Positions 1-39,500 of a DNA stretch of 39,500 nt are shown piece by piece. Both the position numbers and the translations under genes were made by a program. Within the stretch, counting starts at the first letter, position 1. Every line of letters starts with the position of its first letter. The notes beneath the pieces are model-generated. The model did no database searches. It worked only from the letters and a program-made list of their open reading frames with translations, and had not been told where the DNA came from. This stretch comes from Aequorivita todarodis (GTDB lineage: Bacteria > Bacteroidota > Bacteroidia > Flavobacteriales > Flavobacteriaceae), in contig NZ_JAQQTG010000041.1 of NCBI RefSeq assembly GCF_028561335.1, positions 1-39,500 on the forward strand, read 5' to 3'.

Positions 1-126
1 CAGACAGACCTTCGCGCAATGCAGGGCGTGAAGACAGTAGATGTTTCATCGCTTGCTTCTGGAGTTTATATGGTACAGATTATTGGTGACAGCGCAAGCA
101 CTGTGAAACGCTTGATTAAAGAGTAA
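1..126 (+). CDS. C-terminal end of a T9SS-secreted protein (type A sorting domain), truncated by the window edge
   Basis: Frame 1 is open from the first base and ends with TAA at 124-126, giving the last 41 residues of a protein that starts outside the window. The tail contains VDVSSLASGVYMVQI followed by a KRLIKE end. This is the usual shape of a Por secretion (type A) C-terminal sorting domain: a small beta sandwich with a GVYxV strand and a basic terminus that is cleaved after export by the type IX secretion system. The cargo itself cannot be identified from this fragment. A strong terminator follows at 153-183, so it is the last gene of its unit. Confidence 0.8.
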   Translation, partial: QTDLRAMQGVKTVDVSSLASGVYMVQIIGDSASTVKRLIKE

Positions 127-152
127 TCACCAAATAACCAACCAAAATGAGG

Positions 153-183
153 AAACCCCTTCAGCTTTTGCTGAGGGGGTTTT
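153..183 (+). terminator. Intrinsic terminator of the T9SS cargo gene
   Basis: AAACCCCTTCAGC pairs with GCTGAGGGGGTTT across a four-T loop, with one mismatched or wobble position, and is followed by a T-rich stretch. It lies 26 bases after the stop codon at 126. Confidence 0.75.
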
Positions 184-205
184 TGATTTTATAAGGTTCA
201 GATGG

Positions 206-231
206 TTGTGTTCTTTAATTCTATATCTTTA
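206..231 (+). promoter_or_regulatory. Candidate promoter of the M3 peptidase gene
   Basis: TATCTTTA at 224-231 is close to the Bacteroidota -7 element TAnnTTTG and sits 26 bases before the ATG at 258. A TTG at 206-208 could act as the -33 element, but the 15-base spacer is shorter than usual, so only the -7 part is a reasonable call. Confidence 0.35.
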
Positions 232-257
232 CATTTCCATTAAAAAATCAACAAAAA

Positions 258-2378
258 ATGAAAAAAGCAATTCCCTTTTTAGCGCTTGCCCTTCTTGTTG
301 TGGCTTGCAACAATTCCAAAGAAAAATCAAACCAAAGTAAAGAAGACATGAACAATACCGAAAACCCGCTGCTTTCTGAAAGTACCTTGCCCTATGGCGC
401 GCCGGATTTTTCAAAAATAAAAGACGAAGACTTTAAGCCTGCAATGCTCAAAGGAATTGAAGAACAGAAGAAAGCCGTAGCGGCAATTGCCAATTCTGAA
501 GAAGCACCCACATTTGATAACACCGTGCTCGCCTTAGAAAAAAGTGGGGAACTGCTAAATAGAACGTCACAGGTATTTTATGCGCTGGCTGGTTCAAATA
601 CCAATGAGACCCTTCAGGCTGTAGAAGAGGAAATGGCGCCCAAATTCGCAGCCCAAAACGATATGATCTATTTGAATGAAAAATTGTTTCAGCGTTTTAA
701 AACCCTTCACGATAAGAAAGAAACCCTGAATCTGGATGCCGAATCCTTAAAATTGCTTGAAAATTATTACGAAGATTTTGAAATAGCGGGAGCCAACCTT
801 TCTGCAGCGGACAAAGAAAAACTAAAGGAATACAATGAAAAAATAGCGACCCTTACCACGAAATTTGGCAAGACTCTTTTGGATGCCAACAATGCCGGTG
901 CCGTAACTTTTACAAATAAGGAAGACTTAGCTGGTGTGGATGGGGATTTTCTGAAATCTAAAGAAAACAAGGACGGCAAGGGCTGGACTATTCCACTGCA
1001 AAACACTACCCAACAACCTTTGTTGCAATCTATGGAGAATAGGGCAAGTCGTGAAAAACTGTTTCAAGCGGCTTGGCACAGGGCAGATCATGGAGCAAAT
1101 GATACCAGTGAAATTATTAAGGAACTCGTGGAAGTGCGCGCCCAAAAGGCAAAGCTTTTAGGCTTTAACAATTATGCCGAATGGAGCCTTCAAAAAACCA
1201 TGGCCAAAACCCCTGAAAATGTGAATAAATTTTTCAGCGGACTCATTCCTGCTGCCACTGCCAAGGCACAAGTGGAAGCTGATGAAATCCAGAAAATGAT
1301 CAAAGCAAAAGGACAGGATTTTACCCTGGAACCTTGGGATTGGAACTATTACGCTGAAATGGTCCGAAAGGAAAAATACGACCTAGACGAGAACCAAATA
1401 AAGCCCTATTTTGAACTGAATAATGTTTTGGAGAAAGGCGTTTTTTATGCGGCCAACAAATTATACGGTATTACTTACAAAGAAAGAACTGATATCCCAG
1501 TTTATCAGGAAGACGTAAAAGTGTATGAACTCTTCGAGGAAAATGGCGACCAGCTCGGACTTTTTTATACAGATTATTTTGCGCGCCCCAGCAAAAGCGG
1601 TGGTGCCTGGATGGATAATTTTGTAACCCAATCTAAATTGTACAATAAGAAGCCCGTAATATACAACGTGTGCAATTTTCCCAAACCATCGGGTAATAAG
1701 CCGGCATTGCTTACTTATGATGAAGTTACGACCGTGTTCCACGAATTTGGCCATGCCCTCCATGGCTTTTTTGCGGACCAACAATATCCTTCGCTTTCCG
1801 GAACTTCCGTTGCGCGCGATTTTGTTGAATTTCCTTCACAATTCAATGAAAACTGGGCGTTGTATCCAGAGGTGTTGAAAAACTATGCAATTCACTATAA
1901 GACTGGGGAACAGATTCCGCAGGAACTAATTGATAAAATAAAAAATTCAAGCACTTTTAACCAGGGGTATAGCCTAACCGAAAATTTGGCAGCCTCAAAC
2001 TTAGATATGCAGTGGCACACCATTACGGCCGATAGAAAAATTGAGGATGTAAATGCTTTTGAAAAGGAAGCGCTGCACAAAACGAAACTGGATGTAGTGC
2101 ATGCCGTACCCCCCAGATACCGCTCTACCTATTTCTCCCATATTTTTGCGGGAGGATATGCCGCAGGCTATTATTCCTATTCCTGGACTGAGATGCTGGA
2201 CCACGATGCCTACAACTGGTTTGAAACCCATGGAGGCTTGACCCGTGAAAATGGCCAGCGTTTCCGCGATATGATACTTTCCAGAGGAAACACGCTAAAT
2301 CTTGAAAAAATGTACAAAGACTGGCGTGGAAGCGATCCGAAGATTGAGCCTATGCTAAAAGCGAGAGGGTTGAAGTAA
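258..2378 (+). CDS. dcp: M3 family metallopeptidase lipoprotein, Dcp-type dipeptidyl carboxypeptidase
   Basis: This 706-residue protein is close to E. coli Dcp in length. Residues 1-17 form a lipoprotein signal ending in LVVAC, with Cys17 as the lipidated residue, so the enzyme is probably anchored in the cell envelope. The zinc site HEFGHALHGFF begins at His495, with Glu496 as general base and His499 as second ligand. DFVEFPSQ supplies the third ligand, Glu524, with the spacing and flanking residues of the Dcp subfamily. Dcp enzymes remove dipeptides from peptide C-termini. The gene stands alone and converges on an S46 dipeptidyl peptidase that removes dipeptides from N-termini, so the two may share a peptide-scavenging role. 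A periplasmic or outer-membrane position is inferred from the lipobox only. The start is fixed by the signal sequence. Confidence 0.92.
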   Translation: MKKAIPFLALALLVVACNNSKEKSNQSKEDMNNTENPLLSESTLPYGAPDFSKIKDEDFKPAMLKGIEEQKKAVAAIANSEEAPTFDNTVLALEKSGELLNRTSQVFYALAGSNTNETLQAVEEEMAPKFAAQNDMIYLNEKLFQRFKTLHDKKETLNLDAESLKLLENYYEDFEIAGANLSAADKEKLKEYNEKIATLTTKFGKTLLDANNAGAVTFTNKEDLAGVDGDFLKSKENKDGKGWTIPLQNTTQQPLLQSMENRASREKLFQAAWHRADHGANDTSEIIKELVEVRAQKAKLLGFNNYAEWSLQKTMAKTPENVNKFFSGLIPAATAKAQVEADEIQKMIKAKGQDFTLEPWDWNYYAEMVRKEKYDLDENQIKPYFELNNVLEKGVFYAANKLYGITYKERTDIPVYQEDVKVYELFEENGDQLGLFYTDYFARPSKSGGAWMDNFVTQSKLYNKKPVIYNVCNFPKPSGNKPALLTYDEVTTVFHEFGHALHGFFADQQYPSLSGTSVARDFVEFPSQFNENWALYPEVLKNYAIHYKTGEQIPQELIDKIKNSSTFNQGYSLTENLAASNLDMQWHTITADRKIEDVNAFEKEALHKTKLDVVHAVPPRYRSTYFSHIFAGGYAAGYYSYSWTEMLDHDAYNWFETHGGLTRENGQRFRDMILSRGNTLNLEKMYKDWRGSDPKIEPMLKARGLK

Positions 2379-2392
2379 AAAATAATAACTAT

Positions 2393-2430
2393 GAATGCAC
2401 GAATAGTTCTGTATAATTATTCGTGCATTC
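2393..2430. terminator. Bidirectional terminator-like hairpin between convergent peptidase genes
   Basis: A perfect 13-bp inverted repeat (GAATGCACGAATA / TATTCGTGCATTC) with a 12-base loop lies between the stop of dcp at 2378 and the stop of the S46 gene at 2455. The U-tracts are weak, but the position between convergent genes suits a shared terminator. Confidence 0.55.
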
Positions 2431-2454
2431 GCAGTTAATATAGCAAGCTTTTTG

Positions 2455-4623
2455 TTACTTTTTCTTTTTAGAATTTTTCTTATCCTTCTTAGGATGTACA
2501 AGTTTCAATTCATCAATCAAATTCTTTGCTCCGGCGTATTTATCCATTATAAAAAGCACATAGCGAATATCCACCATAATATTGCGCGATAGGGCAGGAT
2601 CGTAGTAATAATCGCTCATGGTGCCTTCCCACACACGGTCGAAATTTAGGCCTATTAGGTTTCCGTAGGCATCAATGGCGGGGCTTCCAGAATTTCCACC
2701 CGTGGTATGATTGGTTCCGATGAAGTTAACGGGCATTTTGCCGTTTTCGCCATAGGGGCCATAATCTTTTGTTTTGTAAAGGTCAATCAATTTTTGGGGC
2801 ACATCAAATTCATAATCGCCCGGAATGTATTTCTGCATAACGCCCTCAAGATGGGTAACGGGCTCGTAATAAATGGCATCGGCAGGGGAGTAGCCGGCCA
2901 CTTTTCCATAGGTTACACGCAGGGTTCTGTTGGCATTGGGGAAAATGCGCGCTTCCTTCGGGCTCAATTCCAGTAGGGCTTTCATATAATCGCGCTGAAG
3001 GCCGGAGATGTTCAGTTCCAATTCTTCGTATTTTGGGGCTACTTTTTCAAAATAGGCATCGGCCATTTCGGTTACCACTTTAAATCCTGCATCGTTGTTT
3101 AACTTCGCAATAACTGTCTCCGCATCGCCTTCCAAAAGATTTTTTAAGGAAGCATAATCCACAAAAGCAGAGTTTTTATAAATAGTATTGGTAAGTGATT
3201 CCGCATTTAAGTTTTTGAAGGAATCTGGTAAAAACTGTGCCGGAACGTTCTTTGCGTAGAGCGCGATCAAGGCCTCAAATACTTCTTCGTCCACTTGCTT
3301 ATTGTAATCTTTATAATGGCCCTGCGCTCTTTGAATGAGGTTGTTTCTTCTATCCTCAAAAGATTGGGATCCACGATTTTCATAAACCTGTTTCAATTGG
3401 TAGGCTTGGTAGGCCATCTGAAGCAGTTCAACGTTTCGCAATACGGTTTCCAAGAAATATTCACGGGCCAAGGCATAAGGCTCAATAGCGGTGTAATATT
3501 TTTCGAATTGTGGCAATAGTTGGCCGTATTCCTGCTGTTTTCCCTTTTTATTTATTTGGGAAATCAGCGCGCTTTCCTGCTGTTTTTTGATGCCTACTGC
3601 GTTACTTTTTGTCAAACCGAGCGTTTCTCCTTTCCATTTTTTCCAGTAATTGGCAATGCGGGCAAACTTGGAAGCATATTGAATCTTGATCTGCGGATCG
3701 GCACGCATGTATTTATCCTGAATGGCCAAGGCAGCATCGCGAATGGCAATACGCGCCGGATTGATCGTGTTGATGACCTGCTCAATGGCTATGGAAGGCA
3801 AATATTCATCGGTAGTTCCGGGGTAGCCAAAGACTAACGTGAAATCATTTTCAGCTACGCCGTCCAGGGAGATTGGCAAAAAATGTTTCGGGGTGTAGGG
3901 TACGTTGTCTTCGGAATATTCAGCGGGACGGTTGTTTTTATCGGCATAAATTCTGAAAAGGGAAAAGTCGCCCGTATGTCGTGGCCATATCCAGTTGTCG
4001 GTATCGCTACCAAACTTCCCGATGGAGGAAGGCGGCGCTCCCACCAAACGAACATCTTTATAGGTTTCAACAACAAATAGCATATATTGGTTGCCTTCGT
4101 AAAAGGTACGCACTCGATTTTCCTGCCAAGCCTCTTTGGGAGAAGTCTGTGCAACGTAGGCAATGTTTTCTTCAATTTTTTTCTGCTTATCGGCTTCGGT
4201 CATTGCTTGGGTAATGCCGTTCATTACTTGAGCCGTGACGTCTTCTATTTTTACGATAAAGGTTGCCGTAACGCCAGGATTGGGAAGTTCTTCCTTAAGG
4301 CTCATTGCCCAAAATCCATTTTCCAGATAATCATTTTCCAAAGAGGAATGGCTCTGTATCTGCGAATACCCGCAGTGGTGGTTGGTAAGCAAAAGCCCTT
4401 GGTTGCTGATAACCTCGGAAGTACATCCGCCGTTAAAGTGGGGTACGGCATCCTTAAGGCTGGCATTGTTAACGTCATAAATATCCTTGGCGGTCATTTT
4501 CATGCCGAGGTTGGTCATTTCAGACTCGTTCATTCCCTCCAAAAGCGAAGGGATCCACATGCCACCTTGCTGGGCGAATAAGGGTAGGGACAAAAAAATA
4601 AAGAGCAGGCGTACTAATTTCAT
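2455..4623 (-). CDS. S46 family dipeptidyl peptidase, DPP11-like (Asp/Glu-specific type)
   Basis: This 722-residue exported serine peptidase starts at 4623, where MKLVRLLFIFLSLPLFAQ is a clear signal peptide; the frame runs 13 codons further upstream but that extension would bury the signal. The catalytic His lies in TNHHCGY (His83) and the nucleophile in TTGGNSGSP (Ser645). The block DTDNWIWPRHTGDF carries the conserved acidic region. After the nucleophile the sequence reads GLNFDRVWEG. In S46 enzymes an Arg at this FD-R position goes with DPP11-type acidic P1 specificity, whereas DPP7 has Gly, so DPP11-like is the better guess. The last 15 residues are strongly Lys-rich, which is unusual. 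The gene converges on dcp. Confidence 0.9.
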   Translation of the reverse strand: MKLVRLLFIFLSLPLFAQQGGMWIPSLLEGMNESEMTNLGMKMTAKDIYDVNNASLKDAVPHFNGGCTSEVISNQGLLLTNHHCGYSQIQSHSSLENDYLENGFWAMSLKEELPNPGVTATFIVKIEDVTAQVMNGITQAMTEADKQKKIEENIAYVAQTSPKEAWQENRVRTFYEGNQYMLFVVETYKDVRLVGAPPSSIGKFGSDTDNWIWPRHTGDFSLFRIYADKNNRPAEYSEDNVPYTPKHFLPISLDGVAENDFTLVFGYPGTTDEYLPSIAIEQVINTINPARIAIRDAALAIQDKYMRADPQIKIQYASKFARIANYWKKWKGETLGLTKSNAVGIKKQQESALISQINKKGKQQEYGQLLPQFEKYYTAIEPYALAREYFLETVLRNVELLQMAYQAYQLKQVYENRGSQSFEDRRNNLIQRAQGHYKDYNKQVDEEVFEALIALYAKNVPAQFLPDSFKNLNAESLTNTIYKNSAFVDYASLKNLLEGDAETVIAKLNNDAGFKVVTEMADAYFEKVAPKYEELELNISGLQRDYMKALLELSPKEARIFPNANRTLRVTYGKVAGYSPADAIYYEPVTHLEGVMQKYIPGDYEFDVPQKLIDLYKTKDYGPYGENGKMPVNFIGTNHTTGGNSGSPAIDAYGNLIGLNFDRVWEGTMSDYYYDPALSRNIMVDIRYVLFIMDKYAGAKNLIDELKLVHPKKDKKNSKKKK

Positions 4624-4751
4624 AATAATGGTTTTTCTAATGATAGCGTGCAAGATAAGCATATAGGGGGAATTTTGGGAATTAAGATTTGTATTCTTCC
4701 TGGCTTATTTTTTACTGTGTTGTATTATTTGGATGTTGGTTCGATCGGTTA

Positions 4752-5255
4752 TTAATTGTAACGGATATTCAAAATTTCTACCTTTCTGATTTCCCCACCC
4801 AATTTGAATTTTACTACTTCGCCAGCCTTATGGCCTGTGAGTGCTACCGCAATGGGCGCGACGAAGGCTATTTTTCGTTTGGCAATATCGGCTTCGTCCA
4901 CACCCACTATCTGAAAGGTTTGGGGCGAAGGGGATGTGGCGATTTTATAGGTAACCGTAGCGCCAAAGCGAATTTCTTCCTTAGGCTGTGTTGCTGGATC
5001 CAGAACCCTGGCGGAAGCAATGCGCTCGTTAAGCATGTCCAATTTGCCGTTGAGCACCGCCAGCTCTATGCGGCGTTGCTGTTCGTCTGTAGTGGGTAGA
5101 TTGGTGCGTTCATCCTCCAGTTTCTCCCTTTCGGCTTGCAACAATTCCATTCCCAAAGGGGTAACATAATTGATTGCGCCAACAGGTAGTGCGGCGCGTG
5201 GCGGGATGATGGGCGTTTCCTCTTGGTCCCCTTCTTTTACAAAACCTCGGCTCAT
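4752..5255 (-). CDS. GreA/GreB-family transcription elongation factor-like protein
   Basis: The 167-residue product has an N-terminal helical hairpin region (about 30-82, with repeated charged heptads such as LLQAEREKLEDE) and a C-terminal FKBP-like Gre domain (about 93-167) containing AKRKIAFVAPIAVALTGHKAGEVVKF. This matches the conserved SPIAxALxGKKxGD motif of GreA/GreB. Such proteins enter the RNA polymerase secondary channel to rescue backtracked complexes. The N-terminal 28 residues are a proline-rich extension not found in canonical GreA, so it may be one of the accessory Gre homologues common in Bacteroidota. It is monocistronic and 128 bases upstream of the S46 gene on the same strand. 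Confidence 0.85.
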   Translation of the reverse strand: MSRGFVKEGDQEETPIIPPRAALPVGAINYVTPLGMELLQAEREKLEDERTNLPTTDEQQRRIELAVLNGKLDMLNERIASARVLDPATQPKEEIRFGATVTYKIATSPSPQTFQIVGVDEADIAKRKIAFVAPIAVALTGHKAGEVVKFKLGGEIRKVEILNIRYN

Positions 5256-5438
5256 GATGATTTTTTGAAATTAAAGGTACTTATTTTTAGGGAGGGTTGT
5301 CTCCACTTGTGCTGAAATAGCTTGTGTCTTCGCTAGCAAACTACACTATCAGTATGTCGCAGCAACTTTAGTGGAGATGGTAGGTGGCTGCAAATCTCAT
5401 AGCTAAGCACACAAAATCGGCGGAAAGAAAGGCGCGTT
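5256..5438. other. Intergenic stretch upstream of the Gre-like gene
   Basis: No open frame of interest and no clear RNA or hairpin was seen. The Gre-like gene at 5255 reads away from this stretch, so its promoter should lie here, but I could not pick a convincing TAnnTTTG element. Confidence 0.4.
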
Positions 5439-5513
5439 TTAAAAATAATCCCCAAACTTAAACCGCAGGTATTGAGTCCTGCTGTACTGCGCAGGATCAA
5501 TCCCGTTAAAGTA
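5439..5513 (-). pseudogene. C-terminal remnant of an outer-membrane beta-barrel protein
   Basis: Read on the minus strand, 5513-5439 encodes a 24-residue peptide containing FNGIDPAQYSRTQYLRFKF and ending in GDYF before TAA. The alternating aromatic and basic pattern with a C-terminal Phe is typical of the last strand of an outer-membrane barrel protein. There is no start codon: the frame is closed immediately upstream by the TGA (5516-5514) that ends the next small gene. It therefore looks like the end of a gene whose body was deleted. The parent family is not identified, and a chance resemblance is possible. Confidence 0.35.
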
Positions 5514-5795
5514 TCAGCAAATCACGCACATATTCCTTAATAACAGTAGCGTCACCAAAAAAAGAACACTAAAAATGGCCCCAATAAAAAAGGCTATCCA
5601 AGCTATTGTATTTCGTTTTATAAAAAGACTAATTCCGCTGAGAACGATTGTTAAAAAAATGAAAACTACGAATAATATGATCAATATATCCGTGGCATCA
5701 TTACTTGCGTAAAGCAATATTAAAAAACATAGTACCCCTAAAAAACAACTAAGCAGTGCAGCAATAGCAGTAGGACGTTCATTCATAAACAGCAA
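5514..5795 (-). CDS. Small integral membrane protein, unknown function
   Basis: The 93-residue product has three hydrophobic segments, at about residues 8-29, 35-56 and 63-87, separated by short charged turns (SIDE such as ERPT, FIKRNT). I recognise no family. An ATG three codons downstream (Met4) is an equally good start. It is the only convincing open frame between 5256 and 6681. It lies just upstream of a barrel-protein remnant in the same frame, so it may itself be bordered by a deletion. The three-TM pattern supports real coding, though no conserved motif does. Confidence 0.5.
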   Translation of the reverse strand: MLFMNERPTAIAALLSCFLGVLCFLILLYASNDATDILIILFVVFIFLTIVLSGISLFIKRNTIAWIAFFIGAIFSVLFLVTLLLLRNMCVIC

Positions 5796-6681
5796 TCGGG
5801 AAGTTAAAAGCTAAAATAACACATTTCAGTAGTTTAAGAAACTATTGGTTGAAACGTTAAGCTCCCATTTCAAATTCGGCGACGAAAGCGGTGGAGCCTT
5901 GTCTAAATAAGTTGGACAAATTTAACTTCGGAAACCAGAAAAGAGAGGTTGAGCAGCGTTCAAATTTATATCGAGACCTATCGTTTTCTAATTTATCCTC
6001 GGCACTTTGTCCCTCGTCGTTTTTTCCTCGTCTGCTATTCCGGCCCCTGAATATAGCTGATTATAAACAATACCAAGAACAAGATAACTGTGGCGATAAA
6101 TAGATTTCCTACACCCATAATAAACGTTTTAAGAATTAAAAAACAATACCTGCGTATGTTTCTGAAGGTAAAGATAAATAAATGAAAGGAAGTTTTAGAA
6201 AATAGAAAATAGAAATTAGAAGTGTTGTGAAGTTCTGAAGTTTGGGGAACTAACGACGCATAATTTGTGGACGGCCATTCGTTTTCATCTCGTCGCTCAC
6301 CCTTCCGGTCTAAAATATCAGATCGAGTGCAGTCGAGACCTCTTACTTTTTCGCTCGTCGCTCCTTTTATCGGCAATCCTATTATTACTAGCGCAGTGTT
6401 TTGCGAATTTGATATATTTGGTCTTCTCACAGAAAATTTGATGCCAATGCGGTTTCCCGTAAAAGGATGCTTTTTTATTATTTTATATTTGAAAAAATAT
6501 ATAGATAGATAAACTCCAGCCCAATGACAAAAAAGTTACTTCTCTTTCTTTCTTCCTGTTTCCAATTACATTCCAAAAAAGATAAATTAAAATATGATTC
6601 ATCCTGATTCATGCTTCAAATCTTTTAAATATTGAGAATTCAGCACATAAAACAATAATTATTAATCAAAATATAATACAC
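5796..6681. other. Gene-poor region with dispersed-repeat debris
   Basis: About 890 bases hold no convincing gene. Two stretches share fragments of the same material (CGAGACCT and CTCGTCG near 5970-6030 and near 6290-6365), including the imperfect palindrome TCGAGTGCAGTCGAGA around 6323-6338. I associate this type with dispersed repeats in Flavobacteriaceae genomes. A hairpin at 5899-5919 contains CTAAATAAGTTGGACA. A 27-codon frame on the minus strand (6035-6118) would encode one hydrophobic segment. TATATTTG at 6484-6491 fits the -7 consensus but is 190 bases from the next start. The region looks like decayed sequence. Confidence 0.4.
6035..6118 (-). CDS. Possible 27-residue single-pass membrane microprotein
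   Basis: An ATG at 6118 opens a 27-codon frame whose product begins MGVGNLFIATVILFLVLF and ends SYIQGPE. It is a plausible transmembrane helix with a short tail. There is no ribosome binding site to judge by and no recognised family, and the surrounding DNA looks degenerate, so this is only a candidate. Confidence 0.2.
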   Translation of the reverse strand: MGVGNLFIATVILFLVLFIISYIQGPE

Positions 6682-7419
6682 ATGAAAAAAGTTACCACCC
6701 TTATTTTATTTATTTTAATCAGCACCTTTACAATCGCTCAAAACCACTACCAAGATGTTGTTTATTTAAAAAATGGAAGCATCATTCGCGGTGTAGTAAT
6801 TGAACAAGTGCCTAACGAATCCATTAAGATTGAAACTGCTGACAAAAGCATCTTCGTATATCAAATGGATGAAATTCAAAAAATCACCAAAGAGGAAAAA
6901 CCCATAGCAAGGGTTGAAAGCCCTGCTTCTACCAGTGAAGGGGAAGGATTGCAAAGCGGCTACAGAGGAATTGCAGAATTTGGTTACCAATTTGGCCTTG
7001 GCACTTACGGAATGGATCGTTTAAAAATCAATCTCATCAATGGAGGACAGATTAGCCCTTACTTCTTTATTGGAGGGGGAACGGGGCTGCGTTATTATTT
7101 TGATGCCGAGGCTGCGCTCATCCCGGTCTTTGTGCATGCAAGGGCCAATGTCTTGGATAAAAAAGTATCCCCCTATTTTGCTTTGTCCGTTGGTTACACC
7201 TTTAATGCTTCCAATGATTTCGAGACGGTAGGGTTGTTGGTGAGCCCAGCAACAGGAGTTACTTTTAATGTATCTGAAAGCGTAGCCTTGAACGTTGGCT
7301 TGAGTTATGAGCTGCAGAGCATGGAATTTTATGATTATTATTATTATGGAGGATATTCAAGTGATGTTTATAGAGAAAATTCTGGAGCTTTGAGTATTGA
7401 TTTCGCCTTATCTTTCTAA
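6682..7419 (+). CDS. Outer-membrane beta-barrel protein (porin-family-like)
   Basis: The 245-residue product begins with a signal peptide (MKKVTTLILFILISTFTIAQ). Residues about 23-70 (DVVYLKNGSIIRGVVIEQVP... MDEIQKI) form a small N-terminal beta domain seen in many Bacteroidota envelope proteins. From residue about 93 the sequence becomes alternating beta strands with Gly/aromatic pattern (YRGIAEFGYQFGLG, YFALSVGYTF, LNVGLSYELQ) and ends in FALSF with a C-terminal Phe, as in BAM-assembled barrels. A run of five Tyr at about residues 218-224 is notable. No specific substrate can be inferred. It is monocistronic with its own terminator. Confidence 0.75.
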   Translation: MKKVTTLILFILISTFTIAQNHYQDVVYLKNGSIIRGVVIEQVPNESIKIETADKSIFVYQMDEIQKITKEEKPIARVESPASTSEGEGLQSGYRGIAEFGYQFGLGTYGMDRLKINLINGGQISPYFFIGGGTGLRYYFDAEAALIPVFVHARANVLDKKVSPYFALSVGYTFNASNDFETVGLLVSPATGVTFNVSESVALNVGLSYELQSMEFYDYYYYGGYSSDVYRENSGALSIDFALSF

Positions 7420-7425
7420 GCAGAT

Positions 7426-7463
7426 AAACCCGCCAATACCAAATAGCTGTTGGTGGGTTTTAT
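7426..7463 (+). terminator. Intrinsic terminator of the barrel-protein gene
   Basis: AAACCCGCCAA pairs with TTGGTGGGTTT (one G-T wobble) and runs into TTTAT. It lies seven bases after the stop at 7419. Confidence 0.7.
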
Positions 7464-7539
7464 TTATGAAATGAAGCGCCAACAGTGTTGTGAGCCTAAG
7501 CTCGTTTGAAAGGTATTTAATTACAATATCTACTTACAA

Positions 7540-7578
7540 AAAAACTGTGTCCTAAATAAGCAATTGGACACAGTTTTT
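7540..7578. terminator. Perfect 13-bp terminator-like hairpin
   Basis: AAAAACTGTGTCC pairs perfectly with GGACACAGTTTTT around a 13-base loop, with A/T tracts on both sides so it could work in both directions. Its centre, CTAAATAAG followed by TTGGACA, resembles the smaller hairpin at 5899-5919. No gene ends directly before it, so it may be a second terminator or a mobile-repeat trace. Confidence 0.5.
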
Positions 7579-7823
7579 CAATTTGATATTGGTATCCTTT
7601 AATGATAAAAAGGTTGTTAAAAACCTATATTTCTTTGTTGAAATAAAATAAAATACTTTTAAAAGCGTTTGATATTCAATAATTTGCTAAATTTACACCA
7701 GTCAGCCATCTATTTTATAGCTGCTGGCTGAAACTCTCCTCTTTTTAAGCATACCTGCTTTTAATTCGGCAATTACTTCCCGATTGGTTTCTTACATTTT
7801 GTTCAACCTCAAAATCTATTAAG
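7579..7823. other. Leader region of the M23 peptidase gene
   Basis: AT-rich DNA with no reading frame of interest. TTTG at 7668-7671 followed by TAAATTTA at 7688-7695 resembles a Bacteroidota -33/-7 pair, though the 16-base spacer is short. This would give a leader of about 120 bases before the ATG at 7824. No riboswitch-like structure was recognised. Confidence 0.3.
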
Positions 7824-9983
7824 ATGACCGCAAAAAAAATCATCAAAGTGGGGCTTCCGCTCAAAAAGGCGACCCCTAAAAAGGCTGCAACTACCAAAAA
7901 GACGGTAGCAAAAAGAACGACCAAACCTGTTTTCAAGACAGCTGTGGGGCGAACCCCAAAGTTAAAGTCATCAAGAGTTTCAGCCACCACTTTAAAAAAC
8001 GTGGGAAGTATTGCCCAAATCAGACACTTTAAATTTACCGAGGACAAACCTGTTCGCTTCGATCCCAAGAAAATTGACTCCCAGATTTTCAAGAAGGGCG
8101 CAAATGCCCCGGCAAATATTGAATTTGCGTTGGAACCCACAGAGGGCGATTATGTGCTGTATCACCCCACGCCGGGTTTTACCAGCCAAGAAGCTCCCTT
8201 GGCACAACTTTCCGTTTGGACCAAAATATACAATAAAGGGACCGAAACCGTGGATCTGGACAAGGTGGTGCTGGAATACAAAAAGGGGAATACGACCGTT
8301 AAAAAGGATGTATTTCTTCCTGCCGACAAACTCGTTATTGAACCATATCATTGGGCCAGTTGGCAGAACAGCCGCGATTATCACGAAAACGGCGATGTGG
8401 TTTTTCTGGACAGCCCATTTCCTAATAAAATAAAACTGAGTTTTTATTTTAAAAATTACAGTGGTGCCCTCAGCGTTACCAAAAACCTGAAACCTTATTC
8501 GCATGGGCTTGCCTTTCCTTTTAGCAAAACAGATTTTGGCGATGACGAATTTGTAACGGGCTACTCCATGCACGGCGGCGGAAGCCAGGTCTTTGCTTAC
8601 GATTTGGGAGTGGAAGCCTATAAGGACAAAGCTTGGCGTGCTTTGTTGCCCAATAAGGACGGTAGCAAGAACGAACATTTCCGCATCTGGGGCAAGCCCG
8701 TTAGGGCGATGGCAGACGGAACAGTGCTCCATTTTGAAAACAACATTCCCAACAACTGGAAGCCCGACGGTTCCGAAGCAGGGATGGCAAAACAGAAGGC
8801 CGAACTTTGGGGCTCTTTTGATCTTGGCGGAGGCGGAAACCATTTTTACATCCGGCACGGCAACGTGGTGGCCCTATATGCCCATATGCAGAAAGGTTCC
8901 TTGACCAAGGCCTTGCTGAAAAAAGGGGCGACTGTAAAGAAAGGCGCAGTTCTGGGGAAGGCTGGAAATTCCGGTAACTCCTCGGGTCCCCACCTCCATA
9001 TCCATATAAAAAAGTATAAAAGCGATGCGGAACCGGACAAAGGTGCTTTCCGGCCCTTACTGTTTAATACGGGTTATACCATAGGAAAGGGTAATTACAA
9101 AACCCCAAAGTCCAATATAAATTGGTCCAAACTCAATAATCAGGGCATTCCCGGAAAGAAAAGCAAGGCCTGTTTTGTGGCTATGGAACATCCCTATTGC
9201 GAATATCCGACCAATTGGGGCGAGGTTGCAAAACATGGGGTAAGAAATAATAGCTATCAAGCTGAATTTGACAAGATATGGACCTGCGGCTATTACCCCG
9301 TTTGGGTAGATGGCTTCGATGTGAACGGAAAAACCTATTTCAACGTTATTTTCCGTCCTTCAAAAAATGTGGCCTGGGTAGCCCGCCATAATATGGACGG
9401 CACAAAGTATCAAGCTGAATTTAATAAATGGGTCAAGGCCGGGTATAGGCTTATCAATATAAATTCCTATTTATTGGGCGGCAAGCTACGGTACGCCGCG
9501 GTCTGGAAAAAGGACAGCTCGGTAAAATGGATGGCCTATCACGGACGTTCCTTGTCGTGGCATGAGGCCAATTTTGAAAAGCACCACAAGGCCGGATGGG
9601 TGCCCGCAAACGTTTCTTGCGTACACAAAGGGTCAAAAACCTATGTTGCCGCCCTTTGGGAGAAGAAGAAAACAGGTGGTTTTTACCTGCGCCCAGCTAT
9701 GGATCTGCAAGCTTTTAAGAACTACTTTAAGGAATATACCGATACCAAAAAGTTCAAGCTGGTTTATTTGGATGCCTATGTGAAAGGAGGCAAACCTTAT
9801 TTGAGCGGGATTTGGTACAAAAATGCGCCCGATTATAACGCGTGGTGGGAAAAGCACCATCTCTCTGGTTCGCAATATCAGGCCGAATATACCAATATGC
9901 TTTCAAATGGCTACCTCACCCGTTGCGTAGCGGGTTATGAGGACGGCAACAAAGCACGCTACGAAGGCATTTGGTCCAAATAA
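7824..9983 (+). CDS. M23 family metallopeptidase with N-terminal basic tail and C-terminal BTRD1-like repeats
   Basis: The 719-residue product has four parts. Residues 1-60 are a Lys/Ala/Thr-rich tail with no signal peptide. About 95-240 is a predicted beta-sandwich (WTKIYNKGTETVDL...). About 245-400 is an M23 (LytM/peptidase) domain: His250 and Asp260 in HGGGSQVFAYDLG, then GNSGNSSGPHLHIHI with His390 and His392 as catalytic/zinc residues. About 447-719 holds five units of roughly 48 residues (SYQAEF...GY...VNGKTYFNVIF; KYQAEFNKWVKAGYRL...LRYAAVW) resembling the bacterial tandem repeat domain BTRD1. M23 enzymes cut peptidoglycan cross-links or glycine-rich peptides; the repeats may bind substrate. 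Export must use a non-Sec route or lysis. Promoter and terminator are separate from the next gene. Confidence 0.85.
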   Translation: MTAKKIIKVGLPLKKATPKKAATTKKTVAKRTTKPVFKTAVGRTPKLKSSRVSATTLKNVGSIAQIRHFKFTEDKPVRFDPKKIDSQIFKKGANAPANIEFALEPTEGDYVLYHPTPGFTSQEAPLAQLSVWTKIYNKGTETVDLDKVVLEYKKGNTTVKKDVFLPADKLVIEPYHWASWQNSRDYHENGDVVFLDSPFPNKIKLSFYFKNYSGALSVTKNLKPYSHGLAFPFSKTDFGDDEFVTGYSMHGGGSQVFAYDLGVEAYKDKAWRALLPNKDGSKNEHFRIWGKPVRAMADGTVLHFENNIPNNWKPDGSEAGMAKQKAELWGSFDLGGGGNHFYIRHGNVVALYAHMQKGSLTKALLKKGATVKKGAVLGKAGNSGNSSGPHLHIHIKKYKSDAEPDKGAFRPLLFNTGYTIGKGNYKTPKSNINWSKLNNQGIPGKKSKACFVAMEHPYCEYPTNWGEVAKHGVRNNSYQAEFDKIWTCGYYPVWVDGFDVNGKTYFNVIFRPSKNVAWVARHNMDGTKYQAEFNKWVKAGYRLININSYLLGGKLRYAAVWKKDSSVKWMAYHGRSLSWHEANFEKHHKAGWVPANVSCVHKGSKTYVAALWEKKKTGGFYLRPAMDLQAFKNYFKEYTDTKKFKLVYLDAYVKGGKPYLSGIWYKNAPDYNAWWEKHHLSGSQYQAEYTNMLSNGYLTRCVAGYEDGNKARYEGIWSK

Positions 9984-10188
9984 TAGTATTTGCGATCAAA
10001 TCGTATTGCAATAAGTTGTAAAAGAAAGCATTCTTTTTCAGCTCGATAAATAGACCCCATAACACTTCAATCTTCCGAAACTGAAGTTTATGCTCCTCTC
10101 CATTCCATAGAATATAAGTACACTAAAATGGAGTAAGCCCAAAATCCAAATGTAAAAGAGTAGGCATTAAACTTAAAAAATAGTAATC
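9984..10188. other. Intergenic leader with hairpin before the Trp/Cys-rich gene
   Basis: An 11-bp stem with one bulge (CATAA-c-ACTTCA at 10058-10069 with TGAAGTTTATG at 10082-10092) encloses a 12-base loop. It is not followed by a T-tract, so it is not an obvious terminator and may be a 5' leader structure. Confidence 0.3.
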
Positions 10189-12480
10189 ATGGCAAAAAAT
10201 CCTGAAGACTTCAACAGAAAATTCAAGATCTATGTAGATTTTGAACGACCACCCGAAATAGAGTTGCCGCTTGTTGGCTTTCTCTTTAATTGCAGGGGAA
10301 TATTGCTGCAATGGCAATATGTGAAAAACAATGTTCTAGAGTTTAATCTTGACAAATTACCTCCGGGGAACAGACATCGGAAAATAGATCCTGAACAGCT
10401 AAGGCTATTTATTGCTCCAGCTTCCGATAAAAAAATCCTTCACGTTAAAACTACGCAAGAGTTGCAAAGCTATAAGGCATATGAGCCTATTTTAAGGCTG
10501 AACGACAACAATGTACTGGACATCTTGCCTATTCCCGAAAGGCTGTCCATTTTTTGGATTAAGTGTAAATGCCGTGTAAGTGGAAAAGTGTCAAAATGGT
10601 TCAACTTTGGCAATGGCTGGGAGGACCTTCCCGTATGCCGGGCGCGGGTGCATATTTGTGAAATAGACCCGATAATATATTGGATCAGTAAAATACCGGA
10701 TCACATTATTGCCAAGGTGCCCGATGCCGTATTAAATCCTACGTTCAAAGTGCCCATTCCCATTCCAGATCCCGGGCCGTTACAACGGATTGAGCGGTTT
10801 TCAATGATGGCGGAGCAAAATCAAGAGAATATTTTCAAGACACAATCCCTTCCAGAAATACAAAAGGAAACACTTTCCGCATTACCTGAATTGGGTCCTG
10901 AAATTAAACAACAACTTGCCTCTCGCAACTTAAATGTTATCCGGGATACCCTAGTGAAAAACTATACCCTGTTACATCCGTGGTTCTGCTTTTGGCCTTG
11001 GTGGTGGCCCTATTTTTACCGTTGCCAGGAATTGGCGGTAGTAGAAACCAATGCCGCCGGCAGGTTTGAAAAGAATGTTTACTACAATTGCTTTGGCGAT
11101 AAGCCCGATATCTATATTTGGGTTGAATATATGATAGATGGGGTGTGGACTACGGTGTACAAACCGCCCAAACCATGCAATACCCATTGGAACTACGTCT
11201 GCGGTACCGATATCAATATCCACTTGACCCATCCTAAGGTTGCTGGCGATTGTTGTTGCGATTGCGAGCTTATTGGCGAGGATGTATGGATACGCACTGT
11301 AGGCCATGCCAGCGTTTCCCATATAAAACAAGGGCATCAATTGTTAGCACCTCCCGACCAGGGCAAATTGTATGACCGTATCGGCCTTACTGACGCAGGC
11401 GCGGCCGGGGACAGCTTCCTGGTTACAACAGTAGATGACTACAAAAGACCGTTTGGGGGAAGTCCCATATTAAGAATGGGCTTTGGGCCAGCCCTGCCAA
11501 ACTCAAATGTATATTACTATCGCTGGAGTTACAGGCAGCGCGCCAATGCCGATTTGGTTTATGTAGGTGATTCGTATAAACCGTTGCCTCCCAAAAATGG
11601 GGAAGTAAGAAAGGGATATCAATATCGTTATAAGGATACCAATGGTGACTGGCAATGGGCACCGGAAAGTAAGAAACTCGGTCCATTTACCGTAGGTCCC
11701 AATGATAACTTGTACATTATTCCGCCAGAAGAGCCTACAATGGCGCCATTTAATGTGCCTGCGGACTCCCATCCACATTGGCACCAGCAGACCTATTATA
11801 TGGATACCATCCAGTTTGATACTACGGTTGTAGAGGATTTCGAGAATGGTCTGTACGAGCTGAAATTGGAACTGTTTGACCAAGCTGGAAACCTATTGCA
11901 AAACATTCCAAAAGCGAACTTTAAAACCCCAAGGCACGACGATGCGAGGTATAGCGAGAATGCGCCCAACATCCTTTTGGAAAATCCTACAGCTTCGAAC
12001 GCTGATGCCTTCAAGATGCTTATAAGGATTGACAATGGCCAATGTGTAGGCGATATATACACAGTAAATGTAGATGGCGTGCCTGCATCATCCAACTGCT
12101 GTGGTTTTGTGAAGTACAGACCTGATGGTATAGAAAAAGTGCTTGAGTTGTCATTTAGGGCAGCCCATCCCACAAACTTTGCCGAATTTAGGTTTAACGT
12201 CGTTAAAGGCAGTTGCGGGGGCGTATCCATAGCCAATGCACGAGGAATGGTGATAGACAGTGCCTCGGGATATACCTTGGGATTTGATGCGTTGCATCCT
12301 TTCTTTGAAATATATAGCAAGGAGTTCGCACCGTCAGATTTATTGGGTGAATGTTACGAAAACGGCGCTGGAAAAGCAGCCTTTGCCGAAACACTGCACA
12401 TAATTTCAACGGCCACGGACGGAATATCACGCGTTGCCAGAGATTATAGCAGAACAGTAGCGTTTGCGCTGGAGCCATAG
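10189..12480 (+). CDS. Large Trp- and Cys-rich protein of unknown function
   Basis: The 763-residue product has no signal peptide or membrane segment and I do not recognise a family. Residues 1-250 look like a beta-rich region. HPWFCFWPWWWPYFYRCQ at 263-280 is an extreme aromatic cluster. It leads into a transthyretin/carboxypeptidase-regulatory-like stretch (ETNAAGRFEKNVYYN, DIYIWVEYMIDGVWTTVYKP, CNTHWNYVCG) that ends near 350. DCCCDC at 354-359 is a dense Cys motif that could bind metal. The remaining 400 residues are beta-rich with scattered Cys pairs (NCCG, SCGG). The gene follows the M23 gene after 205 bases with its own terminator after it, so both may be parts of one surface or injection-related system. 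That link is inference from adjacency and shared lack of a signal. Confidence 0.8.
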   Translation: MAKNPEDFNRKFKIYVDFERPPEIELPLVGFLFNCRGILLQWQYVKNNVLEFNLDKLPPGNRHRKIDPEQLRLFIAPASDKKILHVKTTQELQSYKAYEPILRLNDNNVLDILPIPERLSIFWIKCKCRVSGKVSKWFNFGNGWEDLPVCRARVHICEIDPIIYWISKIPDHIIAKVPDAVLNPTFKVPIPIPDPGPLQRIERFSMMAEQNQENIFKTQSLPEIQKETLSALPELGPEIKQQLASRNLNVIRDTLVKNYTLLHPWFCFWPWWWPYFYRCQELAVVETNAAGRFEKNVYYNCFGDKPDIYIWVEYMIDGVWTTVYKPPKPCNTHWNYVCGTDINIHLTHPKVAGDCCCDCELIGEDVWIRTVGHASVSHIKQGHQLLAPPDQGKLYDRIGLTDAGAAGDSFLVTTVDDYKRPFGGSPILRMGFGPALPNSNVYYYRWSYRQRANADLVYVGDSYKPLPPKNGEVRKGYQYRYKDTNGDWQWAPESKKLGPFTVGPNDNLYIIPPEEPTMAPFNVPADSHPHWHQQTYYMDTIQFDTTVVEDFENGLYELKLELFDQAGNLLQNIPKANFKTPRHDDARYSENAPNILLENPTASNADAFKMLIRIDNGQCVGDIYTVNVDGVPASSNCCGFVKYRPDGIEKVLELSFRAAHPTNFAEFRFNVVKGSCGGVSIANARGMVIDSASGYTLGFDALHPFFEIYSKEFAPSDLLGECYENGAGKAAFAETLHIISTATDGISRVARDYSRTVAFALEP

Positions 12481-12501
12481 ATTGATGTAAATCAATTAGC
12501 C

Positions 12502-12535
12502 AAAAAGCCCGTAGATTTTTTCTATGGGTTTTTTT
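12502..12535 (+). terminator. Intrinsic terminator of the Trp/Cys-rich gene
   Basis: AAAAAGCCCGTAGA pairs with TCTATGGGTTTTT through a T-rich loop with two G-T wobbles and ends in a run of T. It lies 21 bases after the stop at 12480. Confidence 0.7.
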
Positions 12536-12545
12536 ATAAGTAAAA

Positions 12546-12587
12546 GCCCTCCTACGCTTTGCTGAAAAGCGCAAAGCTTCGGAGGGC
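12546..12587 (-). terminator. Two-stem hairpin at the 3' end of tmRNA
   Basis: GCCCTCC (12546-12552) pairs with GGAGGGC (12581-12587) and an inner GCTTTGC (12556-12562) pairs with GCAAAGC (12571-12577), separated by symmetric 3-base internal loops. On the minus strand it lies just after the tmRNA 3' end and is followed by a T/A-rich tract, consistent with a tmRNA terminator. Confidence 0.55.
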
Positions 12588-12592
12588 GAAAG

Positions 12593-13003
12593 TGGAGCCG
12601 GAGGGATTCGAACCCTCGTCCAAACGCGCAATTATAATGCTTTCTACATGCTTAGTTTTCATTTAGGTTTTCGAGAGATTGCCGGTCGAAAACTACCAAC
12701 GCACTCCTTATCTTTACTTGCGCCGATAGGTATCGGCATTCACGATGCCATCAAAGCACTAGCATCGCTAGGTTTACTTTTACGAAGCCGCTATATCGAA
12801 CGCCGTAAACCAAGGCCTTCGAGCGACTTCCTGCTTGCCCACCTTGTGGGCCGAGGCACATCCTACTATGATTCGGATTATGCAGCTAGGGCGTAGTTAT
12901 TCTCGCCGTTTAAAAAGTGTGAAACCTGAGATTTACGAGCTGTGTCCCAGCGCTCGGCATGCTTACAATACAATTAGACCCGCTGTCAAAACCAGTCGGC
13001 CCC
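12593..13003 (-). ncRNA. ssrA: tmRNA (transfer-messenger RNA, trans-translation)
   Basis: On the minus strand the 5' end GGGGCC near 13003 pairs with the 3' GGCTCC next to the acceptor end at 12593. The 3' portion reads GGACGAGGGTTCGAATCCC, the T-arm of the tRNA-like domain; CCA is not encoded. The tag frame (12907-12878) reads GGC GAG AAT AAC TAC GCC CTA GCT GCA TAA, giving GENNYALAA, the form typical of Bacteroidota with the conserved ALAA degron. The roughly 410-nt length is normal. tmRNA with SmpB rescues stalled ribosomes and marks the nascent chain for proteolysis. The 5' boundary is by pairing only; precursor transcripts probably start upstream. Confidence 0.96.
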
Positions 13004-13083
13004 TTTTCTTTTAGTGTTCAGTGTACAGTAACAGTTGGCAGTATGGCGTCAATTGTCATAAAGTCTCATCATCTAAAAGAGGG

Positions 13084-13111
13084 CAAAGATACATGAAAAA
13101 CCCTATCTTTG
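13084..13111. promoter_or_regulatory. Divergent -7 elements for tmRNA and the downstream dehydrogenase
   Basis: TATCTTTG occurs twice back to back: on the minus strand at 13091-13084 (about 80 bases before the mature tmRNA 5' end) and on the plus strand at 13104-13111 (36 bases before the ATG at 13147). Both are exact TAnnTTTG matches. No matching -33 TTTG was found for either, so the call rests on the -7 elements. Confidence 0.4.
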
Positions 13112-13146
13112 CGACCGCTTTAATTTACTCAATAAACATACCAAAA

Positions 13147-14361
13147 ATGCCTATAACTTTCGCCATCATCAAAGAGCGCAAAAACCCGCCGGACCGTCGG
13201 GTGGTTTTTTCACCGGAAAAGTGCCAAGAAGTCATAAAAAAATTTCCAGATGCCAAGATCATCGTGGAAGCTTCAGACGTTCGCATCTTTCCAGATGATG
13301 CCTACCGCGAGGCAGGTTTTGAAGTGACGGATGATGTTTCAGAGGCAGACGTGATGCTGGGCGTAAAGGAAGTGCCCATAGATGCGTTAATTCCAAATAA
13401 GAAATATTTCTTTTTTAGCCATACCATCAAAAAGCAACCCTACAACCGCAGACTGCTAAAGGCAATGCTCAATAAAAACATTGAAATGTTCGACCACGAA
13501 ACCATCGTGAATGCAGACAAGCACAGGCTTATTGGCTTTGGCTATTACGCAGGTCTGGTGGGCGCTTACAATGGCTATAGAGGTTTGGGCTTGCGCGACA
13601 AATTGTTCGCGCTTCCTAAAGTTGAAAACCTTCCAGACTTGGAAGCTGTAAAGGCCGAACTGGATAAAATTTCGCTTCCAAACCTAAAAATTATCCTTTC
13701 AGGAACTGGCAAAGTGGCTAGAGGCGCTAAGGAAATATTGGATCATTTGGAAATACGCGAAGTAACCGATGCGGAATATCTTTCCAAAGTCTATAATGAA
13801 CCAGTGTATTGTTTGATAGACGTTTCAGAATACAACAAACGCAAAGACGGCGGTGCTTTTAACAAGCAAGAATTCTATGAAGACCCTAAAGATTACGAAA
13901 GCGATTTTATGAAATACGCCAAGGTTAGCGACATGTTTATTACGGGACATTTCTATGGCAATGACGCGCCTTATCTTTTTACAAAAGAAGATGCCAAACG
14001 CCCAGACTTCAAAATAAATTTTGTGGCTGATATTTCCTGCGATGTTGATGGTCCTGTTGCCTGCACGATTAGGGCTTCCACGATTGCCGATCCTTTTTAC
14101 GGCTACAACCCAAAGACGGAAACGGAAACCGCTTTTGATGCCCCCGGGGCAATTACTGTAATGGCAGTGGATAATTTGCCATGCGAGCTGCCCAAGGACG
14201 CCAGTGAAGGTTTCGGTGATATGTTTTTGGAAAACGTGATTCCTGCATTCTTCAATGGCGATAGCGATGGTATTTTACAACGTGCCAGAATCACTACGGA
14301 AGATGGAAAACTTACGCCAAGATTTGCATATTTAAAGGATTATGTGGAAATTGCCGACTAA
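13147..14361 (+). CDS. NAD(P)-dependent oxidoreductase, alanine dehydrogenase/saccharopine dehydrogenase-like
   Basis: The 404-residue protein starts at MPITFAIIKERKNPPDRRV (ATG 13147). This is the classic start of an AlaDH/PNT N-terminal domain, with the substrate-binding ERKNPPDRRV block. The frame continues 42 codons upstream, but that extension covers the promoter. A Rossmann dinucleotide site GTGKVARGA lies at 186-194. The C-terminal half (FVADISCDVDGPVACTIRAST, DPFYGYNP) matches the lysine-forming saccharopine dehydrogenase and related enzymes of Bacteroidota. The true substrate cannot be read from sequence. The SDR gene that follows 30 bases later is probably co-transcribed. Confidence 0.85.
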   Translation: MPITFAIIKERKNPPDRRVVFSPEKCQEVIKKFPDAKIIVEASDVRIFPDDAYREAGFEVTDDVSEADVMLGVKEVPIDALIPNKKYFFFSHTIKKQPYNRRLLKAMLNKNIEMFDHETIVNADKHRLIGFGYYAGLVGAYNGYRGLGLRDKLFALPKVENLPDLEAVKAELDKISLPNLKIILSGTGKVARGAKEILDHLEIREVTDAEYLSKVYNEPVYCLIDVSEYNKRKDGGAFNKQEFYEDPKDYESDFMKYAKVSDMFITGHFYGNDAPYLFTKEDAKRPDFKINFVADISCDVDGPVACTIRASTIADPFYGYNPKTETETAFDAPGAITVMAVDNLPCELPKDASEGFGDMFLENVIPAFFNGDSDGILQRARITTEDGKLTPRFAYLKDYVEIAD

Positions 14362-14391
14362 AGTTTTAACTTTTCGTTAACGATTGAGCGA

Positions 14392-15198
14392 TTGAAAAAT
14401 AAGGAACAGAAAAGAGGAACCGGTCTGGTAACCGGTGCCGCTTCGGGACTTGGGTTTGAACTGGCCTTACTTTTGGCCAAAGATGGATACGACCTAATTT
14501 TGGCAGATGTAGATGCCGAAAAACTACAAAAGACGAAAGAAACAATTGCAGCCCAATATGCTTCGGAAATTCAATTGATCATTAAGGATTTAAGTAGGAG
14601 CAATGTGGCAGAGCAAATATTCCATGCTATAGAGGGCAAGCCCATAGACGTGCTGATTAACAATGCTGGTTTTGGAATATTTGGAAGCTTTAACGATACC
14701 GATTGGCAGCGCGAAATGGACATGCTCAATCTGCACGTAATGACCACAACGCATTTAACAAAACTTGTATTAAAAGGAATGGTTGCCCGTGGCAGCGGAA
14801 AAATATTGAATATGTCTTCGCTTGCCGCCTTTCAGCCTGGGCCGTTGATGTCGTTGTATTACGCTTCAAAAGCCTATATCCTCTCTTTTTCCGAAGCAAT
14901 TGCAAATGAATTGAAAGGGACGGGAGTTACGGTTACCTGTTTATGTCCCGGCCAGACCAAGACTTGTTTTCAGGAAGTGGTTTCCAATGGAGCGAAAGTT
15001 TCGGAGAACAAAATTAAGTTTAATATTGCCTGCCCAAAGCAAGTTGCCGAATATGGCTATGAAGCAATGCAAAAAGGGAAGGTTGTTGCCGTTCCCGGAA
15101 ACTTCAATAAATTTCTTTCCAAGTTGCCGCGCTTTGTTCCAAGGCGCACTGCTACTGCTATTATAAGAAAGATTCAAGAAAAGAATAGGGATTCTTAA
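14392..15198 (+). CDS. SDR family NAD(P)-dependent oxidoreductase
   Basis: The 268-residue protein shows the classical short-chain dehydrogenase motifs: TGAASGLG at 14-21 (cofactor loop), NNAG at 90-93, the catalytic Ser in NMSS (142-143), and YYASK with Tyr156 and Lys160. Asp39 near the end of beta-2 (LADVD) suggests NAD(H) preference, although this is inference. The start is a TTG at 14392: there is no ATG before the cofactor motif. The gene lies 30 bases after the AlaDH-like gene on the same strand and ends 12 bases before a convergent gene. Substrate unknown. Confidence 0.88.
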   Translation: MKNKEQKRGTGLVTGAASGLGFELALLLAKDGYDLILADVDAEKLQKTKETIAAQYASEIQLIIKDLSRSNVAEQIFHAIEGKPIDVLINNAGFGIFGSFNDTDWQREMDMLNLHVMTTTHLTKLVLKGMVARGSGKILNMSSLAAFQPGPLMSLYYASKAYILSFSEAIANELKGTGVTVTCLCPGQTKTCFQEVVSNGAKVSENKIKFNIACPKQVAEYGYEAMQKGKVVAVPGNFNKFLSKLPRFVPRRTATAIIRKIQEKNRDS

Positions 15199-15210
15199 GG
15201 GCCAGTCAGC

Positions 15211-17178
15211 TTAAATTCTTTTTAGCTCAATGGGTTCTTCCGACTGTATTTTTATGAGTTCAGTAAAAAACTCCTGTAACGATTTATAGGCTTCGGGAGC
15301 AAAACTTGGATTGTTCAGCTTTACGTTTAACCGAATGTTTACCCTGCCTCCGGAAACATCGTACACAACGGATAGCTCGCCATCGTTCTCCGGTAATTTC
15401 AAAAGTTTGTTCGCAGGAACTTTCACAATTTCATATTGGTCATTCACGGCTATGGAAACCAAATAGTTGTTCATAACGGGAAAGCCGAAGTCTATGGGGT
15501 ACAACCGGGTCTTTTGGGTAAAGGGATTTTCAGAAAAATAGGTCTGCATCAAAAAAGGATAAAGAAAGAGTTTATCGCCAACGGGCTGTTCGTGCAGGGA
15601 AATATCATAACTTTCCTTATAGGGTTGTTCCAGATCCTTTTCGTTTTCAATAGTAAGGTTTGTAACATCCAAGGATTCGTTTCTGCTCTGTTTCTTTTTT
15701 AAGATTTCATCTTTTCTGAAATCGTTGTATTCCTTGCGTTTGTAAACGGAAATATAGCCTGTTGAAACTTCGTTCACTCTTCCTGAAAACAAACCGGAGG
15801 CATCGGCGGCCAGTTGCATGTTTGCGTAGTGCATGTTTTTGGCAATGGGCGCAATGGGTTCCCAATAGCTCCCTTTTTTGAAATCGAGAACGCGTCCTTC
15901 CACATTCAGATCGCGAAAGGGCAACACCCCGAAAGGTGTGTATTTGTCAGTTGCGTCAAGCAGGTATTTTTCGTTGTTGATGGTCAAAAATACAATGGCG
16001 TAGTTGAAATCCGTAAGTACCGGATACTGCTTTGTGGGCAGGGCATTATCGCGGGTGGCGATGAGCATTATTTTTGCGTCGAGCCCTGCAGCCTCCAGTG
16101 CGTTTATCAACCCCAGATTAATTTCTGAACTGTTTCCCGTTTTCTTTTCAAAAGCTTCCTTTACGCGAATGTCCTGAAGAATGCGGGTTTCCTTGTTCCA
16201 AGCCATTTTTTCCTGAATAAAATAGTAAACAGCCTTGGCGCGTTCCAGTTCATTTGGAATTGAAGTTATGGAAGTAGGAATTTGGTCCTTAAAATAACTG
16301 TTGTATTTCAACTGGCGTCCCAAATCCTTGTCATATTGAAACTCGTGGTCCACATCATCCCAGGATCGGGAAAATGCCGATTTGCTTTCATCTAAGTGGA
16401 CCATATCGCGGAGTTCAAATTTCATAGCGGGAATGTAATTGCTTTTGGAAAGCATGTGGCTTTCTTCTTTGTATGCCGGCACAGCTTTCATGGCATAGGT
16501 TGCCGATTCGCAGTCGGCCGCAAGCTTAAAACCGGGTAGGTGGAAGCAGCTCAGTTTTATTTCGGCGTGGTTCACATCCAACTTCCTGTTGCCGTAAAGT
16601 GTCCTGTTGTACCTGTAGTTTCCTGGGATTTCCGTGTGCAGTTCGGAATAGATGGTGGGCAGATCGTTCATAAAGGCCCAGCCTCCAAAATTGAAAAAAT
16701 AGGGGGTTTCTATGCTATAGGTATATTCCAGAATACTGCCGTCCTGCACATTTGCAAAAGTGAATCTTTTTCGGGACCAATGCTGCCCTTCCTTTATATC
16801 AAAAATTGCGTTGTCGCCAACAAACACCTTGGACTTGCCGTTATGGGTAACAGCCTTAAAATCCTTAATGTTTTCCTGCACCTCGTTCTCCCGATAATAA
16901 GGAATTTCAAAGGAGGCGTAATCAAAATTTTTGGCATCAAATACCTTGATTTTCCGGTGTACCTGCTTTATAAGCCTGATGTAGCCATCTGCGGCATCTA
17001 CGGTGTAATTTCCCCTTTCGTAAAGCACAACGCCACTGGCTTCGGGATCCAACGAATAGCTGGTCATCGCAAATTCCTCTTTCAAAGGCTCGCCAAAGGT
17101 GTGAGGCGGTTGTTGCTGTGCGTGACAAAAAGTTATGGATAGGAAAAAACAGGAGAGGAGGATTGATTGAATGGACAT
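15211..17178 (-). CDS. DUF3857 / transglutaminase-like protein, catalytic residues lost (paralogue 1)
   Basis: The 655-residue exported protein begins with a signal peptide (MSIQSILLSCFFLSITFCHAQ). Residues about 40-230 are DUF3857 (YIRLIKQVHRKIKVFDAKNF; QDGSILEYTYSIETPYFF). About 300-415 is a transglutaminase-like core. There the G-x-C-x-D/E motif reads GNSSE, with Ser350 in the Cys position, and the catalytic His of FNH is Tyr393 (FNYAIVFL), while LLDATDK is kept. It is therefore probably a structural or binding pseudoenzyme rather than an active transglutaminase. The C-terminal 200 residues are beta-rich. The start codon lies one base after the stop of an upstream paralogue, so the two are translated as a coupled pair. 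Confidence 0.88.
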   Translation of the reverse strand: MSIQSILLSCFFLSITFCHAQQQPPHTFGEPLKEEFAMTSYSLDPEASGVVLYERGNYTVDAADGYIRLIKQVHRKIKVFDAKNFDYASFEIPYYRENEVQENIKDFKAVTHNGKSKVFVGDNAIFDIKEGQHWSRKRFTFANVQDGSILEYTYSIETPYFFNFGGWAFMNDLPTIYSELHTEIPGNYRYNRTLYGNRKLDVNHAEIKLSCFHLPGFKLAADCESATYAMKAVPAYKEESHMLSKSNYIPAMKFELRDMVHLDESKSAFSRSWDDVDHEFQYDKDLGRQLKYNSYFKDQIPTSITSIPNELERAKAVYYFIQEKMAWNKETRILQDIRVKEAFEKKTGNSSEINLGLINALEAAGLDAKIMLIATRDNALPTKQYPVLTDFNYAIVFLTINNEKYLLDATDKYTPFGVLPFRDLNVEGRVLDFKKGSYWEPIAPIAKNMHYANMQLAADASGLFSGRVNEVSTGYISVYKRKEYNDFRKDEILKKKQSRNESLDVTNLTIENEKDLEQPYKESYDISLHEQPVGDKLFLYPFLMQTYFSENPFTQKTRLYPIDFGFPVMNNYLVSIAVNDQYEIVKVPANKLLKLPENDGELSVVYDVSGGRVNIRLNVKLNNPSFAPEAYKSLQEFFTELIKIQSEEPIELKRI

Positions 17179-17179
17179 T

Positions 17180-19153
17180 CTATATTCTTTTTAAAACGAT
17201 TGATTCTTCCTTCAGCATGGTTATCATAGTGCCGAAAAACTCTTTAAGCGATTGGTATGCATCTGAGGGGAAACGGTAGGCATTCAATTTCATATTGAAG
17301 CGGATGTTTATCTTGCCGCCGTCTGCCACATAGGTTACGGAGCATTCTCCGTCATCATTGGGCAATTTTATACTTCGGCTGGATGGCAGCTGCTCCACTT
17401 GGTAGGTATTGCCCAGGTCTATGGATACTAAATAGGTGTTTGTGAAAGGGTAGCCAAAATCCATCGGGTAGCTGCGCTCTTTCATTTTAAAGGGGTTTTC
17501 GGAGATGTATGTTTTGTTAAAAAACGGATGTAGAATCACCTTGTCGCCAACAATTTCTGGTTCAATGGTCACGCTGTAATTTTCTTTGAGGGGTTTCTCA
17601 ATTGCGTTGAGGTCTTCTATTTGGTATGCCTCAATCTCAATGCCTGCATCGTCCTTCTCTTGTGTTTTTATGTATTCCTGCAGGGTTTCCTCTTCAATGC
17701 TATTTCTCTTTCCCAACCCAATATAGCCATAACTTGCCTGACTGACTTTCCCGGAAAAAACTCCATCGGCAGCGGCTGTTATTTGTGCATTTGCGAAATG
17801 TATATTTTGTTCAAAAGGCTCAATGGGCATCCAGTAACTTCCGTTTTTAAAATTCATAACCCGGCCTTGCACATTAAGCGCCCTAAAAGGAATGATGCCG
17901 AAGGGAGCTTGTTTGTCTGTGGCATCCAGTAATATTCTTTCGTTGTTTATCATTAAAACCGCCAATACGTAATTAAAATGGGACAGCACTGGATAGAGTT
18001 CTGTGGGCAAACCATTATCGCGGGTAGAAAGAATAACCGACTTTGAGTGTAGATTTGCCGCCTCTAACGCATTAACTAGCGAAAGATTAATGTCTGATAC
18101 ACTACCCAATTTTTCCTTAAATGAATCTTTTATTTCATTTCCATAGTTGAAATAACTTCCATTCCACGTATAATTGTTTTGAATGAATCCGTACACCGCC
18201 TTTGCACGCTCCATATCGTCTTCTATATTGAGGATTTCTTTCGGTAATTTTCTTCTGAAATAACTGTTTTTGTTCAATTGGTCCCCAAAATCGCTGCGGC
18301 TCTCAAAGCGGTAATCGACATCCTTCCAAGAACGGGAGTACACTTTTTCTTCCCCGTGAAAGGGTTTATAGGATATGGGTTCATACGCTATTCTGGACAC
18401 ATAATTACTTCGCGATAACATAAACTTTTCCTCTTCAAAGGATGGAATATTCTTCATAACATAAATATTCACTTCAGAATCTAGATGCGCATTGTTTGAA
18501 GGTATCAAGAAGTCATCCTTCTTAATGTAGTTGCTGTGTTGGTCCAGTTTTTTGGGACCATACAGGACCCGATTGAATTTCATATTCACGGGCAAAACCG
18601 TTTGGAAGAAGCTATAGATTGTGGGTAGGTTATTCTGAAACTCCCAGCCCTTTATGTCAAAAAGATAGGGGGTAACGAAGGTGTATTTATATTCTAAAAT
18701 ACTTCCGTTCTGCACGTTTGGGAATGTAAACGTCAAAGCCTCTCTTCCTTTCGATTTCTCGACTTTATAAAAAGATTCCTTAGGGACGGCATCCTGTAAG
18801 ATTCCATTATGGGTTATGGCCTTATAGTCTATTACTTCTTCTGGAAAGAATTTGTTTCCCACATAATAAGGGATTTCTATGGTAGAATTCCCGAATTTCT
18901 TCACGTCAAAGACTTTTATTTTTCGGTGTATTTCCAAAACCATTCTAAAGGCGGTTTTTTTAATGATAGAAACGGCATAATAATTACCCGTTTCATATAA
19001 AACTACCCCAGCGGCCTCTGGTTCGGCTTCATAACTTTTCAGTGCTAATTCCTCCTGTGTTGGCTTGCCAAATTCATCAATCCGCCCAGATTGCGAATGG
19101 GATAGGAAGGATGTAAATACTAAAAATAGGAATGCGAGGTTTTTGGAAAGCAT
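17180..19153 (-). CDS. DUF3857 / transglutaminase-like protein, catalytic residues lost (paralogue 2)
   Basis: The 657-residue protein starts at 19153 (MLSKNLAFLFLVFTSFLSHSQ, a clean signal peptide); the frame extends 49 codons upstream without coding character. Architecture and length match the downstream neighbour throughout (DUF3857, then transglutaminase-like core, then beta-rich tail), so the pair arose by tandem duplication. In the core, the Cys position in GSVSD is Val352 and the His position is Tyr395 (HFNYVLAVL), while LLDATDK remains. Both copies have lost the same two catalytic residues but with different replacements at Cys. The partner gene follows after a single base. Function is unknown; the family is found in the Bacteroidota envelope. 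Confidence 0.88.
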   Translation of the reverse strand: MLSKNLAFLFLVFTSFLSHSQSGRIDEFGKPTQEELALKSYEAEPEAAGVVLYETGNYYAVSIIKKTAFRMVLEIHRKIKVFDVKKFGNSTIEIPYYVGNKFFPEEVIDYKAITHNGILQDAVPKESFYKVEKSKGREALTFTFPNVQNGSILEYKYTFVTPYLFDIKGWEFQNNLPTIYSFFQTVLPVNMKFNRVLYGPKKLDQHSNYIKKDDFLIPSNNAHLDSEVNIYVMKNIPSFEEEKFMLSRSNYVSRIAYEPISYKPFHGEEKVYSRSWKDVDYRFESRSDFGDQLNKNSYFRRKLPKEILNIEDDMERAKAVYGFIQNNYTWNGSYFNYGNEIKDSFKEKLGSVSDINLSLVNALEAANLHSKSVILSTRDNGLPTELYPVLSHFNYVLAVLMINNERILLDATDKQAPFGIIPFRALNVQGRVMNFKNGSYWMPIEPFEQNIHFANAQITAAADGVFSGKVSQASYGYIGLGKRNSIEEETLQEYIKTQEKDDAGIEIEAYQIEDLNAIEKPLKENYSVTIEPEIVGDKVILHPFFNKTYISENPFKMKERSYPMDFGYPFTNTYLVSIDLGNTYQVEQLPSSRSIKLPNDDGECSVTYVADGGKINIRFNMKLNAYRFPSDAYQSLKEFFGTMITMLKEESIVLKRI

Positions 19154-19196
19154 ATTTTGGAACTGAGACTTTATCTGCCGCAAAATAGAATAAATA

Positions 19197-19589
19197 TCAA
19201 AATTTAAAAAAATACGGAGTAGTATTTTTATGAAAAATTCTTTCAGACAATAAAATAAGCAGAAATCCAATACCGTATGCCACAAGATCCCAAACATCAA
19301 ACACCGAACCGAGAACGGTCAATAGTATTTTTGATTTGATTTTCAGGATTTCTGAGAGCTTTAAAAACTGAAGCAATTCAACCAAAAATGCAAACCCCAA
19401 AACCGAAATTGCAATGTTGAACACATTGTTTTTAATAAAAATTTTTAGAAACAAATACAATAGTAAGATGACCAGCACGTCGCCCAAAAACCCTCTTATA
19501 AAAGGATTGAAGTGGAAATAGGCGATGGTAAATTCCATTAAAAGAAGGATTAGGAATGCACTGAAATAGCTCCATTTTAAATGTTCCAT
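19197..19589 (-). CDS. DUF2809 family small membrane protein
   Basis: The 130-residue protein has four hydrophobic segments. It shows the DUF2809 pattern: FIRGFLGDVLVILLLYLFLK near residue 30, VELLQFLKLSEIL near 91, and GSVFDVWDLVAYGIGF near 104. The family is of unknown function and sometimes called YjgA-like in annotations. The gene lies between the DUF3857 pair and creD on the same strand, separated from creD by a strong palindrome, so it is probably a separate unit. Confidence 0.82.
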   Translation of the reverse strand: MEHLKWSYFSAFLILLLMEFTIAYFHFNPFIRGFLGDVLVILLLYLFLKIFIKNNVFNIAISVLGFAFLVELLQFLKLSEILKIKSKILLTVLGSVFDVWDLVAYGIGFLLILLSERIFHKNTTPYFFKF

Positions 19590-19601
19590 AACTAACGGTT
19601 A

Positions 19602-19634
19602 AAACCTCACAGGTTTCAAAAACCTGTGAGGTTT
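19602..19634. repeat. Perfect AACCTCACAGGTT palindrome, probable terminator of creD
   Basis: AAACCTCACAGGTTT and AAACCTGTGAGGTTT form a perfect 15-bp stem with a three-base loop. It lies 14 bases after the stop of creD on the minus strand and before the DUF2809 gene. It can act as a terminator. I recall similar AACCTCACAGGTTT palindromes as dispersed intergenic elements in Flavobacteriaceae, which would make it a repeat family rather than a gene-specific signal. Confidence 0.65.
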
Positions 19635-19647
19635 ATTAAGTTTATAA

Positions 19648-20997
19648 CTAGCTCTCATTGTTCCAATCAATCCGCCGCGATGCGAACATAACAATCGCCA
19701 AAATCAGGAACAGGCCAATACTTCCTACCAAAAGTGCGTAATTTTCCAATTGGATGATTACATAAATGAAACCATATAGCGAAGCCAACGAAGCACAGAT
19801 AAGCAACGGAAACTTGAAACCTTTTAAAATGGCGCGGGAATAGACCGTTATCAATACGAGTACCGAAATAGCTGCAATCGCGTACGCCTTGAAAAAATTG
19901 CTGTGTTCGGAAATGGAGATGAGCAATGTATAAAACATTACCAAGGCCAATCCGATCATTACATATTGAAACGGATGGATATAGATTTTGCTTACCAACT
20001 GTATCAACAAAAATACCAGTAGCGTTAGCCCGACGACCATAAACCCGTATTTGGCGGTGCGTTCGCTTTTTTGGTATTCGTCCACGGGAATGATGAGCTT
20101 GGTGCCAAATGCCGAAGCGGAAAGGTCTGGCAAATGCCCAAAAAACGATTGCTCGAACTGTCGGTTTATCTGCAAAATTCGCCAACTGGCAGTAAAACCG
20201 TCTTTGCTGATTTCCTTGTTGGTGTCCTCGGGCAGGAAGTTGCCGTCAAAACTGGGGGAGTGCCAGTTCGACTGCATTGTGGCATCGGTTTCTTTACCTA
20301 TGGGCAGAAACTTCAGGCTTTCGCTGCCGTTTATTTTTAAGTCGAAGGAAAACGGAAGCGGTGCCGCAAATATTTCCTTGGCATTGGCAATGTAATTGCT
20401 TTGGATGGTGTTCAGATATTCCGTGGAATACTGTGGCGTCATTGAAAGAGCTTCCGAAGCTAAATTTACGACCGGCGTGGTTTTTATTCCCTTTAGATTT
20501 GAGGTTTTTAGAAGAACGGTTGCCTTTTCCCAAAGGATGTTTTCGTCGGCAATATCGGTATCAGAAAAGTCAATTATGGGGAAGTTTCCTTTTACGTCAA
20601 TGGCCGCGGAATAGACCACCGATTCGTAAATACTTCGGTTTAGGGGTTTTGTGTCAACCTGCGATATAATGTTGAGTTTGTCGGGAAAGAAGTAAGCGTT
20701 TTCAATACTTTCCTTTGTTTTGGTATAATAGGAATTGCTCTTTTCATTAAAGATTTTTTCTTCGGAAATAACCTTATACGGAATTTTTACGATAGGGCCG
20801 GAGAGCAGGACTTCATTTCCCCACTTTTCATTTATTTCCCGAACCACTTCCTTTTGCCTGTACGCTCTTTCGTTGATCAGTGATTTTACAAATTCCAAAG
20901 GGATCAATAATACCAATAATAAAAACCCGACGACGAGCATCCTTGCCGTGATTGAGTTGCGCATCCAATTGCTGAATCTACTTCTTTTCTGTTCCAT
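19648..20997 (-). CDS. creD: CreD-like inner-membrane protein
   Basis: The 449-residue protein has the CreD architecture: one N-terminal TM helix (about 17-38, ITARMLVVGFLLLVLLIPLEFV), a large extracytoplasmic domain (about 40-310, including GNEVLLSGPIVKIPY and SFGHLPDLSASAFG), and a cluster of five or six TM helices from about 315 to 440. CreD is an envelope protein linked in proteobacteria to the CreBC regulon and beta-lactam or envelope stress. Here no CreBC is present; instead creD lies behind a winged-helix regulator operon. A 17-bp palindrome 44 bases before its ATG is identical in sequence to one before that operon, so it is probably a direct target of that regulator. Confidence 0.92.
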   Translation of the reverse strand: MEQKRSRFSNWMRNSITARMLVVGFLLLVLLIPLEFVKSLINERAYRQKEVVREINEKWGNEVLLSGPIVKIPYKVISEEKIFNEKSNSYYTKTKESIENAYFFPDKLNIISQVDTKPLNRSIYESVVYSAAIDVKGNFPIIDFSDTDIADENILWEKATVLLKTSNLKGIKTTPVVNLASEALSMTPQYSTEYLNTIQSNYIANAKEIFAAPLPFSFDLKINGSESLKFLPIGKETDATMQSNWHSPSFDGNFLPEDTNKEISKDGFTASWRILQINRQFEQSFFGHLPDLSASAFGTKLIIPVDEYQKSERTAKYGFMVVGLTLLVFLLIQLVSKIYIHPFQYVMIGLALVMFYTLLISISEHSNFFKAYAIAAISVLVLITVYSRAILKGFKFPLLICASLASLYGFIYVIIQLENYALLVGSIGLFLILAIVMFASRRIDWNNES

Positions 20998-21040
20998 TTT
21001 TGTTTGAGTTAAAGGTTAATAGTTAAGTGTTTTTTAAAGT

Positions 21041-21057
21041 ACTTTGTTTTTCAAAGT
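21041..21057. promoter_or_regulatory. Palindromic operator upstream of creD
   Basis: ACTTTG-TTTTT-CAAAGT, preceded by AAAGT, lies 44 bases before the creD ATG (20997). The same site occurs at 22049-22065 before the regulator operon, so it is a good candidate binding site for the winged-helix protein encoded between them. Confidence 0.6.
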
Positions 21058-21091
21058 GAATTGATAAAAAAATATTCTTTTATTCGCCTTG

Positions 21092-21138
21092 TCCCCCCCC
21101 CTTTAGGGGGTTAGAGGGTTGGGGGGTTAGGGGATGGG
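21092..21138. repeat. Poly-C run and G-rich tract, potential G-quadruplex
   Basis: A run of nine C is followed by TTTA and five G (hairpin-capable) and then by G-runs at 21106-21110, 21116-21118, 21121-21126, 21130-21133 and 21136-21138. Loops of 2-5 bases fit a canonical G-quadruplex on the plus strand. The tract overlaps the 3' end of the regulator gene (stop at 21127) and precedes creD, so it could terminate or pause transcription between them. The length of the C-run makes it a candidate hypermutable site. Confidence 0.5.
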
Positions 21139-21429
21139 TGGTTTTTGAATAAGGTTTTCAAGTGCTTCAATATGTTTTTTGAATTCTGTGCGACCCAGCT
21201 TTGTGGCGCTGTAACTGGTATTTGGTTTCCTTCCTATGAAACTCTTTTCCACCAAAATGTATTCGGCCTGTTCCAGCGCCTTTATGTGGCTGGCCAGATT
21301 GCCATCGGTAACGTCCAGCAATTCCTTAAGGCGGTTGAAGTCCGCATCCTCGTTTACCACGAGTATGCTCATAATTCCTAGCCGGATGCGGTGATCGAAC
21401 AGTTTGTTTATGTTGTCAATTATCCCCAC
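21127..21429 (-). CDS. Winged-helix transcriptional regulator
   Basis: The product is 100 residues if translation begins at GTG 21429 (GIIDNINKLFDHRIRLGIMSIL). That start is two bases after the stop of the upstream membrane-protein gene and gives the usual length of this small winged-helix family; the open frame runs 27 codons further, into the upstream gene. The helix-turn-helix reads FNRLKELLDVTDGNLASHIKALEQAEYI, and the wing reads FIGRKPNTSYSATKLGRTEF. The family resembles small MarR/ArsR-like regulators that pair with a membrane protein and CreD in Bacteroidota. No Cys-based metal sensor is present. It probably binds the ACTTTG-N5-CAAAGT sites before its own operon and before creD. Confidence 0.85.
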   Translation of the reverse strand: MGIIDNINKLFDHRIRLGIMSILVVNEDADFNRLKELLDVTDGNLASHIKALEQAEYILVEKSFIGRKPNTSYSATKLGRTEFKKHIEALENLIQKPPIP

Positions 21430-21431
21430 GC

Positions 21432-22040
21432 TTAGTTTTTTTGCTCTTTTAGGTACATAATGCTTCCGTAAATAACGTGGAAAAGCCCAAAGCCCAAGAG
21501 CCAAAACCACAGGCCGTAACCGGGCAGTGCGGCGCAGATGAGCCCAATGGTTATTTCGGCGTAGCCTAAATATTTTACGTTGCCAATGGTATATTTTGAA
21601 GCGTTTACGAGTGCAAGCCCGTAAAAGATTAACATCAGGGAAGCTGTGAGCCCGTAATGCTGGCTATTTAATTTTATGATGATGTAAATTCCACCGGTAA
21701 CCAAGGGAATCAAAAAGTTGACCAGCAAACGGCGGGTGGTGGTGTCCCAAATTTTTTCGTTGTTTCTTTTCGCCCGTCGGGTAGTCAGAAGGTAGGCGGT
21801 AATTATACTGAGCACCAATACAGAGGCCAAGAGGATTAGTAACAATTTGAAATTCCAACTGTGGAGTGTAAGATATTCTCCGGGTTTTGGAAAGAGATAT
21901 ACATACGCAATCGTAGCTCCAACTATGGCATAAATTCCCGCAAAAATACCTGATAACCCGCTGAGCGAGATAAACCGGGAGGAGCGGTCCATTAAATTCC
22001 TTATCTCGCTGATGTCTTTTAAATAATCTTTTTCACTCAT
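21432..22040 (-). CDS. Integral membrane protein, partner of the winged-helix regulator
   Basis: The 202-residue protein has a short soluble N-terminus (MSEKDYLKDISEIRNLMDRSS) followed by six hydrophobic segments (about 28-50, 66-85, 104-123, 128-146, 152-170, 172-195). I do not recognise a named family, but such proteins are commonly found immediately before the winged-helix regulator and CreD in this phylum. The stop and the regulator's GTG are two bases apart, so translation is coupled. An operator palindrome lies 9 bases upstream of the ATG. It may sense envelope state and modulate the regulator; that is inference. Confidence 0.8.
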   Translation of the reverse strand: MSEKDYLKDISEIRNLMDRSSRFISLSGLSGIFAGIYAIVGATIAYVYLFPKPGEYLTLHSWNFKLLLILLASVLVLSIITAYLLTTRRAKRNNEKIWDTTTRRLLVNFLIPLVTGGIYIIIKLNSQHYGLTASLMLIFYGLALVNASKYTIGNVKYLGYAEITIGLICAALPGYGLWFWLLGFGLFHVIYGSIMYLKEQKN

Positions 22041-22048
22041 AATAAAGT

Positions 22049-22065
22049 ACTTTGAAAAACAAAGT
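22049..22065. promoter_or_regulatory. Palindromic operator upstream of the regulator operon
   Basis: On the plus strand the site reads ACTTTG-AAAAA-CAAAGT, preceded by AAAGT. On the minus strand it lies 9 bases before the ATG at 22040. It shares the arms and five-base spacer of the creD site at 21041-21057. Its closeness to the start suits autorepression. Confidence 0.6.
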
Positions 22066-22140
22066 AAATATAAAAATAGTTATCCTGCAAATTAATTATT
22101 CAAATAATTTTGAATCGTTAGAACCAACAAACACTGGAAA

Positions 22141-22209
22141 ACAGGAAAAACCCTGTAAAAAAATGGGGGATTCCCCTCTTGACCCGTATTGTTTTATGCC
22201 GCATCTTTG
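22141..22209 (+). promoter_or_regulatory. sRNA unit A control region: two operators 22 bp apart and promoter
   Basis: Palindrome 1 is ACAGGAAAAACCCTGT (22141-22156) and palindrome 2 is GGGGGATTCCCC (22165-22176); their centres are 22 bp apart, two helical turns. A -33 TTG lies at 22179-22181, followed after 20 bases by CATCTTTG (22202-22209), close to the -7 consensus. Placement just upstream of -33 suits an activator that contacts RNA polymerase. Confidence 0.6.
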
Positions 22210-22212
22210 TAC

Positions 22213-22281
22213 CACTATACATTAATTGGGGAGTTAATAAATAGTGATTTGGGAAGGTTGTCCATAACGGGCAACCTTTTT
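22213..22281 (+). ncRNA. Candidate small RNA A (about 68 nt)
   Basis: The unit predicts a stem of CACTAT/ATAGTG (22213-22218 with 22241-22246) and ATTAA/TTAAT around a TTGGGGAG loop (22226-22233), then an intrinsic terminator AAGGTTG/CAACCTT with a T-tract (22254-22281). Two paralogous units follow. The stem bases differ between units A and C while pairing is kept and the loop is invariant, which is evidence for a conserved RNA. There is no significant reading frame in it. The transcription start is estimated from the -7 element. Confidence 0.6.
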
Positions 22282-22326
22282 CATTTTAGGGAACAATTTC
22301 AGGTTTTTTACCAAAAAACAAAAAAA

Positions 22327-22393
22327 GGGGGAAATCCCCCATGAAAAACAGGGTTTTTCCTCTTGACTGGCTTTATAGTTCTTCGCATCTTTA
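22327..22393 (+). promoter_or_regulatory. sRNA unit B control region: operators in swapped order and promoter
   Basis: GGGGGAAATCCCCC (22327-22340) is here the distal site and ACAGGGTTTTTCCTCT (22348-22363) the proximal one, the reverse of units A and C, yet the centre spacing is again 22 bp. -33 TTG is at 22363-22365 and CATCTTTA at 22386-22393, with a 20-base spacer. The swap with conserved spacing suggests that one protein recognises both site types. Confidence 0.6.
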
Positions 22394-22397
22394 CAAC

Positions 22398-22466
22398 AGC
22401 AAATTAATTGGGGAGTTAATCGTGCCATAATTGATAAAAGCTGTTCCATTTTGGAACGGCTTTTTT
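22398..22466 (+). ncRNA. Candidate small RNA B (about 69 nt)
   Basis: ATTAA/TTAAT (22403-22407 with 22416-22420) presents the loop TTGGGGAG (22408-22415). An intrinsic terminator AAGCTGTTCC/GGAACGGCTT with a T-tract ends the unit (22438-22466). The sequence between loop and terminator is unlike that of units A and C. Confidence 0.6.
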
Positions 22467-22486
22467 CTTTTGCAATCTATTGAAAA

Positions 22487-22556
22487 ACAGGAAAAACCCT
22501 GTAAAAAATTGGGGGATTTCCCTCTTGATTGGTATTGGGTTTTTGCCCGATATTTG
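22487..22556 (+). promoter_or_regulatory. sRNA unit C control region: two operators 22 bp apart and promoter
   Basis: ACAGGAAAAACCCTGT (22487-22502) is identical to that of unit A, and GGGGGATTTCCC (22511-22522) follows at 22 bp centre spacing. -33 TTG is at 22525-22527 and the -7-like GATATTTG at 22549-22556. Confidence 0.6.
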
Positions 22557-22558
22557 AA

Positions 22559-22630
22559 TACTTATTTGATTGGGGAGTTTTATAAGTAGAGAGGTTAATG
22601 GCTGCTCCCTAAAAAGGAGCAGCTTTTTTT
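22559..22630 (+). ncRNA. Candidate small RNA C (about 70 nt)
   Basis: The stem TACTTAT/ATAAGTA (22559-22565 with 22582-22588) differs from that of unit A while pairing is kept, and it again presents TTGGGGAG (22570-22577). The terminator GCTGCTCC/GGAGCAGC followed by eight T (22601-22630) is very strong. Confidence 0.6.
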
Positions 22631-22676
22631 ATTGAAAGTTAGCAGTTCATATTTTTATAAATTTTGTTTTTAGCCA

Positions 22677-22718
22677 AAGCGCCCTGCCAACAACTGATGG
22701 CAGGGCGCTTTATTTTTT
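22677..22718 (+). terminator. Intrinsic terminator before the DUF1801 gene
   Basis: AAGCGCCCTGCCA pairs perfectly with TGGCAGGGCGCTT around an 8-base loop and is followed by TATTTTTTT. It lies only 24 bases before the DUF1801 start and follows no gene directly, so it may be a second stop for sRNA C or a leader attenuator. TATCTTCA just before the ATG could be that gene's -7 element. Confidence 0.6.
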
Positions 22719-22734
22719 TAGTATCTTCACATTT

Positions 22735-23094
22735 ATGAATCCAGCGGCGTTATATATCTTGGGGAAACCAGAGCCATACAGGTCCATGCTCCTCCATCTA
22801 CAGGCTACTGTGGAAACTGTGATTCCTGAAACAGCGTTGATGTTTAAATGGAAGCTGCCCTTCTTTTATATTGAAAACAATCCGTTTTGTTATCTCAATT
22901 TTTCTAAAAACTACGTAGATATTGTATTTTGGCACGGTGCCCATTTAACCAAACATACGGAAGTTTTGGTTTCTGAAGGAAGAAAGCATATGAAGTCGCT
23001 TCGCTACAAAACACTTGAAGAAATAAATCAGCAAATATTACAGGAGGTTCTTTTGGAAGCCTACACTATAAGGGATAGAAAGTATTATAGATGA
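22735..23094 (+). CDS. DUF1801 domain-containing protein
   Basis: The 119-residue protein fits DUF1801 (YdhG-like): EPYRSMLLHLQATVETVIPE at 13-32, MFKWKLPFFYIENNPFCYLNF at 36-56 and DIVFWHGAHL at 62-71. The family has an SCP2-like small alpha/beta fold and no established function. The last 10 bases overlap the end of kdsA on the opposite strand. Confidence 0.85.
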   Translation: MNPAALYILGKPEPYRSMLLHLQATVETVIPETALMFKWKLPFFYIENNPFCYLNFSKNYVDIVFWHGAHLTKHTEVLVSEGRKHMKSLRYKTLEEINQQILQEVLLEAYTIRDRKYYR

Positions 23095-23903
23095 TTAATG
23101 GTTTTTCGAATTGCCACAAGATCCGTCAACAATTTTTCGAGCAGGTTTAAATTCAGCATATTGGCGCCATCGCTTTTTGCGTTTGCAGGGTCAAAATGGG
23201 TTTCTATAAAAATTCCATCGGCGCCGGTAGCTATTCCCGCCCTCGCAATTGTTGAAATCATTTCGGGCCTACCGCCCGTAACGCCAGCGCTTTGGTTGGG
23301 CTGTTGCAAACTGTGGGTTACGTCCAAAACCACGGGGGCATATTGCTTCATTGTAGGAATTCCCCGAAAATCCACAATCATATCCTGATAACCGAACATG
23401 GTTCCACGATCTGTAATCAGTACTTGTTCGTTGTTGCAATCGGTTACCTTGGTCACGGCGTGCTTCATGCTTTCGGGGCTCATAAATTGGCCTTTTTTCA
23501 GGTTTACCACCTTTCCCGTTTCAGCGGCCGCTACTACCAAATCGGTTTGTCGCACCAAGAATGCCGGGATTTGCAGCACATCTACATATTCGGCGGCCAT
23601 TGTGGCATCGCTTACTTCGTGAATATCGGTAACGGTGGGAACGTCAAAAGTTTCGGAAACTTTGCGGAGAATTTTCAATGCCTTTTCATCACCAATGCCG
23701 GTGAAACTATCTATTCGGCTTCGGTTTGCTTTTTTGAAACTTCCTTTGAATATATAAGGTATCTTTAGGTTGTCGGTAATTTTCACAATCTTTTCAGCAA
23801 TCTGCATCGCCATTTCCTCGCCTTCAATGGCGCAAGGCCCTGCGAGTAGGAAAAAATTGTTGGAAGTAGTGTGTTTTATTTTTGGGATTTTGTTCAGTTG
23901 CAT
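23085..23903 (-). CDS. kdsA: 3-deoxy-8-phosphooctulonate (Kdo-8-P) synthase
   Basis: The 272-residue protein is full length for KdsA and condenses phosphoenolpyruvate with arabinose-5-phosphate in the Kdo pathway for LPS. Motifs: LLAGPCAIEGEE near residue 19, FKGSFKKANRSR near 53, VLQIPAFLVRQTDL near 109, DFRGIPTMKQYAPVVLDVTHSLQQP near 180. Cys24 in GPC marks the metal-dependent class; the metal-independent E. coli enzyme has Asn at this place. The gene is monocistronic and convergent with the DUF1801 gene. Confidence 0.96.
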   Translation of the reverse strand: MQLNKIPKIKHTTSNNFFLLAGPCAIEGEEMAMQIAEKIVKITDNLKIPYIFKGSFKKANRSRIDSFTGIGDEKALKILRKVSETFDVPTVTDIHEVSDATMAAEYVDVLQIPAFLVRQTDLVVAAAETGKVVNLKKGQFMSPESMKHAVTKVTDCNNEQVLITDRGTMFGYQDMIVDFRGIPTMKQYAPVVLDVTHSLQQPNQSAGVTGGRPEMISTIARAGIATGADGIFIETHFDPANAKSDGANMLNLNLLEKLLTDLVAIRKTINHL

Positions 23904-23985
23904 CGTAAAAGCTTATTTTAAAGCAAAGGTAGTTAAAAGCTTCTTTCCATCAGCTTTGAAAATGCAGGGGACGTTTCCTTCAAAG

Positions 23986-25374
23986 TTATTCTTTCACAAT
24001 TTTATGGGTTTTTAAATTACCGTTTGCATCTTCAATCTTTAAAAGATAGACTCCAGCTTCGGCTTTAGAAAGGTCAATTTGATTGATGTTTTGCTTTGTT
24101 GCAATGCTTTGCCCCAAAAGATTAAAAACAGAAAGTTGAGAAATAGGAAGCGTTGATTCTATATGAAGAACTCCACTGGTTGGGTTTGGATACATCTTAT
24201 AGTTGGCAATTTCATTTTCTGAAATGCTCAAGGTATTGTTTTTATACCAAGCTAATTTGTTGTCACCAATAGATGCTGAAATAACATCCAGCAATCCATC
24301 GCCATCAAAATCTGCGGCTTTGGCGTCAGTGGGAAAATCAACTGCTGTGGTTATTATAATTGGCAGTCCAAAATTACCTTCATCACCTTCATTTTGTTTC
24401 CAAGAAATCTTATCTGAATATCTATTCCATAATAACATATCATTGTCGCTATCATTGTCAAAATCATAGAAAAAGTATTGATCATTAGTATTCGTTATAT
24501 TCTGTAGGTCTCCAAAGTTTCCCTGATTGTCTAAGTTTTCAAGCCAATAGCTTGCTGTAAATGAATTATCATCTACAGAAGTTATAACCATATCCTTTTT
24601 CCCATCGGTATTCACATCTGCATATTGAAATTCAACAATGTTCGTTCCGCCAGACTGTACCCAGACAAATTGGTATATAATCTGCATTGGACCAAATGTT
24701 GCATTGCCTAAATTTTTATACCAAAAAATCTTGCCTTGACTATAAACCTCATCAATAGCCACAATATCCAACTTACTATCGTTATCAATATCTATCAAAG
24801 ACATTTGTGAGTATGTATCGACATTTTGAATTAATAAGTTTTCTTCACCAAGAGTTCCCTGTCCGTCCAAATTTTCATACCACACAATCCAACCACTAAA
24901 AGTATTGCTCACAGCAGCAACCAAATCTTGATCACCATCATTATCCATGTCCATAGGAATAACTGAGGTTATAAAATCCTGTACTACTAAAATTTGTTGT
25001 GGTCCAAAACTCCCCGCTCCATCAAGATTTTCTAACCAAGCAATATATCTTGCGTTATTGCTGAGATATAGAATATCTTTGTCGCCGTCATTATCCAAGT
25101 CAACAAAGTCAATTGACAGATAATAAACTGGAGTTTCGTTAATAATGATTTCTGGACCAAAATTTCCCAAACCGTCGAGATTTCGGTACCAACTCATTTT
25201 ATGGGTTTCTAATCCTGCCGTTAGAACATCAATAAATCCATCATTGTCAATATCAAAAGGAATGGATAAATAGGGCTTTTCCGTAACTGTCGAAATAATC
25301 TGCTGGGACCCAAATTGGGCAAAGACTGAAACAGTGCAGAGGATTGATAATGTGATTAGTAGTTTTGTCTTCAT
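23986..25374 (-). CDS. FG-GAP/VCBS-repeat protein with T9SS type A sorting domain
   Basis: The 462-residue secreted protein starts at 25374 with signal peptide MKTKLLITLSILCTVSVFAQ; the open frame extends 86 codons upstream but is antisense to typA and non-coding. About seven FG-GAP/VCBS calcium-binding-like loops are visible (DIDNDGFIDVL, DLDNDGDKDIL, DMDNDGDQDLV, DIDNDSKLDIV, DVNTDGKKDMV, DFDNDSDNDML, DFDGDGLLDVI), each about 45 residues apart, which should form a beta-propeller. Residues about 385-462 are the sorting domain (KMYPNPTSGVLHIES ... GVYLLKI ... HKIVKE) that directs export by type IX secretion and surface attachment. Ligand unknown. It is divergent from typA. Confidence 0.92.
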   Translation of the reverse strand: MKTKLLITLSILCTVSVFAQFGSQQIISTVTEKPYLSIPFDIDNDGFIDVLTAGLETHKMSWYRNLDGLGNFGPEIIINETPVYYLSIDFVDLDNDGDKDILYLSNNARYIAWLENLDGAGSFGPQQILVVQDFITSVIPMDMDNDGDQDLVAAVSNTFSGWIVWYENLDGQGTLGEENLLIQNVDTYSQMSLIDIDNDSKLDIVAIDEVYSQGKIFWYKNLGNATFGPMQIIYQFVWVQSGGTNIVEFQYADVNTDGKKDMVITSVDDNSFTASYWLENLDNQGNFGDLQNITNTNDQYFFYDFDNDSDNDMLLWNRYSDKISWKQNEGDEGNFGLPIIITTAVDFPTDAKAADFDGDGLLDVISASIGDNKLAWYKNNTLSISENEIANYKMYPNPTSGVLHIESTLPISQLSVFNLLGQSIATKQNINQIDLSKAEAGVYLLKIEDANGNLKTHKIVKE

Positions 25375-25478
25375 GCTGGTAGGTTTAATGTAAATATACC
25401 TGTTTTTTGGATTCGTACGCCGATTTTTTTCTGACAAAATAAAATCACAACTTTTATTTCTAATCCACTTAGAAACAC

Positions 25479-25486
25479 TACTTTTG
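25479..25486 (+). promoter_or_regulatory. Candidate -7 element of typA
   Basis: TACTTTTG matches TAnnTTTG exactly and lies 94 bases before the ATG at 25580. No good -33 TTTG was found at the proper distance. Confidence 0.4.
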
Positions 25487-25579
25487 CACCCTCTTAAGCG
25501 GAAATCTATAAAAACATTATATTTTAATAAAGTTTGGGAGCTTAAATTTAAAAGATACCCGCCTTCGCGGGCATAAATT

Positions 25580-27373
25580 ATGAAAGTCAAAAACATCGCT
25601 ATTATTGCCCACGTTGACCACGGAAAGACCACGCTGGTTGATAAAATTATGCACCACTGTAGTATTTTTCGTGAAAATGAAAATACCGGGGAACTTATCC
25701 TGGATAATAACGACTTGGAGCGCGAGCGCGGTATTACAATTACTTCAAAAAACGTTTCGGTTATCTATAAAGACACAAAAATAAACATCATCGATACGCC
25801 CGGTCACGCCGATTTTGGTGGAGAAGTAGAGCGCGTACTGAACATGGCTGATGGGGTTTTGCTATTGGTAGATGCTTTTGAGGGACCGATGCCACAAACG
25901 CGTTTCGTACTTCAAAAAGCAATCAATCTTGGATTGAAACCTTGCGTTGTTATCAATAAGGTGGATAAGGAAAACTGTACGCCGGACGATGTACACGAAT
26001 CTGTATTTGATTTGATGTTTGAGTTGGGCGCCGAAGAATGGCAGCTCGATTTTCCCACCGTTTACGGTTCTGCGAAGCACAACTGGATGAGCGACGATTG
26101 GAAAAACCAAACCGAGAATATTGAGCCTTTGCTCGATATGGTTTTGGAGCATATTCCGTCCCCAAAAATTGAGGAAGGAAATGTACAGATGTTGATTACT
26201 TCCTTGGATTTTTCATCATTTACAGGCCGTATCGCCATTGGGCGTTTGCAAAGAGGTGTGTTAAAAGAAGGAATGCAAATTGCGCTGGTTAAACGCGACG
26301 GAACCATAGTAAAATCTAAAATAAAGGAACTTCACACTTTTGAAGGCTTGGGCCGTAAAAAAGTTGCTGAGGTACAGGCAGGTGATATTTGTGCCTTGGT
26401 TGGCTTGGAAGGCTTTGAAATTGGCGACACCGTTGCCGATGTTGAAAACCCGGAAGCTCTTAAAACCATCGCAATTGATGAGCCTACCATGAGTATGCTT
26501 TTCACAATTAACGATTCACCTTTCTTTGGAAAAGACGGGAAATTTGTTACTTCGCGCCATATTAAGGAGCGCCTGGAAAAGGAACTTGAAAAAAACCTTG
26601 CATTGCGCATGCAACCAACGGACAGTGCCGATAAATTTATGGTCTTCGGCCGCGGGGTTTTGCACCTTTCGGTTTTAATTGAAACCATGCGCCGTGAAGG
26701 CTATGAACTTCAAATTGGGCAACCACAGGTTATCATCAAAGAAATTGACGGCGTGAAATGTGAGCCGGTTGAAGAAATGACAATTGATTTGCCAGAAGAT
26801 GTAAGCGGAACCGCCATCAATATGGTTACCATCCGTAAAGGCGAAATGATAAGTATGGAAGGCAAGGGTGAGCGAATGGTCTGTAAATTCATCATTCCTT
26901 CCCGTGGAATTATTGGGCTGCGTAACCAACTGCTTACCGCAACTGCCGGAGAGGCCATTATGACACATCGTTTCTTGGAATACCAACCCTTGAAAGGCGG
27001 CATCCCGGAAAGACAGAACGGAAGTTTGGTCTCTATGGAAACCGGTACGGCAATTCCTTATTCTATCGATAAATTACAGGATCGTGGCCGCTTTTTCGTT
27101 AATCCGAATGAAGAAATATACGAAGGACAGGTTATTGGAGAAAACACACGTCAGGATGATATGGTTGTTAACATCACAAAGACCAAAAAACTTTCAAATG
27201 TACGTTCTTCGGGCGCTGACGATAAGGCACGTATTATTCCAGCTATCAAATTTTCGTTGGAAGAAGCCTTGGAATACATCCAAAAGGATGAATATGTTGA
27301 GGTTACACCAAACCACTTAAGACTTCGAAAAATATATTTGAAGGAAGTGGACCGAAAGCGGAATAAGATATAA
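25580..27373 (+). CDS. typA: TypA/BipA ribosome-associated GTPase
   Basis: The 597-residue protein has typical BipA length. GTPase motifs: AHVDHGKTT at 10-18 (P-loop), RGITI near 50 (switch I), [14 protein letters not shown] at 72-85 and NKVD at 126-129. EF-G-like domains II, III and V follow, and the BipA-specific C-terminal domain reads [25 protein letters not shown] here ([13 protein letters not shown]) and ends in a basic tail. BipA acts in 50S subunit assembly, especially at low temperature, and stress adaptation. Transcribed alone. Confidence 0.97.
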
Positions 27374-27376
27374 GGC

Positions 27377-27446
27377 GTTAAGCGTTAAGCGTTAAGAGTT
27401 AAGAGTTAAGAGTTAAGAGTTAAGGGTTAAGGGTTAAGTGTTAGGT
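27377..27446. repeat. Ten-copy 7-bp tandem repeat (GTTAAGn)
   Basis: Immediately after the typA stop, ten units of GTTAAG plus one variable base follow without gaps: C, C, A, A, A, A, G, G, T, and a last diverged unit GTTAGGT. The order of variants suggests stepwise duplication of a unit. It lies outside any coding region. Confidence 0.9.
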
Positions 27447-27588
27447 GTTGTGACGAATTCACTAAAATAGAATAGCCTTAAGTCCTAAGTCGATTTTTAA
27501 AATATAATCCGTGTTCAACTCAATAAACTCGGCGATTTTTAGTTAATTTGTTGTCGCCGAAAGGCAAACATAGTATAAAACAATAGGT
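27447..27588. other. Leader of the surface-glycan operon
   Basis: No gene or hairpin of note. The operon promoter should lie here, but no clear TAnnTTTG element was found. Confidence 0.3.
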
Positions 27589-27792
27589 ATGCATTTTCTT
27601 TATTTCGATCCAGGGCTGGGAGCTATGATAGTACAGGCGGTAGTGGCGGCGGCGGCTGGCATTTTGCTTTTTTCAAAAAACGTTATGTATAAGGTGAAAT
27701 CTTTTTTCGGATTGGTAAAAGAAGAGGAAGATACTTACGATTCAATTGACGTTGAAGAGGAAGACACCCATACAGATGACAAAAAAAATTGA
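27589..27792 (+). CDS. Small membrane protein opening the glycan locus
   Basis: The 67-residue protein has one TM segment (about 12-30, AMIVQAVVAAAAGILLFSK) after a FDPGLGAM motif, and a very acidic tail (EEEDTYDSIDVEEEDTHTDD). Small proteins of this FDPGxGxM type precede methyltransferase/sulfatase-like genes in flavobacterial glycan loci in my recollection. Its last 17 bases overlap the next gene, so the two are translationally coupled. Confidence 0.7.
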   Translation: MHFLYFDPGLGAMIVQAVVAAAAGILLFSKNVMYKVKSFFGLVKEEEDTYDSIDVEEEDTHTDDKKN

Positions 27793-29170
27793 CGCACACC
27801 AAGCCTCGTTCCGCGACCCTTCGGGTTATATTTTCTATGATGGAAAAATCCTGCGAAGGGCCATTAAACCTATCTATTTTCCGCAATACAACGAACTGAA
27901 GGAAAGCGGGTTTTTCAAAAATCTCATTTCAAATGGGTTGCTTATTCCGCACGAGGAAACTTCGGTTGCTTCGGAAGAAATAATCATTACCCCGGAAGAA
28001 ATTCCCTTCATCACAAATCCGTATGAATGGAGCTTTGAGCAGTACAAACACGCCGCGCTCCACACGTTGAAAATCCAAAAATATGCTCTTTCAAAAGGAT
28101 TTATTTTGAAGGATGCCTCTGCTTACAACGTAACATTTCACAAAGGGAAACCAATTTTTATAGACACGCTTTCTTTCGATTTTTACGAAGAAGGAACGCC
28201 GTGGCGCGCCTACAAACAATTCATTACGCACTTTTTTGGGCCTTTGGTTTTGGCGAAATATCACGGCACCGAAGTTTTCAAAATGATGCAAACGCACATT
28301 GATGGCATACCCGTGAAATTGATTTCCTCTTTGTTGCCAACGCGTACCAAACTTAGTTCAGTAATTTATCCAAACATTCACTTGCTCGCCAAAATGGAAA
28401 GCAAGCACAGTGAAGATTACAAAGCCGAAACCAAAATTGCGACCCTTTCAAAAAAAGCACAGGAAAACATTTTGGAAAGTCTTTTTGATTATATAAAAGA
28501 TTTGACGCTAAAAGAAGCCAGCGAGTGGGGCAATTATTACGATAAAACCAATTATGACGAAGCCGCTTTTGAAGCCAAAAAAAACCTGATAAAGGAATGG
28601 ATAAAACCATTGGCTCCACAAAAATTGATTGACGTGGGCGGTAACGATGGTACCTTCGCACGAACGGTGATAGATTCAGTGCCGCACATCATCGTTACGG
28701 ATATTGACAGCAATGCGGTTGATTATAACTACAAACAACTCCAGCAAAACAAGGAAACCAATATGCTTCCCTTTGTGTGTGATGTACTGCAGCCTGCGCC
28801 GGGCATCGGTTTTAACAACACAGAACGAAACTCTCTAATTGAGCGTTTGGCGGAGTATGCGCCGGATGTTACGATGGCCTTGGCTTTAATTCACCATATT
28901 ACCCTTTCGGGAAATGTTCCTTTTGAAAAATCGGCTTCGTTTTTCGCTTCTTTTTCAAAAAACCTTATCATAGAATTTCCCACCCGTGAGGATTCCTGGG
29001 CGCAGTCGCTATTGGTCCGCAAGCGCGAATTCATAAACCATTTCGATTTTTATAACGAAACGGAATTTGAAAAAGGGTATCTACAATATTTTACCCTTGA
29101 AAAAAAGGAGGTTGTAAAAGGCACTAAACGCATTTTATACCTCCTGAAAAACAAAAACAATGGAGCCTAA
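27776..29170 (+). CDS. SAM-dependent methyltransferase with an N-terminal kinase-like half
   Basis: The product is 464 residues if started at ATG 27776 (MTKKIDAHQASFRDPSGYIF), which overlaps the previous gene by 17 bases; the frame extends 10 codons further. The C-terminal half has methyltransferase motif I, LIDVGGNDGTF at 284-294, and a following acidic strand (IIVTDIDSNAVDYN). The N-terminal half contains LKDASAYNV (Asp113, Asn118) and FIDTLSF (Asp130). This D-x4-N ... D pattern resembles the catalytic loop and metal-binding Asp of kinase-like/aminoglycoside phosphotransferase folds. A Lys/Glu pair cannot be assigned. It may be a fusion that acts on a sugar or lipid in this cluster. Confidence 0.75.
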   Translation: MTKKIDAHQASFRDPSGYIFYDGKILRRAIKPIYFPQYNELKESGFFKNLISNGLLIPHEETSVASEEIIITPEEIPFITNPYEWSFEQYKHAALHTLKIQKYALSKGFILKDASAYNVTFHKGKPIFIDTLSFDFYEEGTPWRAYKQFITHFFGPLVLAKYHGTEVFKMMQTHIDGIPVKLISSLLPTRTKLSSVIYPNIHLLAKMESKHSEDYKAETKIATLSKKAQENILESLFDYIKDLTLKEASEWGNYYDKTNYDEAAFEAKKNLIKEWIKPLAPQKLIDVGGNDGTFARTVIDSVPHIIVTDIDSNAVDYNYKQLQQNKETNMLPFVCDVLQPAPGIGFNNTERNSLIERLAEYAPDVTMALALIHHITLSGNVPFEKSASFFASFSKNLIIEFPTREDSWAQSLLVRKREFINHFDFYNETEFEKGYLQYFTLEKKEVVKGTKRILYLLKNKNNGA

Positions 29171-30647
29171 AAAAAAGCGGGGTTTTTTCTCGGTTTTTTT
29201 GAACAACGGGAAAGCCTATCCTTTGCTTACGGCTGTTGCGGCGGGTCTTTATCCGCTGCTGTTTTATTACACGAACAATTACAAAATGATAAATTCCTGG
29301 GGCCATCTCGGGTATTTTGTATCCATATTTTTGTTGCTGCCCCTTGTTGTATTTTTTGTAGCCCATAAAATTTCGGGAGTTAGCTTTCTTAAAAAATTGC
29401 AACCTTTCGTACTTCCGTTTTTGAACTTTTTCTTTTTCTTTTCTTATTTGAATGTAGCGCTCTATGCCGGATTTAGCTGGATGCGGACGCTCGTTGTTTT
29501 CGGAATAGCGGTTTTGCTAACGGTTTTGCTTCGTAAGTTTTTCAAAAAAATAATTGTTTTTCAGTTGATTTTGGCGGTGATCGGTGTTTTCACTTTAGTG
29601 CCCGTAGTTATAAAACAGCTCAATTATTCCAAGGAATGGATGGAGCAGCCGGACAATATTGAGGCCGCCACTTTTAAAAAGAAACCAAACATCTATTACA
29701 TCCAGCCCGATGGTTATGTAAATTTCTCGGAACTGAAAAAAGGAAATTACAACATTGAAAATGCGGAATTTGAAAATTTTTTAAAAGAAAACAATTTTAA
29801 GGACTATCCCAATTTCCGAAGCAATTACGCAGCAACATTGCCCACCAATAGCGCAGTGTTTATGATGAAGCATCATTATTACAACAACGGGTCAGATTTT
29901 ACCGAAACCATTGATGCGCGCAACGTAATTGTTTCCGACAACAGCGTGCTCCGCATTTTGAAAAACAATGGCTATCGCACATTTTTCCTCACGGAACAGC
30001 CGTATTTTATGACAAACAAACCCAAAATGGGGTATGATTTCTGCAATTTCTCAACTGAGGAAATCAGTTTTGTAACTACGGGGATTGGAGATCCGAAAGA
30101 TGTAATTGCGCCCTTTAAAAATTATTTGGAAACCTATCCCGAGGGGCCCAATTTCTTTTTTGTGGAAATTTTCAACCCTGGCCATATTACCAATAAAATG
30201 GCCGATTCAAAAGGCGTGGAAGGCGAGCGGGAACACTATATTGAAAGTTTAAGGGAAGCCAACAAAAAACTTACCGAGCTCACCAAGACCATTCTGGCAA
30301 ACGATCCCGAAGCCTTAATAATACTAATGGCAGACCACGGAGGATTTGTGGGGATGACCAACACGAGTGAATCTTACACAAAAAATACGGATCCAGATTT
30401 TGTAAACTCCATTTTCAGCACCATTCTTGCCATTCATTGGCCCAACGGGGAAGCCCCGGCATTTGACAATAAGCTGAAAACTTCTGTAAATTTGTTCCGT
30501 ATTTTGACTTCTTATTTAAGCGAAGATGATTCGTATCTTGCAAATTTACAGCCCGATGAAAGTTATATAATCATCAATTTTGATGCTCCGCAGGGGGTTT
30601 ATGAATATATAAATGACCAGGGGGATGTGGTTTTTAAGAAATTTTAA
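29160..30647 (+). CDS. Membrane-anchored sulfatase/alkaline-phosphatase-like protein, paralogue 1
   Basis: The 495-residue protein has about five TM segments within residues 20-152 and then a soluble alkaline-phosphatase-superfamily domain. Metal-site motifs are PNIYYIQPDGY (Asp184) and MADHGGF (Asp392, His393). The stretch NYAATLPTNSAVFMMKHHYY around 210-235 probably holds the Ser/Thr nucleophile. The order of parts recalls phosphoglycerol/phosphoethanolamine transferases and membrane sulfatase-like enzymes that add or remove groups on surface glycans. The donor is not readable. It overlaps the methyltransferase gene by 11 bases and shares a TAATG junction with the next paralogue. Confidence 0.8.
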   Translation: MEPKKKRGFFSVFLNNGKAYPLLTAVAAGLYPLLFYYTNNYKMINSWGHLGYFVSIFLLLPLVVFFVAHKISGVSFLKKLQPFVLPFLNFFFFFSYLNVALYAGFSWMRTLVVFGIAVLLTVLLRKFFKKIIVFQLILAVIGVFTLVPVVIKQLNYSKEWMEQPDNIEAATFKKKPNIYYIQPDGYVNFSELKKGNYNIENAEFENFLKENNFKDYPNFRSNYAATLPTNSAVFMMKHHYYNNGSDFTETIDARNVIVSDNSVLRILKNNGYRTFFLTEQPYFMTNKPKMGYDFCNFSTEEISFVTTGIGDPKDVIAPFKNYLETYPEGPNFFFVEIFNPGHITNKMADSKGVEGEREHYIESLREANKKLTELTKTILANDPEALIILMADHGGFVGMTNTSESYTKNTDPDFVNSIFSTILAIHWPNGEAPAFDNKLKTSVNLFRILTSYLSEDDSYLANLQPDESYIIINFDAPQGVYEYINDQGDVVFKKF

Positions 30648-32134
30648 TGAAGCCTAAACAACCAAAAAGAGGATTTAAAAAGTTCTTCGGAAGTGTCTCC
30701 GAAAATCCGCTGATTATTGCGCTTGGCGTAGGGCTTTATCCCTTGGTTTTCTATTATTCCCGCAATTTTGGAATGATAAATTCTTGGGAACAATTTAGGT
30801 ATTTTTTATTGTTATTTATAGCGCTTCCCATTTTATTCTTTTCATTGTTGAAATGGATTTCAACGCAATCATTCGCTTCAAAATGGGGAAAATATTTACT
30901 TCCTTTTTTCAGCGTTTTTATGTTTTTGTTTTACATCAAAATCATTTTATACGCAGATATTCAGCGAAAAATTATTCTGGGAATTTTTATTGTTTCCGCG
31001 CTGATAGCTTATTTCTTATATAAACATTTCAAAAAATGGATTGCGTTGCAGCTCATTTTAGCTGTTATTGGGTTTATAGGTTTGGTCCCAATGCTGATGA
31101 AATATTTGAATTATTCTTCAGATTGGATGCAGCAACCAGACAATATTGAAGAAGTTGTATTTCAGAAAAAACCTAACATTTACTACATCCAGCCAGATGG
31201 TTACCCAAGTTTTTCAGAACTGAAAAGTGATTTTTACAAAGTTGATAATTCAGATTTTGATACTTTTTTGGCCGAAAGAAATTTTAAAAATTACCCAGAT
31301 TTCCGAAGTAATTACATCACGACCATCACTTCCAACAGCGCAACGTTTATGATGAAGCACCATTATTACAATAATGGAAAGGATTATTCTGAAATGTTAA
31401 ATGCAAGGAAGAATATAATTTCTGATAATCCAGTCCTTTCCATTTTCAAAACCAATGGTTATAAAACGCACTTCATCACCGAGCATCCATATTTAATGGT
31501 CAACAGACCCAAGATAGGCTTTGATTATACCAATTTTAAATATAGCGAGATTCCTTTTATAACAACTGGCTTTAATGTAGAACGGGATACGTATTTAGAT
31601 TTGGAAAACGCAATTACTTCTAAAAATGATGATGGAAATTTCTTTTTCATTGAAATTTTTGAACCTAGCCATATTTCTACGACCAAGGAAGCTTCAAAAG
31701 GAAAGGTAGCAGAACGGGAGCAGTGGCTCAAAAAATTGGAGATTGCAAATGCAAAGATTGAAAAAATGGTCAATCTAATTATTAAGAAGGATCCCGGGGC
31801 CTTGATTATTATAATGGCCGATCATGGAGGTTTCGTTGGGTTGGATTATACACGCCAAGTTTACACCAAAACCTCAGATCCCGAGATTATTTATACTACT
31901 TTTGGAGCAATGCTGTCTATACGTTGGCCAAACGGCGAAGCTCCTGAAATAGATTCAAATTTGAAGAGTTGCATAAATGTTTTCAGAATTTTGTTTTCCT
32001 ATTTGGGAGAAGACAATAAATATTTGCAACATTTGGAAGCGGATGGCAGCTATCTTATTATAAAAGAAGGGGCCGAACCGGGCGTTTATGAATACATTGA
32101 CGATGATGGAAATATTGTCTTCAAAAAAATGTAA
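30647..32134 (+). CDS. Membrane-anchored sulfatase/alkaline-phosphatase-like protein, paralogue 2
   Basis: This 495-residue paralogue has the same length and order of segments as the preceding gene, including YYIQPDGYPSF, SNYITTITSNSATFMMKHHYYNNG and IIMADHGGFVGL. The start ATG overlaps the previous stop by one base (TAATG). It resembles paralogue 1 more than paralogue 3, as the shared MMKHHYYNNG and the C-terminal PGVYEYIDDDGNIVFKKM (paralogue 1 ends with a similar PQGVYEYINDQGDVVFKKF) show. Substrate unknown. Confidence 0.8.
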   Translation: MKPKQPKRGFKKFFGSVSENPLIIALGVGLYPLVFYYSRNFGMINSWEQFRYFLLLFIALPILFFSLLKWISTQSFASKWGKYLLPFFSVFMFLFYIKIILYADIQRKIILGIFIVSALIAYFLYKHFKKWIALQLILAVIGFIGLVPMLMKYLNYSSDWMQQPDNIEEVVFQKKPNIYYIQPDGYPSFSELKSDFYKVDNSDFDTFLAERNFKNYPDFRSNYITTITSNSATFMMKHHYYNNGKDYSEMLNARKNIISDNPVLSIFKTNGYKTHFITEHPYLMVNRPKIGFDYTNFKYSEIPFITTGFNVERDTYLDLENAITSKNDDGNFFFIEIFEPSHISTTKEASKGKVAEREQWLKKLEIANAKIEKMVNLIIKKDPGALIIIMADHGGFVGLDYTRQVYTKTSDPEIIYTTFGAMLSIRWPNGEAPEIDSNLKSCINVFRILFSYLGEDNKYLQHLEADGSYLIIKEGAEPGVYEYIDDDGNIVFKKM

Positions 32135-32149
32135 TTTCTTAAAAATTGA

Positions 32150-33601
32150 ATGAGTAATTTCTTCACAAAATATTTTAAAGAAAGTTTAAATCCGTTGCTA
32201 ACGGGCTTGATTGTTGGGTTCTATCCTTTAGTTTTTTATTTTTCAAACAACTTTTCAGCGATCAACTCCTGGGAGCATTTAGGATTTTTCTTGTTGTTTT
32301 TTATCGGAATTCCAATCGCAGTTTTTAGTCTTGCTTCTTTAGCTTTTAAATATTCTGAACCGCTTTCAAAATACAAACCACATATTCTTTTCGTATTGAT
32401 AATTATGACCGTGGCAACGCTGATGTCTCAGGCCATGTATCTCACAATTAAGAAGAAAATGCTATTGGGCTTACTCATCATTTCGGTTTTGGCAGCTTGG
32501 AAATTGCATGCCCATTTTAAAAAACTACTTATTATTATCCTTTTGATGAGTATCCTTCCAACGGTGAATTGCGTCATAAAAATCGTGGAACACGAACAGA
32601 AAATGGAATGGACCACGCTTCCGGATTCAATAGAAAATGCCAAGTTCAAAACCACCCCAAACATTTATATGATACAGCCTGACGGCTATGTGGGGAAGGA
32701 TATGATGGAAAGCGACCTGTACCGTTTCAACAACCCTTTGTATGGGTGGTTGGAAACAAACGGATTTAAAGTTTACGACAATTTTCGAAGCAATTATCCA
32801 GCGAGCTTGACCTCTAATTCTTCCATGTTTTCAATGAAACAGCATCGGTTTGGAAAGGTACTTTTTCCTTCAATTGATATGCCGAATGCACGTGATATAA
32901 TTGCGGGAAACAATGCCGCTATTACAACTTTGAGAAACAATGGCTACAAAAATTTCTTTATCGTTCAGGATGAATATTTTCAACAGAACCGACCACAACA
33001 GCAATATGATTATTACAATTTGGATCCTGATGAAATCCCATATTTCAGTAATGATAATAATGTGAAAAAAGTAGTTTTTGAGGACCTAAAAGCGGCTATG
33101 GATACGGTTACTGTAAATGGTCCACGATTTTATTTTGTTGAAAAATTGCTGCCACATCACATACATTTTGCTGCTTCCAAAGAAGAGGAGCGAGATACCT
33201 ACATTGAAAAGATTAAAGAAGTAAATGGCTGGTTGAAAAATACAGTAAATTACATTTCTGAAAAGGATCCGAACGCAATTGTAATCATTCTAGCTGATCA
33301 CGGTGGTTGGGTTGGCCTGGGAAGTTACCCCGAAATGTTTTCAACCAAAAATCCGCAGCAAATCCGCTCCATTTACTCTACCTTGGCAGCGATAAAATGG
33401 AACGGTAATTTAAAGGAAGGAATGGATGCTGAGCTGAAAAGTAACGTGAATATTTTCCGCGTTCTGTTTTCCGTTTTAAGCGAAAATCCCGAATACTTGA
33501 AATATTTGGAGGACGATTCGAGTTATAATCTGCAGAACGGCACTTTTTCAAAATCGGTGCGCGCTGTTGTTGATGACAGGGGGAAAGTAATATCAAACTA
33601 A
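32150..33601 (+). CDS. Membrane-anchored sulfatase/alkaline-phosphatase-like protein, paralogue 3
   Basis: This 483-residue protein keeps the architecture: about five TM segments, then IYMIQPDGYVG, SNYPASLTSNSSMFSMKQHRF and ILADHGGWVGLG. It is more diverged than the other two, with FSMKQHRFG in place of MMKHHYYNN near the predicted nucleophile and a different C-terminus. The spacing of 15 bases to paralogue 2 is consistent with one operon. Three such enzymes side by side suggest different acceptors or positions on one glycan, but that is inference. Confidence 0.8.
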   Translation: MSNFFTKYFKESLNPLLTGLIVGFYPLVFYFSNNFSAINSWEHLGFFLLFFIGIPIAVFSLASLAFKYSEPLSKYKPHILFVLIIMTVATLMSQAMYLTIKKKMLLGLLIISVLAAWKLHAHFKKLLIIILLMSILPTVNCVIKIVEHEQKMEWTTLPDSIENAKFKTTPNIYMIQPDGYVGKDMMESDLYRFNNPLYGWLETNGFKVYDNFRSNYPASLTSNSSMFSMKQHRFGKVLFPSIDMPNARDIIAGNNAAITTLRNNGYKNFFIVQDEYFQQNRPQQQYDYYNLDPDEIPYFSNDNNVKKVVFEDLKAAMDTVTVNGPRFYFVEKLLPHHIHFAASKEEERDTYIEKIKEVNGWLKNTVNYISEKDPNAIVIILADHGGWVGLGSYPEMFSTKNPQQIRSIYSTLAAIKWNGNLKEGMDAELKSNVNIFRVLFSVLSENPEYLKYLEDDSSYNLQNGTFSKSVRAVVDDRGKVISN

Positions 33602-33618
33602 ACTGAAACTAAAAAGTA

Positions 33619-34599
33619 TTGGAGGACAATTACGAAATAAAAAAATACCAATCATCACAAAAATCTTTGTGGGACAGCTTTGTAAAAGATGCAAAAAATG
33701 CTACGTTTTTGTTTCACCGCGATTTTATGGACTACCATTCCCATAGGTTCACGGACCATTCACTTTTAATTTATAAAGATGAAAAGTTGGTTGCGGTACT
33801 TCCTGCGAATATTTCAAATACTGAATTGCATTCCCATCAAGGCCTTAGCTACGGCGGTTTGGTTTTGCGAAAGAAAGCTACTTTCGAAGAAACATTCCAT
33901 ATTTTTAAAAACCTGCTGCTCTTTTTGAAAACCGAGGGGATTGAGGTTTTAAAATTGAAACTGCTCCCCAAAATATACCATCACTTGCCAAGTGATGCGA
34001 TTGATTATTTGCTGTTTCTCGTAAAAGCCTCATTAATCCGAAGGGATATTACAAGCTGTGTTTTGAATGAAAACGCTTTAAGGATAACTTCTTCAAATCG
34101 CTTACGCGGAATTAAAAAAGGCAACAAAAACGAATTGCAAATAAAGGAAGAAACAAACTTCAAATTGTTTTGGAACGGGGTCTTGGAACCCAATTTAAAA
34201 CAAGTCCACAATCAAAAACCTGTTCATTCCTTGGAAGAAATTGAACTCTTGCAATCCCGTTTTCCCAAAAACATCAAACAATTCAATGTTTATAAAAACG
34301 GCCAAATAGTAGCTGGAGCAACAATTTTTGAAGCTGCTATGGTAGCGCACGCCCAATATATTTCGGCAAACGAAGAAGGCCGGCAGAGTGGCGGTTTGGA
34401 TTTTCTGTTCCATTATTTGTTGCAGCATTTTTCACATAAAAAATATTTCGATTTTGGAATAAGCAACGAAGCCCAGGGAATGAAGGTAAACAAAGGGCTT
34501 CTTCATTGGAAAGAAACCTTTGGCGGTAGAAGTATCGCGCATGATTTTTATGAAATCAAAACCGAGAACCACCACTTTTTAAACGATATTTTTATATGA
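33619..34599 (+). CDS. GNAT/FemAB-like acyltransferase
   Basis: The 326-residue protein has a C-terminal acetyltransferase region (about 215-310) reading [28 protein letters not shown], then [15 protein letters not shown] and [27 protein letters not shown], as in the FemAB-related Acetyltransf_6 group. The N-terminal half is a second, diverged GNAT fold ([17 protein letters not shown]). The start is a TTG at 33619; no ATG is available before residue 36. The ATGA overlap with the next gene supports tight coupling. Beside a sugar transaminase it probably acylates the amino sugar; the acyl donor is unknown. Confidence 0.75.
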
Positions 34600-35696
34600 T
34601 TCCGTTTTTAGATCTTAAAGCCATCAACCAGCGTTTTGAAGCGGAATTTAAAAACGGCTTCCGGCAGTTTTTGGATTCGGGCTATTACATTTTGGGAAAT
34701 CAAGTAAAATTGTTCGAGGCAAATTTTGCCAAGTATTGCGGCACAACCCATTGCATTGGCGTAGGCAATGGCCTTGATGCCCTTCGACTGATATTGGAAG
34801 GCTACAAAATACTCGGAAAACTGAAAGAAAACGATGAAGTTTTGGTGGCTTCAAATACGTATATCGCCACGATTTTGGCTATAAAACAAGCTGATTTAAA
34901 ACCTGTTTTGGTGGAGGCCGATTTAAAAAGTTATAACTTCGACCTCGAATCGCTTAAAAACGCCATTTCCGCAAGAACAAAAGCAATAATGCCGGTCCAT
35001 CTCTACGGGCAGCTTTCACCAATGGAAGAAATTTTAAAGATTTCAAAAGAAAACAATCTACTCGTTATTGAAGATGCAGCCCAAGCCCACGGCGCAAAAA
35101 CAAAAGATGGAAAGCACGCCGGAAATCTTGGCCAGGCGGCAGGTTTCAGTTTTTATCCCACAAAAAATTTAGGAGCTTTAGGCGATGGGGGAGCGGTTAC
35201 CACAAGTGATGATGCCTTAGCGGAAGTAATTGGAAAACTTCGAAATTACGGAACTTCCACAAAATATGTAAACGAGCTTTTGGGATTCAATTCAAGGCTC
35301 GACGAACTGCAAGCGGCATTTTTAAATGTAAAACTGCCATCTTTGGATGCCGATAATGAAATTCGGAGAGCAATTGCCCAAAAGTATATTTCGGAAATTA
35401 AAAATGATAAAATAACTCTTCCCGCTTATGACGGCAGTGAAAATCACGTGTTCCACCTTTTTGTGGTCCGCGTAAAAAATAGAAATACGTTTATCGACCA
35501 TTTAGACCGAAACGGAATTGGCCATTTGATACATTACCCCATTCCGCCGCACAAGCAGCAAGCACTTTCAGAATTTTCGCATTTAAGTTTTCCAAATACT
35601 GAAAAAATACACAACGAAGTTATAAGTATTCCAATGAGTCCTAAAATGACTGAAGAAGAGGTGAGTGAAGTTATTTCAACATTAAACAGCTATTAA
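34596..35696 (+). CDS. DegT/DnrJ/EryC1/StrS-family sugar-nucleotide aminotransferase
   Basis: The 366-residue PLP enzyme is full length for the family. The Schiff-base Lys is Lys190 in [24 protein letters not shown] supplies the Asp that contacts the pyridine nitrogen; [11 protein letters not shown] is present as [13 protein letters not shown]. It transaminates a dTDP- or UDP-keto-sugar to an amino sugar for O-antigen or capsule. The 3- or 4-position cannot be told by eye; the sequence has similarity to FdtB/QdtB-type and WecE-type enzymes. It overlaps the acyltransferase gene by four bases and is followed directly by the flippase gene. Confidence 0.92.
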
Positions 35697-36986
35697 TTGA
35701 AAGTTCCCCAATTCATAAAAGAAAATTTATTGCTGAAGATGACTTCCTTAAATGCTGGCGTTATTGGCGTTCGGCTGGTTATTTCCTTATTTATTCAGCG
35801 ATTGTTAGCTGAGATTGTTGGGGAAGCAGGTATTGCAAAAATCGGTTCATTACGCAACCTATTGGAAATGCTCAGCTCTTTTGCTTCCGTAGGTATTTTC
35901 AGTGGGGTTGTAAAATATGTGGCGGAATACAAGGATGATAAGGAGCAGCTACAAAAACTGTTCTCCACCACTTTGGTATTTACGGTTTTTGGAAGCATTG
36001 CTGTTTCCTTGGTCTTATTTTTTGGTGCGGGTTACTTAAGCACGACTATTTTTGACGCTCCCGATTATATTTACCTTATAAAATTATTGGCGGTAATAGT
36101 GCCGTTTATAAGCATGTACCGTGTGTTTAACGGTATTGTCAATGGGCTTTCACTTTACAAAAAACTGGCGGGGATTGACCTCTTCAGTTACATTTTGAGT
36201 GCAATCCTTACCGTGGTTCTGCTGCTCACAAATAATATTGACGGGGCACTTGTGGCAATTGCAATAACTCCCGCCCTGCAATTTTTTGTGCTCCTATTTA
36301 TCTTTATAAAAGTACTTCGGGAGTATGTACAGTTTTCAAAACTCACCTTCAAAATGCCTATGGCCAACGGACTTTTGGCTTTTTCACTTATGTCCTTTTT
36401 CTCTACTGTGTTGTTGAATTATGTTGAAATTGATGTTCGTGTAATGATCCAAAACCGAATTACCATGGCCGATGCCGGAATTTGGACGGCGATGACCAAT
36501 ATTTCCAAAAACTATATGGTTTTTTCCAGTGCCATTTTTACTTTGTACGTGCTTCCAAAGTTTGCTGGAATACACAATAAAACTGATTTTAAAGCAGAAC
36601 TATTCAATATTTACAAAACCTTATTGCCGCTTTTTGGAGTGGGGATGTTGCTTATTTATTTTTTTAGGGAATACGTAATCCTAATAATTTATCCAGATTT
36701 TCACGGGATGGAACCATTGTTTAAATGGCAGCTTATGGGCGATTTTGTGCGCTTGGCGGCCATTGTTTTGGGATACCAGTTTTTAGCTAAAAAAATGGTT
36801 CGCAATTTTATCTTTTCAGAGGTGTTGTCGCTTGTGCTTTTTTACGGTTTCTCCTATTATTTCGCCGGAATCTACGGCGTGGAAGGCGTGGTAATGGCCC
36901 ATTTTTTAAGATATGTGGTTTACTTTTTCGTCGTTTTTTACCTCGTGTTCCGCTATTTTAGAAAGCAGCGCAAAACAGGTGAATAA
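35697..36986 (+). CDS. O-antigen/polysaccharide flippase of the Wzx (MOP) family
   Basis: The 429-residue integral membrane protein has about twelve hydrophobic segments. Its start resembles WzxE-type flippases: SLNAGVIGVRLVISLFIQRLLAEIVGEAGIAKIGSL, then GIFSGVVKYVAEYKDDKEQL (WzxE has GIFNGVTKYVAQYHDN). Such proteins flip undecaprenyl-linked repeat units across the inner membrane. The start is a TTG that follows the stop of the aminotransferase gene without a spacer base. The order acyltransferase, transaminase, flippase parallels wecD-wecE-wzxE in the enterobacterial common antigen locus, although the acyltransferase here is of a different type. Confidence 0.88.
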   Translation: MKVPQFIKENLLLKMTSLNAGVIGVRLVISLFIQRLLAEIVGEAGIAKIGSLRNLLEMLSSFASVGIFSGVVKYVAEYKDDKEQLQKLFSTTLVFTVFGSIAVSLVLFFGAGYLSTTIFDAPDYIYLIKLLAVIVPFISMYRVFNGIVNGLSLYKKLAGIDLFSYILSAILTVVLLLTNNIDGALVAIAITPALQFFVLLFIFIKVLREYVQFSKLTFKMPMANGLLAFSLMSFFSTVLLNYVEIDVRVMIQNRITMADAGIWTAMTNISKNYMVFSSAIFTLYVLPKFAGIHNKTDFKAELFNIYKTLLPLFGVGMLLIYFFREYVILIIYPDFHGMEPLFKWQLMGDFVRLAAIVLGYQFLAKKMVRNFIFSEVLSLVLFYGFSYYFAGIYGVEGVVMAHFLRYVVYFFVVFYLVFRYFRKQRKTGE

Positions 36987-37081
36987 TTGCTTAAAGCAAT
37001 CAGCTTTTCAAATGGTTTCATCTATTGGATTTCCGCAGCGATCTGTTGTGAAATTGGGCAGGGCAAACGATAGTTTATGGC

Positions 37082-37089
37082 TATCTTTG
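37082..37089 (+). promoter_or_regulatory. Candidate -7 element of the gene at 37124
   Basis: TATCTTTG is an exact TAnnTTTG match 34 bases before the ATG. A TTG at 37054-37056 is 25 bases upstream, at the long end for a -33 element. It suggests that the next gene has its own promoter apart from the glycan operon. Confidence 0.4.
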
Positions 37090-37123
37090 CAAAAAAATCA
37101 CAGCGTCTTTTTCTTTTATAGTT

Positions 37124-38107
37124 ATGCCACTTTCCCTATACAATCCCTTTGAAGATTTAATTTTTGATGAACATTTCTGCTTTCTTTCCGGGGCGCTCAC
37201 AACCGAGAAAATGCCCGTTTTTCCGCAATGGTTGATGGACAAATTTAAGTTTGGCGACGAGCGCATCGAAATGATGGACAAGCAGAAAACCTACGTATAT
37301 GCCGATTTGCAACTGCCCTGTTCCCCAGAGGTAAAAAATGCCTTCGACGCACTGGATGAAAAAATTCAGGCCGCCTACAAAAAAGGCTACGAGGGAATGG
37401 CCGCGCTGGACGAACTGCTTCTCTTTCAATGGACGGGCAGGATGCTGTACGGCCTGCTTTATTATGAAATGCGGTACGAACGCGACCGATTGCTGCGGCA
37501 AGGGGAGGAGTTTGCCCTTTCGCCACAGTTGAAGCAACGGTTCGGGAATTTCCATTTGATGCTCCAATCCATTGTTGAACCGGTTTCTTTCGTTGGAAAA
37601 AGGCCGTGGAGCATAGTGGTGTTTCCCCTGAAATATTCGGCCGATATTTTCAGCTATCGCGATGATGCCATCAACCTGCTATTTTCGTTTGGGGTGAACG
37701 GTTTTGGCTTTGTTGCGTGCTTACAGGACAATGGTATAATTGCCGAAAAGCAAAAAGACCTGCTCGATAAAATGAAAGGCCACGTGCTTCACCCCATCCA
37801 GTTTGAGGAACTGTACGCCCGGTTCCATTATTCCGATTATATTTTGCAGTATAAACCTGAATATAAAATTGAAAGGAAGGAAAATGCAATTACCATAGAA
37901 GCAATTCCTGTTGAAAAAAAGGGAAGCAAGCCTATTTTCGGGTTTTGGGACGAGGATATTTTTGCCCAGCTGCTCGCCAATTATTGGAGCGTGTATGGGA
38001 TTGAGCGGGAAGATATTCTGCGATTTCAAAAACCCCCACTCAGTTTTTTGGAAAACCCGTATTCGAAGGATTTTATAAAACCGGAAGCAATCGATTTGCC
38101 ATTTTAA
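37124..38107 (+). CDS. Hypothetical protein conserved-looking, unknown function
   Basis: The 327-residue soluble protein has no signal peptide or TM segment and I do not recognise a family. N-terminal features are NPFEDLIFDEHFCFLSGA and MPVFPQWLMDKFKFGDERIEMMD; the middle is helical (AAYKKGYEGMAALDELLLFQWTGRMLYGLLYYEMRYERDRLL), and RPWSIVVFPLKYSADIF starts a beta-containing half. The CFLSG stretch resembles a zinc-ribbon knuckle with one Cys missing. Codon use is like that of its neighbours. The last four bases overlap the glycosyltransferase on the opposite strand. Confidence 0.75.
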   Translation: MPLSLYNPFEDLIFDEHFCFLSGALTTEKMPVFPQWLMDKFKFGDERIEMMDKQKTYVYADLQLPCSPEVKNAFDALDEKIQAAYKKGYEGMAALDELLLFQWTGRMLYGLLYYEMRYERDRLLRQGEEFALSPQLKQRFGNFHLMLQSIVEPVSFVGKRPWSIVVFPLKYSADIFSYRDDAINLLFSFGVNGFGFVACLQDNGIIAEKQKDLLDKMKGHVLHPIQFEELYARFHYSDYILQYKPEYKIERKENAITIEAIPVEKKGSKPIFGFWDEDIFAQLLANYWSVYGIEREDILRFQKPPLSFLENPYSKDFIKPEAIDLPF

Positions 38108-39243
38108 TTAGTATCCCAAACCTCCAAATATTTCTTGGCGATTGAAATATAATGGTGTTCCCGCTCAATAAACGCCCGTGCATTTTTTGAAATGGCCTGC
38201 AGTTTTTCGGGATTCAAAACCAAGTCTTCCATTTTTTGGAATACATAATCCACATCGGGAAGGGCGTTGATGCACACTTCATCTTCCTTTAAATTATAAT
38301 GCTCCAAAAACTCCGTTTCAGCGCCGGTAAAAACAACTTTTCCCTTTGCCATCGCCTCCAAGGCGTTGTAACCTTGATCGTATGCAAACACTTGGTCCAA
38401 GAGTATGTGTGCCAAATTGTACTTCTCGATATATTCGGAATACGGAATATTTTCCACGGTAATCACTTCCACTTTTGTGGGAAATTGCTGCTGAAGTTTT
38501 TTTAGTGCCGCTTCAAAATAATCGTTTCCCTTTTTGAAATAATTCGCCCGATTGATTCCATGAAAAATGATAACTTTTTCTGCCGAAACCAAAGGTTCAA
38601 ACTTCAACTTTTCAGTATTTACGGGGTTTGGAATGAGTCCCAAATATTTCTTATTTCCGAGGAGCGGTATGTCATAATCCAAATCGGAAGCAATTACACC
38701 GTCCACTTTTTCAAAAACAAAATCGTGCAGATCTTTGTATTCAGGTTTTAAATATTTCAACGCGGGGAAAAACGCTTTTTCTGAAATTTTCCCCTCAAAA
38801 AGCGGATTGAAAATGGAGTGCCGGAACTTTTTTTCATAAGCGTATTTCACGCTCGTATAATCCGTGCCGCAGGAAAGCAGAAAGAGTTTTGCGTTGTTTT
38901 TCCTTAAAAAGGAAATGATTTCCTTTTCATATTTCGGCAAAAGACCAAGCGGGCTTTCGTTTATCAATTGAACAACATCAAAACCGTTGAATTTTTCTTT
39001 CTGCTTAAAAAACTGATTTTTTAAGGAAAGGGAAGAAATATCCAAACCAAAAAGATTATACAGTCCAACCTTTAGGTTTTGGGCAATTCCCGAATTGTAT
39101 TTTCGCTTTAAAAGTACGTCCGACGGAAAGTTTTTAAATTCATCCCCCGTTGAAACCAGCGTTACTTCGTGGCCAAGCGCTTGCAATCCCTCTTTTAAGG
39201 AATTGTGCAACCTGCTGTATTCGCCCACCAAAAGTATTTTCAT
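38104..39243 (-). CDS. Glycosyltransferase (GT-B fold, GT4-like)
   Basis: The 379-residue protein starts at ATG 39243 (MKILLVGEYSRLHNSLKEGLQALGHEV), the usual first strand and helix of a GT-B N-terminal Rossmann domain; 16 more upstream codons are open but unlikely. The C-terminal domain has HGINRANYFKKGNDYFEAAL near 245 and AYDQGYNALEAMAKGKVVFTG near 305, where the EAMAxGKxV motif binds the sugar nucleotide. The last region EREHHYISIAKKYLEVW is typical of the family. It is convergent with the hypothetical gene (4-base overlap) and adds to the surface-glycan locus. Substrate unknown. Confidence 0.85.
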   Translation of the reverse strand: MKILLVGEYSRLHNSLKEGLQALGHEVTLVSTGDEFKNFPSDVLLKRKYNSGIAQNLKVGLYNLFGLDISSLSLKNQFFKQKEKFNGFDVVQLINESPLGLLPKYEKEIISFLRKNNAKLFLLSCGTDYTSVKYAYEKKFRHSIFNPLFEGKISEKAFFPALKYLKPEYKDLHDFVFEKVDGVIASDLDYDIPLLGNKKYLGLIPNPVNTEKLKFEPLVSAEKVIIFHGINRANYFKKGNDYFEAALKKLQQQFPTKVEVITVENIPYSEYIEKYNLAHILLDQVFAYDQGYNALEAMAKGKVVFTGAETEFLEHYNLKEDEVCINALPDVDYVFQKMEDLVLNPEKLQAISKNARAFIEREHHYISIAKKYLEVWDTN

Positions 39244-39255
39244 ATTTTCTTTTTT

Positions 39256-39339
39256 ACCACAAAGTACACCAAGCAAAGACACAAAGTTCACAAAGGATGC
39301 TCCGGGAACTTTGTATAAAATCTTTGTGATCTTTGTGGT
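39256..39339. repeat. Inverted ACCACAAAG ... CTTTGTGGT element with internal CTTTGTG repeats
   Basis: ACCACAAAG (39256-39264) and CTTTGTGGT (39331-39339) are outer arms; between them lie several more CACAAAG or CTTTGTG copies in both orientations. I recall CTTTGTGxxCTTTGTGGTTAA as a recurrent intergenic element in Bacteroidota. It lies directly upstream of the glycosyltransferase start, so it may contain promoter-like TTTG elements. Confidence 0.55.
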
Positions 39340-39449
39340 TAATTTTTACACATCCAGCAAATAATAGTACTCTTAACCCGTTGTGCATTTTAAATAATGC
39401 TGATTTTAATATTGTTGATGTTTCTGCCAAAGATAAACTTGTTGATATA

Positions 39450-39478
39450 TTGAATAGCTGTAAGTGCCGTTATCTTTG
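39450..39478 (+). promoter_or_regulatory. Candidate promoter for a gene beyond the window
   Basis: TATCTTTG at 39471-39478 matches the -7 consensus, with TTG at 39450-39452 upstream (18-base spacer). The stretch 39340-39449 before it holds nothing I can name. Confidence 0.4.
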
Positions 39479-39500
39479 AGATTATCCTTGTTTTGAATCC

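Follow-up and report, generated by a model that had tools for sequence, protein, structure and literature searches.

What do the three tandem units found in the genome of Aequorivita todarodis (G000) encode, what might switch them on, and how might their products act? The units occupy positions 22139-22643 of the window (the whole stretch of DNA that was analyzed, 39,500 nt), and each combines a pair of palindromes, spaced 22 bp, with a promoter, a hairpin, and a terminator. The first-pass annotation had reported three consecutive units with start-to-start distances of about 184 and 162 bp, palindrome pairs exactly 22 bp apart, and a -33 TTG, a -7-like element, and a strong terminator in each unit; these observations are real. 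The distances are confirmed by reading, by repeats, and by alignment (operator starts lie 184 and 162 bp apart and loops 182 and 162 bp apart), and the palindrome spacing is confirmed by reading, with centers at 22148.5/22170.5 in unit A, 22333.5/22355.5 in unit B, and 22494.5/22516.5 in unit C. The -33 TTG, the -7-like element, a TTGGGGAG core, and the terminator are present in units A, B, and C. The palindromes are imperfect, and in unit B the two palindrome types stand in reverse order relative to A and C, a feature absent from the earlier annotation. The elements of the array are:

22141..22176, + strand: unit A operator, ACAGGAAAAACCCTGT (22141-22156) and GGGGGATTCCCC (22165-22176); PWM 52.3, profile 40.9 bits (site in both training sets)
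22179..22209, + strand: unit A promoter, by reading, TTG at 22179-22181 and ATCTTTG at 22203-22209, with similar elements across units
22213..22282, + strand: predicted sRNA A, ~70 nt, outer stem CACTAT/ATAGTG, inner AU stem, GGGG loop at 22228-22231, terminator at ~22251-22281 (start and end inferred); covariance model 64.4 bits (copy in training set)
22327..22361, + strand: unit B operator, GGGGGAAATCCCCC (22327-22340) and AGGGTTTTTCCT (22350-22361); PWM 51.6, profile 36.5 bits
22363..22393, + strand: unit B promoter, by reading, TTG at 22363-22365 and ATCTTTA at 22387-22393
22396..22468, + strand: predicted sRNA B, ~70 nt, GGGG loop at 22410-22413, weak outer stem GCA/UGC, terminator; covariance model 74.9 bits (copy in training set)
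22487..22522, + strand: unit C operator, ACAGGAAAAACCCTGT (22487-22502) and GGGGGATTTCCC (22511-22522); PWM 53.8, profile 43.2 bits
22525..22556, + strand: unit C promoter, by reading, TTG at 22525-22527 and TATTTG at 22551-22556
22560..22632, + strand: predicted sRNA C, ~70 nt, outer stem TACTTAT/ATAAGTA, GGGG loop at 22572-22575, terminator; covariance model 55.8 bits (copy in training set)

What hardly varies among the predicted RNAs is an AU-rich stem capped by a GGGG tetraloop, enclosed by outer stems that vary in sequence yet pair. Folding z-scores are -4.85 for A, -3.83 for B, and -2.37 for C. The earlier statement that the stems differ but pair stands for units A and C, which fold as the hairpin described; it fits unit B less well, since the outer stem there (GCA/UGC) is weak and the minimum-energy fold differs from the hairpin. 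Similarly, the TTGGGGAG core that had been called an invariant 8-nt loop is present in all three units, but it really consists of two pairs flanking GGGG. Among 65 non-identical units (the window's three included), apical inner pairs 1-4 form in all 65 and the loop is GGGG in 64, the exception being GGGA in L189; the regular expression behind this set excluded GAGG copies, of which L188 and L191 contain one each, and unit counts of this kind overstate the evidence because copies from kin are near-duplicates, neither independent nor down-weighted. Four locus/strand combinations were removed by hand before these hairpin counts (65 units) and the operator counts given below (59 units). Both sides of the inner pairs have changed in G287 (TATAAACT GGGG AGTTTATA) and in G118. 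The outer flanks pair with their own partner at -5.36 kcal/mol, versus -3.87 +/- 0.22 kcal/mol with swapped partners, and none of 200 swaps was as good; we think that this test is conservative, because the flanks of relatives pair even when swapped. In L188, L189, L200, L201, L203, L206, and L117, some copies have an extended 5' leader that may form additional hairpins.

A BLAST search of the region against 149 genomes of the family gave matches in 23, several with tandem copies. A covariance model built from 19 copies and applied to the family at E<=0.001 matched 37 of 299 genomes; when all 37 were read, 29 had a genuine GGGG hairpin and 8 (G008, G053, G088, G148, G168, G205, G215, and G238) proved to be chance terminators without one. 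Only two of 296 genomes matched in a sample of the phylum, the genome of A. todarodis itself and G470, a chance match that was rejected because the GGGG hairpin is absent. Relatives contain one to four copies (four in L187 and L190), and the named carriers include, at least, Aequorivita, Ulvibacter, Altibacter, Marixanthomonas, Planktosalinus, Cochleicola, Aureitalea, Aureisphaera, and Pukyongia. The exact pattern occurs in at least 117 stretches (genome contigs), and the covariance model was run on 23 of these and then on the other 94. Sixteen of the 94 listed stretches match at E<0.01, all of them named as Flavobacteriaceae, Flavobacteriales, Bacteroidetes, or genera therein; the other exact-pattern stretches among the matches listed, mostly from other phyla, are chance by the covariance model. 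Also set aside were weak covariance matches in L147 and L149 (E ~0.002), which lie inside a gene or lack an operator. Two viral contig matches, in which the operator is absent, and the TTTGGGGAGTT matches in the A. todarodis genome look like chance.

This conservation of loop, stems, and terminators among relatives, together with pairing that survives sequence change, supports the original description of tandem, paralogous, terminator-ended predicted RNAs with one shared operator. The AT-rich intergenic setting and the changed loops in L188, L189, and L191 could be taken to indicate chance repeats or a non-functional repeat element, an explanation that in our judgement is refuted by the conservation, namely by a conserved neighborhood, by the surviving pairing, and by an operator kept across many genera. 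The units are regarded as a genuine multicopy family of predicted sRNAs that is not in Rfam 15. No Rfam 15 family reached its gathering score in the array region, where all 54 matches of a permissive scan fell below it. The only two gathering-score matches in the window, both outside the array, are a tmRNA (tag GENNYALAA, 12590-13003, - strand) and a DUF805b RNA (10128-10166, + strand). A search of the literature gave no description of this sRNA family, the relevant finds being Rfp18 and FopS (below), and the portions available to us of an Aequorivita paper (PMC10663628) contain nothing on the sRNA array.

The neighborhood was counted over 27 loci with a unit, using genes within 6 kb (some loci being short), and a few loci have different neighbors. 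In the window it consists of:

21432..22040, - strand: upstream neighbor, 202 aa, with weak DUF6338 similarity below the cut-off; a relative near 20 of 27 loci
22676-22711: between unit C and the DUF1801 gene, one more inverted repeat, almost perfect, with a T-rich stretch after it
22735..23094, + strand: downstream neighbor, DUF1801 protein, 119 aa; a relative in 15 of 27 loci
23085..23903, - strand: downstream neighbor, KdsA (3-deoxy-8-phosphooctulonate synthase); a relative in 24 of 27 loci

Because the last terminator ends only ~10-15 nt ahead of the DUF1801 start codon in L201, L206, and L113, hairpin and terminator might be thought to form a duplicated leader or attenuator in the 5' region of that gene. 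This is very unlikely, given that DUF1801 accompanies only 15 of the 27 loci and that in L196, L197, and L178, which belong to the same genus as the window, KdsA adjoins the array and DUF1801 is absent (in either count, short loci could miss one). In addition, every unit has both a promoter and a terminator, and the window adds the terminator-like inverted repeat between unit C and DUF1801.

A 46-bp operator, recognized by a gapless matrix (score >8), is present upstream of 56 of 59 units, the matrix having been trained on the same sites. Beyond the array, an operator profile built from 35 sites scores 32.7 bits at a site before a curlin-repeat gene of the A. todarodis genome and 26.3 bits at one before an operon of four genes. 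Its weaker matches in this genome include one near an AraC-type gene (21.2 bits) and one near an M19 dipeptidase gene (14.9 bits, E 0.1), among others. The operon encodes a 116-aa protein (no Pfam or NCBIfam match; structure model with pLDDT 83.5), a 234-aa protein that is hydrophobic by reading, a HisKA_3 histidine kinase, and a Response_reg+GerE regulator; Response_reg+GerE and HisKA_3+HATPase_c were found in 5 of 5 operons scanned. The operator lies within 400 bp of the operon's first gene in 24 of 30 loci located through the small protein, at a score >5, a cut-off picked after the scores had been seen, and the other 6 lack it at this threshold; the loci are outside the training set, near relatives included. 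The highest background score, 3.3, comes from downstream DNA of the same 30 loci, which is mostly coding and thus an easy background. Among 299 genomes, the sRNA and an ortholog of the operon's small protein (E<=1e-25) are found together in 26, the sRNA only in 3, the operon only in 3, and neither in 267, a co-occurrence (Fisher p 7e-31, kinship ignored) that could stem from common descent in one clade. The hairpin is present and the ortholog absent at this cut-off in G089, where the operator score is -19.7, and in G206 and G287, where reading gives no clear palindrome pair. An operator before the curlin-repeat gene was seen only in G000 and G254, which share a genus; in G000 the gene is followed downstream by CsgE- and CsgF-like similarity below curated cut-offs.

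Thus, the role, given earlier as unknown, is narrowed, since the operator is shared with a two-component operon and, in two genomes, with a curli gene. We read the system as a probable autoregulated two-component regulon with multicopy sRNA outputs, and we infer that its response regulator binds the palindromes. Alternatively, another regulator could bind them, in which case the two-component operon would be just one target among several. The weaker sites before the AraC-type and M19 dipeptidase genes are consistent with this, as is G116, where two strong operators stand in tandem upstream of an RNA of another kind and the small protein has no match. The most recurrent protein-coding target, however, is an operon whose products include a response regulator that binds DNA; autoregulation is widespread, and NarL/FixJ-type proteins are suited to palindromes. 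Control by another regulator is consequently judged improbable, if far from negligible, and the linked response regulator is retained as the candidate activator.

Profile matches in a scan of 14 genomes were strong in 12 sRNA carriers and in G116 (best E 4e-11 to 7e-7), and none was strong in G200 (best E 0.145). Among 20 genomes of the family chosen for having neither the RNA nor the operon, 5 match at E<=0.01 and one of them, G119, at E<1e-3. Since the operators of G116 occur with neither a small-protein match nor a match to the covariance model, the operator is not tied to the operon or to the GGGG RNA, and this genome suggests that other types of predicted RNA share it. The different RNA of G116 (L236, 1500-1795) has a terminator and a GGGGG stretch. 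Operator-like sites are also seen in L316 (from G119, a genome in which the sRNA model finds nothing) and, in L030, L272, L276, L278, and L279, before genes for a protein of ~160-175 aa (no Pfam match in the two examined); in L278 a Cro/C1-type HTH gene lies near such a site. L201 contains three consecutive palindromes. The two-component operon is adjoined in L282 by a T4 gp19-like tail tube gene, and in L273 by the genes for a peptidoglycan-binding protein and a weakly patatin-like large protein.

The reading that we favor, with a probability of roughly 55%, is that of an array of trans-acting sRNAs under one activator, the linked NarL/FixJ-type regulator, whose loops pair with mRNAs. Three paralogous sRNAs of ~70 nt would be switched on jointly when the activator binds to a pair of GG-N6-CC-type palindromes, set 22 bp apart, immediately 5' of every promoter. 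The activator would most likely be the NarL/FixJ-type response regulator of the autoregulated operon, in which genes for a ~120-aa protein and a hydrophobic protein of ~235 aa are followed by those for the histidine kinase and the regulator itself; in A. todarodis an operator lies ahead of the curli genes as well. Having several copies would produce a burst of RNA that is large and depends on dose, as other multicopy sRNA systems do. The GGGG tetraloop of each RNA would then be displayed on a weak AU stem, and its pairing with an (A)CUCCCCAA-type stretch close to the start of a few mRNAs for envelope or secreted proteins would alter their translation.

Loop pairing is our first choice for how the RNA acts, held with modest confidence. 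Copies of the loop complement, AACTCCCCAA, number 12 in the A. todarodis genome (3 in the array), which is no enrichment over its mirror (13), and 11 in G254 (2 in the array; mirror 3). Three of 9 non-self sites in A. todarodis and 1 of 9 in G254 lie <=12 nt from a predicted start. Those in A. todarodis belong to an M23 peptidase, an M28 peptidase, and LpxD (~0.15 expected, post hoc), with two of the three start codons being TTG or GTG by prediction; the LpxD site is present in both genomes, for which conservation of the protein may account. In 741 sampled genes, TCCCCAA is found 10 times at starts, versus a mean of 2.9 for permuted 7-mers (0 of 102 permutations as high), and equally often (10) at -200..-100. 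CTCCCCA is found 5 times at starts versus 1, 3, and 3 elsewhere, which are tiny numbers, and the mirrored control AACCCCT is also raised at starts (9 versus 4, 4, and 4). The start-codon enrichment thus fails the positional controls and the mirror control, so loop pairing is a proposal rather than a result. Also counting against pairing, the seed would sit inside a stem.

The layout of the array had earlier been likened to that of the Qrr sRNAs of Vibrio, which reportedly consist of several paralogous sRNAs under one signal-controlled activator with sites upstream of each copy. Qrr sRNAs need sigma-54, LuxO (NtrC type), and Hfq. The array, too, has several paralogous copies behind a common activator site (3 in the window, 1-4 in relatives), but only this layout resembles Qrr. 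By reading of aligned promoters, its promoter is of a -33 TTG/-7 TAnnTTTG-like kind rather than a -24/-12 sigma-54 promoter, its likely activator is of the NarL/FixJ type with a GerE domain rather than an NtrC-type LuxO, no Rfam match reached the gathering score, and Hfq (PF17209) was found in 0 of 20 genomes, A. todarodis included (5 of 14 control genomes positive). Thus, of the earlier interpretation, the tandem predicted RNAs with their common operators stand and kinship with Qrr is not supported.

Other bacterial sRNAs are controlled by regulators of the type proposed here: RsmY and RsmZ are activated by GacS/GacA, and CsrB is under UvrY, a NarL/FixJ-type response regulator. Rsm/Csr RNAs bear many GGA loops. 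The array is similar to GacA-RsmY/RsmZ and UvrY-CsrB in having multiple sRNAs, a NarL/FixJ-type candidate regulator (with the Response_reg and GerE domains on which the comparison with the GacA/UvrY class is based), upstream palindromes, and a G-rich hairpin loop. Its hairpins could be decoys that titrate an RNA-binding protein, in a convergent counterpart of Gac/Rsm in which a NarL/FixJ-type regulator drives sponge RNAs. The hairpin sequence is indeed kept beyond the needs of pairing while the outer stems drift, the copies are multiple and in tandem, and the linked regulator has weak similarity to the model for UvrY/SirA/GacA, at 99 bits against a cut-off of 280, although other NarL-type models score as high or higher (MctR 111, NarL 106.5). 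Unlike the Csr/Rsm systems, however, each short RNA has a single GGGG hairpin rather than several GGA loops, and a search for CsrA/RsmA (PF02599) gave no match in 20 genomes, with 3 of 14 controls positive. For Hfq and for CsrA alike, the 20 genomes comprise 12 of the genus and 8 of other families of the order. RRM_1 (PF00076) gave no match at E<=1e-3 in the A. todarodis genome, the single one searched (Bacteroides ihuae control positive). Since CsrA was not found in the 20 genomes, nor RRM in A. todarodis, the known sponge partners are unsupported, and we regard a decoy as unlikely, while giving it some weight. Of the earlier proposal of co-regulated RNAs that act in trans or as sponges through a G-rich loop, co-regulation is supported by the shared operator; neither start-specific enrichment nor a known partner was found for the action of the loop.

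More broadly, and tentatively, the system may represent a two-component regulon of marine Flavobacteriaceae in which tandem GGGG-tetraloop RNAs are dosage-tuned outputs beside curli, acting either as decoys or by chaperone-free loop pairing. If true, this regulon would parallel Gac/Rsm in bacteria whose genomes yielded neither CsrA nor Hfq, as in the genus considered here. To our knowledge, RNA-level control in Bacteroidota beyond the gut genera is little explored. The RNA family, the operator, the candidate kinase/regulator pair, and the curli gene behind the same operator would provide a concrete, testable system, which could connect attachment or matrix production with RNA-level control.

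Within the phylum, FopS of Bacteroides thetaiotaomicron is described, in the part of the report available to us, as having 14 copies, an open 5' seed followed by a terminator, and the RRM-1 protein RbpB as partner (PMC11697453). So far as this account extends, the array is like FopS in phylum, in being multicopy, in RNA length (~65-70 nt), and in the intrinsic terminator (PMC11697453), and unlike it in that the conserved segment lies in a predicted 5' hairpin, the copies form a tandem array with paired operators, and an RRM_1 partner was not found in the A. todarodis genome. Overall, the array would work as other multicopy sRNA systems driven by an activator do, and it departs from Qrr, Csr/Rsm, and FopS in defining features that were tested. 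Rfp18 of Flavobacterium psychrophilum, a member of the same family, Flavobacteriaceae, is a structured sRNA that, according to the portion of its description at hand, affects metalloprotease mRNAs and pairs through its third stem-loop (PMC9723704). The likeness to the array, drawn from that description only, lies in the structured sRNA and the shared family. The GGGG RNA is present in two Flavobacterium sp. draft genomes (L096 and L175), and kinship with Rfp18 is therefore possible.
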